DNA from: Streptomyces roseochromogenus subsp. oscitans DS 12.976
GTDB lineage: Bacteria > Actinomycetota > Actinomycetes > Streptomycetales > Streptomycetaceae
Length of the DNA stretch: 64,000 nucleotides
Assembly: GCF_000497445.1 (NCBI RefSeq)
Contig: NZ_CM002285.1
Location: 6,880,319-6,944,318 of the forward strand
Reading direction: 5' to 3'
Part shown: in pieces, positions 1 through 64,000 of the stretch
Numbering within the stretch: the stretch's first letter is position 1
Layout of the letters: the number at the start of each line of letters is the position of its first letter
Made by a program: the position numbers and the translations under genes
Notes under the pieces: generated by a model
Databases searched by the model: none
Told to the model about the DNA's origin: nothing
The model's input: the letters and a program-made list of their open reading frames with translations, nothing else

Positions 1-590
1 AGCCGCTGGACGTCGGCGATCAGGTGCGGCGCGAAGGTGAGCGCGACGACCACGGCGACGCCGGTCTCGTACAGGGCGCCGGGCAGGGATTTGAGGAGGC
101 GGGCGGGGCCGGCGAGCGCGTTCGCCGCGCCGACGCAGATCAGGAGGGTGGCGAGCTTGAGCCCGTCGTAGCCGGCGAAGACGAGCGCCTCCGCCGTGAC
201 CTTTCCGCCCAGGCGGATGCCCTGTGCCCAGTGGGGGAGCGGGACTTCGGGGAGGGTGAGGAGGGTGTGGGTACCGGGGATGGGGGAGCCCAGCGCCATC
301 GCGAAGAGGAGGCGGATGAGGAGGACGGCGAGGGCGAGCTTGGCGAAGGCGGTGTAGGCGCGGGAGGCGGGGGTGGGGGTGCGGTGCGTTGCCACGACGT
401 AGGCGGAGGCGGATATGAGGAGGGCGAGCAGGAGGGGGTTGGTGGTGCGGGTGGCGGCCGTGCCCAGGCTGAGCGCCCAGAGCCACCAGGCACCGGGGTG
501 AAGGGTGGCTCGCTTTCCGGACAGGCGCGGCGGCTGCGACTTCCCAGGGGCCCGACCAGCCCCCACCGGGTCGCAGTTACCCGGATGCAT
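1..590 (-). CDS. EcfT-type energy-coupling factor transporter permease (partial)
   Basis: Transmembrane permease of an ECF-type importer, probably for cobalt or cobalamin. The visible 196 residues begin with a basic Pro-rich leader (about residues 1-30), then hydrophobic segments around residues 35-55, 65-80 and 115-135 and further into the edge. An ALLLIRLLFAMALG-like segment and the LLKSLPGALYETG motif match the EcfT/CbiQ coupling region. The C-terminal part runs off the left edge. The ATG at 590 lies inside the end of the upstream gene (14-bp overlap), so the two are co-transcribed. The cobalamin riboswitch ahead of the operon supports a cobalt/B12 substrate, which is inference. The ATPase partner is expected beyond the edge. 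Confidence 0.8.
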   Translation of the reverse strand, partial: MHPGNCDPVGAGRAPGKSQPPRLSGKRATLHPGAWWLWALSLGTAATRTTNPLLLALLISASAYVVATHRTPTPASRAYTAFAKLALAVLLIRLLFAMALGSPIPGTHTLLTLPEVPLPHWAQGIRLGGKVTAEALVFAGYDGLKLATLLICVGAANALAGPARLLKSLPGALYETGVAVVVALTFAPHLIADVQR

Positions 591-1221
591 CGCGTCGCCG
601 TCGGGACTGCCACACCGCTGCACCTGCCAGGACGGCGACGACACCCGCACCGATCGGCAGACCCAGCGAGGGCCCGCTGTCCGAGCCGCTCTTCTGGTCC
701 GAGCCGCTCTTCCGGCCGGAGGCCACCTGCTCCCCGCACCCCTGCTTCGGATACCCGGAGATCGCACACAGCAGGGCGTTGGTGTCGTAGCGCAGGGGCT
801 TGGCCACGGCCGCCAGGGCGTCGGCCGTCGTCGCGTCGTCGGACACGCGCGCGCAGGCCGTACGCCGCGCCGGCGGTGTCTCGCCGGACGGCGCGTCCGC
901 CGGTGTGCCGAAGTCGAGGACCAGGGCCACCCGCTTCATACCGGACTTGGCCGGTGTGGACGAACAGATCGTGCCGAAGTCCGCCGCTCCGCGCGGCCGG
1001 CTCGCGTCCGCCGAGTCCGCGCTCACCGCGAAGCGGAAACCCTCCACGGCGCTGTCGTCGGGACGGGCGCCCGACGGGCCCATGGTGGCGTACGTCCAGC
1101 GCCCGCCGGTCCGCTCCCAGAAGGACCAGTACCGGTAGCCGGTGGCCTGCGCCTGCCCGGCACCCGCCAGCAGGACGAGCGCGGCGCACAGGACACTCGC
1201 GGCGCGGCGGACGGCGGTCAC
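577..1221 (-). CDS. SCO2322-family secreted, membrane-anchored protein
   Basis: 214-residue protein with an N-terminal signal peptide (residues 1-25, ending ...GQAQA) and one C-terminal hydrophobic helix (about 185-205) followed by a basic tail (QSRRRR), so it is exported and anchored in the membrane. The outer domain begins GYRYWSFW and has four cysteines, likely disulfide-bonded. It resembles the actinobacterial SCO2322 family, whose function is unknown. The GTG start at 1221 overlaps the preceding stop as GTGA, which argues for translational coupling; a longer upstream start would run into the neighbour. Its place between an ECF permease and an alpha/alpha-barrel surface protein behind a B12 riboswitch suggests a role in cobalamin or cobalt capture (inference). 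Confidence 0.8.
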   Translation of the reverse strand: MTAVRRAASVLCAALVLLAGAGQAQATGYRYWSFWERTGGRWTYATMGPSGARPDDSAVEGFRFAVSADSADASRPRGAADFGTICSSTPAKSGMKRVALVLDFGTPADAPSGETPPARRTACARVSDDATTADALAAVAKPLRYDTNALLCAISGYPKQGCGEQVASGRKSGSDQKSGSDSGPSLGLPIGAGVVAVLAGAAVWQSRRRRDASG

Positions 1222-2429
1222 GGCTGCCGCTTCTTCCGGCCGCTGAGCAGGAAGCCGACGCCGATACCCGCGACGAGGCAGACGCCGACGAACCACCAGA
1301 CGCCGAAGCCGGAGCCGCCGTCGGACTTGGTCTCCTGCTGGTACCCGGTCGCCGCCATCTGCGGGAGGGGGCCGAGCGCGTTGAGGGACCGGACCAGGCT
1401 GGTGCCGCCGAAGTCACCCGGCTGCGCGCCGACCGCGTGCGCGGCGAGGATCAGCTGGGCGTACGCCGCCGGGCCGCTCTGCGCCGCCCACTTCCCGGCG
1501 TTCTTCTCCAGCCAGCCGTACGCCTTCTTCGCCTGCTCGGCCCGGCCGTCCGCGGCGAGTGCGACGACCGTGTCCGCCGTGTTGCCGTAGTCCGGCTGGT
1601 CCTCGGCGCCGGGCAGTGCGGACTGCAGATGCCCGGTCTTGGCGACGGCGGCCGCCAGATAGGCGCCGGCGTTGTCGGCCACCTGCGCCGGAGTGGGATG
1701 ACCGGCCTTGGCACACGCCTCCTGCGCGGGCGCCTTCCCGGCCTCGGCGACGAACCCCTTGCCGAGCGCGCCGAGCACCCCGGCCGCCGTAGCGTCCGCG
1801 TTGGCGGCCAGCTTCCCCTTCTTGTCCGGCTGGAAGGCGAGGGCGCCGCCGCCGTCCTGGTCGCAGGGGATGGCCATGGCGGCGAGCAGGTCGTAAGGGG
1901 ACTTGCTCGCCTTGCGGACGTCCGCCGGGTCCGTGCCGACGGCGGCCAGCGTGCCGACGACGACGGAGGTGGAGTTGGTGTCGCTGGCCCCGCCCGGCGA
2001 GTAGCCCCAGCCACCGTCCTTGTTCTGCACGGACTTCAGCCAGGTCACCGCCTTGCCGACGGCGTCGTGGTGCCCGCCGGTGGCCTGGAGGGCCTGGACC
2101 GCGGCGGCGGTGTTGTTGGTGTCCACCATGACCTTGCTGTCGCAGGCTTTGGCAGGGTCAGCCCGGAAGGCGGCGAAGGCGCCGCTCGCGCACTGCTGTC
2201 CGGCGAGCCAGTCCACGGCCTGCGCGGCCGGCCGGTAGCCGAGGGTCCGCTGGGCGATCAGCGTCAGCGACTGCCGCCACACGCCGTCGTAGGCCGGGTC
2301 GGACGTGCCGTACAGCCCCGACGGGAGCGCGGCCTTCGGAGAAGGGGACGGGCCGGCGGCCGTGGCGGGCGCGGCGGCGGCCAGCACGCCTACGGCGGCG
2401 AGAACCGCGGCACTGCGGCGGACGTTCAT
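1218..2429 (-). CDS. Surface-anchored alpha/alpha-barrel protein (squalene-cyclase/prenyltransferase repeat type)
   Basis: 403-residue exported protein: signal peptide (residues 1-25), an alpha/alpha-toroid core with repeats of the kind NTAAAVQAL...AVTWLKSVQNKDGGWGY, and a C-terminal transmembrane helix with a KKR tail. The repeats match the squalene-cyclase/prenyltransferase fold, which is also the fold of the vertebrate cobalamin carriers intrinsic factor and transcobalamin. A signal peptide and anchor make a terpene cyclase unlikely. Because it is the first gene behind a cobalamin riboswitch and precedes an EcfT permease, I infer a cell-surface cobalamin- or corrinoid-binding role. The ATG at 2429 was chosen because the signal peptide starts there and AGGAG lies about 13 nt upstream. 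Confidence 0.8.
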   Translation of the reverse strand: MNVRRSAAVLAAVGVLAAAAPATAAGPSPSPKAALPSGLYGTSDPAYDGVWRQSLTLIAQRTLGYRPAAQAVDWLAGQQCASGAFAAFRADPAKACDSKVMVDTNNTAAAVQALQATGGHHDAVGKAVTWLKSVQNKDGGWGYSPGGASDTNSTSVVVGTLAAVGTDPADVRKASKSPYDLLAAMAIPCDQDGGGALAFQPDKKGKLAANADATAAGVLGALGKGFVAEAGKAPAQEACAKAGHPTPAQVADNAGAYLAAAVAKTGHLQSALPGAEDQPDYGNTADTVVALAADGRAEQAKKAYGWLEKNAGKWAAQSGPAAYAQLILAAHAVGAQPGDFGGTSLVRSLNALGPLPQMAATGYQQETKSDGGSGFGVWWFVGVCLVAGIGVGFLLSGRKKRQP

Positions 2430-2539
2430 GGTCGGCGACTGCCTCTCCTGCGGGGAACCGGCAGCGCACGGGGAGACACCCCGGGCGGCTCGGCTCCGTG
2501 AACCTCGACGGTGCCGTGCACGGCGGACCGCCGACGCAC

Positions 2540-2740
2540 ACGAGCCGGTCAACGTCCCGTCCGGGGCAGTCCGGCTCACCGTCCGATGGCGAACGGCTCA
2601 CGGATGGGGGTGCCCCCGGGCTCGACGAAGCCGAGAGCTTGGGGGAGGGTCAGCGCCGGAATTGCACCGGCTTCCCCCCCGTACGGGTGTGATGACGACC
2701 CGGCCACTTTACCGGCAGCCCGCAGCACCCTGAGGAGTGG
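2540..2740 (-). promoter_or_regulatory. Cobalamin riboswitch
   Basis: On the minus strand, 2647-2676 reads GGGAAGCCGGTGCAATTCCG followed by GCGCTGACCC, the conserved core of cobalamin riboswitches. About 70 nt later GAGCCGGACTGCCCC (2561-2578) matches the B12 box. The element ends roughly 110-130 nt before the ATG at 2429, leaving room for an expression platform. It should repress the three-gene uptake operon when adenosylcobalamin is abundant. Outer boundaries are approximate. A palindromic intergenic repeat sits inside its variable region. Confidence 0.88.
2606..2645. repeat. Streptomyces-type palindromic intergenic repeat inside the riboswitch
   Basis: The minus strand reads CCCCCAAGCTCTCGGCTTCG followed by TCGAGCCCGGGGGCACCCCC, which folds on itself (CTCGGCTTCGTCGAG plus GGGGG/CCCCC arms). 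Sequences of this type recur between genes in Streptomyces genomes. Here it lies in the variable stem between the riboswitch core and the B12 box, where length variation is tolerated. Confidence 0.6.
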
Positions 2741-2822
2741 CTGTGCGGCAGTGCCGAGAACGGGCGCGGGGCTGTATCGAAATGCGGCTCCGCCGCAGCA
2801 GGGTCGCCCGGAGGCGAACCGT

Positions 2823-3848
2823 TTACACCGCGACGTACGCCACCGGCTCGCTCCCCGCCACCGCCTCCGCCCGGCCCTGCTTGACCAGCCGGCGCAGATG
2901 GGACTCGGCCTCCGAGACGGCGATGTTCCGGGAGCCGTAGGGGATCTCGGTCCAGGGGCGGTTCCACTCCATGTGCTCGGCGAGCTGCCAGGGGGTGAGC
3001 GGCTCGGCGAGCAGGGCGAGCAGACCGGCCAGTCGTTCCTCGTGGTGGTCGAGCAGCTCCCGTACCCGGCCGGACGCGTCGGTGAAGGTGTGCTGGTGGG
3101 CGGGGAGGACTTCGGCGGGGGCGAGCCGGCCGATCCGTTCCAGGGAGTCGAGGTAATCGCCGAGGGGGTCGGTCACGGTCGCGTCGTCGGGGTCCTCGTA
3201 CAGGCCGATGTGCGGAGTGATCCGAGGCAGCAGATGGTCCCCGCTGAACAGGCGGCCATGGCCGGGGAGTTGGGCGGGATGCTCTTCCTCCAGGTGCAGG
3301 CAGACATGGCCGGGGGTGTGGCCCGGGGTCCAGATCGCGCGCAGCCGGCGGCCGGGCAGGTCGAGGAGTTCGCCGGGGACGATCTCCCGGTCGGGGAGGG
3401 CGGGGGAGAGGCCGGCCAGCCGCCGGCCACGGGCGGTGCGCAGCGGTGCCACATGCTGCTCGGGCGCCCCGGCGGCCGTCAGCTTGGCGGCCATGTACGT
3501 GAACCACCGCTCGGGCCGGGTCCCGCGTGTTCTGCGCACGATCGCCGCGTCGGCCGCGTGCATCGCCACCCAGGCGCCGGAGGCCTCGCGCACCCTGGCC
3601 GACAGGCCGTGGTGGTCGGGGTGATGGTGCGTGATGACGACGCCGTACACCTCCGGCACCGCCGTACCGCAGGCCGTCAGCCCCGCCACGAGCGTGTCCC
3701 AGGACGCCGGATCGTCCCACCCGGTGTCGACCAGCACCGGGCCGCGGTCGGTGTCCACGACGTACACCAGTGTGTGGCCGAGCGGGTTGTCCGGTATGGG
3801 GACCGCCACGGACCGTACGCCCCCGCCGTGATCGAACGTCGTCACCAT
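2823..3848 (-). CDS. MBL-fold metallo-hydrolase
   Basis: 341-residue cytoplasmic hydrolase of the metallo-beta-lactamase superfamily. The metal-binding signature THHHPDHHG is at about residues 73-81, followed by TPGHTPGH near 173 and SGDHLLP near 202; together these supply His and Asp ligands for two metals. A C-terminal winged-helix-like region (about 265-341) is common in the glyoxalase II/LACTB2-like subgroup. The substrate cannot be told from sequence. The gene is transcribed away from the aldehyde dehydrogenase operon and shares a 130-bp intergenic region with it that contains an 18-bp palindrome, so both may be controlled by one repressor. Confidence 0.88.
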   Translation of the reverse strand: MVTTFDHGGGVRSVAVPIPDNPLGHTLVYVVDTDRGPVLVDTGWDDPASWDTLVAGLTACGTAVPEVYGVVITHHHPDHHGLSARVREASGAWVAMHAADAAIVRRTRGTRPERWFTYMAAKLTAAGAPEQHVAPLRTARGRRLAGLSPALPDREIVPGELLDLPGRRLRAIWTPGHTPGHVCLHLEEEHPAQLPGHGRLFSGDHLLPRITPHIGLYEDPDDATVTDPLGDYLDSLERIGRLAPAEVLPAHQHTFTDASGRVRELLDHHEERLAGLLALLAEPLTPWQLAEHMEWNRPWTEIPYGSRNIAVSEAESHLRRLVKQGRAEAVAGSEPVAYVAV

Positions 3849-3914
3849 CAGGTCCTCCGCCCCTCCGCCCAGCGGCCCCGCCGGGCCGCCTCACGGCCAT
3901 TGCCCATGATAACT

Positions 3915-3932
3915 AGAACTGATATCAGTTCT
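3915..3932. promoter_or_regulatory. 18-bp perfect palindrome, probable TetR-type operator
   Basis: AGAACTGATATCAGTTCT is a perfect 18-bp palindrome between the divergent hydrolase and aldehyde dehydrogenase genes, 47 bp before the dehydrogenase ATG. Length and symmetry fit a TetR-family operator. It is not the KstR motif, because the AAC and GTT half-sites are too far apart. No regulator gene lies next to it, so the cognate repressor is unknown. Confidence 0.6.
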
Positions 3933-3978
3933 GAAACAGCGTCAGAAATACGTGCGGTGCGGTGGGAGGCGGACGGCC

Positions 3979-5430
3979 ATGACCGGGCTCGTGGAACACG
4001 GACAGCTGTTCATCGGCGGGGAGTTGACCGATCCCCTGGGCAAGGACGTCATCGAGGTGATCTCCCCGCACACCGAGGAGGTCATCGGCCGGGTACCGCA
4101 CGCCTCCCGGCAGGACGTGGACCGGGCCGTGGCCGTCGCGCGCCGCGCCTTCGACGAGGGGCCGTGGCCGCGGGCCACCCTGGAGGAGCGGATCGAGGCC
4201 GTCACCCGGATCAAGGACGGCATCGCCGCACGGCATGAGGAGATCGCCCGGGTGATCTCCTCGCAGAACGGCTCGCCGTACTCCTGGAGCGTCCTCGCCC
4301 AGGCGCTCGGCGCGATGATGGTGTGGGACGCGGCGATCAGGGTCGCGCGGGACTTCACGTACGAGGAGCGCCGGGACGGTGTCCTCGGTCCGATCCTCGT
4401 CCGACGGGAGCCGGTCGGGGTGGTCGCGGCCGTGGTTCCCTGGAACGTCCCCCAGTTCGTCGCCGCCGCCAAGCTCGCGCCCGCGCTGCTGGCCGGCTGC
4501 ACGGTCGTACTCAAGCCGTCCCCGGAGTCCCCGCTGGACGCGTATCTGCTGGCGGAGATCGCGAGGGACGCCGGTCTCCCCGAGGGCGTGCTGTCCATCC
4601 TCCCCGCCGACCGCGAGGTCAGCGAGTACCTGGTCGGACACCCCGGCATCGACAAGGTCTCCTTCACCGGCTCGGTGGCGGCGGGGAAGAGGGTGATGGA
4701 GGTGGCCGCCCGCAATCTCACGCGCGTGACCCTGGAGCTGGGCGGCAAGTCGGCGGCGCTGGTGCTGCCGGACGCGGATCTCCAGGCGGCCGTATCGGGC
4801 ATCGTCCCGGCGGCCTGGATGAACAACGGGCAGGCGTGTGTGGCCCAGACCCGCATCCTCGTCCCGCGCGCCCGCTACGACGAGTTCGCCGACGCCTTCG
4901 CCGCTGCCGCGAGCGCGCTGAAGGTCGGCGACCCGCTGGACCCGGCGACCCAGGTCGGCCCGCTGGTCGCCCGCCGCCAGCAGCGGCGCAACCTCGACTA
5001 CATCCGGATCGGGCAGGAGGAGGGCGCCAAGGTCCTTACCGGCGGTGGCCGGCCGGAGGGCCTGGACCAGGGCTGGTACGTCGAACCGACCCTCTTCGGC
5101 GACGTCCACAACGCCATGCGCATCGCCCGCGAGGAGATCTTCGGCCCGGTCATCTGCCTGCTCCCGTACGGCGACGAGACCGAGGCGGTGAAGATCGCCA
5201 ACGACTCCGACTACGGCCTGTCCGGCAGCGTGTGGACGGCCGACGTGGAACACGGCATCGAGGTCGCCCGGCAGGTCCGCACCGGCACCTACTCGGTCAA
5301 CACCTTCAGCCTGGACATGCTCGGCCCGTTCGGCGGCTACAAGAACTCCGGTCTGGGGCGGGAGTTCGGCCCGGAGGGGTACGGCGAGTATCTGGAGCAC
5401 AAGATGATCCACCTGCCGGCGGGGGCGTAG
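3979..5430 (+). CDS. NAD(P)-dependent aldehyde dehydrogenase
   Basis: 483-residue aldehyde dehydrogenase oxidising an aldehyde to the acid. Visible signatures: VPWNVPQF in the nucleotide fold, FTGSVAAGK, the general-base motif LELGGKS (about residues 250-256), and NNGQACVAQTR with the catalytic Cys (about 288). Length and motifs fit the betaine-aldehyde-dehydrogenase-like group. ATG 3979 was chosen for its GGAGG upstream. The ferredoxin gene follows after 3 bp, a pairing common in actinobacterial cytochrome-P450/aldehyde operons, although no P450 is present here. The palindrome upstream suggests repression by a TetR protein. The natural aldehyde is not predictable. Confidence 0.93.
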   Translation: MTGLVEHGQLFIGGELTDPLGKDVIEVISPHTEEVIGRVPHASRQDVDRAVAVARRAFDEGPWPRATLEERIEAVTRIKDGIAARHEEIARVISSQNGSPYSWSVLAQALGAMMVWDAAIRVARDFTYEERRDGVLGPILVRREPVGVVAAVVPWNVPQFVAAAKLAPALLAGCTVVLKPSPESPLDAYLLAEIARDAGLPEGVLSILPADREVSEYLVGHPGIDKVSFTGSVAAGKRVMEVAARNLTRVTLELGGKSAALVLPDADLQAAVSGIVPAAWMNNGQACVAQTRILVPRARYDEFADAFAAAASALKVGDPLDPATQVGPLVARRQQRRNLDYIRIGQEEGAKVLTGGGRPEGLDQGWYVEPTLFGDVHNAMRIAREEIFGPVICLLPYGDETEAVKIANDSDYGLSGSVWTADVEHGIEVARQVRTGTYSVNTFSLDMLGPFGGYKNSGLGREFGPEGYGEYLEHKMIHLPAGA

Positions 5431-5433
5431 GCC

Positions 5434-5667
5434 ATGGGTGACCGCTGGCACGTCGAGGTCGACCGGTCGGTGTGCATCGGCTCGGCCCAGTGCGTCCATC
5501 ACGCCCCGGACCACTTCCGCCTCGACTCCGCCCGCCAGTCCCACCCGCTGGCCCCCGGCACCGACGCCGCCGAACCCGTCCTGGAAGCGGCCGAGAACTG
5601 CCCGGTGGAGGCGATCCTGATCACGCTGCTGGAGAGCGGGGAGGCGGTGTTTCCTCCCGAGGAGTAG
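5434..5667 (+). CDS. Single-cluster ferredoxin (3Fe-4S type)
   Basis: 77-residue acidic ferredoxin. The cluster motif is CIGSAQC (residues 14-20) and ENCPVEA near residue 58, i.e. C-x5-C...CP, the pattern of small 3Fe-4S ferredoxins that feed electrons to cytochromes P450. The usual middle cysteine of a 4Fe-4S site is replaced (VHHAP). It starts 3 bp after the aldehyde dehydrogenase stop and is surely co-transcribed. Which P450 or oxygenase it serves is unknown; none is encoded nearby. Confidence 0.9.
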   Translation: MGDRWHVEVDRSVCIGSAQCVHHAPDHFRLDSARQSHPLAPGTDAAEPVLEAAENCPVEAILITLLESGEAVFPPEE

Positions 5668-5698
5668 GCGGTGTCCGTGCCGGAGGAACAGGTGGGGA

Positions 5699-6625
5699 TC
5701 ACGCCGGTGGTGTGGCGGACTCGGTGGCGCGGGCAATGGCCCGCTGCCGTGCCTCGCGCAGCCGCGCCAGGTCCGCGTCCGCCCCCGCTCCCGCCGCGCG
5801 CAGCACCGCTTGTTCCGCGTCGCGCTGGGCGTGGGCCACCGCGTCGAACAGACCCGCCCGGCGCTGGCACCCGGCGTCGGTCCCGGCCAGCTTCAGCTCC
5901 TGCCCGGCGACCGCGTGCAGGGCGGTCGGATCGGTACCGGCCCGCTGAAGTTGCTTCTGGATCGCGGCGGGTGGCTCGTCGAGCGTGTGCGCCCGCTGCC
6001 CGGCGTCCCGCATACAGCCCTGCCAGCGCCGCATCGCGGCACGGTACCGGGCGTCGCCGGTCACCCGGTTCACGACCCGGCCGGTGAGGACCTGGAAGGT
6101 GTTGTAGAGCCGCTGGTAGTCACGGCCGTAGAGCTGGGTGCCGGCGGCCGAGACGCAGGAGTCGGTGTCGTAGAAGAACTCCAGTGTGCCCGGCAGGCGG
6201 ACGTAGACCCGGTGCCGGTCGGTGCCGAGCAGGGCGGCCTTCCAGCGCGGATCGTTCTCCTCGTGGGCGTTGGTGCCGGTGGCGCCGGCCGGGCGCGGTG
6301 CGCGCAGGACCGCGTCGGTCTCGCCGTAGCCGTCCCGCCGGGCCTGCGCTTCGGTCAGCAGGAGATAGGGGCTGGTGTCGAGCCGGTTGGGGCCCGTGGG
6401 CTGCGGCTGCGGGTGGTAGGTGAAACCCTTGCCGCGCATGCAGGCCGCGATCAGGTGCTCCTCCGCGGTGTGCAGCGCGGCCCGGCTGCCGGGGCCGTAG
6501 TAGGTGACGCCCTGGAACGGGCGGGGAGCGGTGGGCTCGGGCCGGGCGTGGCCGGCCGAGGTACAGCCGGCCACGCCCAGCGCCAGGAGCAGCACCGCGC
6601 TCGTCAGACGGCGGGTGCTGGCCAC
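5699..6625 (-). CDS. Putative lipoprotein
   Basis: 308-residue exported lipoprotein: signal sequence with lipobox VAGC (cysteine at about residue 21), then a polar outer domain with paired cysteines (AACMRGKG, DSCVSA, QGCMRDAG, AGCQRR). I recognise no enzyme motif. The C-terminus is a charged Ala/Arg-rich helix. It begins with GTG one base after the stop of the upstream inhibitor gene (TGA-C-GTG), so the two are translationally coupled. Function unknown. Confidence 0.78.
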   Translation of the reverse strand: MASTRRLTSAVLLLALGVAGCTSAGHARPEPTAPRPFQGVTYYGPGSRAALHTAEEHLIAACMRGKGFTYHPQPQPTGPNRLDTSPYLLLTEAQARRDGYGETDAVLRAPRPAGATGTNAHEENDPRWKAALLGTDRHRVYVRLPGTLEFFYDTDSCVSAAGTQLYGRDYQRLYNTFQVLTGRVVNRVTGDARYRAAMRRWQGCMRDAGQRAHTLDEPPAAIQKQLQRAGTDPTALHAVAGQELKLAGTDAGCQRRAGLFDAVAHAQRDAEQAVLRAAGAGADADLARLREARQRAIARATESATPPA

Positions 6626-6626
6626 G

Positions 6627-7010
6627 TCAGTACAGACACCACCTGTTGGACTCGATGTGCGGCAGGTTTGAGCCGATGTTGGCCCAGCCGGTGCCGCGGT
6701 TGAGGTTGTAGGGGGTGCCGCCGCCGTTCGTGGCGGTGTACACGGTCACGTTGCAGCTCGCGCCGTGGTTGTACAGCGAACCGCCCTGGGAGTAGTAGAA
6801 GTTGGGGTACATGGTGAGGTCGTCGTTGTCCTGGTAGACCTTCTCCACCGGGTGGCCCGAGCCGTTGGTGAAGTTCGCTCCCCAGTAGGCGCAGAGCGCG
6901 GTGGACGGACAGTCCGAGGGCGCCGAGGCCTGGGCGGCCGGGGCCGCGACCGCGGTGGTGGCTGCCAGGCCGGCGGCGACGGCGAGGGCGGCGAAGAGTC
7001 GTCTGGCCAT
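6627..7010 (-). CDS. Secreted peptidase-inhibitor family I36 protein
   Basis: 127-residue secreted protein: signal peptide (residues 1-29, ...AAQASA) and a compact cysteine-containing beta domain with CPSTALCAYWG, GSLYNHG and a terminal NRWCLY. This matches family I36 (SMI-type metalloproteinase inhibitor, beta/gamma-crystallin-like) proteins that are common in Streptomyces. ATG 7010 was preferred because the signal peptide begins there and GGGGA lies upstream. It probably protects against, or modulates, extracellular proteases; the target is unknown. It is the first gene of a pair with the lipoprotein downstream. Confidence 0.82.
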   Translation of the reverse strand: MARRLFAALAVAAGLAATTAVAAPAAQASAPSDCPSTALCAYWGANFTNGSGHPVEKVYQDNDDLTMYPNFYYSQGGSLYNHGASCNVTVYTATNGGGTPYNLNRGTGWANIGSNLPHIESNRWCLY

Positions 7011-7226
7011 GCGAGTTGTCCCCGATTCCGTGGATGGTCGAGCACGTCCGGCTGTGGACGGCGCGGCCAGTCTCGTGGGGGCGCCGAGCGGGATTCTTGT
7101 ACGAATGCGACCTGCGCGCCCGGAGCGTCGGATATCGGCCAACTCGGCCGTTCTCGCCCGCATCCGGATGGTCCCGGCCCTACGATCGCTGCCGTGTCAC
7201 ACGTCGGCCGAACGGGGGATCGGTCC

Positions 7227-8111
7227 ATGTCCAGGCACCTCACCAGCTCTCCCCGCTCCGGTCACGAGCTGTTCGCCCGCCCGGCCGCGCCGGATCTGCG
7301 CGGACATGTCCTCGGCTACCGCGGATTCCGCTTCGGGGCGATCGGGGTGCGCCGGCGCCTGATGATCCCGGACGCGGTGGTGAAGGTGATGCTGGGCTTC
7401 GGCGATCCGCTGCGCGTCGTGGACCCGTTCGAGCCCGCGCGCTCCGCCAGCGCGGTCTCCCTGGTCAACGGGGCGCGTACGACGGCCGCCATCGGCGAGC
7501 ACGCCGGCCGGATCCACGGCGTCACCGTGCTGCTGACCCCGCTGGCCGCCTATCGCGTGTTCGGCGCGCCCCTGTCCGAGTGGGCGAACCTGTCGGCGTG
7601 CCCGTCCGCGTTCGGCCGCACCGACCTGGCCCGGCTGGCCGAGTGCCTGGCCGCCGTACCGGACTGGGAGACCCGCTTCGCCCTGCTCGACCGGTCGCTG
7701 CGAGCCCTGTTGGGAGCGGGTCCCGCCTACAGCCCCGAGGTGGCCTGGGCCTGGAGCGCGCTGCGGGACTCGGCGGGCCGGGTGAGAGTGGAGGCGCTCG
7801 CGGCCGGCACCGGCTGGAGCCGCCGCCACCTGGAGCGCCGCTTCCTGCTGCAGACCGGGCTGACCCCGAAGGGCGCGGCGCAGGTGCTGCGCCTGCAGTC
7901 GGCCCTGCGGCTGAAGGAATCCGGCGCCTCCTGGGCCGACGCGGCGGCCCAGGCCGGGTACCACGACCAGCCGCACTTCGACCGCACGTTCAAGGCGATG
8001 ACCGGCCGCACCCCGACCAGCTTCCGCGCCGACCGTACGTCCGCGTCGGCCCAGGACGCCCAGGACTTCGTGCCCGGTCAGATCACCAGCGCCATCCTGC
8101 CCCGGTGCTGA
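7227..8111 (+). CDS. AraC-family transcriptional regulator
   Basis: 294-residue regulator. The C-terminal two-helix-turn-helix AraC/XylS domain spans about residues 180-275 (RVRVEALAAGTGWSRRHLERRF and AGYHDQPHFDRTFKAMTGRTPTSFR). The N-terminal 170 residues resemble the DUF6597-type sensor seen in many actinobacterial AraC proteins. ATG 7227 has GGGGG 12 nt upstream. Neighbours give no clear target; it is divergent from the inhibitor/lipoprotein pair and convergent with the KstR-like gene. Confidence 0.88.
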   Translation: MSRHLTSSPRSGHELFARPAAPDLRGHVLGYRGFRFGAIGVRRRLMIPDAVVKVMLGFGDPLRVVDPFEPARSASAVSLVNGARTTAAIGEHAGRIHGVTVLLTPLAAYRVFGAPLSEWANLSACPSAFGRTDLARLAECLAAVPDWETRFALLDRSLRALLGAGPAYSPEVAWAWSALRDSAGRVRVEALAAGTGWSRRHLERRFLLQTGLTPKGAAQVLRLQSALRLKESGASWADAAAQAGYHDQPHFDRTFKAMTGRTPTSFRADRTSASAQDAQDFVPGQITSAILPRC

Positions 8112-8122
8112 GCGGGTCCGGG

Positions 8123-8758
8123 CTAGGCGGTGGGCTCCGTCAGGTCGATCAACCGGCACACCGTCTCGATGTCGATCTTCACCTGGGCGATGGAGGCGCG
8201 GCCGGAGAGCCAGGTGATCAGGGCCGAGTGCCAGGTGTGCTCGATGACGCGGACCGCCGAGAGCTGCTCGGGGGTGGGGTTCTCCAGGCCCATCGCGTCC
8301 AGGATGATCAGGGTCGTCTGGCGGGAGACCTGGTCGACCTCCGGCGACACACTGCGGTCGGCGAAGGTCAGCGCGCGGACCATGGCGTCGGCCAGGTGCG
8401 GCTCGCGCTGGAGGGCGCGGAAGGCGCGCATCAGGGTCTCGGCGACGCGCTCGGCCGCCGTCTCGCCCGCGGGCGGCTTCTTGCGCAGCGTGCCGTGCAT
8501 GTGTTCCAGCTGGTCCTGCATCGTCGCCACCAGCAGGTGGATCTTGGAGGGGAAGTAGCGGTAGAGGGTGCCCAGGGCCACCTGGGAGGACTCCGCCACC
8601 TCGCGCATCTGTACGGCGTCGAAGCCGCCCCGGCTGGCCAGCTGGGCGCTCGCGTGCAGGATCCGGCGGCGCCGGGCCTCCTGGCGCTCGGTGAGCGGAG
8701 ACGACGGAGACGGCGAGGGCCGGGACGTACTTGTTTCCACCTTGGGTTCCGCAGGCAT
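8123..8758 (-). CDS. TetR-family regulator resembling KstR (steroid/lipid catabolism repressor)
   Basis: 211-residue TetR regulator. Residues 24-75 form the DNA-binding domain (RRRRILHASAQLASRGGF, VQMREVAESSQVALGTLYRY). The ligand domain keeps the KstR-like stretch RALTFADRSVSPEVDQV and the SALITWLSGRAS region. From memory these parts align along the full length with Mycobacterium tuberculosis KstR (Rv3574), the repressor released by 3-oxo-cholestenoyl-CoA. A perfect match to the KstR operator consensus lies 150 bp upstream, as expected for autoregulation, and two more matches precede beta-oxidation genes in this window. The effector here is inferred, not shown. Confidence 0.85.
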   Translation of the reverse strand: MPAEPKVETSTSRPSPSPSSPLTERQEARRRRILHASAQLASRGGFDAVQMREVAESSQVALGTLYRYFPSKIHLLVATMQDQLEHMHGTLRKKPPAGETAAERVAETLMRAFRALQREPHLADAMVRALTFADRSVSPEVDQVSRQTTLIILDAMGLENPTPEQLSAVRVIEHTWHSALITWLSGRASIAQVKIDIETVCRLIDLTEPTA

Positions 8759-8910
8759 GGGTCCCGTTCCGTGACAGTCGGTGAAGGCGTCTGTGGGGCA
8801 CGTGATCAGACAGCATGGCAGGGCGGCGCGCCGTGGCGCGAATCACCTGATCCACTGCTCACAGCGCTCCTACCTGCCGGTAGATTCAGAGCCTCTTGAA
8901 CGATCAAGTC

Positions 8911-8924
8911 TGAAACTTGTTCTA
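8911..8924. promoter_or_regulatory. KstR-type operator (kstR-like gene / glycosyltransferase intergenic region)
   Basis: TGAAACTTGTTCTA matches TnnAACnnGTTnnA. It lies between the divergent kstR-like and glycosyltransferase genes. A second inverted repeat (CTTGA-ACGA-TCAAG, 8895-8908) is immediately adjacent. Confidence 0.72.
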
Positions 8925-8978
8925 GATTAGCGTCCCGTCGTAGTCTCGCGGGACAGTGCAGGCAGAAGGGGGCACGGA

Positions 8979-10445
8979 GTGACCGCTGAGGCCCGGGAGG
9001 CGGGTGCCCAGGAGGACCCCGCTGCCGACGGCGGGCGACCGCTCGACATCGCGCTCCTCACCTATAAAGGGAACCCGTTCTGCGGCGGCCAGGGCGTCTA
9101 CGTCCGGCATCTCTCGCGTGAGCTGGCCCGGCTCGGGCACCGGGTCGAGGTCATCGGATCGCAGCCGTACCCCGTCCTCGACGAGGGCTACCCCGGGCTC
9201 ACCCTCACCGAGCTGCCCAGCCTCGACCTCTACCGCCAGCCCGATCCCTTCCGGACCCCGAAACGGGACGAGTACCGGGACTGGGTCGACGCCCTGGAAG
9301 TCGCGACGATGTGGACCGGCGGGTTCCCGGAGCCGCTGACCTTCTCTCTCCGCGCCCGCCGTCATCTGCGCGCCCGGCGCGGTGAGTTCGACGTCGTGCA
9401 CGACAACCAGACCCTCGGGTACGGCCTGTTGGGCGACATCGGCGCCCCCCTGGTCACCACCGTCCACCACCCCATCACCGTCGACCGGCAGCTGGAGCTG
9501 GACGCGGCCGAGGGCTGGCAGCGGCGGTACTCGGTCCGGCGTTGGTATGCCTTCACCCGGATGCAGAAGCGCGTCGCGCGCCGGCTGCCCTCGGTCCTCA
9601 CCGTCTCCGGCAGCTCCAAGCAGGAGATCGTCGACCACCTCGGCGTCCACGACGACCGCGTGCACGTGGTCCACATCGGCGCCGACACCGATCTGTTCGC
9701 GCCGAATCCGGCCGTGCCCGAGGTGCCGGGCCGGATCGTCACCACCTCCAGCGCCGATGTGCCGCTGAAGGGGCTGGTGTTCCTGGTGGAGGCGCTGGCT
9801 AAGGTGCGCACCGAGCACCCGGCCGCCCATCTCGTCGTCGTCGGCAAGCGCCCCGAGGAGGGGCCGGTCGCGGCGGCCATCGAGCGCTACGGCCTCGGCG
9901 GCGCCGTCGACTTCGTCAAGGGCATCTCCGACGCCGAACTGGTCGACCTCATCCGCTCGGCCGAGATCGCCTGCGTGCCCTCGCTGTACGAGGGCTTCTC
10001 GCTGCCCGCCGCCGAGGCCATGGCCACCGGCACCCCGCTGCTCGCCACGACCGGCGGTGCCATCCCCGAGGTCGCCGGCCGCGACGGCGAGACCTGCCTG
10101 GCCGTACCGCCCGGCGACGCGGGGGCGCTGGCCGCCGGGCTCGGCCGGCTTCTCGGTGACCCGGAGCTTCGGGTGCGGCTCGGCCGCGCCGGCCGTGAGC
10201 GGGTGCTGTCGAAGTTCACCTGGGCGCGCGCCGCGGAGGGCACGGTGGCCCGGTACCGCGAGGCCATCGCCCACGAGAGCCGTTCGGCGGGCCCCCGCGA
10301 TGCCCGCTCCGCGGCGGACAGCAGCCTCGCTCACGCTCGAACAGGCTCACGCGCGGGGACCCCCACCGCGGCCCCGATTCCCGGCCGTTCCGCGGCCCCG
10401 GCAAGTGTTGCAGGCGTCTCTTCCGAAAGCAGGGCCACGTGCTGA
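8979..10445 (+). CDS. GT4-family glycosyltransferase
   Basis: 488-residue GT-B retaining glycosyltransferase. The N-terminal Rossmann half has LTYKGNPFCGGQGVYVRHL (about residues 27-45), with the Gly-rich acceptor loop. The C-terminal half carries the GT4 signature PSLYEGFSLPAAEAMATGTP (about 332-351) with the E-x7-E pair that binds the nucleotide sugar. The GTG start follows a GGAG-like site. The last 60 residues (Ser/Ala/Arg-rich) look like read-through of an inserted intergenic repeat and are probably not structural. The stop overlaps the methyltransferase start, so this is the first gene of a three-gene operon likely making a glycosylated or methylated surface lipid (inference). Confidence 0.9.
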   Translation: MTAEAREAGAQEDPAADGGRPLDIALLTYKGNPFCGGQGVYVRHLSRELARLGHRVEVIGSQPYPVLDEGYPGLTLTELPSLDLYRQPDPFRTPKRDEYRDWVDALEVATMWTGGFPEPLTFSLRARRHLRARRGEFDVVHDNQTLGYGLLGDIGAPLVTTVHHPITVDRQLELDAAEGWQRRYSVRRWYAFTRMQKRVARRLPSVLTVSGSSKQEIVDHLGVHDDRVHVVHIGADTDLFAPNPAVPEVPGRIVTTSSADVPLKGLVFLVEALAKVRTEHPAAHLVVVGKRPEEGPVAAAIERYGLGGAVDFVKGISDAELVDLIRSAEIACVPSLYEGFSLPAAEAMATGTPLLATTGGAIPEVAGRDGETCLAVPPGDAGALAAGLGRLLGDPELRVRLGRAGRERVLSKFTWARAAEGTVARYREAIAHESRSAGPRDARSAADSSLAHARTGSRAGTPTAAPIPGRSAAPASVAGVSSESRATC

Positions 10446-11185
10446 CCGTCGACTTCTCCCGGTTCCCGCTCGCCCCCGGCGACCGAGTCCTGGACCTCGG
10501 CTGCGGGGCCGGCCGGCACGCCTTCGAGTGCTACCGGCGCGGTGCCCAGGTGGTGGCCCTGGACCAGAACGGCGAGGAGATCCGCGAGGTCGCCAAGTGG
10601 TTCGCGGCGATGAAGGAGGCCGGAGAGGCCCCGGAGGGCGCCACCGCCACCGCCATGGAAGGAGACGCCCTCGCGCTCCCCTTCCCGGACGAGTCCTTCG
10701 ACGTGGTCATCATCTCCGAGGTGATGGAGCACATCCCCGACGACAAGGGCGTGCTCGCCGAGATGGTCCGGGTGCTCAAGCCGGGCGGCCGTATCGCGAT
10801 CACCGTGCCCCGCTACGGCCCCGAGAAGGTCTGCTGGGCGCTGTCCGACGCCTACCACGAGGTCGAGGGCGGCCACATCCGTATCTACAAGGCCGACGAG
10901 CTGACGGCCAAGGTCCGCGAGGCGGGTCTGAAGCCGTACGGCAGCCATCACGCGCACGCGCTGCACTCGCCGTACTGGTGGCTGAAGTGCGCGTTCGGCG
11001 TCGACAACGACAAGGCGCTGCCGGTGCGGGCGTACCACAAGCTGCTGGTCTGGGACATCATGAAGAAGCCGCTCGCCACCCGGGTCGCCGAGCAGGCGCT
11101 GAACCCGCTGATCGGCAAGAGCTTCGTGGTCTACGCGACCAAGCCGCACCTCCCGCGCATCACCGAAGAGGCGGCCGCCGAGTGA
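10439..11185 (+). CDS. Class I SAM-dependent methyltransferase
   Basis: 248-residue methyltransferase. SAM-binding motif I is VLDLGCGAGRHAFE (about residues 18-31), the acidic loop after strand 2 is ALDQN, and motif IV/post-I is FDVVIISEVMEHIPD (about 87-101), followed by the LKPGGRIAITVP strand. GTG 10439 overlaps the glycosyltransferase stop by 7 bp, and its own stop overlaps the next start as GTGA, so translation is coupled. The substrate is probably the product of the neighbouring glycosyltransferase or a shared lipid precursor, which is inference. Confidence 0.92.
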   Translation: MLTVDFSRFPLAPGDRVLDLGCGAGRHAFECYRRGAQVVALDQNGEEIREVAKWFAAMKEAGEAPEGATATAMEGDALALPFPDESFDVVIISEVMEHIPDDKGVLAEMVRVLKPGGRIAITVPRYGPEKVCWALSDAYHEVEGGHIRIYKADELTAKVREAGLKPYGSHHAHALHSPYWWLKCAFGVDNDKALPVRAYHKLLVWDIMKKPLATRVAEQALNPLIGKSFVVYATKPHLPRITEEAAAE

Positions 11186-12252
11186 CCACCCCCCGGACAG
11201 AACACCTCGTGCTGCCCGGGGTCCTCACCGCCGAGCAGGCTGCCGCGACCGTCCACGGCATCCTCGCCGTACAGCGGGAGGACGGCGCGATCCCGTGGTT
11301 CCGCGGGCACCACCTGGACCCATGGGACCACACCGAGGCCGCGATGGCCCTGGACGCGGCCGGCGAGCACACGGCCGCCGAGCGGGCGTACACCTGGCTC
11401 GCCCGGCACCAGAACGCGGACGGCTCCTGGTACGCCGCCTACGCCGACGGCGCCCACGACGACGTCACCGACCGCGCCCGCGAGTCCAACTTCGTCGCCT
11501 ACATAGCCGTGGGCGTGTGGCACCACTACCTGTCCACCGGCGACGACACCTTCCTGGACCGCATGTGGCCGACGGTCTACGCGGCCATGGAATGGGTGCT
11601 CGGGCTCCAGCAGTCCGGCGGCCAGATCGGCTGGCGCCGCGAGGACGACGGCACGCCCACCGCGGACGCCCTGCTCACCGGCAGCTCCTCGATCCACCAC
11701 GCGCTGCGCTGTGCGCTCGCCATCGCGGAGCAGCGCGAAGAGCCGCAGCCGGACTGGGAGTTGGCGGCGGGGGGACTGCGCCATGCGATACGCCGGCACC
11801 CCGAGCGCTTCCTGGACAAGGACCGCTACTCGATGGACTGGTACTACCCGGTCCTCGGCGGCGCGCTGACCGGCGAGGAGGCCAAGGCCCGCATCGAGGA
11901 GTCCTGGGACCGGTTCGTCGTGCCCGGCGTCGGTGTGCGCTGCGTGGTCCCGAACCCCTGGGTCACCGGCGGCGAGTCCAGCGAACTCGCCCTGGCCCTG
12001 TGGGCGGTCGGCGAGTCCGACCGCGCCCTGGACATCCTCCAGTCCATCCAGCACCTGCGCGACCCGGAGAGCGGCCTGTACTGGACGGGCTACGTCTTCG
12101 ACGACGACGCGATCTGGCCCCGCGAACTCACCACCTGGACGGCAGGCTCATTGCTGCTCGCGGTAGCGGCCCTGGGCGGCCACGAGGCGACGTGCGCGGT
12201 CTTCGGAGGCGAGCGCCTGCCGGAAGGCCTGGACCCCGACTGCTGCGACTAG
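11182..12252 (+). CDS. Prenyltransferase/squalene-cyclase-fold (alpha/alpha-barrel) protein
   Basis: 356-residue soluble protein of the alpha/alpha toroid superfamily, usually annotated prenyltransferase. Helical-hairpin repeats carry QREDGAIPWF, HQNADGSWYAAY and LQQSGGQIGW. It has neither a signal peptide nor the DxDD motif of protonating cyclases, so it could also be a glycoside-hydrolase-like (six-hairpin) enzyme. GTG 11182 overlaps the methyltransferase stop. It completes the glycosyltransferase-methyltransferase operon and probably acts on the same substrate. Confidence 0.78.
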   Translation: MTTPRTEHLVLPGVLTAEQAAATVHGILAVQREDGAIPWFRGHHLDPWDHTEAAMALDAAGEHTAAERAYTWLARHQNADGSWYAAYADGAHDDVTDRARESNFVAYIAVGVWHHYLSTGDDTFLDRMWPTVYAAMEWVLGLQQSGGQIGWRREDDGTPTADALLTGSSSIHHALRCALAIAEQREEPQPDWELAAGGLRHAIRRHPERFLDKDRYSMDWYYPVLGGALTGEEAKARIEESWDRFVVPGVGVRCVVPNPWVTGGESSELALALWAVGESDRALDILQSIQHLRDPESGLYWTGYVFDDDAIWPRELTTWTAGSLLLAVAALGGHEATCAVFGGERLPEGLDPDCCD

Positions 12253-12263
12253 CCCCCGGGCCT

Positions 12264-12560
12264 TCAGAACCGGTGTGCCCAGTTGGCGATGGCGTGGCCC
12301 ACGAACAGGTACACGACCGCCGCCAGGCCGTAGTCGGCGACCACCCGCGCCCACTCCTGGTCGAAGGTGAAGATGCCCTGGGCCCAGCCCGCCAGCCAGG
12401 TCGCTGCGTCGTGGACGAACCGGACCACCCCGTTGGACCGGTTCGCGTCCAGCAGGAACAGCAGGATCCACAGTCCGATGATCAGCGCCATGACGTTGCT
12501 GACGGCTGCGATCACCCTCCCGGCCGGATTCGCGCCGTAGGAGAGATAGCGACGGGTCAT
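12264..12560 (-). CDS. Small integral membrane protein
   Basis: 98-residue protein with two hydrophobic helices (about residues 15-37 and 70-92) joined by a polar loop containing RSNGVVRFVHDAATWLAGWA. The two-helix layout recalls YggT-like proteins, but I cannot assign it. ATG 12560 was preferred because upstream codons are not conserved-looking. It converges on the prenyltransferase-like gene with an 11-bp gap. Confidence 0.7.
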   Translation of the reverse strand: MTRRYLSYGANPAGRVIAAVSNVMALIIGLWILLFLLDANRSNGVVRFVHDAATWLAGWAQGIFTFDQEWARVVADYGLAAVVYLFVGHAIANWAHRF

Positions 12561-12688
12561 ACCTGCCGGATTGCCGCTAAACGGTCGATGAAACCCGAAC
12601 GGTGTCCCCCGAGTGGCGGACACTCCCGCCCCGGGTCAGGCTGCCGGAGGAAACAGACCGCTCGGGGAGGACACGTCCGGAGGACTCC

Positions 12689-13261
12689 GTGCCCGTACCC
12701 ATACGGCGCCTCTGCGTGGCGCTCACGCTCTGTACCGCTCTCCTGGCCGGGACCACGGCCTGCGGCACCGGCGAGAAGACCAGCACGAAGGACACCGCGG
12801 CGGTCCAGACCGTCCCCGCTGCCGACACCCCCAGCCCGACCACGTCCGCCGAACGGCAGAAGTTCGCCAAGACCCGGTTCGTGACGAACGCGGGCCTCGC
12901 GGCCGGCGCGACCTACCAGTGGATCGTGAAGCCATGGAAGGCCGGCACGTTCAAGAAGGGCGCCAAGGGGCGCAAGGCGGCCCTGGTGAAGGCCGGTCTG
13001 GCCGGTGCCTTCACCTACAACCGCCTCAAGGCGGCCGAGCGGAACGCCCAGGGCGACCCGACGCTGTCCAAGGCGCTCGCGCCGCTCAGTTCGGGCATCG
13101 ACGCCCTGAAGGACCTGCCGTCCAGGCTCCGCAAGGGCGACGACAGCGCGGTCAACTCCTTCAACGACACCATCGACAAGGTCAAGGGAGCGGGCGCGAG
13201 CGCCGGCGCCCCGGTCAAGGACCAGGTACCGTCCGCATCCCAACTCGCCAAGGGGAGCTAG
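12689..13261 (+). CDS. Putative lipoprotein
   Basis: 190-residue exported protein with a lipobox (GTTAC, cysteine near residue 24) after a short signal sequence, a Thr/Ser/Pro linker, and an outer domain rich in Lys and Ala (KTRFVTNAGLAAGATYQW). GTG 12689 is preceded by AGGA. No recognised enzyme motif. The stop overlaps the convergent F420-dependent oxidoreductase by 4 bp. Function unknown. Confidence 0.75.
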   Translation: MPVPIRRLCVALTLCTALLAGTTACGTGEKTSTKDTAAVQTVPAADTPSPTTSAERQKFAKTRFVTNAGLAAGATYQWIVKPWKAGTFKKGAKGRKAALVKAGLAGAFTYNRLKAAERNAQGDPTLSKALAPLSSGIDALKDLPSRLRKGDDSAVNSFNDTIDKVKGAGASAGAPVKDQVPSASQLAKGS

Positions 13262-14268
13262 GAGTTCAGCTCCGCCAGCACCCTGAGGCTGTGCGGGTCC
13301 GGGGACAGGGCCAGCAGGTCCGTCACCGGGCCCGCGCGCCACAACTCAAGCCGCTCGGCGATGCGTTCACGCGGGCCGACCAGTGAGATCTCGTCCGCGA
13401 AGGCATCCGGCACGGCCAGCACGGCCTCCTCCTGCCGCCCGGCGAGGAACAGCTCCTGGATGCGCCGGGCCTCCTTCTCGTATCCCATGCGCGCCATGAG
13501 GTCGGCGTGGAAGTTACGGGCCGCGTGCCCCATCCCGCCGATGTAGAAGCCGAGCATGGCCTTGACCGGCAGCAGCCCCTCGGCGATGTCGTCGCAGACC
13601 TTCACCCGGGCCATCGGGGCCACCAGGAACCCCTCGGGCAGCTCGCGCACCACCTCCCCGTACACCTCGGGCCTGCTCGGCGCCCAGTACAGCGGCAGCC
13701 AGCCATCGGCGATCCGGGCGGTCTGCGCCACGTTCTTCGGCCCCTCGGCGCCGAGCAGCACGGGCAGACCGGCCCGCAGCGGATGCGTGATCGGCTTCAG
13801 CGGCTTGCCGAGCCCCGTGCCGTCAGGCCCCCGGTAGGGGAGGGGATGGAACCGCCCGTCCACCGCCACCGGCGCCTTTCGCCGCAGCACCTGCCGTACG
13901 ACGTCCATGTACTCCCGGGTCGCGGTCAGCGGTGACTTCGGGAAGGGACGGCCGTACCAGCCCTCCACCACCTGCGGCCCGGACAGGCCGAGCCCGAGCA
14001 GCATCCGCCCGCCGGAGAGGTGGTCCAGGGTGAGCGCGTGCATCGCGGTGGCGGTCGGCGAGCGGGCGGCCATCTGGGCAACGGCCGTCCCCAGCCTGAT
14101 CGTCGACGTCCGCGCCGCGATCCAGGTCAGCGGGGTGAAGGCGTCCGAGCCCCAGGACTCCGCCGTCCACACCGAGTGGTAGCCGAGCCGCTCCGCCTCC
14201 TGGGCGAGCGGCACATGACCGGCGTCCGGACCGCGTCCCCAGTACCCGAGTGCCAGACCGAGCCGCAT
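13258..14268 (-). CDS. LLM-class F420-dependent oxidoreductase
   Basis: 336-residue luciferase-like TIM-barrel enzyme. The N-terminus MRLGLALGYW, the WTAESWGSDAFTPLTW segment and LSGGRMLLGLGLSGPQVVEGWYG (about residues 84-106) match F420-dependent members of the class. These enzymes transfer hydride from F420H2 to varied substrates, several acting on fatty or steroid CoA thioesters. A 15-bp inverted repeat lies 13 bp before the ATG, so a TetR-type repressor is likely. The gene is monocistronic. Confidence 0.9.
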   Translation of the reverse strand: MRLGLALGYWGRGPDAGHVPLAQEAERLGYHSVWTAESWGSDAFTPLTWIAARTSTIRLGTAVAQMAARSPTATAMHALTLDHLSGGRMLLGLGLSGPQVVEGWYGRPFPKSPLTATREYMDVVRQVLRRKAPVAVDGRFHPLPYRGPDGTGLGKPLKPITHPLRAGLPVLLGAEGPKNVAQTARIADGWLPLYWAPSRPEVYGEVVRELPEGFLVAPMARVKVCDDIAEGLLPVKAMLGFYIGGMGHAARNFHADLMARMGYEKEARRIQELFLAGRQEEAVLAVPDAFADEISLVGPRERIAERLELWRAGPVTDLLALSPDPHSLRVLAELNS

Positions 14269-14280
14269 GACACATTCCTC

Positions 14281-14295
14281 CTGACGGACCGTCAG
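14281..14295. promoter_or_regulatory. Inverted repeat, probable operator
   Basis: CTGACGG-A-CCGTCAG, 7-bp arms around one base, directly upstream of the F420-dependent oxidoreductase start. The TGACGGnCCGTCA form resembles operators of lipid-related TetR repressors. The regulator is not identified. Confidence 0.5.
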
Positions 14296-14322
14296 TTACC
14301 GACCGGAGGCGACTGTACGACA

Positions 14323-14354
14323 ACGGCCCCCCGCCCGGAAGGGCGTGGGGCCGT
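14323..14354 (-). terminator. Rho-independent-like hairpin
   Basis: ACGGCCCC-c-CGCCC, loop GGAA, GGGCG-t-GGGGCCGT forms a long G+C stem 20 bp after the stop of the leftward membrane-protein gene. There is no strong U-tract, as is usual in Streptomyces. Confidence 0.6.
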
Positions 14355-14373
14355 GTGCGGCGGTGTGCGGGAC

Positions 14374-15174
14374 TCAGCCGCGCTGGATGCCGGAGGTGTC
14401 CTGGAGCACACCCCGGCGGCCGTCCTGGGTCTGCGCGATGAGCTGGGCACCGCGCTGCTCGACGGCCAGGTACCAGGTGCCCGGCGCCAGTTCGGCGATC
14501 GGGGCCTGCGAGCCGTCCTCCGGGAACAGCGGGCGGGTCACCGGCACGGCGAACCAGAACGGCGAGAAGTCCGCCGAGGCCGGCTGCGCCGCCGCCGGAG
14601 CGGCACCCTGCGGAGCCGGCTGGTGCCCGAACGGCTGCCCCGGCTGCGGCTGCGCACCGTACGGCTGGCCCGGCTGCGGCTGGGCACCCGGGTAGCCGTA
14701 ACCACCGGGCGGCTGGGCGCCGTAGGGCTGAGGGGAGACCGGCTTGGGGGCCGGGAGGAGGGCGGCCTGGAGGGCGGGGACGAGGGGGGTCGCGACAGCG
14801 GTGGCGGCGAGGACGAGGGCTGCGATGAACCCGAGGATGAGGCCGGAGCCGGCGTCGATGTGGTCAGGGACGTCCACCAGCGTCCAGAAGAGGGTCCACG
14901 CGGACAGAATCGTGAAACCCGTGCCCACCATGCCGAGATCCAGGCCCAGCACCTTGCGCTGCTGCGGCAGGCAACGGTTGAGCACGACCAGCGCGGCACC
15001 GATGACGGCCCCCATGTACGTGCCGAGGCCCGTCCCGAGGTTGTCCCACACGCTCTGGCTGTCCGAGAAGCCGGAGACCGAGTAGGAGTAGAGCTTGAGG
15101 AACGACGCGATGAACAGCAACACCGCTGCTCCGATCACCACGCCGTCGCCTCTAGTGAGGGAGCGGATATTCAC
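14374..15174 (-). CDS. Four-helix membrane protein with Pro/Gln-rich repeats
   Basis: 266-residue protein: four transmembrane helices in residues 10-140, then a repeat region with PYGAQPQPGQP-type units (about 145-195), then a soluble C-terminal domain ending in TWYLAVEQRGAQLIAQTQDGRRG. The layout resembles the actinobacterial DUF5336 family. The repeat tail may interact with cell-envelope partners. It is transcribed alone and followed by a hairpin terminator. Function unknown. Confidence 0.75.
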   Translation of the reverse strand: MNIRSLTRGDGVVIGAAVLLFIASFLKLYSYSVSGFSDSQSVWDNLGTGLGTYMGAVIGAALVVLNRCLPQQRKVLGLDLGMVGTGFTILSAWTLFWTLVDVPDHIDAGSGLILGFIAALVLAATAVATPLVPALQAALLPAPKPVSPQPYGAQPPGGYGYPGAQPQPGQPYGAQPQPGQPFGHQPAPQGAAPAAAQPASADFSPFWFAVPVTRPLFPEDGSQAPIAELAPGTWYLAVEQRGAQLIAQTQDGRRGVLQDTSGIQRG

Positions 15175-15335
15175 TTCAAAAGGTCCTTCGGGTCAGTCGT
15201 CTCGTCATCGTGGAGGCGTCGCTGTCACCGTGTCGCCTCAGGACGCGGTGTGAAGCGCGGGGGTGGCCCCTCATCCTAGGAGTGACACTATCGTCCGTCC
15301 GAGCTGGCTGTCCCTCGGGTTCGACGCCGCGAACA

Positions 15336-15510
15336 CTACTCCCGCAGTAATCCCACGATTCCCTCAGAGACTCCACGTGAAGCCCGATGGCGCCAGGCAC
15401 CGCTGGTCAGCGATGCGATGCCCTTCCGGCCGTGCATGTTGCCGTGCTGATGACGGCGTGAGGAACCGTTGGCAGATTGAGACCGACGAAGTCCTCACCG
15501 ACACCCATCG
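15336..15510 (-). pseudogene. Decayed C-terminal fragment of an N-acetylmuramoyl-L-alanine amidase
   Basis: In one minus-strand frame this reads GLNLPTVPHAVIS..., then after a frameshift ASLTSGAWRHRA...GIVGLL followed by a stop. The intact amidase at 17345-18286 ends GLNLSTVPKVFIE...ALLTSGAWRQKAA...GISDFL. The DNA is also alike (CTCAATCTG, GGCAACATGC, CTGACCAGCGG in register). The homology begins about 8-15 bp after the iscB stop, so this fragment marks the 3' border of the IscB element. Confidence 0.75.
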
Positions 15511-15517
15511 TTGCCTC

Positions 15518-16834
15518 TCAATCGTGGTCGGCTTCCGCCCGGGTGGTGTAGCCGTAGCCGTCGGCGCGTTGGAGGAGACGGATGTGCCGGTGATGAATGC
15601 CCTGAACCAGTCCGTGATCTGTCTTGATGTTGAAGTTCCCGGTGGCGCGGACGGCGACGCGGCCGGTGTGGCGTCCCTGTTTCTTGCCTGTGGGGACGTT
15701 CGCGCGTACGAGGTCACCGGTTGCGAAGCCGAACTGTTGCTTGGCGCGGGGGAGGTTCAGCCGGGGGAAGCCGTATCGGTCAGGGGTGGTGCGACGGTAG
15801 GTCCCGCGTCCGGTCGCGGTTACAACAAGGACCGTCCCCGGGTGACGTGCCACGCTCTCAAGGGCTCCGACGCACAAGGCATCAAGCGTGTGCGTCTTGG
15901 GCGTTGCGGTGCGCTCGCGATTCCATTTCGTTCGGCCCCCCGAGGATGGTCGTACGTCTTGGTGGCTGGCTTTGAGTGTTTGGATGAGTGCGCAGCGGGT
16001 GGCATTGACCGCTGCCGGGTCCCGTAGAGGGGCCTTTGCCTGTTGCAAGACCTTCGAGAGCAAGGCGGGCTTCTTCTTCAGGAACTCCTCCACCGGCTTG
16101 TTTCCCTTCTGCTCGTTGCAGGGAATACAGGCGAGGGTGAGATTGGAGATGCGGTCGGAACCACCTCGGGACCGGGGGTGGATGTGGTCGATGTTGAGCG
16201 GGACGCCTGTTGCGCCGCAGTAGGTGCATGTCCTGTTCCATTTCGCCAGGAGGTATTCACGCACCTCCATCCCTTGCAGGGTGCCGTGCACGTACTCCGC
16301 ATCGGACGCGAACCGGTCCGCGCTCATGGCCTGAGTGTCAAACGCAACCTGCTCTACATGCACGGTCCGTACGGGGGCCCAGCGGGCGATTCTGTCCACC
16401 CAAGCGCTGGTTGTATCCACCCTGTGCCTGAGAGACGGCGCGAGCCAGCCTTCCGGCCGAGCGCGGTTGCTGGAGCAGGGCGCTCGATAGCGGAGGTTTC
16501 GCTGTCTCCGCGCTCGGCGTAGCGTGGCCCGTGCGGTGAGTCTGTTGCTGATCGCTCCGCCTCGATGCGCCAGCTCGATCGCGAAGAGACCATGGCGCAC
16601 GGTTTCCATCGGCTTGCCGTGGGTGCGAAAGAGTGCGATACCCGTGAATCTGCTGCCTGGGTCGATACCCAGTTCCACGCCCGTCACTTCGGAGCTGGAG
16701 ATGGTGCGTTCTTTGAGGCGAATGACGAATGGGGTGTGGCGGTGTACGACGGCTCGGCCTTGTTTGAGGAGTTTACGGGCGCGAGCCGGTGTGCAGGGCA
16801 TGAGCGGCTGGTGGTGCTTGTCCAAAACGAACAC
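15518..16834 (-). CDS. iscB: IscB RNA-guided endonuclease (OMEGA system, Cas9 ancestor family)
   Basis: 438-residue nuclease with the full IscB layout. The N-terminal PLMP motif is at residues 10-13, RuvC-I IDPGS has Asp58, an Arg-rich bridge helix spans 98-117, and RuvC-II HVEQ has Glu161. The inserted HNH domain has zinc pairs CTYC (203-206) and CIPC (236-239) and catalytic NIDHIHP (His217); RuvC-III KTHTLDA has His315 and Asp318. A TAM-interacting C-terminus follows. All catalytic residues are present, so it should be a double-strand DNA cutter rather than the HNH-less IsrB. I place the start at GTG 16834, which gives the family's usual N-terminus. An in-frame ATG with strong GGAGG at 17083 would add 83 residues encoded by the structured RNA region. 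No tnpA is present. Confidence 0.93.
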   Translation of the reverse strand: MFVLDKHHQPLMPCTPARARKLLKQGRAVVHRHTPFVIRLKERTISSSEVTGVELGIDPGSRFTGIALFRTHGKPMETVRHGLFAIELAHRGGAISNRLTARATLRRARRQRNLRYRAPCSSNRARPEGWLAPSLRHRVDTTSAWVDRIARWAPVRTVHVEQVAFDTQAMSADRFASDAEYVHGTLQGMEVREYLLAKWNRTCTYCGATGVPLNIDHIHPRSRGGSDRISNLTLACIPCNEQKGNKPVEEFLKKKPALLSKVLQQAKAPLRDPAAVNATRCALIQTLKASHQDVRPSSGGRTKWNRERTATPKTHTLDALCVGALESVARHPGTVLVVTATGRGTYRRTTPDRYGFPRLNLPRAKQQFGFATGDLVRANVPTGKKQGRHTGRVAVRATGNFNIKTDHGLVQGIHHRHIRLLQRADGYGYTTRAEADHD

Positions 16835-17083
16835 CGATGGATGACCCTCACGAGCCTCGCCCTTCCCCGCAGAAGCGGGGTTGGGGTGACGCCCTGCCGG
16901 AGGGGTGCCCTCCGGCAGGGTCTCCCCTCGCCCATGTTCAGAAGCCGTGCCCGACATGGTTGCCGGAAGTCCGCAGGCCGTTTCGTCCCTACTCCCTGGG
17001 GTGTCTGCTCCTGCGGATTCCAGAGCACGCCGCTGAGGAAGCACGGCGCGGTGGGTCTTCTCACGTGAACTGAACGTAGTCAT
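16835..17083 (-). ncRNA. Probable omegaRNA (HEARO-type) guiding IscB
   Basis: The region directly upstream of the iscB core is rich in stems: CCCTGCCGGAGGG/CCCTCCGGCAGGG (16892-16920, 13 bp, 3-nt loop), CCCCGC-AGAA-GCGGGG (16865-16880) and CCATGT...ACATGG (16932-16959). The sequence next to the gene, CTCGTGAGGGTC, resembles the 3' end of HEARO/omegaRNAs as I remember it. In this family the RNA lies 5' of iscB, and the guide is at its 5' end beyond the element border. The exact 5' end and guide cannot be set by eye; the interval is approximate. Confidence 0.68.
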
Positions 17084-17344
17084 CAGAGGCACCTCCTCAT
17101 GATGATGACTGGGGCTGGTCAAACATGAGTGCATCTCTCGGCTGAGAAGTACGCTCCGGCCATCGGGCCGGGAGTGAATGACTTCAGGTCCTTCGTCGGT
17201 CGTTGAGAGCTTCGCCGAGGGCATTAAGGCTCGGCGTGAGCATCGTGCAGCCCTGCAACGTGTGGACGACGGTATCGCGTACTCAGGCGGAGTGTGTAAG
17301 GAATTCCGATTCTTCTCTTTGCGGGGTGCAGGAACGTTACTGAG

Positions 17345-18286
17345 TCAATTCCGTTGCGCGTTCAAGAAGTCCGAGATCCCATCAAAAAGCCCTTGCGCCG
17401 CCTTCTGCCGCCAGGCGCCGCTGGTCAGCAGTGCCGCGTCCTTGCTATCGCGCATGTTGCCGCACTCGATGAACACCTTCGGAACTGTTGACAGATTGAG
17501 ACCACCCAGGTCCGTACGTGTAACGAGACCGGTACCTTCGCCGAGGTAGTTGGACGGCGGCTCACCGGTGTCGCGCAGGAAGGCGCCCGCGACGCGCGTA
17601 CCGAGGTCGTGCGAAGGGCCCACGATCTTACGGGTGTCGGCGGCACCGGCGTGCACGGATCCGGGAAGGATGACGTGGAAGCCGCGGTTGCCGGCTGCGG
17701 AGCCGTCGGCGTGGATGGAGATCGCCGCGTCCGCGTGCGCGTCGTTCCCGATCCGTGCCCGCTCGTCCACGCACGGCCCCCAGGCCGGGCGGTCGCCGTC
17801 ATGGGTCAGCTTCACCGTGGCGCCCTGCTTCTGCAGCAGCGCACTCAGCCGGTGGGCGACGTCGAGGGTGAACCGGGCCTCGGTGTAACCGTCGTTCGTG
17901 GACGTCCCGGTGGTGTCGCACTCCTTGTCGTTCGTCCCGATGTCGACCTTGCGATTGATCTCGGCCGCGTGCTGGAAGTTGCCCGGGTTGTGCCCGGGGT
18001 CGATGACGACGACCTTCCCCTTCAGCGACCCGGATCCGGCCGCGGCCCCGGACGCCCCCTTGCCGTCGTCCGTGGGGGAGGGGGACGAGGACACGGCGGC
18101 GCTGCCGGAGGGCGAGGCGGTGGCGGCTGCGCGATCCGAGCCGCCTCCGGTACCTCCGCCCACCGCCTCGTACACCATCCAGCCGAGCAGCGCGCCGGGC
18201 ACCAGCGCGGCGAGCGCCACGGTCAGCGGCCCGCGCCGGGGCCTGCGGGGCTGTGCGGGTTCGAACTCCGGGCCTACGTACGACAC
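17345..18286 (-). CDS. N-acetylmuramoyl-L-alanine amidase (Amidase_3)
   Basis: 313-residue zinc amidase cleaving the MurNAc-L-Ala bond of peptidoglycan. An N-terminal cytoplasmic Pro/Arg stretch, one membrane anchor (about residues 25-45) and a Ser/Ala linker precede the catalytic domain. Ligands and catalysis: VIDPGHNPGN (His), YTEARFTLD (Glu), ISIHADG (His) and FIECGNMRD (catalytic Glu). GTG 18286 gives SYVGPEFEPAQPRR, a typical Streptomyces N-terminus. A second, decayed copy of its last 60 codons lies beyond the IscB element, so this locus has been duplicated or rebuilt around that insertion. Confidence 0.9.
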   Translation of the reverse strand: MSYVGPEFEPAQPRRPRRGPLTVALAALVPGALLGWMVYEAVGGGTGGGSDRAAATASPSGSAAVSSSPSPTDDGKGASGAAAGSGSLKGKVVVIDPGHNPGNFQHAAEINRKVDIGTNDKECDTTGTSTNDGYTEARFTLDVAHRLSALLQKQGATVKLTHDGDRPAWGPCVDERARIGNDAHADAAISIHADGSAAGNRGFHVILPGSVHAGAADTRKIVGPSHDLGTRVAGAFLRDTGEPPSNYLGEGTGLVTRTDLGGLNLSTVPKVFIECGNMRDSKDAALLTSGAWRQKAAQGLFDGISDFLNAQRN

Positions 18287-18308
18287 GTCTGCGACTCTAA
18301 CCGGGCCC

Positions 18309-18962
18309 TCAGATCCCTGCGCCCGTTCGCCGCAGGACACGCAGCGAGCCGGTCACCGAGACCTCCGTGAACGCCCCGGACTCAAGGGCCCGCAGGTACA
18401 CGCGGTACGGCGCCTGCCCGGTGAACTCGTCCTCGGGCTCCGGGAAGACGTCATGGATGACGAGAAGGCCCCCCTCGGCCACATGGGGCGCCCAGCCCTC
18501 GTAGTCGGCGCTCGCATGCTCGTCCGTATGGCCGCCGTCGACGAAGACGAAGCCGAGCGGGGAGTTCCAGATCGCCGCGATCTGCGGGGAACGGCCCACG
18601 AACGCGACCACGTGCTCCTCCAGGCCCGCCTTGAACAGGGTCCGGCGGAAGACCGGCAGCGTGTCCATCAGCCCGATCTCGGGGTCCACGGTCTCCGGAT
18701 CGTGGTAGTCCCACCCGGGCTGCTGCTCCTCGCTCCCCCGGTGATGGTCGACGGTCAGCACGCTGACCCCGGCGGCCCGTGCGGCATCGGCGAGCAACAC
18801 GGTGGACCGCCCGCAGTACGTCCCGACCTCCAGCAAGGGCAACCCCATCCGCCCTGCCTCCACCGCGGCCACGTACAACGCCAGCCCCTCATCCAGGGGC
18901 ATGAACCCCTTGGCAGCCTCGAACGCGTCCAGAATCTCGGGCTTGGGGGCGTGCGCGGGCAT
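18309..18962 (-). CDS. Class I SAM-dependent methyltransferase (O-methyltransferase type)
   Basis: 217-residue enzyme. LLEVGTYCGRSTVLLADAA (about residues 44-62) is SAM motif I; LTVDHHRGSEEQ follows strand 2, and FVFVDGGHTDEHASADYEGW (about 130-149) matches the CmcI/rhamnosyl-methyltransferase group with an Asp-His metal site. ATG 18962 follows GGAAGG. It lies just after the amidase gene on the same strand but with separate context. The substrate is unknown. Confidence 0.85.
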   Translation of the reverse strand: MPAHAPKPEILDAFEAAKGFMPLDEGLALYVAAVEAGRMGLPLLEVGTYCGRSTVLLADAARAAGVSVLTVDHHRGSEEQQPGWDYHDPETVDPEIGLMDTLPVFRRTLFKAGLEEHVVAFVGRSPQIAAIWNSPLGFVFVDGGHTDEHASADYEGWAPHVAEGGLLVIHDVFPEPEDEFTGQAPYRVYLRALESGAFTEVSVTGSLRVLRRTGAGI

Positions 18963-19122
18963 GGAGGGCCTTCCGGTCGTACAACAGTCCGACCGCCCAT
19001 GCTGCCGCACCCCCGGTCACTTATCGACAGGGGGTGCGTTTCACAGGGGCGCGGGGAACTGCGCGAATGGCCACGACGGCGAGTCAGCCGCCAGCCGGCA
19101 CAGCGCGGCACCCCGCGGAGCG

Positions 19123-20874
19123 CTACGCGCTCACAATCTCCCGAGGCAATGAAAGATCCAGCTCGACAGCCCGCTCCTCCCCGGAATGCGTCGCGGAGGA
19201 AGCGAGCGGCCCATGGCCGGAGGCCTTCGCGGCGAGCACATACGCCCCCTGTGCCGGCACGGCAAGCACATAACTGCCGTACTCGTCGGAGACGGTCGCC
19301 CCCGCCTGCCGCCCCCGTCGGTCGATCAGTGTGACCTTGGCCCGGGCGACGGGAACACCATCGGCGCCCAGAACCCGCCCCCGGAACCCCCGCAGCACCT
19401 CTTCCGCCCGCTCCAGCGCGGCGTCCTCCTCACTGCTCGCCCGGAGCTGCGTGTGCTGACTCCGCTGAGCCGGGCGGGCGGCCTTCGGCAGGAACAGCGC
19501 CAGCAGCAGGCCCACGGCGACCGCGGCCGTAGCGATCAGGAAGGACACCCGGAAGCCGTGCATCGTCGGGATCGCGACGCCCCCCACGTTGTTCGCCGTG
19601 TTGGCCAGCACCATCCCGATGACGGCGCTCGACACCGACGTACCGATGGACCGCATCAACGTGTTGAGGCCGTTCGCCGCACCCGTCTCCGACGCCGGCA
19701 CCGCGCCGACGATCAGCGCGGGCAGCGAGGAGTAGGCGAGGCCGATGCCCGCGCCGAGGACGACGGACGTGACGACGGTCTGCCAGGCCGCGTCCATCAG
19801 ACCGAGGCCGCCGCCGTAGCCGAGCGCGATGATCAGCAGGCCCATGATGAGGGTGACCTTGGGGCCGTACTTGGCGGACAGCCGGGCGTACACCGGTGCC
19901 GTGAACATCATCGTCAGGCCCAGCGGGGCCACGCACAGACCCGCGACGACCATGGACTGGCCGAGTCCGTAGCCGGTGGCCTTCGGCAGCTGGAGCAGTT
20001 GGGGCAGGACCAGCGAGACGACGTAGAACGCGACGCCGACCATGATCGACGCGAGGTTGGTGAAGAGGACGGCCGGGCGCGCGGTGGTGCGCAGGTCGAC
20101 CAGGGGCGCCTTGACGCGCAGCTCGAACAGGCCCCAGAGGAGGAGTACGACAACCGACGCGCCGAACAGGCCGAGCGTGGTGCCGGAGGACCAGCCCCAG
20201 TCGCTGCCCTTGGTGATCGGCAGCAGGAGCAGGACCAGACCGCCGGACAGGCCGATCGCGCCGAGCAGGTCGAAGGAGCCCTCCGCCCGCATCGGGGACT
20301 CGGGTACGACGAGGAGGGTCAGGGCGATGGAGAGCACGCCGAGGCCGGCGGCGCCGTAGAAGAGGGCGTGCCAGTTCGTGTGCTGCGCGACCAGGGCGGC
20401 GGCGGGCAGCGCGAGGCCGCCGCCCACGCCTATGGAGGAGCTCATCAGGGCCATGGCCGAGCCGAGCTTCTCGCGCGGCAGCATGTCGCGCATCAGGCCG
20501 ATGCCGAGCGGGATCGCGCCCATGGCGAAGCCCTGCAGCGTGCGGCCGACGATCATGGTGAGCAACTGGCTGGTCAGCGCGCTGATCAGGGCGCCGGCCA
20601 CCATGACGGCGAGGCTCAGGATCAGCATCTTCCGCTTGCCGTACAGGTCGCCGAGGCGGCCCATGATCGGGGTGGCCACGGCGCCGGACAGCAGGGTCGA
20701 GGTGAGTACCCAGGTGGCGTTGCTGGGGGCGGTGCTCAGCAGTTGCGGCAGGTCCTTGATGACCGGCACGAGCAGCGTCTGCATCACCGCGACCACGATG
20801 CCGGCGAAGGCGAGCACCGGGACCACGGCACCGCCGGCCCTCGGGCGCGGCTGGTCGGTCGTCGTGTGGGACAT
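19123..20874 (-). CDS. MFS (DHA2-like) transporter fused to a carboxypeptidase-regulatory-like domain
   Basis: 583-residue protein. Residues 1-475 form a 14-helix major facilitator of the EmrB/QacA type (GRLGDLYGKRKMLI motif A, GIGLAYSSLPALIVGAVP motif C region), presumably a proton-driven drug or metabolite exporter. Residues about 490-583 form a soluble beta domain (FRGRVLGADGVPVARAKVTLIDR...VSDEYGSYVLAVP) typical of CarboxypepD_reg/transthyretin-like folds. This fusion is unusual. The gene is divergent from the thiolase across 160 bp containing a KstR-type operator, so it may share that control. Confidence 0.88.
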   Translation of the reverse strand: MSHTTTDQPRPRAGGAVVPVLAFAGIVVAVMQTLLVPVIKDLPQLLSTAPSNATWVLTSTLLSGAVATPIMGRLGDLYGKRKMLILSLAVMVAGALISALTSQLLTMIVGRTLQGFAMGAIPLGIGLMRDMLPREKLGSAMALMSSSIGVGGGLALPAAALVAQHTNWHALFYGAAGLGVLSIALTLLVVPESPMRAEGSFDLLGAIGLSGGLVLLLLPITKGSDWGWSSGTTLGLFGASVVVLLLWGLFELRVKAPLVDLRTTARPAVLFTNLASIMVGVAFYVVSLVLPQLLQLPKATGYGLGQSMVVAGLCVAPLGLTMMFTAPVYARLSAKYGPKVTLIMGLLIIALGYGGGLGLMDAAWQTVVTSVVLGAGIGLAYSSLPALIVGAVPASETGAANGLNTLMRSIGTSVSSAVIGMVLANTANNVGGVAIPTMHGFRVSFLIATAAVAVGLLLALFLPKAARPAQRSQHTQLRASSEEDAALERAEEVLRGFRGRVLGADGVPVARAKVTLIDRRGRQAGATVSDEYGSYVLAVPAQGAYVLAAKASGHGPLASSATHSGEERAVELDLSLPREIVSA

Positions 20875-21012
20875 GGAGTCGAGGCCTCCCCGTAGTGATG
20901 AGTGCTGGGTAAACCTCGTATGCACAGGCAACTATTCCGTTGCTTCGGGCCTCTAATGAATCCTTGACCAGCTCATGGGTTTCTGATCTGTCGTCAGGGG
21001 CTGGTGAGTTGA

Positions 21013-21026
21013 TGAAACGCGTTCTA
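21013..21026 (+). promoter_or_regulatory. KstR-type operator upstream of thiolase
   Basis: TGAAACGCGTTCTA matches TnnAACnnGTTnnA and ends 11 bp before the thiolase ATG, overlapping where the promoter or ribosome site must be. Confidence 0.72.
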
Positions 21027-21037
21027 GTCTTCGCGCC

Positions 21038-22249
21038 ATGAAGGCCTATGTCGCCGGGGTCGGGATGACGAAGTTCGAGAAGCCCGAGACCCGTTCATGG
21101 CAGTACTGGGACATGGTGCGGGAAGCGGGCGAGGCGGCCCTGGCGGACGCCGGGATCGGCTACGCGGACGTGGAACAGGTTCCCGTCGGCTACTGCTTCC
21201 AGCCCTCCACCGCCGGCCAGCGCGCCGCCTATGAACTCGGCCTCACCGGCATCCCCGTCTACAACGTCAACAACAACTGCGCGACCGGCTCGACCGCGCT
21301 GATGCTCGCCCGGCAGCTCGTCGAAGGGGACGCCGCCGACTGCGTGCTGGCGCTGGGCTTCGAGAAGATGAAGAAGGGCGCGCTGGGCGGGGGAGCCGAC
21401 GGCGTTGCCCGCGGCGGAGCCGCTGATGACGGGAGTTCGGCGTCTCCCGTCGCCCGGCACTACGAGATCATGGCCGCCCGGCACGGCTTCGAGATGAGCC
21501 CGCCCACCGCGCAGATCTTCGGCGACGCGGCCCGCGAGCACATGGAGAAGTACGGCACGACCGAGGCCCAGCTCGCCGCGGTCGCCGCCAAGAACCACCG
21601 GCACTCCGCGCACAACCCCAACGCCCAGTTCCGCGACGTGTACGACGTCGCCGGCATCCTCGCCTCCCGTACCGTCCACCGGCCGCTCACCAAGCTCCAG
21701 TGCTCGCCGACCTCGGACGGCGCAGCGGCCGTGGTCGTGGTGTCGCAGCGGTTCGCTGCGCGGCGCGGGCTCACCGGTCTCGTGGAGATCGCCGGGCAGG
21801 CCATGACCACGGACACCGAGGAGTCCTTCGCGTCCGGCTCCTGCATCGACGTCGTCGGGCAGCCCATGTCCCGGGAAGCGGCCCGGCAGGCGTACGACCG
21901 CGCCGGGCTCGGCATCGAGGACGTGGACGTGATCGAGCTGCACGACTGCTTCTCGGTCAACGAACTGCTGACGTACGAGGCGCTCGGCATGTGCGCGATG
22001 GGGGAGTCCGGCAAGCTGGTCGAGTCGGGCGCCACCTCGTACGGCGGCCGCTGGGTGGTGAACCCTTCGGGCGGGCTGATCTCCAAGGGGCATCCGCTGG
22101 GCGCGACCGGCCTGGCCCAGACGGCGGAGCTGGTGTGGCAGCTGCGGGGCACGGCGGGGGAGCGGCAGGTGCCGGGCGCGCGCGTGGGACTCGCGCACAA
22201 CATCGGACTGGGCGGGGCCGCGGTGGTGACGGTGCTGCGCGCGGTCTAG
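21038..22249 (+). CDS. SCP-x/lipid-transfer-type thiolase (acetyl-CoA acetyltransferase family)
   Basis: 403-residue thiolase-like enzyme for the last step of beta-oxidation, cleaving 3-oxoacyl-CoA. The nucleophilic Cys is in NNNCATGSTAL (about residue 89), and the C-terminal triad region has ELHDCFSVNEL (about 307), GGLISKGHPLGATG (about 346) and HNIGLGG. The sequence belongs with SCP-2/Ltp-type thiolases of sterol side-chain degradation rather than with FadA. A short Gly/Ala insert (about residues 115-135) differs from relatives. A KstR-type operator sits immediately upstream. Confidence 0.9.
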   Translation: MKAYVAGVGMTKFEKPETRSWQYWDMVREAGEAALADAGIGYADVEQVPVGYCFQPSTAGQRAAYELGLTGIPVYNVNNNCATGSTALMLARQLVEGDAADCVLALGFEKMKKGALGGGADGVARGGAADDGSSASPVARHYEIMAARHGFEMSPPTAQIFGDAAREHMEKYGTTEAQLAAVAAKNHRHSAHNPNAQFRDVYDVAGILASRTVHRPLTKLQCSPTSDGAAAVVVVSQRFAARRGLTGLVEIAGQAMTTDTEESFASGSCIDVVGQPMSREAARQAYDRAGLGIEDVDVIELHDCFSVNELLTYEALGMCAMGESGKLVESGATSYGGRWVVNPSGGLISKGHPLGATGLAQTAELVWQLRGTAGERQVPGARVGLAHNIGLGGAAVVTVLRAV

Positions 22250-22325
22250 GTCGTACGGCCTAGTACCCGGGGGTCGTGCCAGTGGTCCGAAATGCCGATG
22301 CAAGGACCGTAACCGGGTTGAGAAC

Positions 22326-23807
22326 ATGACACCCATGCTCGAAGCCGCCGGCACCACACCTCACATATCCCGCCGTACGACCGCGCCCACCTGGCTGGTC
22401 GTGGCGCTCGCCTGCGCCGGGCAGTTTCTGGTCGTCCTCGATGTGTCGGTGGTGAACGTCGCCCTGCCGTCCATGCGGACCGGTCTCGGTCTGACACCGT
22501 CCGGTCTGCAGTGGGTGGTGAACGCGTACGCCATCGCCTTCGCCGGGTTCATGCTGCTCGGCGGCCGGGCCGGCGACCTGTTCGGGCGCAAGCGGATGTT
22601 CCTGGTCGGCCTCGGCCTGTTCACACTGGCCTCGCTGGGCGGCGGCCTCGCCCAGGAGGGCTGGCAGCTGCTGCTGGCGCGGGCCGTGCAGGGGCTCGGC
22701 GCGGCGGTGCTGGCCCCCTCGACGCTGACCCTGCTGACGTCCGCGGTGCCGGAGGGGGCGGCGCGGGCGCGAGCGATAGCGACCTGGACCGCGGTCGGCG
22801 CCGGTGGCGGAGCCGCCGGCGGACTGGTCGGCGGGGTCCTCGTGGACGCGCTGGACTGGCGCTGGGTACTGCTGATCAACGTGCCGGTGGGCGCGCTGGT
22901 GCTGGCCGGCTCGGTGGTGTGGCTCGGCGAGAGCCGGGCCGGGGACGGGCGGCGCCTGGACCTGCCGGGCGCGCTGCTGGTCACAGCGGGCCTCGCGACC
23001 CTGGCCTACGGCATCTCGCAGACGGAGGCGGCGGGCTGGACGGCCCCGGACACGCTGCTGCCGCTGCTCGCCGGGCTGCTGCTGATCGGTCTGTTCCTGC
23101 TGGTCGAGGCGCGTACGGCGGCCCCGCTGATGCCGCTCGGCCTGCTCCGGCTGCGCTCGGTCGCGTCGGCGAACGCGGCGATGTTCCTCTCCGGCTCGGC
23201 CATGTTCTGCATGTGGTACTTCATGACGCTCTACGCCCAGAACGTCCTCGGCTACTCGCCCCTGGAGGCCGGTCTCGCCCTGGTGCCGAGCTCGCTGTCC
23301 GTGGTCGTCGGCTCCAAGATGGCGCCGCGCCTGATGCGGACGGCGGGCGCGCGGACCGTGGCGGCGCTGGGCACGCTGGTGGCCGCGGCCGGATTCGGCT
23401 GGCAGTCGACGATGAGCGCGCACGAGGCGTATCTCACCGCGATCATGGTCCCGGGGATCCTGATGATGCTCGGCGCGGGTCTGGCGGCGACCCCGCTCGC
23501 CGCCCTGGCCACGTCGGGGGCGGCGCCGGGCGAGGCCGGTGTGGTGTCGGGGCTGGTCAACACCTCGCGCACGATGGGCGGTTCGCTCGGCCTCGCCGTG
23601 ATGTCGACCGTCGCGGCGGCCGGGACGGGCAGCGGCCACGGCCCCGAGGCGCTGACGGACGGCTACGCGCTGGCCTTCCGGGCCAGTACGGCGGTGCTGC
23701 TGGGCGGGGCCGTGGTGATGCTGCTGTGGCTGCCGCGGCAGAACCCGGCGACGGCGACGGCCGCGGCGCGGGCCGCCGGAAAGGATTCCGCGACTTCTCG
23801 CGGATGA
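22326..23807 (+). CDS. MFS transporter, DHA2 (EmrB/QacA) family
   Basis: 493-residue 14-helix proton antiporter: FLVVLDVSVVNVALPSM (helix 1, motif D1), GGRAGDLFGRKRMFLVG (motif A, about residues 78-94) and the GGAAGGLVGGVLVD motif C. These export drugs or secondary metabolites. The ATG 22326 gives a normal N-terminus. It is 76 bp after the thiolase stop and could be read through from the KstR-controlled promoter, though the gap also allows its own promoter. Confidence 0.92.
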   Translation: MTPMLEAAGTTPHISRRTTAPTWLVVALACAGQFLVVLDVSVVNVALPSMRTGLGLTPSGLQWVVNAYAIAFAGFMLLGGRAGDLFGRKRMFLVGLGLFTLASLGGGLAQEGWQLLLARAVQGLGAAVLAPSTLTLLTSAVPEGAARARAIATWTAVGAGGGAAGGLVGGVLVDALDWRWVLLINVPVGALVLAGSVVWLGESRAGDGRRLDLPGALLVTAGLATLAYGISQTEAAGWTAPDTLLPLLAGLLLIGLFLLVEARTAAPLMPLGLLRLRSVASANAAMFLSGSAMFCMWYFMTLYAQNVLGYSPLEAGLALVPSSLSVVVGSKMAPRLMRTAGARTVAALGTLVAAAGFGWQSTMSAHEAYLTAIMVPGILMMLGAGLAATPLAALATSGAAPGEAGVVSGLVNTSRTMGGSLGLAVMSTVAAAGTGSGHGPEALTDGYALAFRASTAVLLGGAVVMLLWLPRQNPATATAAARAAGKDSATSRG

Positions 23808-23859
23808 GGCAACGGTCCGGGCCGCTCATGGACTCCTTCTGACATCAAGGGAGGTGCCC

Positions 23860-24399
23860 ATGGGGGACGGCAAGCGGGCTCGGAGCGAGGAGTTCCAGAG
23901 CTTCATGGTCGGCCGCTGGCCGCGGCTGATGCGTACGGCATTTCTCCTCACGGGGGAGCAGCACGCCGCCGAGGACCTGGTCCAGTCGACGCTGGAGCGG
24001 GTCTATGTGTCCTGGCGGAAGGTCGGCGCGGCAGACGAGCCGGAGGCGTATGTACGGCGCGTGATGATCAACCTGCATGCGCGCAAACACAGAAGAAGGC
24101 TCAAGGAGTTCCTGGCTCCGAAGGACGACTCGGGCCTGATGCACGAGGTTGCCGACACCGGGGACCGGATCGCGCAGGCCGACGACCGCAGGGCGCTGCT
24201 CACGGCGCTCGCCCAACTGCCCGTGCGGCAGCGGGAGGCGGTGGTCCTGCGCTACTGGGAGGACCTCACGGAGACCCAGGCGGCGGAGGCGATGGGCTGC
24301 TCGGTCGGCACGGTGAAGAGCAACGCGGCCAAGGGGATCGCGAAACTCCGGGCCATACCGGCACTGGCCGAGACGGTGACGCACGGAGGGCGGAAGTGA
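23860..24399 (+). CDS. SigE-family RNA polymerase sigma factor (ECF)
   Basis: 179-residue ECF sigma factor. Region 2 spans about residues 8-75 (LMRTAFLLTGEQHAAEDLVQ, YVRRVMINLHA) and region 4 about 115-170 (LPVRQREAVVLRYWEDLTETQ, GCSVGTVKSNAAKGIAKL). ATG 23860 follows an excellent GGGAGG. The stop overlaps the next start, pairing it with a membrane-anchored protein that could be its regulator, the usual arrangement for SigE-type ECF factors. The signal is unknown. Confidence 0.93.
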   Translation: MGDGKRARSEEFQSFMVGRWPRLMRTAFLLTGEQHAAEDLVQSTLERVYVSWRKVGAADEPEAYVRRVMINLHARKHRRRLKEFLAPKDDSGLMHEVADTGDRIAQADDRRALLTALAQLPVRQREAVVLRYWEDLTETQAAEAMGCSVGTVKSNAAKGIAKLRAIPALAETVTHGGRK

Positions 24400-25190
24400 T
24401 GAGCGCGGACCGGGAGACCCATGAGAGGACCGAGATGACACAGACGGACATCGCCCTCCTGCTCGCGGACGCCGCGGACGAGGTCGAGATCGGTATAGCC
24501 CCCGTCGAAGCGGTCATCCGCGGCGGCCGCCGTCGCAGAGCCCGCCGCTGGGCGGTGGCGACGGTCACGGCCCTGGTGCTGGCGGGGTCGACGGGGGCGA
24601 CACTGGCGGTCACCGGGCTGCCCGGCCACACCGACGGGCATACGACCGTGGCGACCGGGCCGACCACACCCGAGGCCCGGCATGTGTCCGTGCCGCAGGT
24701 CACGGAGCTGGCGCGCGGGACGGACCACGGCAACAGCTGGCGTGTGGTCGTCTCCGTGTGGGGAGCGCCGCAGGACGAGTCGGAGGCGGCCGTGCAGCTG
24801 GCCGCGATGCGCAAGTACGGCATCGAGCCGGCCCTGCTTCCCGACCACCGGCACCGGCACCTGGTCGGCATGACCTCGTACTACTCGGGCCTGTACTACG
24901 GCGGCAACCCGCTCAGAACGATCATCTTCGACACGGTCAAGGGGTGGGAGCCCCTGACGGGCACGAGCCTGATGTCGGGGGCCCTCCCCCTGGGCAAGGC
25001 GAATTCCGACGGTCCCGACCGGCTCGTGGTGGGCGCGGTCGCCATCACCGCCCGGCACGTCAAGTGCGGCTGGAAGGACGGCACCAGCACCGTGGTCCAG
25101 CCCCAGGCGGTGGCCGGCTCGCCGGTGGAGTGGTTCGCCTGCGCGGCTCCGGACGGGACGGCCTACCAGAACGCGGAGGTGATCCAGTAG
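24396..25190 (+). CDS. Membrane-anchored protein, putative partner (anti-sigma-like) of the ECF sigma factor
   Basis: 264 residues: a cytoplasmic N-terminus of about 55 residues (LLADAADEVEIGIAPVEAVIRGG) then RRRRARRW and one transmembrane helix (about 57-75), then an extracytoplasmic domain with two cysteines. The layout equals that of many Streptomyces anti-sigma-like proteins, but no ZAS zinc motif is present. The start overlaps the sigma stop (GTGATGA), so the proteins are coupled. Whether it inhibits the sigma factor is inference. Confidence 0.75.
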   Translation: MMSADRETHERTEMTQTDIALLLADAADEVEIGIAPVEAVIRGGRRRRARRWAVATVTALVLAGSTGATLAVTGLPGHTDGHTTVATGPTTPEARHVSVPQVTELARGTDHGNSWRVVVSVWGAPQDESEAAVQLAAMRKYGIEPALLPDHRHRHLVGMTSYYSGLYYGGNPLRTIIFDTVKGWEPLTGTSLMSGALPLGKANSDGPDRLVVGAVAITARHVKCGWKDGTSTVVQPQAVAGSPVEWFACAAPDGTAYQNAEVIQ

Positions 25191-25203
25191 TAGTGCACGC
25201 GAC

Positions 25204-25845
25204 TCAGAGCCACCCCTGCTGCCGGGCCTCCCGTACGGCTTCCGCCCGGTTCCGGGTGCCCGTCTTGCCGATGGCCGAGGAGAGGTAGTTGCGGACGGTG
25301 GACTCGGACAGATGCAGCTTGCCGGCGATGTCGGCGACGGTCGTCCCGTCCACGGAGGCCTTCAGCACATCGCACTCACGGGCCGTCAGCGGACTGGGCC
25401 CGGCGCTGAGCGCGGCGGCGGCCAGCGCGGGGTCCACGACGGTCTCCCCGGCGAGCACGCGCCGGATCGCCGCGGCCAGTTCCTCCACGGGCCCGTCCTT
25501 GACGAGGAACCCGGCCGCCCCGGCCTCCATGGCCCGGCGCAGATAGCCGGGCCGGCCGAAGGTGGTGAGGATCAGCACCCGGCAGCCAGGCGCCTGCTCC
25601 CGCAACTCGGCCGCCGCGTCCAGCCCGCTGATGCCGGGCAGTTCGATGTCCAGCAGAGCCACGTCCGGCCGGTGCAGCAGCGCCGCCTCGACGATCGCAT
25701 CACCGCGGGAGAGCTGGGCGACGACCTCGATGTCGTCCTCCATACCGAGCAGCAGCGCGAGGGCCCCGCGCATCATCCCCTGGTCCTCAGCCAGCAGAAC
25801 CCGGATGCACTTGGCGGGCCGACGGTCCCGGGGCATCTCGTTCAT
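25204..25845 (-). CDS. NarL/LuxR-family response regulator
   Basis: 213 residues: receiver domain (about 15-130) with AEDQ, phospho-acceptor Asp in DVALLDIELPG (about residue 66), Thr in LILTTFG and Lys in FLVKDGP; LuxR HTH at 150-213 (LTARECDVLK, IAGKLHLSESTVRNYLS). Its natural partner is the histidine kinase at 27714-28985 on the same strand, from which it is separated by an arabinofuranosidase gene on the opposite strand. Confidence 0.93.
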   Translation of the reverse strand: MNEMPRDRRPAKCIRVLLAEDQGMMRGALALLLGMEDDIEVVAQLSRGDAIVEAALLHRPDVALLDIELPGISGLDAAAELREQAPGCRVLILTTFGRPGYLRRAMEAGAAGFLVKDGPVEELAAAIRRVLAGETVVDPALAAAALSAGPSPLTARECDVLKASVDGTTVADIAGKLHLSESTVRNYLSSAIGKTGTRNRAEAVREARQQGWL

Positions 25846-26146
25846 GGGCTCAGGTTACGGCTATCGGGCCGAGCCGCCGGTCGCGCCGAGGGTTTTGTGA
25901 TCATCGTCTGGCTGGTGCCCGAAGAGGCGGTTTCTTGCGGTAGTTGCCCCGTGTTCACCGGCCGCCAGCAAAGAATCCGCCTTATTCGGTGCAGCGGGGG
26001 TTGACGGCTGCCGACAGCGTGCAAACAATCGCCCCTGCATTTCCGGAACCCCTCTGCAATTTGGCAGTCGAATGGGTTCGGTATTTCGATCGAACGTTGT
26101 CCGAGATTCCGAACAAGGCCTGCCCCGAGACGAACCGAGGTACACC
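25846..26146. promoter_or_regulatory. Divergent promoter region of response regulator and arabinofuranosidase
   Basis: This 300-bp region has lower G+C and holds the palindrome TTCGATCGAA (26085-26094) within a larger inverted TTCGG...CCGAA arrangement, upstream of the arabinofuranosidase. It could be an operator for a sugar-responsive repressor. No RNA gene or terminator seen. Confidence 0.35.
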
Positions 26147-27736
26147 TTGCTCCCCGAAACCCCCCGCCTCCCGCGGCTTCCGCGGCTCCCTCGCCCCCGG
26201 CTTCCGAGAAGCGCCGCCCTGTCCGTGCTCGCCGTCTGTGCCACCCTCGCCGCGCTGCTGCTCGGCGTCGGTGTGCCCCAGGCCGCCGCCGCGAGTTCGC
26301 TGCCCTGTGACGTCTACGCCGCCACGGGCACCCCCTGCGTCGCCGCGCACAGTCTGGTCCGGGCGCTGTACTCCTCGTACGACGGCTCGCTCTACCAGGT
26401 GCAGCGAGCCTCCGACGGGGCCACCGCGAACATCGGCCTGCTGTCCGCCGGCGGATACGCCGACGCGGCCGCCCAGGACTCCTTCTGTTCCGGCACGACC
26501 TGCGTCATCACCAAGATCTACGACCAGTCCTCGCGCCACAACGACCTCACCATCGAGGGCGCGGGCGGCGCCGGCAAGGCGGATGTCGGGGCGCCCGCCG
26601 ACGCGCTCCCGGTGACCGTCGGCGGCCGCCAGGTCTACGGCCTGGAGATCTCCGCCGGCATGGGCTACCGGGACGACTCCACCTCCGGTGTCGCCACCAA
26701 CGGCGGTGCCGAGGGGATGTACATGGTGACGTCCGGCACCCATGTCAACGGCGCCTGCTGCTTCGACTACGGCAACGCCGAGACCAACAACAAGGACACC
26801 GGCAACGGGCACATGGACGCCATCAACTTCGGCACCGAGTGCTGGTTCTCGCCCTGCTACGGACAGGGCCCCTGGGTGCAGGCCGACCTGGAGAACGGGC
26901 TGTTCCAGTCGGATGCCGGATACAGCAAGAACACCTCCAACACCGGCACCGGACCCCTGCCTTTCGTGACGGCGCTGCTCAAGAACAACGGCCAGAACCA
27001 TTTCGCGCTGAAATACGGGAATGCGCAATCGGGCGGGCTCACGACCACTTATTCCGGAGGTGAGCCGACCACCAGTGGGTACTCGCCGATGCACCAGGAG
27101 GGCGCGATCGTCCTCGGCACCGGCGGCGACAACAGCAACGGCTCCATCGGCTCCTTCTTCGAGGGCGTCATGACCTCCGGCATCCCGACCGACGCCGCCG
27201 ACAACGCCGTTCAGGCGGACATCGTCTCCGTCGGCTACGGCGGCGCGACCGGCAGCACCGGCACGCTGGGCGCCGGCTCGGAGATCTCACTGCGCGCGAC
27301 CACCTCCTGCTGCACCAGCGACTACGTCCGCCACCAGAACAACGCCGGCGTCCTCTCCGCCATCACCTCCAGCAGCTCCGGCCTGGACAAGAACGACGCC
27401 ACCTGGATCGTCCGCAAGGGGCTCGTCGACAACTCCTGTGTCTCCTTCGAATCGCGCAACTACCCCGGCGACTTCCTGCGCCACTACAACTTCAAGCTCT
27501 ACCGGCAGCCCATGGACGGCACCGCCCAGTTCCGGTCCGACGCCACCTTCTGCCCGCAGACCGGCAAGAGCGGCAGCGGCACCTCGTTCGCCTCGTACAA
27601 CTACCCGACCAGATACCTGCGCCACTACAACTACAACCTGTACATAGCGAGCGACGGCGGCTCCAACGACTTCGACAGCAGCACGTCCTGGACCGACGAC
27701 GTCAGCTGGGCGGTCAGCTCGCCCTGGGCGCCGTAG
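26147..27736 (+). CDS. Secreted alpha-L-arabinofuranosidase B (GH54 + CBM42)
   Basis: Secreted enzyme removing arabinofuranosyl side chains from plant polysaccharides. A Pro/Arg leader and signal peptide (to about residue 52) precede a GH54 domain starting SLPCDVYAATGTPCVAAHS. The vicinal pair GACCFDYG, the probable nucleophile Glu in ADLENG and the acid Asp in GGDNSNG match the Cys176-Cys177, Glu221 and Asp297 positions of Aspergillus AkAbfB as I remember them. The C-terminal 155 residues are an arabinose-binding CBM42 with repeats of the form FLRHYNFKLY. TTG 26147 has GAGG six bases upstream; an ATG at 26072 is an alternative. Overlaps the convergent kinase by 23 bp. Confidence 0.9.
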   Translation: MLPETPRLPRLPRLPRPRLPRSAALSVLAVCATLAALLLGVGVPQAAAASSLPCDVYAATGTPCVAAHSLVRALYSSYDGSLYQVQRASDGATANIGLLSAGGYADAAAQDSFCSGTTCVITKIYDQSSRHNDLTIEGAGGAGKADVGAPADALPVTVGGRQVYGLEISAGMGYRDDSTSGVATNGGAEGMYMVTSGTHVNGACCFDYGNAETNNKDTGNGHMDAINFGTECWFSPCYGQGPWVQADLENGLFQSDAGYSKNTSNTGTGPLPFVTALLKNNGQNHFALKYGNAQSGGLTTTYSGGEPTTSGYSPMHQEGAIVLGTGGDNSNGSIGSFFEGVMTSGIPTDAADNAVQADIVSVGYGGATGSTGTLGAGSEISLRATTSCCTSDYVRHQNNAGVLSAITSSSSGLDKNDATWIVRKGLVDNSCVSFESRNYPGDFLRHYNFKLYRQPMDGTAQFRSDATFCPQTGKSGSGTSFASYNYPTRYLRHYNYNLYIASDGGSNDFDSSTSWTDDVSWAVSSPWAP

Positions 27737-28985
27737 CCGCCGCGTCCGCGAACTCCGCCGACTGCACCGGGAGTTCGGCGTGCACCGTGAAACCGCCGCG
27801 TGGCGACGGGCCGGCTGTCAGCGAGCCGCCCGCCGCCGCGAGGCGCTCGGTCAGCCCCTTCAGGCCCGTGCCGCCGATCCCCGGCTGCGCCCGGGTGACG
27901 GGCGTGCCGCTGCCGTCGTCGGTGACGGTCAGCCGGACCTGCTCGGTGCCGCTGTCCACGGTGATCTCACAGCGGCTCGCGTCACTGTGCCGGACCACGT
28001 TGGTGACCGCCTCGCGCACCACCCAGCCGAGCAGCGCTTCGGTCTGCGGTTCCAGCGGCGTACCGGACTGCCGTACCACCGGCTCCACGCTCGCCGCGGA
28101 CAGCGCCGAGCGGGCCCGGGTCAGCTCGGTGGCGAGGCTGCCCTCCCGGTAGCCGGTCACCGCCTCCCGGATCTCGGTGAGCGCCTGCCGGCCCACCGAC
28201 TCGATGTCCGTGATCTGGCCCAGCGCCGCGTCCATGTCGCGCACGGCCAGTCGCCGGGCCGCCTCCGACTTCACCACGATCACCGACAGCGTGTGCCCCA
28301 GCAGGTCGTGCAGATCCCGCGAGAAACGCAGCCGCTCCTTCTCCACCGCGCGCCGGGCCAGCTCCTCGCGGGCGGCGCGCAGCTCCCGTACGGCCTCGGA
28401 CAGACCGAGGATCGCGGCGGTCACCATGCTGGAGAGGAAGGTGCCATAGGCGATGTTCACCGCGTCTCCGCCGTCGCGGACGGCGGAGATCGCACCCGCG
28501 TACGCGGCCAGCAGCAGACCCGTACGGCCCAGCCACGGGCCGCGCAGCACCGCGCCCGTCGCGAGCCCCAGCAGCGGGAAGAAGAACAGCCAGCTGCCGC
28601 CGTAACCGAGGGCCAGACCCGTGGTCACCAGGCCCATCAGCCCCAGTGCCACCCGGGTGGAGACCGCCTCGCGCTCGGCCCGGTCGAAGGAGCGGAACGT
28701 GACGTAGACATACAGGGAGTTGAAGGCGAGCAGGCCCAGGCCGCCGATCCATGGGTTCGGGGTCTTGCCCTGCAGGAGGTCGAACAGGGCCCCCATCCCC
28801 ATCAGCAGCCAGGGCAGCAGGGCGAAGCCGGTGGGCGGCGGGCCCGGATGGTCGACGTCCGGGTTCCCGCCCCGCTTCCTGGCGGCCCGTTGCGCGGCCT
28901 TGAAGCGCTCGTGCTCCGCCTTCCACTGGAGCCGTGCCGTCTGCCAGGCCCGCGCCTGGCTCCGCAGTCTGTGCCACACCGTCAT
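27714..28985 (-). CDS. Sensor histidine kinase (HisKA_3/NarX type)
   Basis: 423-residue membrane kinase: a basic N-terminus, five or six transmembrane helices (about 50-200), a dimerisation/phospho-acceptor helix with FSRDLHDLLGHTLSVI (His near residue 240), and an HATPase domain with VVREAVTNVVRHSDA (N box) and GIGGTGLKGLTERL (G box). It is a typical partner of NarL/LuxR regulators, here the one at 25204-25845. ATG 28985 chosen; a start 12 codons upstream is possible. The signal is unknown. Confidence 0.92.
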   Translation of the reverse strand: MTVWHRLRSQARAWQTARLQWKAEHERFKAAQRAARKRGGNPDVDHPGPPPTGFALLPWLLMGMGALFDLLQGKTPNPWIGGLGLLAFNSLYVYVTFRSFDRAEREAVSTRVALGLMGLVTTGLALGYGGSWLFFFPLLGLATGAVLRGPWLGRTGLLLAAYAGAISAVRDGGDAVNIAYGTFLSSMVTAAILGLSEAVRELRAAREELARRAVEKERLRFSRDLHDLLGHTLSVIVVKSEAARRLAVRDMDAALGQITDIESVGRQALTEIREAVTGYREGSLATELTRARSALSAASVEPVVRQSGTPLEPQTEALLGWVVREAVTNVVRHSDASRCEITVDSGTEQVRLTVTDDGSGTPVTRAQPGIGGTGLKGLTERLAAAGGSLTAGPSPRGGFTVHAELPVQSAEFADAAATAPRAS

Positions 28986-29311
28986 ATCCGTGATCCCCCG
29001 ATCAGCTGGTCCCCGCCGCACGGCGGTACGACAGCACAGCGTACGAACCGAACGGTTCCAGCCGTGCCATCAGCACGATGATGGCACCCGCGTCCGGCTC
29101 CGGGCAGATGCGCATGTACGCACTCGGGCAGTACAAATGTCACTGCCGTCACCTACCTGACACCCCGTCAGGAGCCTTCACAACTGAGGAGCGCTGGGCT
29201 ATACCTAGGGCGCTGGACTGGAACGCGTTCTAGATCCGCCCCAAGGACGACCTCGGTGCGGCCGACGGTGCGGACGGCCGTGCCGGGGTCTTGAACCGCC
29301 ACAGGAGCCGT
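28986..29311. promoter_or_regulatory. Intergenic region with promoter of the MaoC operon
   Basis: 326 bp between the kinase and the MaoC gene. It contains the KstR-type site at 29219-29232 and an AT-richer segment around 29196-29210 (GGCTATACCTAGG) that could supply a -10 element. No other gene was seen. Confidence 0.45.
29219..29232 (+). promoter_or_regulatory. KstR-type operator upstream of MaoC-ADH-SDR operon
   Basis: TGGAACGCGTTCTA matches TnnAACnnGTTnnA, 79 bp before the MaoC start. Confidence 0.74.
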
Positions 29312-30187
29312 ATGCCCATCGACGCAGCCAAAGCCCTCGCGGCCGAGCCCCGTACCGGGGACATCTCCTGGACCACGAAGGACGTCCAGCTCTACCACCT
29401 CGGCATCGGCGCGGCCGCGAATCCCGACAGACACAGCCCCGCCACGGACCCCGACGAACTGCGCTACACCCTGGAGTCCCGGCTCCACGTCCTGCCGAGC
29501 TTCGCCACCGTCGCGGGCTCCGGCGCGCCCGGCGTGATCAGCGGGCTGTCCCTGCCCGGTGTGGAGGTCGAACTCGCCAAGGTCCTGCACGGCGGGCAGA
29601 CGCTGGAGATCCACCGGCCCATCCCGGCCGAGGGCACTGCGAGAGCGACCAACCGGCTCGCCGCCGTCTACGACAAGGGCACGGCCGCCATCCTGGTCCT
29701 GCGCACCGAGGTCGCCGACGACGACGGCCCGCTGTGGACCAGCGACGCCCAGATCTTCGTACGAGGGGAAGGCGGATGGGGCGGAGAGCGCGGTCCTTCC
29801 ATGCGTCTGGAACCGCCCGTCGGTGAGCCCGACCGGACGGTCGAGCGGCCCATCCGCCCCGACCAGGCCCTCCTCTACCGCCTCTCCGGCGACTGGAACC
29901 CGCTGCACGCCGATCCCGAATTCGCGGAGCGTGCCGGCTTCGACAAGCCGATCCTGCACGGGCTGTGCACCTACGGCATCACGCTCAAGGCGGTCGTGGA
30001 CACCCTGCTCGGCGGGGACGTGAGCCGGGTGCGGTCGTACACCACCCGGTTCGCCGGAGTCGTGTTCCCGGGGGAGACCCTGCGCATCCGCATGTGGCAG
30101 GGGGAGGGGGGCGTCCGGGTGGCCGTGAGCGCCGTCGAGAGGGGCGACGCGCCGGTCCTCGCCGACACCGTCGTACAGCACTCCTAA
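29312..30187 (+). CDS. MaoC-family enoyl-CoA hydratase (double hot-dog, MFE-2-like)
   Basis: 291-residue 2-enoyl-CoA hydratase 2. Two hot-dog halves are present; the second carries the hydratase-2 motif SGDWNPLHADPEFAERAGF (about residues 193-211) with the catalytic Asp and His, followed by PILHGLCTYG. This domain is the hydratase of peroxisomal MFE-2 and of bacterial steroid side-chain oxidation. ATG 29312 follows AGGAG. First gene of a three-gene operon behind a KstR-type site; with the SDR downstream it can perform hydration and dehydrogenation of (R)-3-hydroxyacyl-CoA. Confidence 0.92.
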   Translation: MPIDAAKALAAEPRTGDISWTTKDVQLYHLGIGAAANPDRHSPATDPDELRYTLESRLHVLPSFATVAGSGAPGVISGLSLPGVEVELAKVLHGGQTLEIHRPIPAEGTARATNRLAAVYDKGTAAILVLRTEVADDDGPLWTSDAQIFVRGEGGWGGERGPSMRLEPPVGEPDRTVERPIRPDQALLYRLSGDWNPLHADPEFAERAGFDKPILHGLCTYGITLKAVVDTLLGGDVSRVRSYTTRFAGVVFPGETLRIRMWQGEGGVRVAVSAVERGDAPVLADTVVQHS

Positions 30188-30216
30188 GAACCTGTCCTTC
30201 CGAGGGGAGCCGCACC

Positions 30217-31293
30217 ATGCGCGCAGCCGTACTGCACGAGATCGGCCAGGAAAAGCTGGAGGTCCACGACGACGTCGAGGCGGTGGGCTTCGGGCCCGGC
30301 AAGGTCAGGGTCCGGGTGCGGGCCACCGGGCTGTGCCACTCGGACCTGTCCGCGATGAGCGGCGTACTGCCGCAGCCCGCGCCGTTCGTGCCGGGCCACG
30401 AGGGTGCGGGCGAGATCCTCGAAGTAGGCGAAGGCGTACGGCACTTGAAGGCCGGCGACCGGGTCGTCCTGTGCTGGCTGCCCGCCTGCGGTGCCTGTCC
30501 GGCCTGCAAGCGGGGCCAGACCCAGCTGTGCCTGGCCGGGTTCATGAACGCCGGCACCCCGAACTTCAAGCGCACGAGCGGTGACGTCTTCGGCTTCGCG
30601 GGCACCGGCACCTTCGCCGAGGAGGTCGTGGTCGACGCCGGCTGCGCGGTGCCCATCCCGGAGGACGTGCCCTTCGACATCGCGGCGCTGATCGGCTGCG
30701 GGGTCACGACGGGCCTCGGTGCCGCGCTCAACACCGCCGATGTACAGGCCGGTTCGTCGGTCGCCGTCATCGGGTGCGGGGGTGTCGGGATCTCGGCTGT
30801 ACAGGGGGCCCGGCTCAAGGGCGCCGCCGAGATCGTCGCCGTCGACCCGGTCGCCTCCCGGCGCGAGTCCGCCCTCAGGTTCGGCGCCACGAAGGCGGTG
30901 TCACCGGACGAGCTGGCCGAGGCCAAGCAGCGGGTCACCGGCGGCGAGGGCTTCGACTACGTCTTCGAGGTCGTCGGCAGGTCGGCCACCGCCCGCACCG
31001 CCTACGAGAACACCCGGCGCGGCGGCACCCTCGTCGTGGTCGGCGCCGGCGCCATGGACGACTTCCTGCAGCTCAACATGTTCGAGCTGTTCTTCGACGA
31101 GAAGCGCATCCTGCCGTCCATGTACGGCGGCGGCGATGTGCTGCGCTCCTACGAGCGCGCGATCGCCCTGTGGCGGGCCGGCCGTATCGACCTGGCGGGC
31201 CTGATCACCCACCGGGTCCAACTGGCCGAGATCAACGAGGCACTGGACCAGATGCGTACGGGGACGGCCCTGCGTACGTGCATCGAGATCTGA
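30217..31293 (+). CDS. Zinc-dependent alcohol dehydrogenase
   Basis: 358-residue medium-chain dehydrogenase. Catalytic zinc ligands: ATGLCHSDL (Cys, about 40) and PGHEGAGEI (His-Glu, about 61), with the third Cys near 163 (IGCGVTTG). The structural zinc loop has CGACPACKRGQTQLC. The NAD fold begins VAVIGCGGVGISAVQG (about 186). It is the AdhD-like class that oxidises long-chain or formaldehyde-conjugate alcohols. ATG 30217 follows GAGGGGAG; 29 bp after MaoC. In this operon it may oxidise a side-chain alcohol. Confidence 0.93.
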   Translation: MRAAVLHEIGQEKLEVHDDVEAVGFGPGKVRVRVRATGLCHSDLSAMSGVLPQPAPFVPGHEGAGEILEVGEGVRHLKAGDRVVLCWLPACGACPACKRGQTQLCLAGFMNAGTPNFKRTSGDVFGFAGTGTFAEEVVVDAGCAVPIPEDVPFDIAALIGCGVTTGLGAALNTADVQAGSSVAVIGCGGVGISAVQGARLKGAAEIVAVDPVASRRESALRFGATKAVSPDELAEAKQRVTGGEGFDYVFEVVGRSATARTAYENTRRGGTLVVVGAGAMDDFLQLNMFELFFDEKRILPSMYGGGDVLRSYERAIALWRAGRIDLAGLITHRVQLAEINEALDQMRTGTALRTCIEI

Positions 31294-31303
31294 GGACCCG
31301 CCG

Positions 31304-32245
31304 ATGTCACTGCCACTTGAAGGGCTGTCCGCCGTCGTCACCGGCGCCGGACGCGGCCTCGGCCGGGCCGAGGCCCTGGAACTCGCCCGGCTGGGCGCGG
31401 CCGTCGTCGTCAACGACTACGGGCAGCCCGGGCGGGACGGGTCGGGGCAGGCCTCGGCCGGACCGGCCGAACAGGTCGCCGCTGAGATACGCGCCCAGGG
31501 CGGCCGGGCCCTCGCCCACACCGGAGACGTCGCCGACTTCCAGCAGGCCCGGGAACTCGTACAGTTGGCCGTCGCCGAGTTCGGCAAGCTGGACATCCTC
31601 GTCAACAACGCGGGCATCCTGCGTGACCGCATGGTCTTCTCGATGACCGAGGACGAGTGGGACTCGGTGATCCGCGTCCATCTCAAGGGCCACTTCAACA
31701 CCACCCGCTTCGCCGCCGCACACTGGCGGGAGCGGTCCAAGGCGGCCGGCGGAGAGGAGGTCTACGGGCGGATCGTGAACACCTCCTCGGAGGCGTTCCT
31801 CGCCGGTTCCGCGGGCCAGCCCAACTACGCGGCCGCGAAAGGCGGCATCGTCGGGCTGACCACCTCCACGGCCCTCGCCCTCGCCAAGTACGGCGTCACG
31901 GCCAACGCGATCTGCCCGCGCGCCCGGACCCGGATGACCGAGGACGTGTTCGCCGGCTTCCAGCTGCCGGACGAGGGCCTGGACCCGCTGTCCCCCGGGC
32001 ATGTCGCCCCGCTCGTCGGCTATCTGGCCGCACCGGCCGCCGCCCGGATCAACGGCCAGCTGCTCGTCGTGCACGGCGGCATGGTCGCGATCGTGGAACG
32101 GCCGCGGGTGCGGGCCAAGTTCGACAGCAAGCAGGAGACGTTCACGTACGACGAACTCGACGCGCTGCTCACCCCGCACTACGCGGGCCTGCCGCCGGGG
32201 GAGACCTTCGCGGCGGCGGAGGTGCTGGGGCTGAAACGCGGGTGA
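31304..32245 (+). CDS. Short-chain dehydrogenase (MFE-2/17beta-HSD4-like)
   Basis: 313-residue SDR. The cofactor site TGAGRGLGRAEALELA (about residues 14-29), NNAGILRDRMVF, the catalytic Ser in NTSSEAF and YAAAKGG Tyr/Lys (about 177-181) are present. The stretch ILRDRMVFSMTEDEWD is characteristic of the (3R)-hydroxyacyl-CoA dehydrogenase domain of HSD17B4/MFE-2. It follows the alcohol dehydrogenase by 10 bp. Together with MaoC and the SCP-x thiolase it rebuilds, as separate proteins, the peroxisomal side-chain beta-oxidation set. Confidence 0.93.
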   Translation: MSLPLEGLSAVVTGAGRGLGRAEALELARLGAAVVVNDYGQPGRDGSGQASAGPAEQVAAEIRAQGGRALAHTGDVADFQQARELVQLAVAEFGKLDILVNNAGILRDRMVFSMTEDEWDSVIRVHLKGHFNTTRFAAAHWRERSKAAGGEEVYGRIVNTSSEAFLAGSAGQPNYAAAKGGIVGLTTSTALALAKYGVTANAICPRARTRMTEDVFAGFQLPDEGLDPLSPGHVAPLVGYLAAPAAARINGQLLVVHGGMVAIVERPRVRAKFDSKQETFTYDELDALLTPHYAGLPPGETFAAAEVLGLKRG

Positions 32246-32252
32246 GGAAAAG

Positions 32253-32289
32253 GGAGGAGGGGGCGCCCACACGGGGCGCCCCCTCCTCC
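32253..32289. terminator. Bidirectional hairpin terminator
   Basis: A perfect 16-bp stem (GGAGGAGGGGGCGCCC and its complement) with a 5-nt loop lies between the SDR stop and the convergent small-peptide gene, fitting a terminator for both. Confidence 0.8.
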
Positions 32290-32299
32290 GTTACGACCG

Positions 32300-32458
32300 T
32301 CAGGCGGCCGCCTCCGCGGTCTCCGCCGCAGGCTTGCGGTGCCGGCCGTGCGGAGATGCCTCGCTCTCCTGGGCCGCGACCGGCCCCCGGTGCCGGCCGT
32401 GGCCGGCAGCCTCGGAAGAGTCGGCAGACAGTTGCTCCGTCGTGCTGGTGTCGCTCAT
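32300..32458 (-). CDS. Small peptide with two HGRHR motifs
   Basis: 52-residue peptide starting MSDTSTTEQLSADSSE, very rich in Ala, Glu and Ser, with two copies of a motif: GHGRHRGP (about residue 19) and PHGRHRKP (about 36). No signal peptide or membrane segment. The coding frame ends at a TGA just before a shared terminator. I do not recognise the family. The repeated His-Arg core in an acidic background suggests a nucleic-acid, metal or protein-binding linker, or a peptide precursor; this is guesswork. Confidence 0.6.
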   Translation of the reverse strand: MSDTSTTEQLSADSSEAAGHGRHRGPVAAQESEASPHGRHRKPAAETAEAAA

Positions 32459-32553
32459 CGGACGTATTCACCCCGTCACATGATCTTTCGTACAGCCGGG
32501 CGAGTGTAACCGGCGCACCACCGGCCGAATCCAGGCGCACACGCCAACCGGCA

Positions 32554-34017
32554 CTAGTTCGTTACAAGACGTCCCAGAGGTGCTTGCTGCAACGGCACCG
32601 GACGCGCCACGACCGGCTCCGGAGCCTCCGGTTCCAGCCCATCCGGAGCCCTCTGTTCCACACTATCCGGGGTCTTCTGCGTGCAGGCCTCCGGGGTGTT
32701 CTGCGTGCCGGCCTCCGGGGCTTTCCGCCCCCCAGCCTCCGGGGCTTTCCGCCCCCCAGCCTCCGCACCCCTCCAAGCCACGGCCTCCGGAGCCCTCCCC
32801 TCCACAGGCTCCACCGGCTCCCCGGGCTCCGGAGGGTCCGGTTCCGTCGGCTGCCACGATGCCGCGGGCGCCCCGGCAGCCGTGCCGTCCCGGACCGGAC
32901 CCTCCAGACCCGCCTCCCCCGGTCCCCCCGACCCCCCGGTTCCCCCCGGAGCCGCGGCGGTCCTGCTCCCCGCGGCCCCCGTGCCCCCCGTCTCCCCGGG
33001 CACCGTCAGCTCCGTCACGCCGCACGGAGTCTCCTCCGTGGCGCACGGCAGCCGCAGCACCCCGTCCCGTGTCCACAGCCCGGCCCCGGCCAGCCACCCC
33101 GCGGGCGCCGGGAGGTAGTTCACCTGCCTGCCGGCCGGCCGCCAGATGCCCACCCAGCTGCCGAACGGCCCCTCGACGCGCAGCGCCACCGCGCAGTTCT
33201 CCGGCGTCAGCACCTGCTCGGGCTGGATCGCGAACGGCGTCACCGCGCAGTCCGGCACCCGCAGACTCTCCGGGAAGCGCACCGGCAGGGTGCTGCCGAG
33301 CACGCCCCAACCCAATCGTTCCTGCCCCGGCGAGGGCGCGTCGGAGGAGATGAGCAGCAGTCCGCTGTCGGGGTCGGCGAGCAGCAGCCGGTCGGCGCTC
33401 CCGGCCGCGATCTGCAGCAACGGCGAGACCTCCGCGCGCTCCAGGTCCACCACGACCGTCTTGACCGGCCCGCCGGCCGGCTCCCGGTCCAGCGCCAGCA
33501 TCCGCCCCGCGCGATCCAGCCAGACCCCGCCCGAACAGCGCCCCGGCACCTCCGCGAGCCGCTCAGGACCGAACGCCCCGCCCGCCACCAGCCAGACCAC
33601 GCTGGAGCGCGGTCCGACGGCGAGGGCGTAGGCCCGCGCGCCGCCCGGTGCGGGCGGCAGCAGCGTGAGCCGGGCGCCGGGCTCGGGGCACTCCACCGCG
33701 CCCAGCGGCAGCTCGCCGGTGCCGGGACCGGTCGGATACAGCAGGGCGAAGAGGTGCCGCCGCTCCACCAGCCGGTGGATCAGCACCCGGCCGTCGGACA
33801 GCGGCTGCACCTCGGTGCCGGGCTCCTCCGGCTGGTTGCCGGGCAGCGGCACCGCGTACGGCTCGGGACCGTCCAGCGTCCAGCGCTCCGGGAACCAGCA
33901 GTCACCGGCCGGCGCCAGCCGGGCGGCGTAGGCCCCGTCCGTCGTGATGGCGCACCCCGTCCCCGGCGCGCCGTCGTCCTCGCCGGTGGAGGGGGGTTCG
34001 ATCGCACAGGCCGTCAT
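32554..34017 (-). CDS. Hypothetical protein, beta-propeller-like with Pro/Glu-rich repeat tail
   Basis: 487 residues. Residues 1-340 contain repeated short beta strands (SDGRVLIHRLVE, GRMLALDREPAGGPVKTVVVDLE, DSGLLLISSD) suggestive of a WD-like propeller. The last 140 residues are low-complexity Pro/Glu/Gly with four tandem octapeptides (EAGGRKAP twice, then EAGTQNTP and EACTQKTP). No signal peptide. ATG 34017 follows GGAGG. I cannot assign a function; the gene stands alone. Confidence 0.68.
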   Translation of the reverse strand: MTACAIEPPSTGEDDGAPGTGCAITTDGAYAARLAPAGDCWFPERWTLDGPEPYAVPLPGNQPEEPGTEVQPLSDGRVLIHRLVERRHLFALLYPTGPGTGELPLGAVECPEPGARLTLLPPAPGGARAYALAVGPRSSVVWLVAGGAFGPERLAEVPGRCSGGVWLDRAGRMLALDREPAGGPVKTVVVDLERAEVSPLLQIAAGSADRLLLADPDSGLLLISSDAPSPGQERLGWGVLGSTLPVRFPESLRVPDCAVTPFAIQPEQVLTPENCAVALRVEGPFGSWVGIWRPAGRQVNYLPAPAGWLAGAGLWTRDGVLRLPCATEETPCGVTELTVPGETGGTGAAGSRTAAAPGGTGGSGGPGEAGLEGPVRDGTAAGAPAASWQPTEPDPPEPGEPVEPVEGRAPEAVAWRGAEAGGRKAPEAGGRKAPEAGTQNTPEACTQKTPDSVEQRAPDGLEPEAPEPVVARPVPLQQAPLGRLVTN

Positions 34018-34205
34018 CGTTCGGTCACCTCCGGCGACGAAGCTAGTTTTCGCACGCACAGGCGTGGGATCGGCCGACGGCGGCTTCACACATACGGGTG
34101 GCGCAGAAGCGATTCGCCTGAGGAAACCGGGACCTTTGTGCTGAGCGGGATCAGAGCCGTCGGATGCGGTACGGCCGCGCGGACCAGCCAGGTAGCCTTT
34201 CCCTC

Positions 34206-35057
34206 GTGCCCCGTCTGTCTGAAGTCATCGCCGCGCTGGAGAACCTGTGGCCCGCCGAGCGGGCCGAGTCCTGGGACGCGGTCGGCACGGTCGTGGGCGA
34301 CCCCGACCAGGCGGTCACCCGGGTCCTGTTCGCCGTCGATCCGGTGCGGGACATCGTCGACGAGGCGGTGAAGCTGGGCGCCGACCTGCTGGTCACCCAC
34401 CACCCGCTCTATTTGCGGGGGACGACCACGGTCGCGGCGAGCCACTTCAAGGGCCGGGTGGTCCACACCCTGATCAAGAACGACATCGCCCTGCACGTAG
34501 CCCACACCAACGCGGACACGGCGGATCCGGGTGTCTCGGACGCCCTCGCGGGCGCGCTCGACCTGCGTGTCGTACGACCGCTGGTCCCGGACCCCACCGA
34601 TCCGGCGGGCCGCCGGGGCCTGGGCAGGGTGTGCGAACTGGACCACCCGGTGACCGTCCGCGAGCTGGCCGCGCGCGCCGCCGAGCGGCTGCCCGCCACC
34701 GCCCAGGGCATCCGGGTGGCCGGCGACCCCGAGGCCGTCGTCCGCACGGTCGCGGTCAGCGGCGGCTCCGGCGACAGCCTCTTCGACGAGGTCCGGGCGG
34801 CCGGCGTCGACGCCTTCCTCACCGCCGACCTGCGCCACCATCCGGCCAGCGAGGCGGTCGCCCACAGCCCCCTCGCGCTGCTCGACGCGGCGCACTGGGC
34901 CACCGAGTGGCCCTGGTGCGAGCTGGCCGCAGCCCAGCTCGACGAGATCTCCGACCGCCACGGCTGGGACCTCCGGGTCCATGTCTCCAAGACGGTCACC
35001 GACCCCTGGACCGCCCACGCGGCGTCCAGTACGACACCTGCAGGAGCCCCCAACTGA
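34206..35057 (+). CDS. Nif3-like dinuclear metal-centre protein
   Basis: 283-residue Nif3/DUF34 protein. Metal-site motifs: LLVTHHPLYLRG (about residues 64-75), LHVAHTNAD (about 97-105) and the C-terminal HPASEAVAHSP. The family forms hexamers with a di-metal site; its role is unsettled (GTP cyclohydrolase-like fold). GTG 34206 begins the conserved PRLSEVI N-terminus. It is translationally coupled to the zinc-ribbon gene that follows, an order conserved in actinobacteria, e.g. Rv2230c-Rv2229c-Rv2228c. Confidence 0.9.
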   Translation: MPRLSEVIAALENLWPAERAESWDAVGTVVGDPDQAVTRVLFAVDPVRDIVDEAVKLGADLLVTHHPLYLRGTTTVAASHFKGRVVHTLIKNDIALHVAHTNADTADPGVSDALAGALDLRVVRPLVPDPTDPAGRRGLGRVCELDHPVTVRELAARAAERLPATAQGIRVAGDPEAVVRTVAVSGGSGDSLFDEVRAAGVDAFLTADLRHHPASEAVAHSPLALLDAAHWATEWPWCELAAAQLDEISDRHGWDLRVHVSKTVTDPWTAHAASSTTPAGAPN

Positions 35058-35797
35058 ACGCCGCGCCCGCCGACCAGATCCGACTCCTCGACGTCCAGGC
35101 CCTCGACGTCCGCCTGCAGCAGCTCGCGCACAAGCGGAAGTCGCTGCCGGAGCACGCCGAGATCGACACGCTGAACAAGGACCTCACACAGCTGCGGGAC
35201 CTGCTCGTGGCCGCGCAGACCGAGGAGAGCGACACCGCCCGCGAGCAGACCAAGGCCGAGCAGGACGTGGACCAGGTGCGCCAGCGCGCCGCCCGCGACC
35301 AGCAGCGCCTGGACTCCGGCGCGGTCACCTCGCCGAAGGACCTGGCCAACCTCCAGCACGAGATCGTCTCCCTCGCCAAGCGCCAGGGCGACCTGGAGGA
35401 CGTCGTCCTGGAGGTCATGGAGCGCCGCGAGTCCGCGCAGGAGCGGGTCAATGAACTGACCGAGCGGGTCGCCTCGGTCCAGTCGAAGATCGACGACGCG
35501 AGCGCCCGCCGGAACTCGGCCTTCGAGGAGATCGACGGCGAGGCGGCGACGGTGACGAAGGAGCGCGAGATCGTGGCGGCCGCGATCCCCGCCGACCTGC
35601 TCAAGCTCTACGACAAGCTGCGCGAGCAGCAGGGCGGCATCGGTGCGGCCAAGCTGTACGCCCGCACCTGCCAGGGCTGCCGGCAGGAGCTGGCGATCAC
35701 CGAGCTGAGCGAGATCCGCGCGGCGGCGCCGGACACCGTGGTGCGCTGCGAGAACTGCCGCCGCATCCTGGTGCGTACGGCCGAGTCGGGTCTGTAG
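35054..35797 (+). CDS. Coiled-coil C4-type zinc-ribbon protein (CdsZ-like)
   Basis: 247 residues: a long antiparallel coiled coil (residues 20-170, many Glu/Arg/Gln heptads) and a C-terminal zinc ribbon with CQGC and CENC pairs (about 204 and 231). Related proteins occur in nearly all actinobacteria and some other bacteria and are proposed to act on RNA or ribosomes. The only start that keeps the conserved N-terminus is CTG at 35054, overlapping the Nif3 stop as CTGA, with GCAGGAG 8 nt before it. The RNase H gene follows after 32 bp. Confidence 0.88.
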   Translation: MNAAPADQIRLLDVQALDVRLQQLAHKRKSLPEHAEIDTLNKDLTQLRDLLVAAQTEESDTAREQTKAEQDVDQVRQRAARDQQRLDSGAVTSPKDLANLQHEIVSLAKRQGDLEDVVLEVMERRESAQERVNELTERVASVQSKIDDASARRNSAFEEIDGEAATVTKEREIVAAAIPADLLKLYDKLREQQGGIGAAKLYARTCQGCRQELAITELSEIRAAAPDTVVRCENCRRILVRTAESGL

Positions 35798-35829
35798 GTC
35801 TGTAGGTCTGTGGACAAGGGGCTTGTCGG

Positions 35830-37011
35830 GTGCGGGAGTTCATTGTCGAGGCGGACGGCGGCTCGCGGGGCAACCCCGGGCCGGCCGGCTACGGCGCGGT
35901 GGTCAGCGACGCGGCGACGGGGGAGACGCTGACCGAGCTGGCCGAGTACATCGGTGTCGCCACCAACAACGTGGCCGAGTACCGGGGTCTGCTGGCGGGC
36001 CTGCGCGCCGCCCACACCCTGGACCCGGCCGCCATGGTCCACGTCCGCATGGACTCCAAGCTGGTCATCGAGCAGATGTCGGGCCGCTGGAAGATCAAAC
36101 ACCCCGACATGAAACCCCTGGCGACGGAGTCGAGGTCGGTCTTCCCGCCCGACCAGGTCACGTACGAGTGGATCCCCCGCGAACAGAACAAACACGCGGA
36201 CCGCTTGGCGAACGAGGCGATGGACGCGGGGGCGAGGGGAGACCAGTGGTCCGCGACTGCGGGCAGTCGTACCGCTGGGGCGGCGCCCGTCCCGCAGACA
36301 GCGGCACCTCAGAGCGAGCAGCGCCCTGCCAGCCCCGACGAGGAGCACCGCGCAACGCCGGGCTGGAGCAGCGCGCCGGACCTCGGCGCACCCGCCACCT
36401 TCGTCCTCCTCCGCCACGGCGAAACCCCGCTCACCCCCCAGAAGCGCTTCTCGGGCAGCGGTGGCACCGACCCCTCCCTCTCCACCGCCGGCCGCGAACA
36501 GGCCCACCGAGTCGCGGAGGCACTCGCCAGGCGCGGCACCATCCAGACCATCCTCGCCTCCCCCCTCACCCGCACCCGCGAAACCGCCGCCGTCGTCGCG
36601 ACCCGCCTCGGTCTCGACGTCACGATCGAAGACGGCCTGCGCGAGACGGACTTCGGCGCCTGGGAGGGCCTCACCTTCGGCGAGGTCCGCGACCGTCACC
36701 CCGACGACCTGAACGCCTGGCTGGCCGACCCGGAGGCCCACCCCACCGGCGGCGGCGAGAGCTTCGCCGAGACGGCCACCCGGATCGCCGCCACCCGCGA
36801 CAAGCTGGTCGCCGCCTACGCGGGCCGCACGGTCCTGCTGGTCACGCACGTCACCCCGATCAAGACCTTCGTCCGCCTCGCCCTGGGCGCCCCACCCGAG
36901 TCCCTGTTCCGCATGGAACTCTCGGCGGCCTCCCTGTCGGCGGTGGCATACTACGCGGACGGCAACGCGAGCGTCCGGCTCTTCAACGACACGTCCCACC
37001 TGCGTCCCTGA
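35830..37011 (+). CDS. Bifunctional RNase HI / alpha-ribazole (acid) phosphatase
   Basis: 393 residues. The N-terminal RNase HI domain (1-135) has VEADGGSRGNPG (Asp9), NNVAEYRGLL (Glu), VRMDSKLV (Asp) and HADRLANEAMD. A Pro/Ser-rich linker (135-185) follows. The C-terminal histidine-phosphatase domain has FVLLRHGETPLT (catalytic His) and LVTHVTPIK. It matches Rv2228c, in which both activities are described: RNA-DNA hybrid cleavage and dephosphorylation in cobalamin lower-ligand synthesis (CobC). GTG start at 35830. Confidence 0.93.
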   Translation: MREFIVEADGGSRGNPGPAGYGAVVSDAATGETLTELAEYIGVATNNVAEYRGLLAGLRAAHTLDPAAMVHVRMDSKLVIEQMSGRWKIKHPDMKPLATESRSVFPPDQVTYEWIPREQNKHADRLANEAMDAGARGDQWSATAGSRTAGAAPVPQTAAPQSEQRPASPDEEHRATPGWSSAPDLGAPATFVLLRHGETPLTPQKRFSGSGGTDPSLSTAGREQAHRVAEALARRGTIQTILASPLTRTRETAAVVATRLGLDVTIEDGLRETDFGAWEGLTFGEVRDRHPDDLNAWLADPEAHPTGGGESFAETATRIAATRDKLVAAYAGRTVLLVTHVTPIKTFVRLALGAPPESLFRMELSAASLSAVAYYADGNASVRLFNDTSHLRP

Positions 37012-37017
37012 ACCCGG

Positions 37018-37063
37018 GCGTCCCCGGTGTCCCCGGCGTCCCCGGTGTCCCGGCATCCCCGGC
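37018..37063. repeat. Short tandem repeat
   Basis: About five imperfect copies of the 9-bp unit GTCCCCGGY between two convergent genes. No coding role. Confidence 0.7.
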
Positions 37064-37066
37064 TTT

Positions 37067-37747
37067 TCAGACGTTCTCTGTGGCCCCGTCGAGCCGTGCG
37101 GCGCCCCGCGCCAGCTCCTCGATCCGCGCCCAGTCCCCGGCGGCCACCGCGTCCGCCGGGGCCATCCAACTGCCGCCCACGCAGCCGACGTTGGGCAGCG
37201 ATAGATACTCCGGCGCGTTCGCCGGAACGATCCCACCCGTGGGACAGAAGCGAGCCTGTGGCAACGGCCCGGCCAGTGACCGCAGATACGCCGTGCCGCC
37301 CGCCGCCTGCGCCGGGAAGAACTTCATCTCCCGCACCCCGCGCTCCAGCAGCGCCACGACCTCCGAGGCGGTCGACACCCCGGGCAGGAACGGCATCCCG
37401 GACCCGCGCATCGCCTCCAGCAGGGCGGCCGTCCACCCGGGGCTGACCAGGAACCGCGCCCCCGCCGCCGCACACGCGCCGACCTGTTCCGGCGTGATCA
37501 CCGTGCCCGCGCCGACCACGGCCTGCGGCACCTCGGCGGCGATCGCCCGGATCGCGTCCAGCGCCGCCGGTGTCCTGAGCGTCACCTCGATCGCCGGCAG
37601 CCCGCCGGCCACCAGCGCCCGTGCCAGCGGTACGGCATCGGCGGCGCCGGAGACGACCACCACGGGCACGACGGGCGCGTGATCCGCGAGATCCAGCACC
37701 GAGGCAGGCGAGGACGAGGGCGAGGGCGAGGGCATCGGCGAGGTCAT
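37067..37747 (-). CDS. eda: KDPG/4-hydroxy-2-oxoglutarate aldolase
   Basis: 226-residue class I aldolase, splitting 2-keto-3-deoxy-6-phosphogluconate to pyruvate and glyceraldehyde-3-phosphate. The TIM barrel shows GGLPAIEVTLRTPAALDAI (with the catalytic Glu), VVGAGTVITPEQ, and the Schiff-base lysine in REMKFFPAQAAGG; FCPTGGI follows. Length is normal. It stands alone, so it probably serves sugar-acid catabolism. Confidence 0.93.
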   Translation of the reverse strand: MTSPMPSPSPSSSPASVLDLADHAPVVPVVVVSGAADAVPLARALVAGGLPAIEVTLRTPAALDAIRAIAAEVPQAVVGAGTVITPEQVGACAAAGARFLVSPGWTAALLEAMRGSGMPFLPGVSTASEVVALLERGVREMKFFPAQAAGGTAYLRSLAGPLPQARFCPTGGIVPANAPEYLSLPNVGCVGGSWMAPADAVAAGDWARIEELARGAARLDGATENV

Positions 37748-37810
37748 GTCGTCATCGTGCCCAGCTACTGCACTACCCGCAACGACCGTTGCGCATACTG
37801 CAACGCGCCG

Positions 37811-37849
37811 TCCTCGTGGTCAGTCCTCGTGGTCAGTCCTCGTGGTCAG
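37811..37849. repeat. Three perfect 13-bp direct repeats
   Basis: TCCTCGTGGTCAG occurs three times in a row; the last copy contains the stop codon of the leftward yaaA gene. Probably slippage-prone DNA. Confidence 0.85.
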
Positions 37850-38637
37850 TGAATCTCCTCCACCAGCACATCCAGCGACCACGCCTTGCCCGCCTTCCCC
37901 GGCGCCTCCGCCTCCACCTCGTATCCAAGGTCCCGCAGCGCCTCCACCAGCTCGGCCGGGTCCTTCGGCCTGACGCCCTCCGACAGCAGGCTCCGTACGA
38001 TCCGCCCCTTCGTCGCCTTGTTGAAGTGGCTGACCACCTTCCGCGTCGGCGCGTGCAGCACCCGCACGGTCGCCGTCCGCCCCGCGACCTCACCCTTCGG
38101 CTTCCAGGCCGCCGCGTACGCCGAGGAACGCAGATCCAGCACCAGGCCGTCCCCGGCCGCCTCCGGCAGCACCTCGGCCATCGGTGCCCGCCAGTGCCCT
38201 GCCAGCGCGCCGAGCCCCGGCAGCTTCACGCCCATCGAGCAGCGGTAGGAGGGGATCCGGTCCGTCACGCGCACCGCGCCCCACAGTCCGGAGAACACCA
38301 GCAGCGAGCCGGCCGCGCGCTGCCGTGCCGCCGCGTCCAGGGTGGCCAGGCCGAGGGCGTCGTAGAGGACACCGGTGTAGATCTCGCCGGCGGGGCGGGC
38401 GCCGGCCGCCGGCAGGCCGGCGTTCTTCGCGACCTCGCCACGCAGCCCCTCGCTCAGCCCGAGCACCTCGCGCGCCTTCTCGTTCTGGTCGGGGTCCCCG
38501 CAGCACAGCGCGACCAGCTCGGTGAGGACGGCCTCGCGTGCGCCGGTGAGCCCCGGCAGGGACAGCGACCCGAGCTTCAGCGGGGCTCCCTCGCCCGAGT
38601 TCGCCTTGCCTTCCGAGGGCGGCAGCAGGACCAGCAC
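37846..38637 (-). CDS. yaaA: Peroxide-stress protein YaaA (DUF328/UPF0246)
   Basis: 263-residue cytoplasmic protein with the family hallmark MLVLLPPSEGKA at the start, GEIYTGVLYDALG, FSGLWGAVRVTDRIPSYRCSM and KPKGE. In E. coli YaaA lowers free iron during peroxide stress and binds DNA. The stop codon lies in a triple 13-bp repeat. Divergent from the RNB nuclease gene. Confidence 0.93.
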   Translation of the reverse strand: MLVLLPPSEGKANSGEGAPLKLGSLSLPGLTGAREAVLTELVALCCGDPDQNEKAREVLGLSEGLRGEVAKNAGLPAAGARPAGEIYTGVLYDALGLATLDAAARQRAAGSLLVFSGLWGAVRVTDRIPSYRCSMGVKLPGLGALAGHWRAPMAEVLPEAAGDGLVLDLRSSAYAAAWKPKGEVAGRTATVRVLHAPTRKVVSHFNKATKGRIVRSLLSEGVRPKDPAELVEALRDLGYEVEAEAPGKAGKAWSLDVLVEEIH

Positions 38638-38710
38638 ACGTACTCCTTACGTAGACCTCCGCGACAGCGTACGGCGTGCCGCCGGTACGGCCGCGACCTA
38701 CGCTCGCTGT

Positions 38711-40144
38711 ATGCCCCGCCGCAAGATCCGCGTGACCGGTGCCCCCGAAGCCCCGCTCCGGGCCGCGCTCGCCGTGCTGCGCACCGAGCTCGGTGTCCCG
38801 GAGGCCTTCCCGCCGGAGGTCCAGGAGGCGGCCGAGCGCGCGGCGAAAGCCCCCGCCCTCCCGGCGTACGACGCCACCGACATCCCCTTCTTCACCCTCG
38901 ACCCTCCTGCCTCCACCGACCTCGACCAGGCAACGCACCTGTCCCGGCAGGGCACCGGCTACCGGGTCCGGTACGCCATCGCCGACGTCGCCGCCTTCGT
39001 CGTACCCGGCGGAGCGCTGGACGCCGAGGCGCAGCGCCGGGTGAACACCCTGTACTTCCCCGACGAGAAGATCCCGCTGCACCCCACCGTGCTCAGCGAG
39101 GGCGCGGCCAGCCTGCTGCCGGACCAGGACCGCCCGGCCGTGCTGTGGACGATCGGCCTGGACGCGGAGGGCCGTACCCTCGCCGTCGACGTGCGCCGCG
39201 CCCTGGTCCGCAGCCGCGCCAAACTCGACTACGCGCGCGTGCAGCGGCAGATCGACGCCGGGACCGCCGAGGAGCCGGTCGCGCTGCTCAAGGAGATCGG
39301 CGAGGCCAGGGAACGGCAGGAGACCGAGCGCGGCGGCATCTCCCTGAACGTGCCCGAGCAGGAGATCACCGAGCGGGACCACACCTACGTCCTCGGCTAC
39401 CGGGCCCCGCTGCCCGCCGAGGGCTGGAACGCCCAGCTGTCCCTGCTCACCGGCATGGCCGCCGCCGATTTGATGCTCGCCCACGGCACCGGCGTCCTGC
39501 GCACCCTCCCGGCCGCCCCGGACGGCGCCGTGGCCCGCCTGCGCCGCACCGCGACCGCGCTGCGCATCGACTGGCCGCACCATGTGTCGTACGCGGCCCT
39601 GATCCGCTCCCTCGACCCGCACAACACCCGCCACGCGGCCTTCCTCCAGGAGTGCACCGCCCTGCTGCGCGGCGCCGGCTACACCGTCTTCCGGGACGGC
39701 GTCCTGCCCGCGATCACCACGCACGCCGCCGTCGCCGCCCCCTACACCCACTGCACGGCCCCGCTGCGCCGCCTCGCCGACCGGTACGCCTCGGAGATCT
39801 GCCTCGCCGCCGCAGCCGGTCAGGCCCCGCCGGACTGGGTGCTCGCCGCGCTCGACGCGCTGCCCCGGCGGATGGCCGACGGCGCCCGTATCGCCGGCAC
39901 GGTCGAGCGCGAGTGCGTGGACATCGTGGAGGCGGCCCTGCTCAAGGACCGGGTCGGGGACGTCTTCGACGGCTGTGTGGTGGACGTCGACGAACACCGG
40001 CCGACCGTCGGCACCGTGCAGCTGATCTCCCCGGCCGTCATCGGCCGCATCGAGGGCGACCGTCTCCCGCTCGGTGAACGGCTCAGGGTCCGGCTCGCTC
40101 AGGCCGATCCGGGGACGTCGAAGGTCCTCTTCACGGCCGCGTGA
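38711..40144 (+). CDS. RNB-domain exoribonuclease (RNase II family)
   Basis: 477-residue 3'-5' exoribonuclease. The RNB domain starts IPFFTLDPPASTDLDQATHL (about residues 56-75), holding the Asp cluster that binds magnesium, followed by YAIADVAAFV and CTAPLRRLADRY (about 351-362). N-terminal cold-shock domains are absent, so this is the short actinobacterial form. ATG 38711 begins MPRRKIRV. Acts in RNA turnover in the cytoplasm. Its stop overlaps the convergent membrane-protein gene by 14 bp. Confidence 0.92.
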   Translation: MPRRKIRVTGAPEAPLRAALAVLRTELGVPEAFPPEVQEAAERAAKAPALPAYDATDIPFFTLDPPASTDLDQATHLSRQGTGYRVRYAIADVAAFVVPGGALDAEAQRRVNTLYFPDEKIPLHPTVLSEGAASLLPDQDRPAVLWTIGLDAEGRTLAVDVRRALVRSRAKLDYARVQRQIDAGTAEEPVALLKEIGEARERQETERGGISLNVPEQEITERDHTYVLGYRAPLPAEGWNAQLSLLTGMAAADLMLAHGTGVLRTLPAAPDGAVARLRRTATALRIDWPHHVSYAALIRSLDPHNTRHAAFLQECTALLRGAGYTVFRDGVLPAITTHAAVAAPYTHCTAPLRRLADRYASEICLAAAAGQAPPDWVLAALDALPRRMADGARIAGTVERECVDIVEAALLKDRVGDVFDGCVVDVDEHRPTVGTVQLISPAVIGRIEGDRLPLGERLRVRLAQADPGTSKVLFTAA

Positions 40145-40697
40145 GTGCCTGGACGAGACCGCCGGGGTCGTCGGCGTGCAGCCGTACCACGCTGACGTCC
40201 TTGTGGCGGCCCAGCAGCGTCAAGTGAGTGACAGGTTCGGCGAGTTCGAGCGTGACCGAGGTCTGGGAGCCGACGGCGAGATCGAGTGCGCCCCGCGCGG
40301 GTTCGTGCGTGCTGCGGGTCTCCCGGCGTACGGCGGTGATCGAGTCCAGCGGGATCCGCAGGTCCACATGGGCGCCGTGGCGCACCCGCAGTGCGTCCCC
40401 GGTCAGCACGTGCGGGCGGACCACGCAGGCCGCGTGCAGGCCGATGACCAGCAGCACGGTGTAGACGTCCAGCGCCAGCAGCACGTCGTGCGCGGTGGGC
40501 ATGCCGCGCAGCAGCACGGACACGCCGACCGTCTCGACCACGCACACGAAGACCAGCGCCGCCATCGTCGCACCCTGCCCGCGCGTATAGCCGAACGCCC
40601 GCCCACCGGCGGTCCCTTGGGTGCGCCGGGCCAGCCACAGCGCGAGACTGGCGTACACCCGCGCCTCATGCCGCGCGAGCCGCCTCAGTGCCTGCAT
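40131..40697 (-). CDS. Membrane protein with PH-like domain
   Basis: 188 residues: two transmembrane helices (about 45-62 and 75-93) and a C-terminal beta-rich domain (LTGDALRVRHGAHVDLRIPLDSITAVRRE) that resembles bacterial PH (YdbT-like) domains. It begins 5 bp after the MerR-regulator stop, so the two form an operon and the regulator may control it. Function unknown. Confidence 0.75.
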   Translation of the reverse strand: MQALRRLARHEARVYASLALWLARRTQGTAGGRAFGYTRGQGATMAALVFVCVVETVGVSVLLRGMPTAHDVLLALDVYTVLLVIGLHAACVVRPHVLTGDALRVRHGAHVDLRIPLDSITAVRRETRSTHEPARGALDLAVGSQTSVTLELAEPVTHLTLLGRHKDVSVVRLHADDPGGLVQALTRP

Positions 40698-40702
40698 GTT
40701 CC

Positions 40703-41449
40703 TCAACTCCCTTCCTCTGCCAGGATCTTCAACGTGCGGCGGATCGCCTCGGCCTGGGCGGGCGCGAAGTCGGCGTAGAGGGCACGGAGTACGGCGTGGT
40801 CGCCGTCGAGCGGTTCGGTGGACACCAGGTCCGGCGGCACACAGCCGGCCAGGGCCCGTGCGGCCTCGGCCACGCGCGGGTCGTCCGGTGCGGCGTCCAC
40901 GAGCGTGTCGAGCAGTGCGTACGCCTCCCGGGTCCGCGCCAGGACGTCCGGGTCGTCCAGGGCGCCGCGCAGCGCGGACACCATCCGCTCCCGGTCCTCG
41001 GGCGCCGCCCCGGTGTCGATCAGGGCGAGCACCTCGCGGTCCTTGGCGGCCATGGGGGAGTCGCTGCCGGGCAGCGCGGCGAGCAGCCCGGCCAACTGGG
41101 GCGAGACGGGCCCCTCGGCGGGCAGCTCCCCGGCGTCCAGCAGTGCCCGCAGCCGCTGTCGGCGGTCCCGGATCGCGGCCTCCTGCCGGGCCAGGTCCTC
41201 GTCGAGTTCGGTGAGCACCTCGACGAGGTCCTTCCCGGCGTCGTCGGCGAGCACGTCCCGCACCTCGGCGAGACCCAGTCCCAGCTCGGTCAGCCGCCGG
41301 ATCCGGGCGAGGACGACGGCGTGCCGGAGGGTGTAGTGCCGGTAGCCGTTGGCCCGGCGCTCCGGTTCGGGCAGCAGGCCCAGGTGGTGGTAGTGCCGCA
41401 CGGTGCGCGTCGTGACGCCGACGGCGGCGGCGAGTTCTCCGATCCGCAT
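40703..41449 (-). CDS. MerR-family transcriptional regulator
   Basis: 248 residues. The N-terminal winged HTH is MRIGELAAAVGVTTRTVRHYHHLGLLPEP (1-29; key residues RTVRHY) with ANGYRHY, then a coiled coil (DEDLARQEAAIRDRRQRL). The long C-terminal helical domain (about 125-248) has no metal-binding cysteine cluster, so it probably senses an organic compound. Co-transcribed with the membrane protein at 40131-40697. Confidence 0.9.
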   Translation of the reverse strand: MRIGELAAAVGVTTRTVRHYHHLGLLPEPERRANGYRHYTLRHAVVLARIRRLTELGLGLAEVRDVLADDAGKDLVEVLTELDEDLARQEAAIRDRRQRLRALLDAGELPAEGPVSPQLAGLLAALPGSDSPMAAKDREVLALIDTGAAPEDRERMVSALRGALDDPDVLARTREAYALLDTLVDAAPDDPRVAEAARALAGCVPPDLVSTEPLDGDHAVLRALYADFAPAQAEAIRRTLKILAEEGS

Positions 41450-41721
41450 GGGACCAGTACAGACGTTGACGTCGCGGCAGGGTCAAGCGGCGGCGTGCGG
41501 CACGCCGAGCCAGCGCTCCGGGGCCTCCGGCAGCTCCTTGGCGTCCGTGTCCTCCGCGGTCCGGGCCTTCGCCCACGGCACGGTGGTCAACCTGAAGATC
41601 CACGGCCGCTTTCCCGGCGACCTTCCCGGTGACTTTCCCGGCGACGCCGGTCTGAACGCGGCATGGAACCGGGGCCCGAAGGCGTTGCATCCATAGCGGG
41701 ACCCGGAAGGGGTGAGGCGGG
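41450..41721. other. Intergenic region, possible gene remnant
   Basis: Between divergent MerR and AraC genes. On the minus strand a frame ends at 41483 as RWLGVPHAAA, preceded by direct repeats of the type TTTCCCGGCGACC. It lacks a good start and looks like the 3' remnant of a gene. I make no firm call. Confidence 0.3.
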
Positions 41722-42543
41722 ATGGCGGAACAGGCGCTGTGGACGCGCGCCCGGCTGGGCCACGAAGGCCCCCCGCTCGACCTCCTGACGGCGAACTTCC
41801 GCCGGCACACCTACGCCCCGCACGCCCACGACGAGTACACGATCGGCGTCTGCGTCGGCGGCAGCGAGGTCATCGACTACCGGGGCGGCCACATTCGCAC
41901 CGGCCCCGGCACCATCGTCGTCCTCGACCCCGGAGAGATGCACACCGGCGGCCCCGGCAACGCCACCGACGGCTACGCCTACCGCGCCCTGTACGCCGGG
42001 CCGTCGCTGCTGGCCGACGGCACCCTCGGCGGCCTGCCGCACTTCCGCGAACCCCTCCTCGACGACCCCGAGCTGGCCGCCGCCCTTCGTCTCACCCACA
42101 CGGAGCTCAGCGCCTGCCCCGACCCCCTCGAAGCCGAATCCCGCCTCCCCTGGCTGCTGACGGCCCTGGCCCGCCGCCACTCCACGGCCCGCCCCGCGTC
42201 CGACGTGATCCCCGGCGCCGGCGCGATCGCCCGGCTGGTCCGCGACCGCCTGGCCGACGACCTCACGGCACCGCCCCCGCTGGCCGGCCTCGCCGCCGAC
42301 CTGGGCCTGTCCCGCTACCAGCTCCTGAGGGCCTTCCGTACGACCATGGGCATACCCCCGTACGCCTGGCTCGCCCAGTACCGGGTGAGCAGGGCCAGGG
42401 CACTGCTGGCGGCGGGCCTGCGCCCGGCGGAGGTGGCGACGCTGGTGGGATTCGCCGACCAGGCGCATCTGACCCGCTGGTTCCGCCGGGTGCTGGGGGT
42501 GACGCCGGCGGTGTACCGCAACAGCGTTCAAGACTCCCGGTGA
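41722..42543 (+). CDS. AraC-family transcriptional regulator
   Basis: 273 residues: N-terminal cupin sensor (PHAHDEYTIGVC, PGTIVVLDPGEMHTGG) and C-terminal double HTH (LAADLGLSRYQLLRAFRTTMG, VGFADQAHLTRWFRRVLGVTP). ATG 41722 after GGGGTGAGG. It directly precedes an EamA exporter by 22 bp, a frequent pairing in which the regulator controls export of an amino acid or metabolite. Confidence 0.93.
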   Translation: MAEQALWTRARLGHEGPPLDLLTANFRRHTYAPHAHDEYTIGVCVGGSEVIDYRGGHIRTGPGTIVVLDPGEMHTGGPGNATDGYAYRALYAGPSLLADGTLGGLPHFREPLLDDPELAAALRLTHTELSACPDPLEAESRLPWLLTALARRHSTARPASDVIPGAGAIARLVRDRLADDLTAPPPLAGLAADLGLSRYQLLRAFRTTMGIPPYAWLAQYRVSRARALLAAGLRPAEVATLVGFADQAHLTRWFRRVLGVTPAVYRNSVQDSR

Positions 42544-42565
42544 GGTCTTGGCCGAAACTCACCGC

Positions 42566-43498
42566 ATGACTGCACGTGGCTGGTTCCTGTTCTCCCTCAT
42601 GGGAGTGGTCTGGGGCGTCCCCTATCTGATGATCAAAGTGGCGGTGGACGAGGTGTCCCCGCCGGTGGTCGTGTTCACGCGCTGCGCGCTGGGCGCGGTC
42701 CTGCTCCTCCCCTTTGCTCTGCGCCAGGGCGGCCTGCCCCGGACGATACGCACCCACTGGCGCCCCATGCTGGCCTTCGCGTGCCTGGAGATCCTGATCC
42801 CCTGGATGACGCTGACCGACGCCGAACGACACCTGTCCAGCTCGACGGCGGGCCTGCTGATCGCGGGCGTACCGATCGTGGGAGTGATCGTCGCCCGCCT
42901 CTTGGGCGACACGGAACACCTCGGAGCCCGCCGCCTGACCGGCCTCGCGCTTGGCCTGGGCGGTGTGACGGTCCTGACCCTTCCCCACCTGACCGGCGGC
43001 GACGCCCGCTCCCTGGCCGAGGTGTTCGTGACAGTGCTGGGCTATGCGACGGCCCCCGTCATCGCCGCCCGCCGCCTCAAGGAGGTCCCGTCTCTGCACC
43101 TGACCGCGGCGTGCCTGACCCTGGCGGCGGTGGTCTACGCCCCGCTGGCGGCCCTCGCCCACCCGACCTCCCTCCCCTCCCCTTCCGCCTTGGCGGCCCT
43201 GACCGGCCTGGGCGTGCTCTGCACGGCGGTGGCCTTCGTGGCTTTCCTGGAGCTGATCAAGGAGGCTGGCCCCACGCGGGCGACAGTGATCACGTACGTC
43301 AACCCTGCGGTGGCGGTGGCGGCGGGCGCGCTCTTCCTGAACGAGCGGCTGACTCCCACGGTCCTGGCGGCCTTCGCCCTGATCCTGGCGGGCTCGGTCC
43401 TGGCGACGGCGGCTGCCGGTCCTCGCCGCTCCAGGCGCCCGGTACCATGGTCGACACGGCAGACGAGCCGGGCGGACGGCCGCGTGGAGTCCCCCTAG
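42566..43498 (+). CDS. EamA/DMT-family transporter
   Basis: 310 residues, ten transmembrane helices in two EamA halves (FSLMGVVWGVPYLMIKVAV... and GVLCTAVAFVAFLELIKEAG...NPAVAVAAGALFLNERLT). Probably an exporter of metabolites. The last 25 residues (Arg/Ser/Pro-rich) and the stop codon lie inside the RNase P RNA gene, so the rnpB promoter must be within this coding sequence. The upstream AraC gene likely regulates it. Confidence 0.9.
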   Translation: MTARGWFLFSLMGVVWGVPYLMIKVAVDEVSPPVVVFTRCALGAVLLLPFALRQGGLPRTIRTHWRPMLAFACLEILIPWMTLTDAERHLSSSTAGLLIAGVPIVGVIVARLLGDTEHLGARRLTGLALGLGGVTVLTLPHLTGGDARSLAEVFVTVLGYATAPVIAARRLKEVPSLHLTAACLTLAAVVYAPLAALAHPTSLPSPSALAALTGLGVLCTAVAFVAFLELIKEAGPTRATVITYVNPAVAVAAGALFLNERLTPTVLAAFALILAGSVLATAAAGPRRSRRPVPWSTRQTSRADGRVESP

Positions 43499-43869
43499 GG
43501 GGCTTCCCGAGGAACGTCCGGGCTCCACAGGGCAGGGTGGTGGCTAACGGCCACCCGGGGTGACCCGCGGGACAGTGCCACAGAAAGCAAACCGCCCGGG
43601 GCTTCGGCCCCTGGTAAGGGTGAAACGGTGGTGTAAGAGACCACCAGTGCCCAGGGTGACCTGGGCAGCTAGGTAAACCCCACCCGGAGCAAGGTCAAAA
43701 GGGGCGCCGTGAAAAGCGCCCTGCGCGGACGCACGAGGGCTGCCCGCCCGAGTCCGCGGGTAGACCGCACGAGGCCGGTGGCAACACCGACCCTAGATGG
43801 ATGGCCGTCGCCGAGGACTCCGCGAGGACCCTCGGAACAGAACCCGGCGTATAGCCCGACTCGTCTGCC
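43458..43869 (+). ncRNA. rnpB: RNase P RNA component (type A)
   Basis: The ends pair as P1 (GGCAGACGAG with CTCGTCTGCC). Conserved blocks are present: GAGGAACGTCCGGGCTCC (P3/CR-I region), GGGTGACCCGCGGGACAGTG, CCACAGAAAGCAAACCGCC, GGTAAGGGTGAAACGGTG, GTAAGAGACCACCAG, and the 3' CR-V block AACAGAACCCGGCGTATAG. This is the catalytic RNA that matures tRNA 5' ends. A strong hairpin terminator follows at once. Confidence 0.97.
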
Positions 43870-43872
43870 TTT

Positions 43873-43910
43873 GGGGCTCTGACCAGGGGAAACTACCTGG
43901 TCAGAGCCCC
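43873..43910 (+). terminator. rnpB terminator
   Basis: A perfect 15-bp stem (GGGGCTCTGACCAGG and complement) with an 8-nt loop, four bases after the RNase P RNA. Confidence 0.9.
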
Positions 43911-44781
43911 AATGCGTCCGGCCGGAGTTCCCGCCTGTACCTGCGGTTTCCTGGGAGTTCCCGCGCGGTTGTGCACGGGGTGTGTATTGATCTTGCTGCG
44001 TCGGAGTGGCTGTCTCGCAGGAAACGTTGGCGGAGCGCACCGGGCGGCGTTACTTGGGCCGCCAAGAGACTCCAGCCTGAACCGTTGGACGGTTGCGTCT
44101 CAGCGGCAGGACAGTCCGTATCCCTGGAGCCGAGCGGTGTCGTGTGCCGGGTGACGGGTCATGGCTGTCGAGCCCTGGCGAGGTGTGGCAGGGCCCTGGG
44201 CGTCGTAGGGGAGTTCAGCGGCGCTGAGGAGCATGTCTGCGAACGTGATGGAGTTCCGCTTCAATGTGTAAGCCACGCATTACCGTGGATCCGGCGAATT
44301 AGCAAAACGCCAGGTCAGGCGGGGTCGGCCCGGATTCGGGTCGACCCCGTTCGTGTGCCCGTGGCTGGATTTTGGCTGGATGAACTGACGCTTCGTCACC
44401 TGTCGTCATCCGTCGTTCTCTGCACGCCGGCTGGATCGCGGCTGGACGCAGCTGAATCACGAGTCAGTTCGGAGGGGCGGCGCGTATGACCGCGTGGGCC
44501 GAGCGTTTCGGATGATCGCACCCTGGGGGCCGGGATGGGACGAACGGCCCTGTCATCGCCCGCACGGGCAGGTTGGCCGGACGTCATGGTGGTCCTGCGG
44601 CCGCGCCTGGCCGCAGGTTCGAGTCTCGGGCGGGGGAAACAGAACATGGGAACAGGAAAATCGCCGGTCGGGGGCGGCCGGCTCGTGATCCAGACCGTTG
44701 TCCGGCTGAACCGGTAGGTTGTCAGCCGGTGGCGTTTCTCGTATCAGGACGCTCACTCCGACGCCCGAGCAAACGTCCGGA
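43911..44781. other. Non-coding left part of accessory island
   Basis: No convincing gene in 870 bp. It contains two very short frames with strong Shine-Dalgarno sequences (ATG 44233, 12 codons, after TGAGGAG; ATG 44487, 9 codons, after GGAGGGG) and a hairpin CCTGCGGCC/GGCCGCAGG (about 44598-44621) followed by a tRNA T-arm-like GGTTCGAGTC. It may hold an old attachment site, but no integrase is present. Confidence 0.4.
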
Positions 44782-45706
44782 TCAGGTGGGAGCCCGTACA
44801 CCACTTCTCAGTTCAGTGGCACCGAAGGTGTCGAGCGGGCCACGTACGCCAATCCGTCGTACTCGCGCATGAGCACCGTTTGAGTCATGGAGAAAGCGGT
44901 ACGTCACGCGTGGCACGCCGGCGCCGAAGGACCGCATGAACTGCGGGTTCTCCAGCCACTCGGCGACGGCGGGCTCGGTCCGGCCGGCGCGGAGGTCGAT
45001 CAAGTGGTCCTCGGAGGTGACCGAGGCCAGTTGGGCCTCGACGGAGCGCGGACCCGCCGCACTGGTGGTGTGCTGCCGGGGCGGTCGTGTCGCGGAGTTT
45101 CCGGGGCGGGCGCGGAAGGCGCCCTCGCCGAACAGCAGGCCCGGGGCGTAGTACCCCTTGCCATAGTGGTCCCTGAGGTGCTGTCCCATGGCGGGAATGT
45201 TTCGGGCGTAACAGTCGGTGCAGACATGGCCGTTGTGGGCCCAGACAGCCACCTTCCCGGCGGACCCCTCCTCCAGGGAGATCACTGCGTGAGCCATGTG
45301 GCGGTCCCGGGCGGCCAGCGCGCACGTCTCCTCGCCGTCGCCGCGCGGTGGCCGGGAGGCCACGTCGGCTGCGGCCACGATCAGGCGCGCATGCCTGAGT
45401 GCTTGATCGTGGCCGCGTCCCCGATGTGCGAGGCAAGCCGGGGCCGCTCTTCCTGGAGGAATCGCTCCAGGTCACGTGCTTCGGCAAGGAACTGGGGCCC
45501 TGGGCCACGAGGGATCCTGTCCTGGCTTCCGCCAGTGTGCCGGCCACCGGTAAATGTCCGCCGGTCGCCGCCGAGAGCGCGTAGGCAGGGCTTGCACCGA
45601 GAAACAAGAGCCCGCCAACATAACACCCGCTATTTTTTACCTTTCTGTTTATTTTCTCCCCCGCTTTCGAATGGGCGGATCGATGTTCCTTGGCATGTAT
45701 CAACAT
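44782..45706 (-). pseudogene. Broken erythromycin-esterase-family gene
   Basis: Pieces of one gene lie in three frames: a start with signal peptide (GCYVGGLLFLGASPAYA), then FLAEARDLERFLQEERPRL in another frame, then after a one-base shift near 45395 HARLIVAAADV...HMAHAVISLEEG, KVAVWAHNGHV and MGQHLRDHYGKGYYAPGLLF to a stop at 44782. These match the erythromycin esterase family. The central part with the active-site His and Glu is missing. Cannot be functional. Confidence 0.8.
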
Positions 45707-46424
45707 ATAAAATAGCCGAGGTGGCTGACTAGGGGTCGACAAGAGGATGCCGACGGCATGGGATCTGAGGCTTATCGAACGGCTGGCCACTTCGATTGGT
45801 GAGCCCGTTTGAGTCTGTGAGGAAATCGCAGAGTCCGGGGCTTGGCAACAGCTCTCGGGGCAGGACGATGAGCAACTGCACAATTGGGGAGCCGGAGCGC
45901 AATGAGTCATTGTTTTCGCCGGCTTTGGCGATGGTGCCCGCGACGGTTCACTCGGCGCTCCTGTTGTAAGGGATGCGTCGCCAGGATTATTGAGGGTTCA
46001 TGCGCAGGCTTGCAGACTTCCCGCCCCCGTGTAACAGCTATGCATTGGAAAACATTGTGTGCCTGTTGCGTGAAGACTTTGCCGCCCTCGTTAACTGAAG
46101 GGCAAGGGTGAAAAGGGTGAATTGGCGCAGTGGGCCCTGAATGATCACGTGTCGTTATTGGCTCGTTATCTTCACGATGCGTGATTGTGTGGAAGTCGCG
46201 TAAATCAAGCCACAGGCAGAGCTGGCGCCTGGAAATGGTTTGATGCAGGAAACCGGTGAACTTGCTTGACGAGGCCCAGAGTTGACTACTTCATGCCGGA
46301 GTGAGGAAGCGTAGTAATCGGCCAACTTTGGCCCGCTTGTTGTCTGCAGGGCCGTAAACCCTCATGATCTTGAACTTGCGCACAAACCGTGAGCCTTCTG
46401 CGCGTGATGTGAAAGTGGTGGGGG
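45707..46424. other. Low-G+C region upstream of the RHS toxin gene
   Basis: About 700 bp with clearly lower G+C than the rest, including T-runs around 45630-45660 and an AT-rich stretch at 46140-46300. A 33-codon frame (45868-45969, starting MSNCTIGEPERNE) has GCAGGACG upstream but no known similarity. The RHS promoter presumably lies at the right end. Confidence 0.4.
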
Positions 46425-49400
46425 ATGTTGACGTCTGTGTCCGCGCGGTTGCGCATGTTGGTGATCGCGCTCGTGCTGGCTGTGGTTGCCGGTGGCGGCT
46501 GGTTGATCAGAGTCTCTGCCAGCGATCCAGGCGACGACAGCAGCTACGCCTACCGAGGGCCGCAACCGGCCGCGCATCAGAAGGCTATCTCGCCTAAGCA
46601 GCGCCGTAAGGAGACTAAGGATCGGGCGAAGCCGACCAGGTCTCATGGGCTGCCGACGACGAAGAGCAAGCCGGCCACGGCTGCGCAGATCACTCTGCTG
46701 AAGCGCAACCAGCGGGAGATGCGCGTCGCCGGCCCCAAGCGTGCCGGTTCGCCTGCCCCTATCGTTGGGAGAGCACACCAGGCGTCCTTCACCTCTCGGA
46801 CAACCGCTGCGGCAGCTACGTCCTACTCCAGTGGCGCCCTGTATCAGGTGACGACTGACCCCTTCGGCAATGCGGCTGCCCAGCAGGGTGGTTGGCTGAT
46901 GGCGCTCGGCAATCACATCGGTGCTGCGGTTCCGGGGGAGCCGCTGCAGCTGTCGGCGGCGATCTGGCAGGCCGGTGGTGCGGATGGCGAGGTGCACCCG
47001 GTCAAGGTGCGCTGGAAACTGGACGCTTACAGCTGCCGTCTGAACCAGGATGACGACAAGTGGTTCGACTTCGGGCAGACGGTGCAGGCGCCGACGCTGA
47101 ACACCGACAAGACGTTTCCGGTCGTCAACGCATCGATCACGGTGCCGACCACGGACTGCACCCAGCCGGTCCCGCGCTACTTCCTCTACGCCTGCACTAC
47201 GGTCACCGACGATCCCGGGGCTACGGAGAGCTGCGGTTCGTACAACGCGTACGACATCGTGCCTCAGTTGCCGGACGGTGCCGCCTGCAGCGCCGTGTGC
47301 GGGGATGCGAGCGGGTCGGCCGGTACGACGGTGATGCGCGCAGATCCGGTGAACACGGCAACGGGTGCGTTCACGGAGTCCTTCACTGATGCTCAGGTCG
47401 ACGCGCCGGGTGTGCCGTTCACGGTCGGGCGGGTCTACTCCTCGGACAACTCGTCCGTGGGCGCCTTGGGCAAGGGCTGGCAGCTTCCCTGGGAGACACG
47501 GCTGCAGTTCGACTCCAGCGGCAACGCCCTGCTCGTCGGCGAAGGCGGAAGCCGGCACCTCTATACGAAGGAGTCGGGCGGGACGTTCGACACTCCCGGT
47601 GAGGCCCGTTCCACCCTGGCTTCGGACGGCAGCGGTTACAAGCTGACCACGGCCAACCACTCGGCCTACGGCTTCAATGCTTCCGGACAGCTGACGGCGG
47701 TCAAGGACCGCACTGGTCGGGGCCTATCGCTGTCCTACACGGGCAGTCAGCCCACGACGATCTCGGATGGCGCTGGGCACGCGGCCGCCCTCACGTATTC
47801 GGGCGCCCGGCTGAACAAAGTGACGCTGGCGGAAGGCCGGAGCATCGTCTACAGCTACACCGGCGACCAGCTGACCGGAGTCACCTCACTGGACGGCAAG
47901 ACGGACACCTACGGCTATGACGGCTCCGGGCGCCTGAACACGATCACGAACGCTCTCCACAAGACGGTCACCTTCAACGAGTACGACTCCCAGGGCCGCG
48001 TGTCCTCCCAGACGGACGCGCTCAACCACAAGACCCTCTTCAGCTACTCGAAGAACGGCGTCTTCGACCAGGTCGACACCACCGCCCCGGACCAGGGCGT
48101 CTGGACGGACATCTACTACAAGAACGTCCTGTTCACACAGATCGACCCGCTGGGCAACAAGAGCTACTACAGCTACGACAAGTTCTACAACCGCACCAGC
48201 GCGATCGACGCCGAGATCCGCGAGGTGAAGTGGACGTACGACAACGCGGGCAGGATGACCTCGCGGGTCAGCAACGCGTCGCGCGAGGACTGGACCTACG
48301 ACGACAACGGCAACGTCGCCACGTACGAAGACGGTGAGTACAACACCACCGCCTTCGGCTACAACGACCTGAACCAGCTGACCACAGTCCAGGACCCGCT
48401 GCACAAAACGACGACATACGGCTACAACCCCACCACGCATCTGCTGGAGACAGTCACCACCCCGCGCGGCAAGACCACCCGATATGGCTACGACGCGGAC
48501 GGCAATCTGACGTCGCTCACCACGCCGAAGGGCAACAAGACCACCTACACCTACGACGCGTCGGAGCGGGTGCACACGGTCGTCGACCCACGTGGCAATG
48601 TCAGCGGCGCCGACCCGACGAAGTACACGACCACCTACACCTACTACGACTCGGACCGCATCAAGACGGTCACCGACGCACGGAACCACACCACCTCCTA
48701 CGGATACGACGATGCCGGCAACCTCCACACGGTCACCGATGCCCTGCAGCGCACCACCGTCTACGACCACGACGATGCAGGGCGGCTGAGCACGATCACG
48801 GACCCGGCCCAGAAGCAGACCGTCCTGGGATATGACCCGGCGGGACGCCTGAACAAGGAGACCAACCGCCGCGGAGCGACCGTCACCTACCAGTACGACA
48901 AGGCCGGCAACCAGATCCAGGTCGTCACCGCACGGGGCAACGACACCGGAGCCGACCCGACGAAGTACACCTGGGTGATCGGCTACGACAAGGTCGGCAA
49001 CCGCAAGACCGTCACCGACCCGCTGAAGAAGACCACCGCCTTCTCCTGGGACGCGGACAACCGCCCGCTGTCAGTCACCGACCCGCTGAACCACACCCGC
49101 ACCCTCACCTACGACCGCAACGGCAACCCCCTCACGACCAGCGACGGCCTCGGCCACGGCACGACTCTGACCTACGACGCCGACCATCGTCTGTCCTCGT
49201 CGAAGACCTGGGCCGGTTACGTCACCGCCTACGAGTACGACGACGACAGCCACCTGTCGGCAGAGACCTCCCCGGAGACCGAGCGCACGACCTACGGCTA
49301 CGACGACGACGGCCACCTGCAGACCGTCGTCGACCCGCGCGGCAACGCCAGCGGCGCCGACCCGGCCAAGTACACCTGGACGTACGGCTACGACCCGGCC

Positions 49401-51962
49401 GGCAACCCGGCCTCGGTCACCGACCCGCTCGGTCACACGCACACCACTGGCTACGACGGCGTTAACAACGTCACCTCAGTGACTGACGCACGCAACAAGT
49501 CGACGCTCTATGAGTACGACGAACTCGACCGGCCGACGACGGTCACCGCGCCGGACACAGGGACGACCAAGTTCACCTACGACACCGCCGGATTCCTCTC
49601 CACCAGCACCGACGCCAACAGCCACACCACCACCTACGGGCACGGTGCCGAAGGCCAGCTGACGTCGGTCAAGAACCCGCTGGGCAGGACGGTCTCGTAC
49701 GAGTACGACCTCGACGGCAACCGCACCAAGTACACCAACGCCCGCGCCCAGACGATCACCACCACCCTCGACGCCCGCAACCTGCCCACGAAGATCGTCT
49801 ACTCCGACGGCACCCCGGCACAGTCGTACTCCTATGACGACGCCAGCCGCCTGACCGGCGTCACCGACGCCACCGGCAGCCGCACCCTCGCCTACGACGT
49901 CGGCAACAAGATCACCTCGATCACGTCCCCCGGCGCGGCCAAGCCGTTCAGCTACAGCTGGAACACCGACAACACCCTCAATTCACGCACGTACCCGGAC
50001 GGCCGGACGACCAGCTACACCTACGACAAGGTCGGCCGGATCAAGACCCAGACGACCAACAGCAAGGCCGTCACCTACGGGTACGACAAGGCAGGCAACC
50101 TCACCTCGGTCGCCCTGCCCACCACCACGGCACGCAACGAGAACCGTACGTACGACACCGTCGGCCGGCTCACCACCCTGACCACGCCGACCCTCAAGAA
50201 CACCTACACCTACGACGAGAACGACCGCCTGATCGGCGACAAGCCCGGAACCGGGTACCCCACCCGCTACGGCTACGACGACGCAGGCCGAATGACCCGC
50301 ACCTGCACGGACGTCTCCGCCACCTCCTGCCTGACGGGAACAGCCGGCACCACCGACACCTACGACAAGGTCGGCAACCTCAAGACAGATACCACCTCCG
50401 GATCCACCACCACCTACGCCCACGACGCCGGCGACCAGCTGACCTCCACCACCAACGGCACGACCACCACCAGCTACACCTACGACGCCGACGGCAACCA
50501 GACCAAGGACAACGACGGCACCTACGCCTACGACCCAGCCAACCGGCTCAAGTCCGCCACCATCGGCAGCAACACCTACGCCTTCACCAACGACGCAGAC
50601 GGCAATCGCACCGCCGTCAAGAAGAACAACACGCTCGTCGGCACCTCGACCTGGGACCTCAACAACCCCCTGCCCCAGACAGCCACCGACACAGGCGCCT
50701 CCGGCGCCCTGGTCGCCGACTACCACTACGACCCCGACGGCACGGCCCGCTCCATGGACCGCTCCGCCGGCACCTACTACTTCACACAGGACCGCCAGAA
50801 CTCCGTAAGCGCCGTCTACGACGCCGCCGGCACCGACAACTACCACTACACCTACAGCGCCTGGGGAACACCCACAGGGAAAGCCACCATCACCGGCGGC
50901 GAGACCAGCCCCTACGGCTACACCGGCCAGTACAAAGACCAGTACCTCCCCGACCGACTCCAGCTCCGCGCCCGCTCCTACGACACCACCCAGCACCGCT
51001 TCACCACACAGGACCCGGCCGCAGCAGCCGCGGACAACCCCAACCAGTCCCCCTACAACTACGCCGACAACGACCCCACTGATCTCTCTGATCCCTCCGG
51101 TAACTGCCCGATGTGCATCGGCGCAGCCATCGGAGCAGTCGTCGGCGGAGGCGTCTACGCCCTCACTCACCAGGACGACTTCAGCTGGCGTGACTTCGCC
51201 GTCGCGACCACAGAGGGCGCCGTCACCGGAGCAGTCGGAGGCTTCCTCGCACCCGCCGGCACCAGCCTCGCCGCCCAGCTCGGGCTGCAGGGCGGACGAG
51301 CCCTCGCCGTCGCCACGGTTACCGACGCCACCATCGGCATGGGGCTGACGTGGGCGATCAACACCGCTCAATGCCAGTCGACCTCCGCCACCGACCTCCT
51401 CGTCGGAGCGCTCACGGGCGGACTGGGCAACCTGTTCAAACCAGCGTGGAACGCCTTCAGAGGCATTACTCTGGGAGAGCGCGCCAGTCTGGCTGGTGGT
51501 CGAGCCGGATGGTGGACGAAAGCTGCGGGAAGAACGCGAAACGGCGTCGACTACTACACCCCCGAAACACCCGGGCTCAAAGACGCCGTCAACCCCGGAG
51601 ACGGTCAAATGAACTGCGCACTGTGCGCTATCTCCGCCGACGGAGCGCTGGCGGGACGGAGGCCGCCACAGGAGGTACCCGCCAACGGGGTACCCATCGA
51701 AGCTGGCCCCTTCGCAGACTTCATGGGGGGTACTTGGCGCCACCGAAACGGCTTGACTGGAGTTGTGGGCGATCTGAAGCGGTGGGGCCCCGGATCTCGT
51801 GCGATAATCTTGGGGCTACCGAAGAAGGGTAGTGAAATTGGTCACTACTTCAACGCCATCAATGATGGTGGTCGGGTAGCTTTCATTGACGCGCAACAAG
51901 GTGTCGCCTTTCATCTGGACAATTGGGACGGCTTCCTTGTGATGAGGACGGACAACCTGTGA
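46425..51962 (+). CDS. Secreted RHS-repeat polymorphic toxin with papain-fold C-terminal domain
   Basis: 1845 residues. The N-terminal membrane/signal helix (10-30) is followed by a basic linker, a DUF6531-like segment (DPVNTATGAFTESF, about 306-319), and a very long array of YD/RHS repeats (YGYDDAGNLHTVTD type, about 410-1500) that forms a cocoon. The RHS core reads LRARSYDTTQHRFTTQDP...YADNDPTDLSDPSG (about 1510-1557). After a hydrophobic pretoxin region, the last 120 residues are a papain-like toxin domain with Cys in MNCALCAIS (about 1731), His in IGHYFNAI (about 1806) and Asp in FIDAQQG (about 1823). Secretion is by the Sec route. The immunity gene follows after 10 bp. Confidence 0.92.
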   Translation: MLTSVSARLRMLVIALVLAVVAGGGWLIRVSASDPGDDSSYAYRGPQPAAHQKAISPKQRRKETKDRAKPTRSHGLPTTKSKPATAAQITLLKRNQREMRVAGPKRAGSPAPIVGRAHQASFTSRTTAAAATSYSSGALYQVTTDPFGNAAAQQGGWLMALGNHIGAAVPGEPLQLSAAIWQAGGADGEVHPVKVRWKLDAYSCRLNQDDDKWFDFGQTVQAPTLNTDKTFPVVNASITVPTTDCTQPVPRYFLYACTTVTDDPGATESCGSYNAYDIVPQLPDGAACSAVCGDASGSAGTTVMRADPVNTATGAFTESFTDAQVDAPGVPFTVGRVYSSDNSSVGALGKGWQLPWETRLQFDSSGNALLVGEGGSRHLYTKESGGTFDTPGEARSTLASDGSGYKLTTANHSAYGFNASGQLTAVKDRTGRGLSLSYTGSQPTTISDGAGHAAALTYSGARLNKVTLAEGRSIVYSYTGDQLTGVTSLDGKTDTYGYDGSGRLNTITNALHKTVTFNEYDSQGRVSSQTDALNHKTLFSYSKNGVFDQVDTTAPDQGVWTDIYYKNVLFTQIDPLGNKSYYSYDKFYNRTSAIDAEIREVKWTYDNAGRMTSRVSNASREDWTYDDNGNVATYEDGEYNTTAFGYNDLNQLTTVQDPLHKTTTYGYNPTTHLLETVTTPRGKTTRYGYDADGNLTSLTTPKGNKTTYTYDASERVHTVVDPRGNVSGADPTKYTTTYTYYDSDRIKTVTDARNHTTSYGYDDAGNLHTVTDALQRTTVYDHDDAGRLSTITDPAQKQTVLGYDPAGRLNKETNRRGATVTYQYDKAGNQIQVVTARGNDTGADPTKYTWVIGYDKVGNRKTVTDPLKKTTAFSWDADNRPLSVTDPLNHTRTLTYDRNGNPLTTSDGLGHGTTLTYDADHRLSSSKTWAGYVTAYEYDDDSHLSAETSPETERTTYGYDDDGHLQTVVDPRGNASGADPAKYTWTYGYDPAGNPASVTDPLGHTHTTGYDGVNNVTSVTDARNKSTLYEYDELDRPTTVTAPDTGTTKFTYDTAGFLSTSTDANSHTTTYGHGAEGQLTSVKNPLGRTVSYEYDLDGNRTKYTNARAQTITTTLDARNLPTKIVYSDGTPAQSYSYDDASRLTGVTDATGSRTLAYDVGNKITSITSPGAAKPFSYSWNTDNTLNSRTYPDGRTTSYTYDKVGRIKTQTTNSKAVTYGYDKAGNLTSVALPTTTARNENRTYDTVGRLTTLTTPTLKNTYTYDENDRLIGDKPGTGYPTRYGYDDAGRMTRTCTDVSATSCLTGTAGTTDTYDKVGNLKTDTTSGSTTTYAHDAGDQLTSTTNGTTTTSYTYDADGNQTKDNDGTYAYDPANRLKSATIGSNTYAFTNDADGNRTAVKKNNTLVGTSTWDLNNPLPQTATDTGASGALVADYHYDPDGTARSMDRSAGTYYFTQDRQNSVSAVYDAAGTDNYHYTYSAWGTPTGKATITGGETSPYGYTGQYKDQYLPDRLQLRARSYDTTQHRFTTQDPAAAAADNPNQSPYNYADNDPTDLSDPSGNCPMCIGAAIGAVVGGGVYALTHQDDFSWRDFAVATTEGAVTGAVGGFLAPAGTSLAAQLGLQGGRALAVATVTDATIGMGLTWAINTAQCQSTSATDLLVGALTGGLGNLFKPAWNAFRGITLGERASLAGGRAGWWTKAAGRTRNGVDYYTPETPGLKDAVNPGDGQMNCALCAISADGALAGRRPPQEVPANGVPIEAGPFADFMGGTWRHRNGLTGVVGDLKRWGPGSRAIILGLPKKGSEIGHYFNAINDGGRVAFIDAQQGVAFHLDNWDGFLVMRTDNL

Positions 51963-51972
51963 AAGGAGTGAC

Positions 51973-52245
51973 ATGCTAAATCGAGCGGAAGGCCTGGAGT
52001 TGGCGCGCCGCTACCTGGACGAGCGTCAGGCCTCAATGGGCCCAGTCCGAATTGTCGAGGATAAAGTAGTCGTCACAGGCGATAAACTCATCGCTCAATA
52101 TAACAGTGTCGCCTTCCTGGAAGGTGACACTAGCCGCCGACTCGGCGGAAACCTCCCTGTTCAGGTAGACCTTGCCACTGGGGAATGTCGATTCCTTACC
52201 CTTAGGGAAGCTTTGGGATACGCAAACGATGGGCGGGCAACATAG
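51973..52245 (+). CDS. Imm35/YrhB-like immunity protein
   Basis: 90-residue acidic protein. The YNSVAFLEGDTSRRLGGNLP and VDLATGECRFL segments match the Imm35 (YrhB-like) family, which is usually encoded beside papain-fold toxins. AAAGGAG precedes the ATG, 10 bp after the RHS stop, so it is co-translated with the toxin it should neutralise. Family assignment is from memory of the pattern. Confidence 0.82.
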   Translation: MLNRAEGLELARRYLDERQASMGPVRIVEDKVVVTGDKLIAQYNSVAFLEGDTSRRLGGNLPVQVDLATGECRFLTLREALGYANDGRAT

Positions 52246-52269
52246 TTTCCGTAGCGGGCAGGCAACTGA

Positions 52270-52395
52270 GACTGGTGTAGGGGCGGTGGCGGTGAGCGCC
52301 TCGTACTCCCCGGCGCCGTGGAAGCGGTGGGCCTCTGCGAACGGCTCGCGGGCGTGCACCTCCAGCCGGACCGGGCGCTCCGGACCAGGACTCAC
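52270..52395 (-). pseudogene. 5' stub of a gene cut off by the RHS island
   Basis: GTG 52395 overlaps the LLM monooxygenase stop (GTGA) and reads about 42 codons (VRLEVHAREPFAEAHRFHGAGEYEAL) before running into island sequence. The start resembles the alpha/beta-hydrolase-domain family that begins with a REPFA...GAYERL pattern. The rest of the gene is gone, so the island's right border is near 52250-52290. Confidence 0.55.
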
Positions 52396-53450
52396 CGGCC
52401 TGCCTCATGAACCGCCGGGGAAGCGGCGCGCCAGCCCAGCTCGGGGGCGATCAGGTGCCGTACGTCGTGCAGGATCTGTTCGTACTCCTCGCGATGGAAC
52501 TCGTACGGCAGCTCCAGGCGCAGCTCGGACACCTGCGCGAGGACGGGATCGGCCGCCAGCCGTTCCAGGATCTGTTCCGCGGTGCCGACCACGTCCGGGG
52601 CGAACAGGAACCGCTTCGGGCCCAGCGCCGCCAGGGTCTGCGGCTTCAGGGTGCGCTCGTGCCGGCTGGCCGCGTAGTCCCGGTAGCGGACCCGGGTGGC
52701 CGCGTCGGCGCTGTCGAACGGCACGATCACCCGTCCCAGCGCCACCCGCGCCGTCGGCCGGTCGTCGCCCAGGGTGCGCCGGTACTCGGAGATCAGGTTC
52801 AGCTGGGCGGTGGTGAAGTCGTCGGTGCCCTCGCCGGAGACGATGTTGCCGGACAGCAGGTTGAGACTGTTCTCGGCGGCCCAGCGGACTGAGCGCAGGC
52901 TGCCTCCGCCATACCAGATCCGCTCCACCAGACCGGGGTTGTGCGGCTGTAGCCGCGGCCGCTGGATGTTGCCGGGCGAGTGGATCACCGTGTCCGGGCC
53001 GCCGAGGTAGTCGCCGCGCAGGTTGTCGACGAGGCGGGCGATCCTGCCGTACGACAGGTCGAAGCCGCGCCAGTCCCCGTCGTACACCAGGTCGCCGAGC
53101 AGTTCGGCGTGCGGCATGCCGGTGCTGAAGCCGACCTGGAGGCGGCCGCGGGAGAGTACGTCGGCCAGCGCGAGGTCCTCGGCCAGGCGGAACGGGCTCT
53201 CGTACCCGATGGGGATGACCGCGGTCCCCAGCTCGACCCGCTCGGTGCGCTGGCCGGCCGCGGCGAGGAACACCGCGGCGGAACCGACGCCGTGCTCGAG
53301 GTGGCGCTGGCGAATCCAGGCCCCGTCGTAGCCGAGCCGTTCGCCGTATTCGAACAGCTGGAGGGTCTCCTCCAGGCCCGTATAGGGGTCGTCGTCGGCG
53401 AAGTTGCCCGGGGTGAGGAAGGCCAACGAGGTGATGGTGGGAGTGCTCAT
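52392..53450 (-). CDS. LLM-class flavin-dependent monooxygenase
   Basis: 352-residue luciferase-like TIM barrel. It begins with TITSLAFLTPGNF; a FEYGERLGYDGAWIRQRHLEHG block, VELGTAVIPIGYESPFRLAED and LQVGFSTGMPHAELLG are FMN-dependent signatures, the class that releases sulfite from sulfonates. ATG 53450 overlaps the ABC ATPase stop (ATGA). It is the last intact gene of a sulfur-linked operon; the oxygenase probably attacks the imported substrate. Confidence 0.9.
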   Translation of the reverse strand: MSTPTITSLAFLTPGNFADDDPYTGLEETLQLFEYGERLGYDGAWIRQRHLEHGVGSAAVFLAAAGQRTERVELGTAVIPIGYESPFRLAEDLALADVLSRGRLQVGFSTGMPHAELLGDLVYDGDWRGFDLSYGRIARLVDNLRGDYLGGPDTVIHSPGNIQRPRLQPHNPGLVERIWYGGGSLRSVRWAAENSLNLLSGNIVSGEGTDDFTTAQLNLISEYRRTLGDDRPTARVALGRVIVPFDSADAATRVRYRDYAASRHERTLKPQTLAALGPKRFLFAPDVVGTAEQILERLAADPVLAQVSELRLELPYEFHREEYEQILHDVRHLIAPELGWRAASPAVHEAGR

Positions 53451-55138
53451 GACGCTGGTCCTCGGCTCGTGGTGGTCTCGGGGGCGGGGGAGGGGACACG
53501 GCCGCCGGGGATCGCCGCGAGCAGTTCGCGGGTGTACTCGTGGCGAGGGCGGGTGAACAGTTCCTCCGGCGGGCCTGTCTCGACGACGCGGCCGGTCCGC
53601 ATCACGGCGACCTGGTGCGCGATCTGCCGTACGACGGCCAGGTCGTGCGATATGAAGAGGTAGGCCACCCCCGTGCCGGCCTGCAACTCGGCAAGCAGCT
53701 CCAGGACTTGGGCCTGCACGGACACGTCGAGGGCGGAGACCGGCTCGTCGCACACCACCAGGTCGGGGGAGAGAGCGAGCGCGCGGGCGATCGCCACGCG
53801 CTGCCGCTGTCCGCCGGACAGCTCCGCCGGCCGGCGCTCCAGTGTGGCGGAGGGAAGCGCCACCCGGTCGAGCAGTTCGCGGGCCCGGGCGAGCCGCGAG
53901 GCGCGGTCGCCGACCTTGAAGGCGCGCAGCGGCTCGGTGATCACCTCGCCGATGGAGAAGCGCGGGTCGAGCGAGGCATACGGGTTCTGGTAGACGAGTT
54001 GGGCGCGGCGGCGCAGCTGCCTGGTCTGGGCGCCACGCGCGGTGGTGACGTCGGTGCCGTCGAAGAGGATCTGCCCCGCGGTCGCGTCGGCAAGGCGGAG
54101 CACCAGGCGGGCGGTGGTGGACTTGCCCGAGCCCGACTCACCGACCAGGGCGAGGGTCTGGCCCCGGTGGAGGGTGAGGCTGACGTCGTCGACGGCGCGC
54201 AGGGTGCGGGGCCCGTCCCCGGTGCGGGGCAGCCTGAACTCCTTGACCAGGTTGCGCACTTCTACCAGGGGCGCCGTCTGCGCCTCCGGGATGGAGACCG
54301 GGGTGCGGGGCCGGGCGGTGGTGAGGCTCGGGGCACTGGCCAGCAAGTGCCGGGTGTAGTCGTCCCGCGGGTCGGCCAGGATGTCACGGGTGGGGCCCGC
54401 CTCGACGACCTTGCCCTGGGACATCACCACCAGCCGCTGTGCCCGGTCGGCGGCGACCCCGAGGTCGTGGGTCACGAGCAGGACCGCGGTGCCCGACTCC
54501 TCGGTGAGGCACTGGAGATGGTCGAGGATGATCCGCTGCACGGTGACGTCGAGCGCGCTCGTCGGCTCGTCGGCGATGATCAGTTCGGGCTGCGCGGCGA
54601 TGGCGATGGCGATCAGGGCGCGTTGCCGCATTCCGCCGGACAGTTCGTGCGGGTACTGCCGTGCGCGGGTGGCCGCGTCGGGCAGTCCGGCCCGGTCCAG
54701 GACGGCGACCGCCTCGGCGGGGGCCGAGCGGCGGGTCGCCAGACCGTGGATGCGCAGCACCTCGGCGACCTGGTCGCCGATCCGCTGGACCGGGTTGAGG
54801 GAGACGGTCGGGTCCTGGGGGACCAGTCCGATCCGTGCTCCGCGGACGGTGCGCAGTTCGGCTTCCGAGAGGGCGGCGAGATCGTGCCGGCCGAAGCGGA
54901 CCGTACCCGCGTCGATACGGCCGTTCGTCGGCAGGAGCCGGGTGATGGCGTGCGCGGTCGTGCTCTTGCCGGAGCCGGACTCGCCGACCACCGCGGTCAC
55001 CTGTCCCGGCCACACGTCGAGGTCGACGCCCCGGACCGCCGGGATCGTGCCGCCCCGGGTGCGGTACGACACAGACAGGCCGCGTAGCTCCAGCAGGGGT
55101 GTGGTCACGTCCTCACCGTTCTCACGTTCGTCGGTCAT
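53447..55138 (-). CDS. Dipeptide/oligopeptide-type ABC transporter ATP-binding protein (fused double ATPase)
   Basis: 563 residues joining DppD- and DppF-type ATPases. Walker A GESGSGKSTTA occurs twice (about residues 46 and 350). The signature motifs are LSGGMRQRALIA and LSGGQRQRVAIA, and the Walker B motifs are LIIADEPTSALD and LVVCDEPVSALD. Each half has the peptide-ABC C-terminal RHLLASAP/RELLAAIP tail. It energises the two permeases. Start and stop overlap both neighbours (ATGA). Confidence 0.95.
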   Translation of the reverse strand: MTDERENGEDVTTPLLELRGLSVSYRTRGGTIPAVRGVDLDVWPGQVTAVVGESGSGKSTTAHAITRLLPTNGRIDAGTVRFGRHDLAALSEAELRTVRGARIGLVPQDPTVSLNPVQRIGDQVAEVLRIHGLATRRSAPAEAVAVLDRAGLPDAATRARQYPHELSGGMRQRALIAIAIAAQPELIIADEPTSALDVTVQRIILDHLQCLTEESGTAVLLVTHDLGVAADRAQRLVVMSQGKVVEAGPTRDILADPRDDYTRHLLASAPSLTTARPRTPVSIPEAQTAPLVEVRNLVKEFRLPRTGDGPRTLRAVDDVSLTLHRGQTLALVGESGSGKSTTARLVLRLADATAGQILFDGTDVTTARGAQTRQLRRRAQLVYQNPYASLDPRFSIGEVITEPLRAFKVGDRASRLARARELLDRVALPSATLERRPAELSGGQRQRVAIARALALSPDLVVCDEPVSALDVSVQAQVLELLAELQAGTGVAYLFISHDLAVVRQIAHQVAVMRTGRVVETGPPEELFTRPRHEYTRELLAAIPGGRVPSPAPETTTSRGPAS

Positions 55139-56058
55139 GGCTGCCGGGACCATTCGCCGTCCAGCGCGCGGGCGATGCGGTTGGCGGCCAGCACGGTCGC
55201 GGCGATCGCCAGACCGGGCAGTGCGGTCAGCCACCAGGCGTTGGCGAGGTAGTTGCGGCCGTCGGAGATCAACGTGCCCCACTCCGGGGCGGGCGGGGGA
55301 GCGCCGTAGCCGAGGAAGCTCAGGGCGGAGACGGCCAGGATGGAGGATCCGAAGTCGAGGGTGGCCAGGACGATCACCGGGCCTGCGGCATTGGGCAGCA
55401 CATGTCGGCCGAGCACCGAGTACCAGCGGGCCCCGCTCGCGCGCGACGCCTCCACGAACACCGCCTGCCGCACGCGCAGTACCTCTGCGCGCGCCACTCG
55501 GGCGAACGCGGCGACGCTGGCGATGCCGACCGCGACGGCCACCCTCACCGTGCCGTAGCCCAGCGCGGTGACCAGGGCCAGGGACATGAACAGCGCGGGG
55601 ATGGACAGCAGTACGTCGACGAAGCGCATCAGCACGTCGTCCACCCAGCGGCCCACGAACCCGGCGACCACCCCGAGCAGTCCGCCGACCACGAACGCCA
55701 CCAGCACCGCGATCAGCGTGGCCTTCAGGGACAGCTGGGCGCCATGGACGACCCGCGAGAACACATCGCGGCCCAGCTCGTCGGTGCCGAACCAGTGACT
55801 TCCGCTCGGTCCGCGGAAGTTCTGCGACGGCACGCCCTTCAGCGGGTCCTGCGAGGTGAACAGGTCGGGCCAGAACGAGGCCAGCACCACCAGCACGAGG
55901 ACGACGACCGACAGCAGCAGTCCCGGGCGGCGCACCGCGAAGCGCAGCAGCCGCCGTACATCCACGCGGCGTCCCGGCTCCGGACCCGACCCCGCCTCGA
56001 CCGGGCGGGCGAGCCCCAGCGCCGCCTCGGCCGGGTCGTCGACAAGGCTCTGGCTCAT
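55135..56058 (-). CDS. ABC transporter permease (DppC/OppC family)
   Basis: 307 residues, six transmembrane helices. FRGPSGSHWFGTDELGRDVFSRVVHG is the OppC N-terminal signature, and the EAA loop is VEASRASGARWYSVLGRHVLPN. Coupled by 4-bp overlaps to the ATPase gene and the DppB-type permease. Confidence 0.94.
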   Translation of the reverse strand: MSQSLVDDPAEAALGLARPVEAGSGPEPGRRVDVRRLLRFAVRRPGLLLSVVVLVLVVLASFWPDLFTSQDPLKGVPSQNFRGPSGSHWFGTDELGRDVFSRVVHGAQLSLKATLIAVLVAFVVGGLLGVVAGFVGRWVDDVLMRFVDVLLSIPALFMSLALVTALGYGTVRVAVAVGIASVAAFARVARAEVLRVRQAVFVEASRASGARWYSVLGRHVLPNAAGPVIVLATLDFGSSILAVSALSFLGYGAPPPAPEWGTLISDGRNYLANAWWLTALPGLAIAATVLAANRIARALDGEWSRQP

Positions 56059-57014
56059 GCGAGTGCCGCCCTTCTGCCTGAGGCCACCACGATCCGCGGG
56101 TCGAGGAGTGGATAGACCAGGTCGATGACGAGGTTCGTCGTCACGAAGATCAGCGCCCCGAAGGCCACCACCCCCTGGACCACCGGGATGTCCTGGGCGG
56201 TGACGGCCGCCGCGGTCACGCGCCCGAGGCCGTCGCGGGAGAACACCGTCTCGACGACCACCGAACCGGCGATCAGCTGCCCGACCAGCAGGCCGACGAC
56301 CGTCAGCGCCGGCAGGGACGCATTGCGCAGGGCGTGCCGCAGATGCACCCGCCACCGGTCGGCACCCTTGGCCCGCGCGGTCTCCGCATACGCCTGGTCC
56401 AGTGCGGTGAGCAGGCTCTTGGCGAGCACCTGGGCGACCTGCGCGCCGGTCGGGACCGCCAGAGTCAGGGCCGGCAGGACCAGCCCCTTCAGGCCGTCGT
56501 TGCCGAACGCGGGGAACCAGTGCAGCCGGAAGGAGAACGTCTCGACGAGCAGCAGCCCCACCCAGAACGTCGGGACGGACACCCCCAGCGGCGGCAACGA
56601 CAGCAGCAGCTGCCGCAGCCAGCGCCGAGCGGTGTAGGTCGCCAGCACCGCCAGACCACCGCCGAGCAGCACCGCCAACAGCAGGGCAGCACTGGTCAGT
56701 TGGAGGGTCTGCGGCAGCGCGTCGGCCAGCGTCGAGGTGACCGGACGGCCGGTGGCGACCGAGTCGCCGAAGTCTCCGCGCACCGCCCGCCCGAGGTAGT
56801 CGGCGTACTGCACCAGCACCGGCTTGTCGAAGCCGTACTCGTGCCGCAGCGCGGCCAGCCGGGCCGGGTCGACGTCCCCCGAGTCCATCCCGGCACCGGC
56901 CATCGCGGTGACCGGGTCACCAGGCAGCCAGTTCAGTACCAGGAACGACACCGTGTACGCCGCCCACAGCACCCCGACCGCCTGTGCCAGTCGCTTGATC
57001 ACATAGCGGCGCAT
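56055..57014 (-). CDS. ABC transporter permease (DppB/OppB family)
   Basis: 319 residues, six transmembrane helices. YVIKRLAQAVGVLWAAYTVSF start, LVQYADYLGRAVRGDFGDS periplasmic motif and EAA loop YAETARAKGADRWRVHLRHALRN. Overlaps the DppC-type gene as ATGA and lies 3 bp after the substrate-binding protein gene. Confidence 0.94.
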   Translation of the reverse strand: MRRYVIKRLAQAVGVLWAAYTVSFLVLNWLPGDPVTAMAGAGMDSGDVDPARLAALRHEYGFDKPVLVQYADYLGRAVRGDFGDSVATGRPVTSTLADALPQTLQLTSAALLLAVLLGGGLAVLATYTARRWLRQLLLSLPPLGVSVPTFWVGLLLVETFSFRLHWFPAFGNDGLKGLVLPALTLAVPTGAQVAQVLAKSLLTALDQAYAETARAKGADRWRVHLRHALRNASLPALTVVGLLVGQLIAGSVVVETVFSRDGLGRVTAAAVTAQDIPVVQGVVAFGALIFVTTNLVIDLVYPLLDPRIVVASGRRAALA

Positions 57015-57017
57015 GCG

Positions 57018-58634
57018 CTAGCCGATCCAGGTGTCGTGCAACTGGATGCGGCTGCCCGAGTCGAAGTCGAGGCTGTGCACCTTCTTCGACACGGCCAGCT
57101 GGGTCTGGAGCTCCACCACCGGCACGTTGTACGCGTTCTGCACGATCAGCTTCTGCACCTCGTCCACCAGCTGCTCGCGCTTGGCGGTGTCCGTGGTCGC
57201 GGCCTGCCCGGACAGCGCCGTGTCCAGGGAAGTGGCGGGCAGGCGGTAGAAGTTGGCCAGCCGGGAGGAGAAGGAGGTACGCAGGATGTCCGGGTCGGAG
57301 CGGGTCACGTTGCTCCACACCAGGTCGAAGTCACCGCCCTGGAGCGTGGTGGCGAACTGGCTGACCTGACGCTGCTTGAGCACCACGTCGATCCCGACGG
57401 CCTTCAGCTGCTGCTGGACCAGCTCCAGTGCGGGCTGGTTGGTGGCGGCGTTGGGGAACCAGCTGATGGTCAGGCTCAGCCTCTTGCCGTCCTTGGCGCG
57501 TATGCCGTCACTGCCGGCTTTCCAACCGGCCGCTTCCAGCAGGGACTTCGCCTTGGCCGCGTCGAAGGCGAGGTCCGAGGAGAGGTCGGTGTAGTCGGGC
57601 GTGGTGTGCGCCAGGACGCTGGTCGCCGGCTGGGTGCCGGTCGGGAACACGGTGTCGGCGATCTGCTTGCGGTCGATGGCCGCCAGGATCGCCTGACGCA
57701 CCTTCACGTCCTTCAGCAGCGGCCGCGAGTTGTTGACGCCGAGCCCGAAGGCCACGCCGGGGTTGGCCCGGCGCAGCAGGGTGACCTGACCGCCCCCGAG
57801 CGCCGCCTCGTTGGCCTTGCCGACGCTGCTGATCGCGTCCACCTGCCCGGACTGGAGGCTGCCGGCCCGCACCCCCGCCTCGGGGATGACCTTGAAGACC
57901 AGCTTGTCCAGGTAGGCCTCGCCCTTCTTGGACCACAGCGAGGAGCCCCAGTCGTAGCCGGTGCGCTTGGCCAGAGTGATCGACTGGTTCTGGACGTACT
58001 GCCTGAGTACGAACGGCCCCGACCCGATCACACCGTCGCTGCACTTCTGCTGCGGGGTCTTCTTCACGCTCGGCGACGACTCGATGCCCAGCGAGTGGGT
58101 CGAAGTCGCCTGGAGGAACTGGGCGTTGGGCTCCTTGAAGGTCACCTTGACGGTCAGCGGGTCCACCGCGGTGGTGCTCTTGACGCCGCTGAGATAGCCC
58201 TGGGCGAGGACCCCGAGGGCGCCGAGCTTCGGCACCGCGTCGAAGTTGTCCTTGACCACCTGCGCGGTCAGCTGGGAGCCGTCGCTGAAGGTGACGCCCG
58301 AGCGCAGATGGAAGGTGAACTCCGTGGCGTCGGCGTTGATGTCCCAGCTCCTGGCGAGCCACGGCACGATCTTGCCGGTGCTGGGGTCCTGGTCGGTCAG
58401 GGAGTCCACGGTCTGGCGCACCGAGTAGATGCTCTCGTTGCTGCCGACCTGCTGTGGATCCACGCAGCCGACGTCGGAACCCACCGCGAAGGTCAGGGTG
58501 CCACCGGACTTCGGCCGGTTGCTTCCGCTACCGGGGTCGTCGCCCGAACCGCAGGCGGTCAGCAGTACACCGGTGGTCAGCAGGGCGGCGAGGGGCGCCC
58601 AGCGGGGGGCTCTGAAAGCCGGAAGTGCGTTCAC
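57018..58634 (-). CDS. ABC transporter substrate-binding lipoprotein (SBP family 5)
   Basis: 538-residue extracellular binding lipoprotein; lipobox LTAC (about residue 28). SBP_bac_5 signatures: YSVRQTVDSLTDQDPSTGKIVPWLARSW, FHLRSGVTFSDGSQLTAQ and DVKVRQAILAAIDRKQI. Family members bind peptides, nickel or sulfur compounds such as glutathione; the LLM enzymes and leader peptide around it favour an organosulfur ligand (inference). GTG 58634 has GGAG 8 nt upstream. Confidence 0.93.
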   Translation of the reverse strand: MNALPAFRAPRWAPLAALLTTGVLLTACGSGDDPGSGSNRPKSGGTLTFAVGSDVGCVDPQQVGSNESIYSVRQTVDSLTDQDPSTGKIVPWLARSWDINADATEFTFHLRSGVTFSDGSQLTAQVVKDNFDAVPKLGALGVLAQGYLSGVKSTTAVDPLTVKVTFKEPNAQFLQATSTHSLGIESSPSVKKTPQQKCSDGVIGSGPFVLRQYVQNQSITLAKRTGYDWGSSLWSKKGEAYLDKLVFKVIPEAGVRAGSLQSGQVDAISSVGKANEAALGGGQVTLLRRANPGVAFGLGVNNSRPLLKDVKVRQAILAAIDRKQIADTVFPTGTQPATSVLAHTTPDYTDLSSDLAFDAAKAKSLLEAAGWKAGSDGIRAKDGKRLSLTISWFPNAATNQPALELVQQQLKAVGIDVVLKQRQVSQFATTLQGGDFDLVWSNVTRSDPDILRTSFSSRLANFYRLPATSLDTALSGQAATTDTAKREQLVDEVQKLIVQNAYNVPVVELQTQLAVSKKVHSLDFDSGSRIQLHDTWIG

Positions 58635-58833
58635 GGAGGGTTCTCCTACTCGTGTCACCAGGCAAGAAGGCGCCGTACAAGGCACGACCGTGCATGGGTG
58701 TGCGGCCCCGGCCGGTACCAGACCGGTGGCGGGGAAGCGCTGTGCAGACAGGGATCAGGGCGGAGCGGGGTCAGCCGCAGGCGGGTGCGGTGACGGCCGG
58801 TGCGTGCCGGACTACGACCGGCGGAAGGGGCCG

Positions 58834-58950
58834 TCAGGCCTGACAGAGGCAGCTGGTCGAGCGCTTGAGGTCGATGTGGCGCCGACGCGAGAGCCGGGAG
58901 AACACGGTGGCGCCGGCGAAGCGGGCGCTGAGGTCACCACCGTGGCGCAT
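58834..58950 (-). CDS. Leader peptide (cysteine-type attenuator) of the organosulfur ABC operon
   Basis: 38 codons from ATG 58950 (GGAGG 7 nt upstream), ending SRRRHIDLKRSTSCLCQA. The RRHIDL...S..C pattern is the actinobacterial putative leader peptide found ahead of sulfur-assimilation genes; ribosome stalling at the Cys codons is thought to control the downstream operon. The next gene, the binding protein, starts 200 nt later, with inverted repeats between (GGCCTGAC/GTCAGGCC at the stop). Confidence 0.8.
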   Translation of the reverse strand: MRHGGDLSARFAGATVFSRLSRRRHIDLKRSTSCLCQA

Positions 58951-59186
58951 GCCGGTCCTCCACATTTCCGGCCCCGGTCACGGGGCCACGCGCTTGCGGG
59001 GATCGTCGGTGATCCCGCCGGGCTTTCACCTGGAGCACCCCACCGCGCGGGAGGGTTGCCGGTCAGCGAGCCAGGGCTTGACGCTGACACTCAATGCCGT
59101 TCGTGATCGTACGGAGGGCTCTTGTCGTACGTCAATGCCGGAAATCGACGCCCTGCAGGGGCAGTCGGACCGGCACCGGGTCCGGC

Positions 59187-60011
59187 TCAGGCACCGCCGC
59201 GCTCGCGGGGGATCTTCTGGCCGGCCTCGATCGCCACCGGGAGGCGGTTCTCGGCCGGGGGCAGCGGACAGGTGGCCAGGTCCGTGTAGGCGCACGGCAG
59301 GTTCGCGGCGCGGTTGAAGTCCAGGACGACCGTACCGTCGGCGGCGGGCGGCTCCAGGATGAGGGCCCGGTTGGCGGCGTAAGTGGTGACCCCGGAGGTC
59401 TCGTCGGTGAAGAGCACCATCAGCCGGTCCGCACCAGGGCCGGGGAACGCGGTCAGCGACAGCGGGCGCCCGTCCAGCTCGAACTCGACCCTGCCGGGAG
59501 CGTCGTACACATGCTCAAGGCCCTCGACCGCGGCGCCCACGGTGGTCGGCCGCGGCGTGTCGAAGGGGATGTAGCGGCCCGTCACGGCCCAGCGCGGGTC
59601 GGGGGCGTACGCGGGCGTTCCGGTGAAGGCCGTGCGCAGCGGCGCGTCCGGGTGCCGGGGGCGCACGATGTCGTTGCCGCCGCGCTTGGCGACCTCGATG
59701 ACGGCGTCTCCCCAGACCGCGTCGACGCCGCCGCGTTCGGGAAGCACGCCGAAGTGGTGTTCCCCGTGCACCGGCGTTCCGCCGACGACCAGTTCCTCGC
59801 CGTCGTCGAGGTCCACGACGACCCCGTCGGGGCCGGTGCGCCACGCACCCGGCGCGTCCGGGAAGCGCCGGGGCCGGTCGTCGAGCCAGTGCAGGCCGGT
59901 GATCGCCAGGAACCCGTGCGGGCCGGCGAGCCGGGCCTCCTGGGCGCGGTACCACTCCAGCCAGTTCTCGGTGAAGGCACGGAAGTCGGTCGTCGTGGCC
60001 TCGGTGGTCAT
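59187..60011 (-). CDS. DUF1684 domain-containing protein
   Basis: 274 residues. The family hallmark LDFNRAANLPCAYTDLATCPLPPAENRL is at the C-terminus (about residues 228-255); ATG 60011. No signal peptide. The biochemical role of DUF1684 is not established. It lies between an LLM monooxygenase and the ABC operon on the same strand, which links it to organosulfur use (inference). Confidence 0.9.
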   Translation of the reverse strand: MTTEATTTDFRAFTENWLEWYRAQEARLAGPHGFLAITGLHWLDDRPRRFPDAPGAWRTGPDGVVVDLDDGEELVVGGTPVHGEHHFGVLPERGGVDAVWGDAVIEVAKRGGNDIVRPRHPDAPLRTAFTGTPAYAPDPRWAVTGRYIPFDTPRPTTVGAAVEGLEHVYDAPGRVEFELDGRPLSLTAFPGPGADRLMVLFTDETSGVTTYAANRALILEPPAADGTVVLDFNRAANLPCAYTDLATCPLPPAENRLPVAIEAGQKIPRERGGA

Positions 60012-60073
60012 GGGTTCTCCTTCGTCACGGGGGTGCAGGGGGGCCGGTCGGGCCGTCGGTTCGACCGGCGTGC

Positions 60074-61063
60074 TCAGCGGGCCAGTTCGCCGAGGAGTCG
60101 CCAGGTGCGTCGGCGGTCGGCTTCTCCCGCGATCTCGGTGCCCGAGAACACGACCTCGGTGGCGCCGGCATCGCGGTAACGGCGTATCTCGGCCTCGACG
60201 GTCTTCTCGTCGCCGATCACGGCCAGGTCGGCGGCCCGCCGACCGCCGGAGAGTTCGATGACCCGGGCGTAGGACGGGATCTGTTCGTAGAACGCGAGGT
60301 TCTCGGTGGCCTTGGCCCGCACCGCCTCCACGTCGTCGGTGACCACGCCGGGCACCAGGGCCACGATCCTGGGCGCGGGACGACCGGCGGCCTCGGCGGC
60401 TGCGGTCAGGGCGGGCGCGATGTGGTCCGCCAGGGCGCGCGGTCCCGCCAGGTAGGGCAGGATCCCGTCCGCCAGCTCACCGCTGACCCGCAGCGCCTGT
60501 GGCCCCATCGCGGCGACCAGCAGGGGGACACCGCTCTCGGCACCCGGTACCCGTGCCGGGACCGGGGTGGTCGCGGTGAGCAGCTCGCCGTGGAAGTCGG
60601 CCGTGCCGGTCTCGGTCAACTGCCGCAGTGCGGTGAGGAATTCACGCAGGCGGGCGATGGGGCGTTCGAAGGGCAGGCCGAAGCCGGTCTCCGTCAGCAG
60701 TTTCGTGCCCAGGGCCAGGCCGAGGTGGTAGCGGCCATGGGTCGCGGCCTGGGCGGTCTGGGCCTGGCTGGAGACCAGCAGCGGGTGGCGGCCGAAGACG
60801 GGGATCGCGGAGGTGCCGACCTGCAGTCCGGGCACCTCGCGTCCGACGATCGCCGCGAGCTGGGGTGAGTCCGCGCCGAAGGTCTGCCCGAACCAGGCCG
60901 ACCGCAGACCGGCGACCGCGGCCTCCTGGGCCAGTTGCACGGTGGCGTCGACCTGGTTCGGCGCGTCGGACGCGTTGAGCGCTACTCCAACAGTCATGTC
61001 AGTCAGAACGGGCGTCGGCCGGGCCGCATTCCGGTCCGTGTGTGACAGCTTCTTGTCAGTCAT
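60074..61063 (-). CDS. LLM-class flavin-dependent oxidoreductase
   Basis: 329-residue luciferase-like enzyme (GVALNASDAPNQ, LRSAWFGQTFGADSPQLAA, YHLGLALGTKLL, VVFSGTEIAGEA). ATG 61063; an internal ATG at 60997 would trim 22 residues. Probably FMN- or F420-dependent. Same strand and 62 bp from DUF1684, so likely one operon with it. Substrate unknown. Confidence 0.9.
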   Translation of the reverse strand: MTDKKLSHTDRNAARPTPVLTDMTVGVALNASDAPNQVDATVQLAQEAAVAGLRSAWFGQTFGADSPQLAAIVGREVPGLQVGTSAIPVFGRHPLLVSSQAQTAQAATHGRYHLGLALGTKLLTETGFGLPFERPIARLREFLTALRQLTETGTADFHGELLTATTPVPARVPGAESGVPLLVAAMGPQALRVSGELADGILPYLAGPRALADHIAPALTAAAEAAGRPAPRIVALVPGVVTDDVEAVRAKATENLAFYEQIPSYARVIELSGGRRAADLAVIGDEKTVEAEIRRYRDAGATEVVFSGTEIAGEADRRRTWRLLGELAR

Positions 61064-61100
61064 GTGTACTCAGTCCTGAGCGGAAGGGCCGTCCCGGTGC

Positions 61101-61619
61101 TCATCCGCCTGCCGTCGGTCCCGCGCGGACCGGTGCGTGAGAGGTTCGCGCAGGCCGAGGTTCTCGCGCAGGGTGGTGCCCCCGCGCGGCGGCGTCGGCG
61201 ATCAGCGGCCGCCCCCAGGCACGGGCGGCCTCGGGGCGTTCCTCCTCCGTCACCACCCACTCGGCACGACCGGCGGAGATGTGGTCCCGGGACGCCAACT
61301 GGCGGGAGATATGGAAGGGTTCGGCATACGTGACCGGGACGACGGGCGCGATCCCGACGGTGCTCGTGGACGCTGCGACGAAGGCCGCCCGCTCCACCGC
61401 GCCGATACGGCCCACCGGACTCGGTGAGGCGCCGGGCGGCAGCACGCCGTCATCCAGGGTGATCAGGGTGAACCCGGCGTTCTCGGCGATGGCGGCGACC
61501 TGGGCCACGCGGCGCGGTGTGAGCAGCTGATCGGGGGAGTGGGCGGCGCGGCGCCAGGCCGCGGGGTGGGCGCCGTCGCCGTCGATCTCGACGGCGAGGT
61601 GCAGGGCGGGGCCGGTCAA
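61101..61619 (-). pseudogene. Truncated LLM monooxygenase
   Basis: From TTG 61619 (GGAAGGA upstream) this reads ALHLAVEIDGDGAHPAAWR...VAAIAENAGFTLITLDDGV...VGIAPVVPVTYAEPFHISRQ, the N-terminal third of an LLM enzyme. It then loses similarity after RAEWVVTEEERPEAARAWGRP and stops at 172 residues, against 350-450 for the family. FMN-binding C-terminal parts are gone. Confidence 0.7.
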
Positions 61620-61764
61620 TGGGGTTCCTTCCGGGAAACACGAGGACTCGCGGCCACAGGGCCACGACGAGACAGCCGGCGGAGGAGGTGGTCGCACATG
61701 GCGGAGGGGCGTCTCACCGCTGGGACGCCTGCGTGCCTTCTTGCGCCTCGACCGCGCGGATCTT

Positions 61765-61796
61765 GCCCACCGTCGCCGTCGACGGCGACGGTGGGC
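61765..61796. repeat. 32-bp perfect palindrome
   Basis: One arm is GCCCACCGTCGCCGTC; the other is its exact complement with no spacer. It lies in the intergenic region between the truncated LLM gene and the TauD leader peptide. It may be an operator or a cruciform-forming site. Confidence 0.85.
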
Positions 61797-61910
61797 GAGC
61801 CGTACCGAGCGGCGGCCGTCGACCGGCGCGGAGGTGCTGCGTGTCCGCAATGCAAGACCTGTCCGGAAAGCATTGACCAACGTGGTGGCCGTCTGCTGGA
61901 CTCGCGTCCC

Positions 61911-61988
61911 ATGAACCCGCGCGTGGACCTGACCCGGCGGCGCCACATCGATCTGGCGCACGTCTCCAGCGCGTTTTGTTGTCACTGA
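61911..61988 (+). CDS. Leader peptide (cysteine-type attenuator) of the tauD-ssuC operon
   Basis: 25-residue peptide ending TRRRHIDLAHVSSAFCCH, with two adjacent TGT Cys codons just before a His and the stop. This is the same leader family as at 58834-58950. It precedes the sulfonate dioxygenase/ABC operon by 335 nt, room for alternative hairpins. Confidence 0.82.
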   Translation: MNPRVDLTRRRHIDLAHVSSAFCCH

Positions 61989-62323
61989 CCCGGCAAGTGG
62001 TCGCCGGCATCGGCCGGTGTGCGTAGTCGGCGTGCGCCGGGCCGGGGCGGTGTGAAACCGCCCGCACTGCGATGCTTCCCCACCGGATCGTCGTATCCGC
62101 CTCCTGTGAGCGCTCAGCCTCGTATCAGCCGGAAGCCTGTTCGCGCACGCCGACCGGGTCGCTGAGAACGCGGCCGTAGCGGTCCTGCGACCACGCTTTT
62201 TCTCTCCGGCCCGGCCGATTCGGCGTTCCGCGTGCTGGGTCGATCAGCCCTGCGCGCTACCAGCGCCTTCATCCAACTGCCCGCACGCCTTGGTGTGCCC
62301 ATCCGTCCGGGAGGGACCCCCTC
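61989..62323 (+). promoter_or_regulatory. Long untranslated leader between leader peptide and tauD
   Basis: 335 nt with several G+C hairpins (e.g. GGGCGG-tgtgaaa-CCGCCC, 62044-62066) and a T-run at 62199-62203. This fits an attenuator governed by the leader peptide. No gene seen. Confidence 0.5.
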
Positions 62324-63220
62324 ATGCCTCCGTCCATCCGTAAGCTCACCGGCCGTATCGGCGCAGTCGTCGAGGGCGTCGACCTCGCGGCGCCACCGGA
62401 CTTCTCGACGATCACCACGCTCCGGGACGCCCTCAACGAGCACAAGGCGATCGTGTTCGACGGCGTGCGGCTCGACAACGCCGGCCAGGAGCGTGTGGCC
62501 GGGTGGTTCGGCGAGCTGACGACCGCTCATCCGAACGTGCCGGCGGCAGACGGCACGACGAACGTGCTCGCCGTCGACAGTGAGACGTCCAAGGCCAACG
62601 AATGGCACACGGACGTCACCTTCGTTGTCAACCCGCCGCAGCTCACCACGCTCCGGTCGATCGTGACCCCGCCGTACGGAGGCGAGACGCTCATCGCCAA
62701 CGCCGCCGCGGCCTATCGCGACCTCCCCGAACCGCTGCGCTCCCTTGCCGACACGCTGCGCGTCGTGCACACGAACCAGTACGACTACGCGCGCCCCGCG
62801 GCCGTGACCGCCGAACGGCAGGAGTACGACCGTGTCTTCGTCTCGACGCCCTACGAGGCCGAGCACCCGGTCGTGCGGGTGCATCCGCTGACGGGTGAAC
62901 GCGGTTTGTTCATCGGCGGGTTCGCCAAGCGGATCGTCGGGCTGTCGGGCAGTGACTCGGTGGATCTGCTGCGCATCCTGCAGTCGTACGTGACCCGCCC
63001 GGAGAACATCCTGCGCTGGACCTGGTCCCCGAACCAGCTGCTGATCTTCGACAACCGGATCACCCAGCACTACGGGGTGGACAACTACGACGACCACCCG
63101 CGCCGCCTCAACCGGGTGACGGTCGCGGGTGAGGTGCCGACCGGTGTCGACGGCCGCCGCAGCGAGCAGCTCGTCGGCGATTCCTCGCACTACAGCAGTG
63201 TGTTGGCGGAGGCGGCATGA
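62324..63220 (+). CDS. TauD/TfdA-family Fe(II)/2-oxoglutarate dioxygenase (AtsK-like)
   Basis: 298-residue dioxygenase releasing sulfite or sulfate from organosulfur compounds, close to AtsK and Rv3406 in pattern. ANEWHTDVTF (His-x-Asp, about residues 93-95), GGETLIANAAAAY and FDNRITQHYGVDNYDD are present. The usual third iron ligand sits in a x-His-Arg-Val/Ala-T position; here the stretch reads RRLNRVTVAG, with Asn instead of His. ATG 62324 follows GGGAGGGA. The stop overlaps the permease start (ATGA). Confidence 0.9.
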   Translation: MPPSIRKLTGRIGAVVEGVDLAAPPDFSTITTLRDALNEHKAIVFDGVRLDNAGQERVAGWFGELTTAHPNVPAADGTTNVLAVDSETSKANEWHTDVTFVVNPPQLTTLRSIVTPPYGGETLIANAAAAYRDLPEPLRSLADTLRVVHTNQYDYARPAAVTAERQEYDRVFVSTPYEAEHPVVRVHPLTGERGLFIGGFAKRIVGLSGSDSVDLLRILQSYVTRPENILRWTWSPNQLLIFDNRITQHYGVDNYDDHPRRLNRVTVAGEVPTGVDGRRSEQLVGDSSHYSSVLAEAA

Positions 63221-64000
63221 CCGAGCTCAGCCTCAAGGCGGCGGCCGTCACCGAGCGCCCGGACGCCGAGACGGCGAGCGCGCGGGAACGCGAGGTGTTC
63301 CTGCCGCGCGACGCCCGCCGAAGCACATCACTCAGCACACTCCGCGAGCGCCTGCGCTGGCCGCTGGGCATCTACACGACTCCGGTCGCGATCCTCATCG
63401 CCTGGGAGGCGCTCGCCCGGGCCGGAGTGGTGTCGAAGACCTACGCCCCGGCGCCGACCTCGATCGTGAAGTCAGCCGCCGATCTGTGGCAACAGGGCGT
63501 CCTCGGGCCCGACTTGGCCATTTCGCTGCAGCGGGCCGGCATCGGTCTGGCGATCGGTCTGACGGTGGGGATCGTCACCGGCGTGCTCGGCGGGCTGCTG
63601 CGCAGCGGCGAGTACCTGTTCAACGGCCTCGTGCAGGTGCTCAACACGATCCCCCTCCTCGCCGTACTGCCGTTGATGATCGTGTGGTTCGGCATCGACG
63701 AACTCACCAAGGTGCTGCTGATCTCCTTCGGCGCCGGCGTCCCGATGTATCTCAACCTTTTCGCCGCGATCCGGGGCGTCGACCAGCGGCTGATCGAGAT
63801 GGCGCGCACGACGGGTGCGGGCACCTGGCGCCTGGTGACGCGGGTGCTCGTGCCCGGAGCCCTGCCGGGGTTCCTGGTCGGCCTGCGGTTCTCCCTCGCA
63901 TACAGCGTCCTGGGCCTGGTCGCAGCCGAAACGGTCAACGCCGACAAGGGACTCGGCTTCCTCATCACTCAGGGGCAGACCTATCTGCAGACCAACCAGG
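63217..64000 (+). CDS. ssuC: Sulfonate/taurine ABC transporter permease, SsuC/TauC type (partial)
   Basis: 261 residues visible, running off the right edge. A charged N-terminus of about 45 residues precedes transmembrane helices from YTTPVAILIAWEAL onward. The EAA loop is EMARTTGAGTWRLVTRVLVPGALP, typical of SsuC. Coupled to the dioxygenase by an ATGA overlap. The ATPase and binding protein are expected beyond the edge. Confidence 0.92.
   Translation, partial: MTELSLKAAAVTERPDAETASAREREVFLPRDARRSTSLSTLRERLRWPLGIYTTPVAILIAWEALARAGVVSKTYAPAPTSIVKSAADLWQQGVLGPDLAISLQRAGIGLAIGLTVGIVTGVLGGLLRSGEYLFNGLVQVLNTIPLLAVLPLMIVWFGIDELTKVLLISFGAGVPMYLNLFAAIRGVDQRLIEMARTTGAGTWRLVTRVLVPGALPGFLVGLRFSLAYSVLGLVAAETVNADKGLGFLITQGQTYLQTNQ

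Follow-up and report, generated by a model that had tools for sequence, protein, structure and literature searches.

The IscB locus and its neighbours

The window, a stretch of 64,000 nucleotides of the Streptomyces roseochromogenus subsp. oscitans DS 12.976 chromosome, carries an IscB reading frame on the minus strand (15518..17083). On one side lies an intact N-acetylmuramoyl-L-alanine amidase gene (Amidase_3; 17345..18340, minus), and on the other a DUF5336-like gene (14374..15174, minus; Pfam score of 26.6 bits, below the cut-off of 28.6), whose start is the putative target of the nuclease. A degenerate copy of the amidase 3' end (15336..15484, minus) is located between IscB and the DUF5336-like gene. 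The IscB frame opens with an ATG (17083-17081) and encodes 521 amino acids, that is, an extension of 83 residues followed by a 438-residue IscB proper (15518..16834, minus; alternative start GTG at 16834), which contains the PLMP motif, RuvC I-III, the bridge helix and the HNH domain.

A preliminary description of this DNA had recognized a complete IscB here, and the assignment is confirmed at the sequence level. The product scored 420 bits against NCBIfam NF040563 (cut-off 175), matched both RRXRR and HNH of Pfam and could be matched in sequence to the solved IscB structures (OgeuIscB, TbaIscB and HfmIscB). The catalytic residues Asp58, Glu161, His217, His315 and Asp318 are all kept, as are both zinc-binding Cys pairs (203/206 and 236/239). 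The residue numbers, including those given earlier for the catalytic residues, count from the valine of GTG 16834 as residue 1, whereas the coordinates reported with them start at 17083 and include 83 residues more. Judging from three pairwise comparisons (356 synonymous versus 114 non-synonymous single changes), the body of IscB is under purifying selection, and a strong third-position excess was observed in the IscB genes of the window and of two relatives (L032 and L033). A predicted structure of the 521-residue protein was set aside as evidence because the whole model was too poor (mean pLDDT of 47.3; about 27-34, with no secondary structure, in the extension).

IscB could be identified at an E-value of 1e-20 or better in 43 of 392 genomes of the genus (a limited, even draw that included the window genome). 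Split or broken copies were present in some of them (for example, G314, G336 and G128), and the G207 copy (L004) is frameshifted around codon 21, which reflects either decay or, although this genome is of good quality, a sequencing error. G257 has four IscB copies in unrelated flanks, three of which are about 86% identical to the fourth. Of these four copies (L043-L046), three terminate in a hairpin, after which come an SD-like CACGAAA stretch and ATGA, as though the element supplied the next gene with an SD. A separate group of IscB genes (L021-L031; approximately 54-57% identical) is found about 60 nt left of the sRNA family Ms_IGR-5 in 11 out of 13 loci, with a diverged target copy downstream of IscB.

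The earlier statement that no transposase adjoins the gene holds: a Pfam scan of the six neighbouring ORFs revealed no transposase family, and the single Y1 transposase found by a genome-wide search lies approximately 0.74 Mb from IscB. In a Y1 search of seven genomes, G207 and G173 had IscB and no Y1 match. By-eye inspection revealed a right-end hairpin at some loci, including three of the four G257 copies, but none in the window clade, in which IscB gives way to the amidase remnant. PMC9755519 reports HEARO RNA in 65% of 5' UTRs and few HEARO nucleases near TnpA.

In unoccupied relatives (28 loci), 91-249 bases separate the amidase gene from the DUF5336 gene downstream of it. In each of the four occupied genomes, the upstream amidase is complete, and a second, degenerate version of its 3' end (48.6-55.6% identity over 31-36 residues) lies between IscB and DUF5336. 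Three of them share an additional small ORF (183 amino acids in L032, 189 in L033 and an open frame of 182 in G207), and G183 has the same small ORF at the same place, between amidase and DUF5336, without IscB. This layout would fit a single insertion event, arising through recombination within the 3' end of the amidase gene, for example by one crossover, and passed on by inheritance since. The small ORF (L032 3823-4374, L033 3793-4362, L088 in G207 and L089 in G183) looks secreted and lies between amidase and IscB in the three relatives; no Pfam match was obtained for the L032 copy, and the ORF was not found in the window genome. For the left flank of the unit in the window (17199-17344), no resemblance to the relatives was seen, and no clear one to the DUF5336 promoter. 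Derivation of this flank (17183-17345) from a diverged DUF5336 promoter copy was considered and rejected, as the similarity without the guide gave z values of at most 3.5 (window versus L065), 2.4 for L032 and about 0 for L004.

The omegaRNA scaffold and the IscB start codon

A permissive scan with the HEARO model (RF02033) yielded a match over the full model (1-211 of 211) at 16915..17182 on the minus strand, with 64.8 bits and an E-value of 1.5e-12; this is under the RF02033 gathering score of 83, and the match is absent from a default Rfam scan. The covariance-model search proposed earlier returned the expected family. Full-length HEARO matches were present in 29 of 29 other genus loci scanned, and all 30 genus RNAs scanned reached 42-77 bits, below the same cut-off. 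The seven loci from other bacteria all gave full-length matches as well, with 72 to 129 bits. The window RNA also shares the GCGAG 3' core of HEARO RNA.

In an alignment of 30 omegaRNA sequences (A1; RNAalifold), 33 of 51 pairs showed changes on both sides, and 97.1% of the cells were paired in the common structure, compared with 82.5% in shuffled alignments (0 of 500 as high) and 30-39% when the structure was slid. The single-sequence fold of the window RNA was ordinary (z of -1.45; 18 of 200 shuffles as good). Since the covariation outweighs this value, we take the window RNA as real. The structured omegaRNA that had been described upstream of the gene is therefore supported by the full-length HEARO match and by covariation in 30 relatives, but its position needs correction, as it sits mostly within the frame beginning at 17083 and not wholly 5' of the coding sequence. 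The earlier alternative that the upstream 250 nt might be only protein-coding is a false choice, because the stretch is a covarying RNA and, at the same time, open and frame-locked.

The start hairpin of the scaffold (17078..17110, minus) differs from known HEARO RNA: its loop contains an SD, GGAGGTG (17090-17096), and the start codon (17081-17083) belongs to the 3' arm. Covariation extends to the first position of the start codon, which forms a U-A pair in 20 sequences, an A-U pair in the 8 that start with TTG, and a C-G and a U-G pair in 1 each. An SD-preceded start was found at the hairpin position in 38 of 41 genus loci examined, the exceptions being L018, L021 and L053, and 35 of these 38 starts were in frame with PLMP. 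Thirty-four of the 35 were free of stops, and these start-to-PLMP stretches had 13 different lengths, all multiples of three. The internal start was out of frame in L004, L020 and L055; in L004, the extrapolated reference is shifted by one base by the frameshift of that copy itself. Split copies (L051 and L052), duplicates (L003, L005 and L010) and loci from other bacteria had been left out of this census beforehand. In L018-L020, the RNA-internal start is lost, is followed by a stop or is out of frame, and another start may serve there.

Alternatively, translation might begin at GTG 16834, and the open frame over the 83 preceding codons would be a chance product of the high GC content. The phase of the frame argues against this: the distance from the internal start to the RNA 3' core has one shared phase in 29 of 30 loci, in addition to the 35 of 38 in phase with PLMP, whereas the length of the untranslated stretch of the RNA 5' of the start codon shows no preference modulo 3 (9, 10 and 11 of 30). 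Moreover, in a stretch from 25 codons ahead of the PLMP start to 3 codons past it, 7 of 34 loci lack a start codon, and 30 of 34 lack one with an SD match of at least 5; the internal start has one in 33 of 34, a figure that is partly built in, as this start was chosen by its SD pattern. On the other side, little amino-acid selection was visible in the extension, which also lacked secondary structure in the poor predicted model, and five of the seven relatives outside the genus (L034, L035, L038, L040 and L041; by eye) have an SD just before PLMP. Changes at codon positions 1, 2 and 3 of the RNA-overlapping extension numbered 6, 6 and 18 in the window group, 87, 145 and 99 in a second group and 138, 174 and 245 in a third, that is, a third-position excess in the small window group, none in the second and a mild one in the third. 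The corresponding values for IscB proper were 127, 86 and 435; 975, 563 and 2340; and 4031, 3349 and 9360. Thus, in the extension, the frame counts for more than the peptide, as the phase is kept with little sign of the peptide selection seen in IscB proper. We consider initiation at GTG 16834 very unlikely, and the IscB reading frame appears to start inside the omegaRNA scaffold. This putative frame-locked start within a guide RNA is the most surprising part of the locus and was absent from its first reading. Among the literature titles listed as matches, none dealt with IscB in Streptomyces or with a start codon inside HEARO/omegaRNA.

The guide, its target and the TAM

Comparison of the flanks with genomes lacking the insertion, as had been suggested, provided the guide, the empty target and the TAM. 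The guide comprises 16 nt directly 5' of the scaffold (17183..17198, minus; CGACGAAGGACCTGAA). Its TAM-proximal 14 nt, ACGAAGGACCTGAA, equal the SD/start region of DUF5336 in relatives without IscB at this place, where GTGAAT follows directly; the DUF5336 start of unoccupied relatives often reads ACGAAGGACCTGAA and then GTGAATATCC. Such uninserted alleles with an intact target were found at 13 of 29 unoccupied loci, which equal the guide in 12 of 12 TAM-proximal bases. The left flank of the window aligns with the other three occupied genomes only from the 14-base guide onward. We regard the assignment of this candidate guide as firm. A pattern for the target start had matches in 330 of 392 genomes; 149 of the matches listed were used, after one off-locus match was dropped, and the spacer CCTGAA occurred in 68 of these 149.

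The resident target of the window has diverged. It lies with its TAM at the DUF5336 start (15169..15191, minus) and consists of CCGAAGGACCTTTTGAA (15175-15191) and GTGAAT (15169-15174). The guides at this locus are ACGAAGGACCTGAA in the window and L004, ACGAAGGACTTGAA in L032 and ACGAAGGACCTTTGAA in L033, and the own DUF5336 targets are CCTTTTGAA in the window, CCTTTGAA in L032 and L004 and CTTCTTGAA in L033. In all four genomes occupied here, 2-3 bases are inserted in the own target near the TAM. Among the pattern matches listed, such an insertion was present in 3 of 3 occupied versus 12 of 87 other GAA-type genomes (L033 was outside this set), with a P value of 0.004 if the genomes were independent, which they are not, given the common arrangement of the four occupied ones. 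An identical +TT insertion occurs in the target of G343, which shows no trace of IscB within 5.5 kb. The end of the L033 guide equals the end of the target now present in L032, L004 and G343. For the three nucleases of its Fig. 2a, PMC9755519 gives target-strand cutting at position 3; counted from the TAM, the insertions of the window clade follow base three or four and so adjoin this position, and those of IscB-free genomes lie nearby as well. In the window genome, no site had two or fewer mismatches to the guide+TAM pattern (16 fixed positions), and 73 sites had three mismatches, compared with 85 for a reversed control pattern. These observations suggest that the resident target may have escaped from its own guide.

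Similar relationships could be observed at other insertion sites. In nrdB, 9 of 20 empty loci match the 14-nt guide of L012 and L014 (ending in GAGGCCTGCCAGTA) exactly and continue with ATGA, the others differing in the TAM or the guide stretch; this match is weaker evidence, as the stretch is conserved coding sequence. At Ms_IGR-5, the target ACACGAGAAGGGAG followed by GTGGTT is exact over 14 nt in 4 of 18 empty loci, and the guides of L021 and L050 carry this 14-mer, with related forms in others. The guide of L008, AGAGGGGAACCCAGTA, has one mismatch in 12 at 5 of 12 empty loci of the corresponding gene, and ATGAG follows in 12 of 12. In the L007 gene, the insertion lies between the 5' UTR and ATGAC, and the guide has 9-10 mismatches of 12 to the three empty loci compared, owing to a one-base shift. 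The L017 guide did not match the empty site of its neighbour, and the comparison for L006 was ambiguous. A guide match at every site is therefore ruled out, as L007 fits by position only and L017 does not fit. A by-eye tally, with L017 included, gave an ATGA start to the right of IscB in 17 of 18 cases; it was set aside because ATGA was what had been looked for. On the basis of the guide-adjacent bases at the DUF5336, nrdB, Ms_IGR-5 and L008 sites, the TAM would be about RTGR, which we do not claim as new; Weinberg et al. in 2009 reportedly described HEARO elements inserting beside ATGA or GTGA.

With regard to the own targets downstream of IscB at Ms_IGR-5, none of 13 own pairs had fewer than three mismatches in 12, whereas 74 of 234 pairs of guides and empty genomes had two or fewer (L154, from the genome of L023, was dropped, and L053, L054 and L056 were left out, as their guides were not located). 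Avoidance is hinted at by this comparison with empty genomes only. Escape at this site was rejected as a finding, as the own mismatch total of 62 was close to the permuted value of 60.9 (P of 0.44), and random draws from all targets gave a P value of 0.14. Between L027 and L028, each guide fits the Ms_IGR-5 target of the partner genome in 12 of 12 TAM-proximal bases and not the resident one.

Possible roles of the unit

We consider it probable that the locus is a transposase-free chromosomal OMEGA (IscB/HEARO) unit behaving like an RNA-guided homing element. The protein, the RNA, the match of guide and empty site, the diverged own target and the frame lock can be read from the sequence, and a model built on them would add transcription, cutting, sparing and spread. 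In this model, a single transcript would serve as guide RNA and mRNA, with a 5' end copying the DUF5336 SD/start (the guide), then the HEARO scaffold and then IscB, the translation of which would begin within the scaffold. The IscB-omegaRNA complex would cut DUF5336 alleles that still read guide plus RTGR, that is, the uninserted alleles found in many related genomes, and repair from the occupied copy would allow the element to spread or to be kept. The resident target would be spared owing to its 2-3 extra bases close to the TAM. Both homing and self-escape are plausible. Of the two roles put forward before, a stand-alone homing nuclease or a host-adapted one, homing gains support from the matches between guides and empty sites, and no evidence for a host function was obtained here. 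A more far-reaching and tentative idea is that, in streptomycetes, IscB and its omegaRNA have merged into a transcript with two uses: with the scaffold forming part of the first 80-100 codons and the start locked in a hairpin, a transcript may be either translated or folded as guide, which would act as a built-in brake. Under the same idea, the guides might continue to be directed at conserved gene starts as they read in other strains, the own allele meanwhile slipping beyond their reach, in an RNA-guided self/non-self drive.

Several other explanations should be considered. The unit might be an immobile and decaying passenger of an old ISC/HEARO transposon, inherited with the locus, so that changes of guide and target are drift. 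The shared arrangement of the four genomes, the lack of a right-end hairpin in the window, the split or broken copies elsewhere, the G207 frameshift and the target insertions without IscB would all agree with this. However, the intact catalytic residues and the strong third-position excess in the window, L032 and L033 speak against decay, and the 14-nt guide has been kept though the left flank of the window (amidase to guide) no longer aligns with relatives; we consider a passenger rather unlikely. Defence or allele incompatibility, in which incoming or sibling DNA with a different DUF5336 (or Ms_IGR-5) start allele is attacked, would explain why guides fit alleles of other genomes and why the L027 and L028 guides match each other's target. 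Yet pairs of occupied genomes seldom match in this way (14 of 156 with two or fewer mismatches), and the PADLOC matches include no IscB model and only weak HNH-type matches, which makes this role improbable. We give least credence to a domesticated regulator, which would adjust expression of DUF5336 by occupying its start region and leave the DNA uncut: the guide does aim at the SD/start of the neighbour and the own target keeps a partial match, but the nuclease residues are intact, and the own target is altered beside the TAM in four of four occupied genomes, so binding there should be weak.

The proposed homing unit resembles IscB/OMEGA nucleases in its PLMP motif, split RuvC with HNH insert, bridge helix, 5' omegaRNA and guide directly 5' of the scaffold; it differs in that an SD and a start codon appear inside the omegaRNA, no transposase adjoins and the guide fits one conserved gene start. 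TldR-like RNA-guided repressors are inactivated nucleases, unlike the window IscB, whose RuvC and HNH residues are intact. Free-standing homing endonucleases are encoded beside a site whose uninserted allele they cut. The window gene likewise adjoins the site whose uninserted allele its product would cut, but the nuclease is predicted to be RNA-guided, and its spread by cutting is a proposal. In TnpB, RNA and gene overlap at the 3' end of the gene, whereas the overlap in the window unit is at the 5' end. According to PMC10278001, the omegaRNA of TnpB/IS605 is likewise a guide RNA derived from the nuclease mRNA. As guide, empty target, TAM and altered resident target are all readable from genomes, homing should be directly testable in streptomycetes. 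Initiation within the guide scaffold, if true, would couple nuclease dose to guide supply, and annotation and expression of actinobacterial IscBs would be affected, as N-terminus and RNA boundary overlap. Elsewhere in the window, an Rfam scan also identified an RNase P RNA (43464-43867) and a SAM-IV riboswitch (58985-59098).
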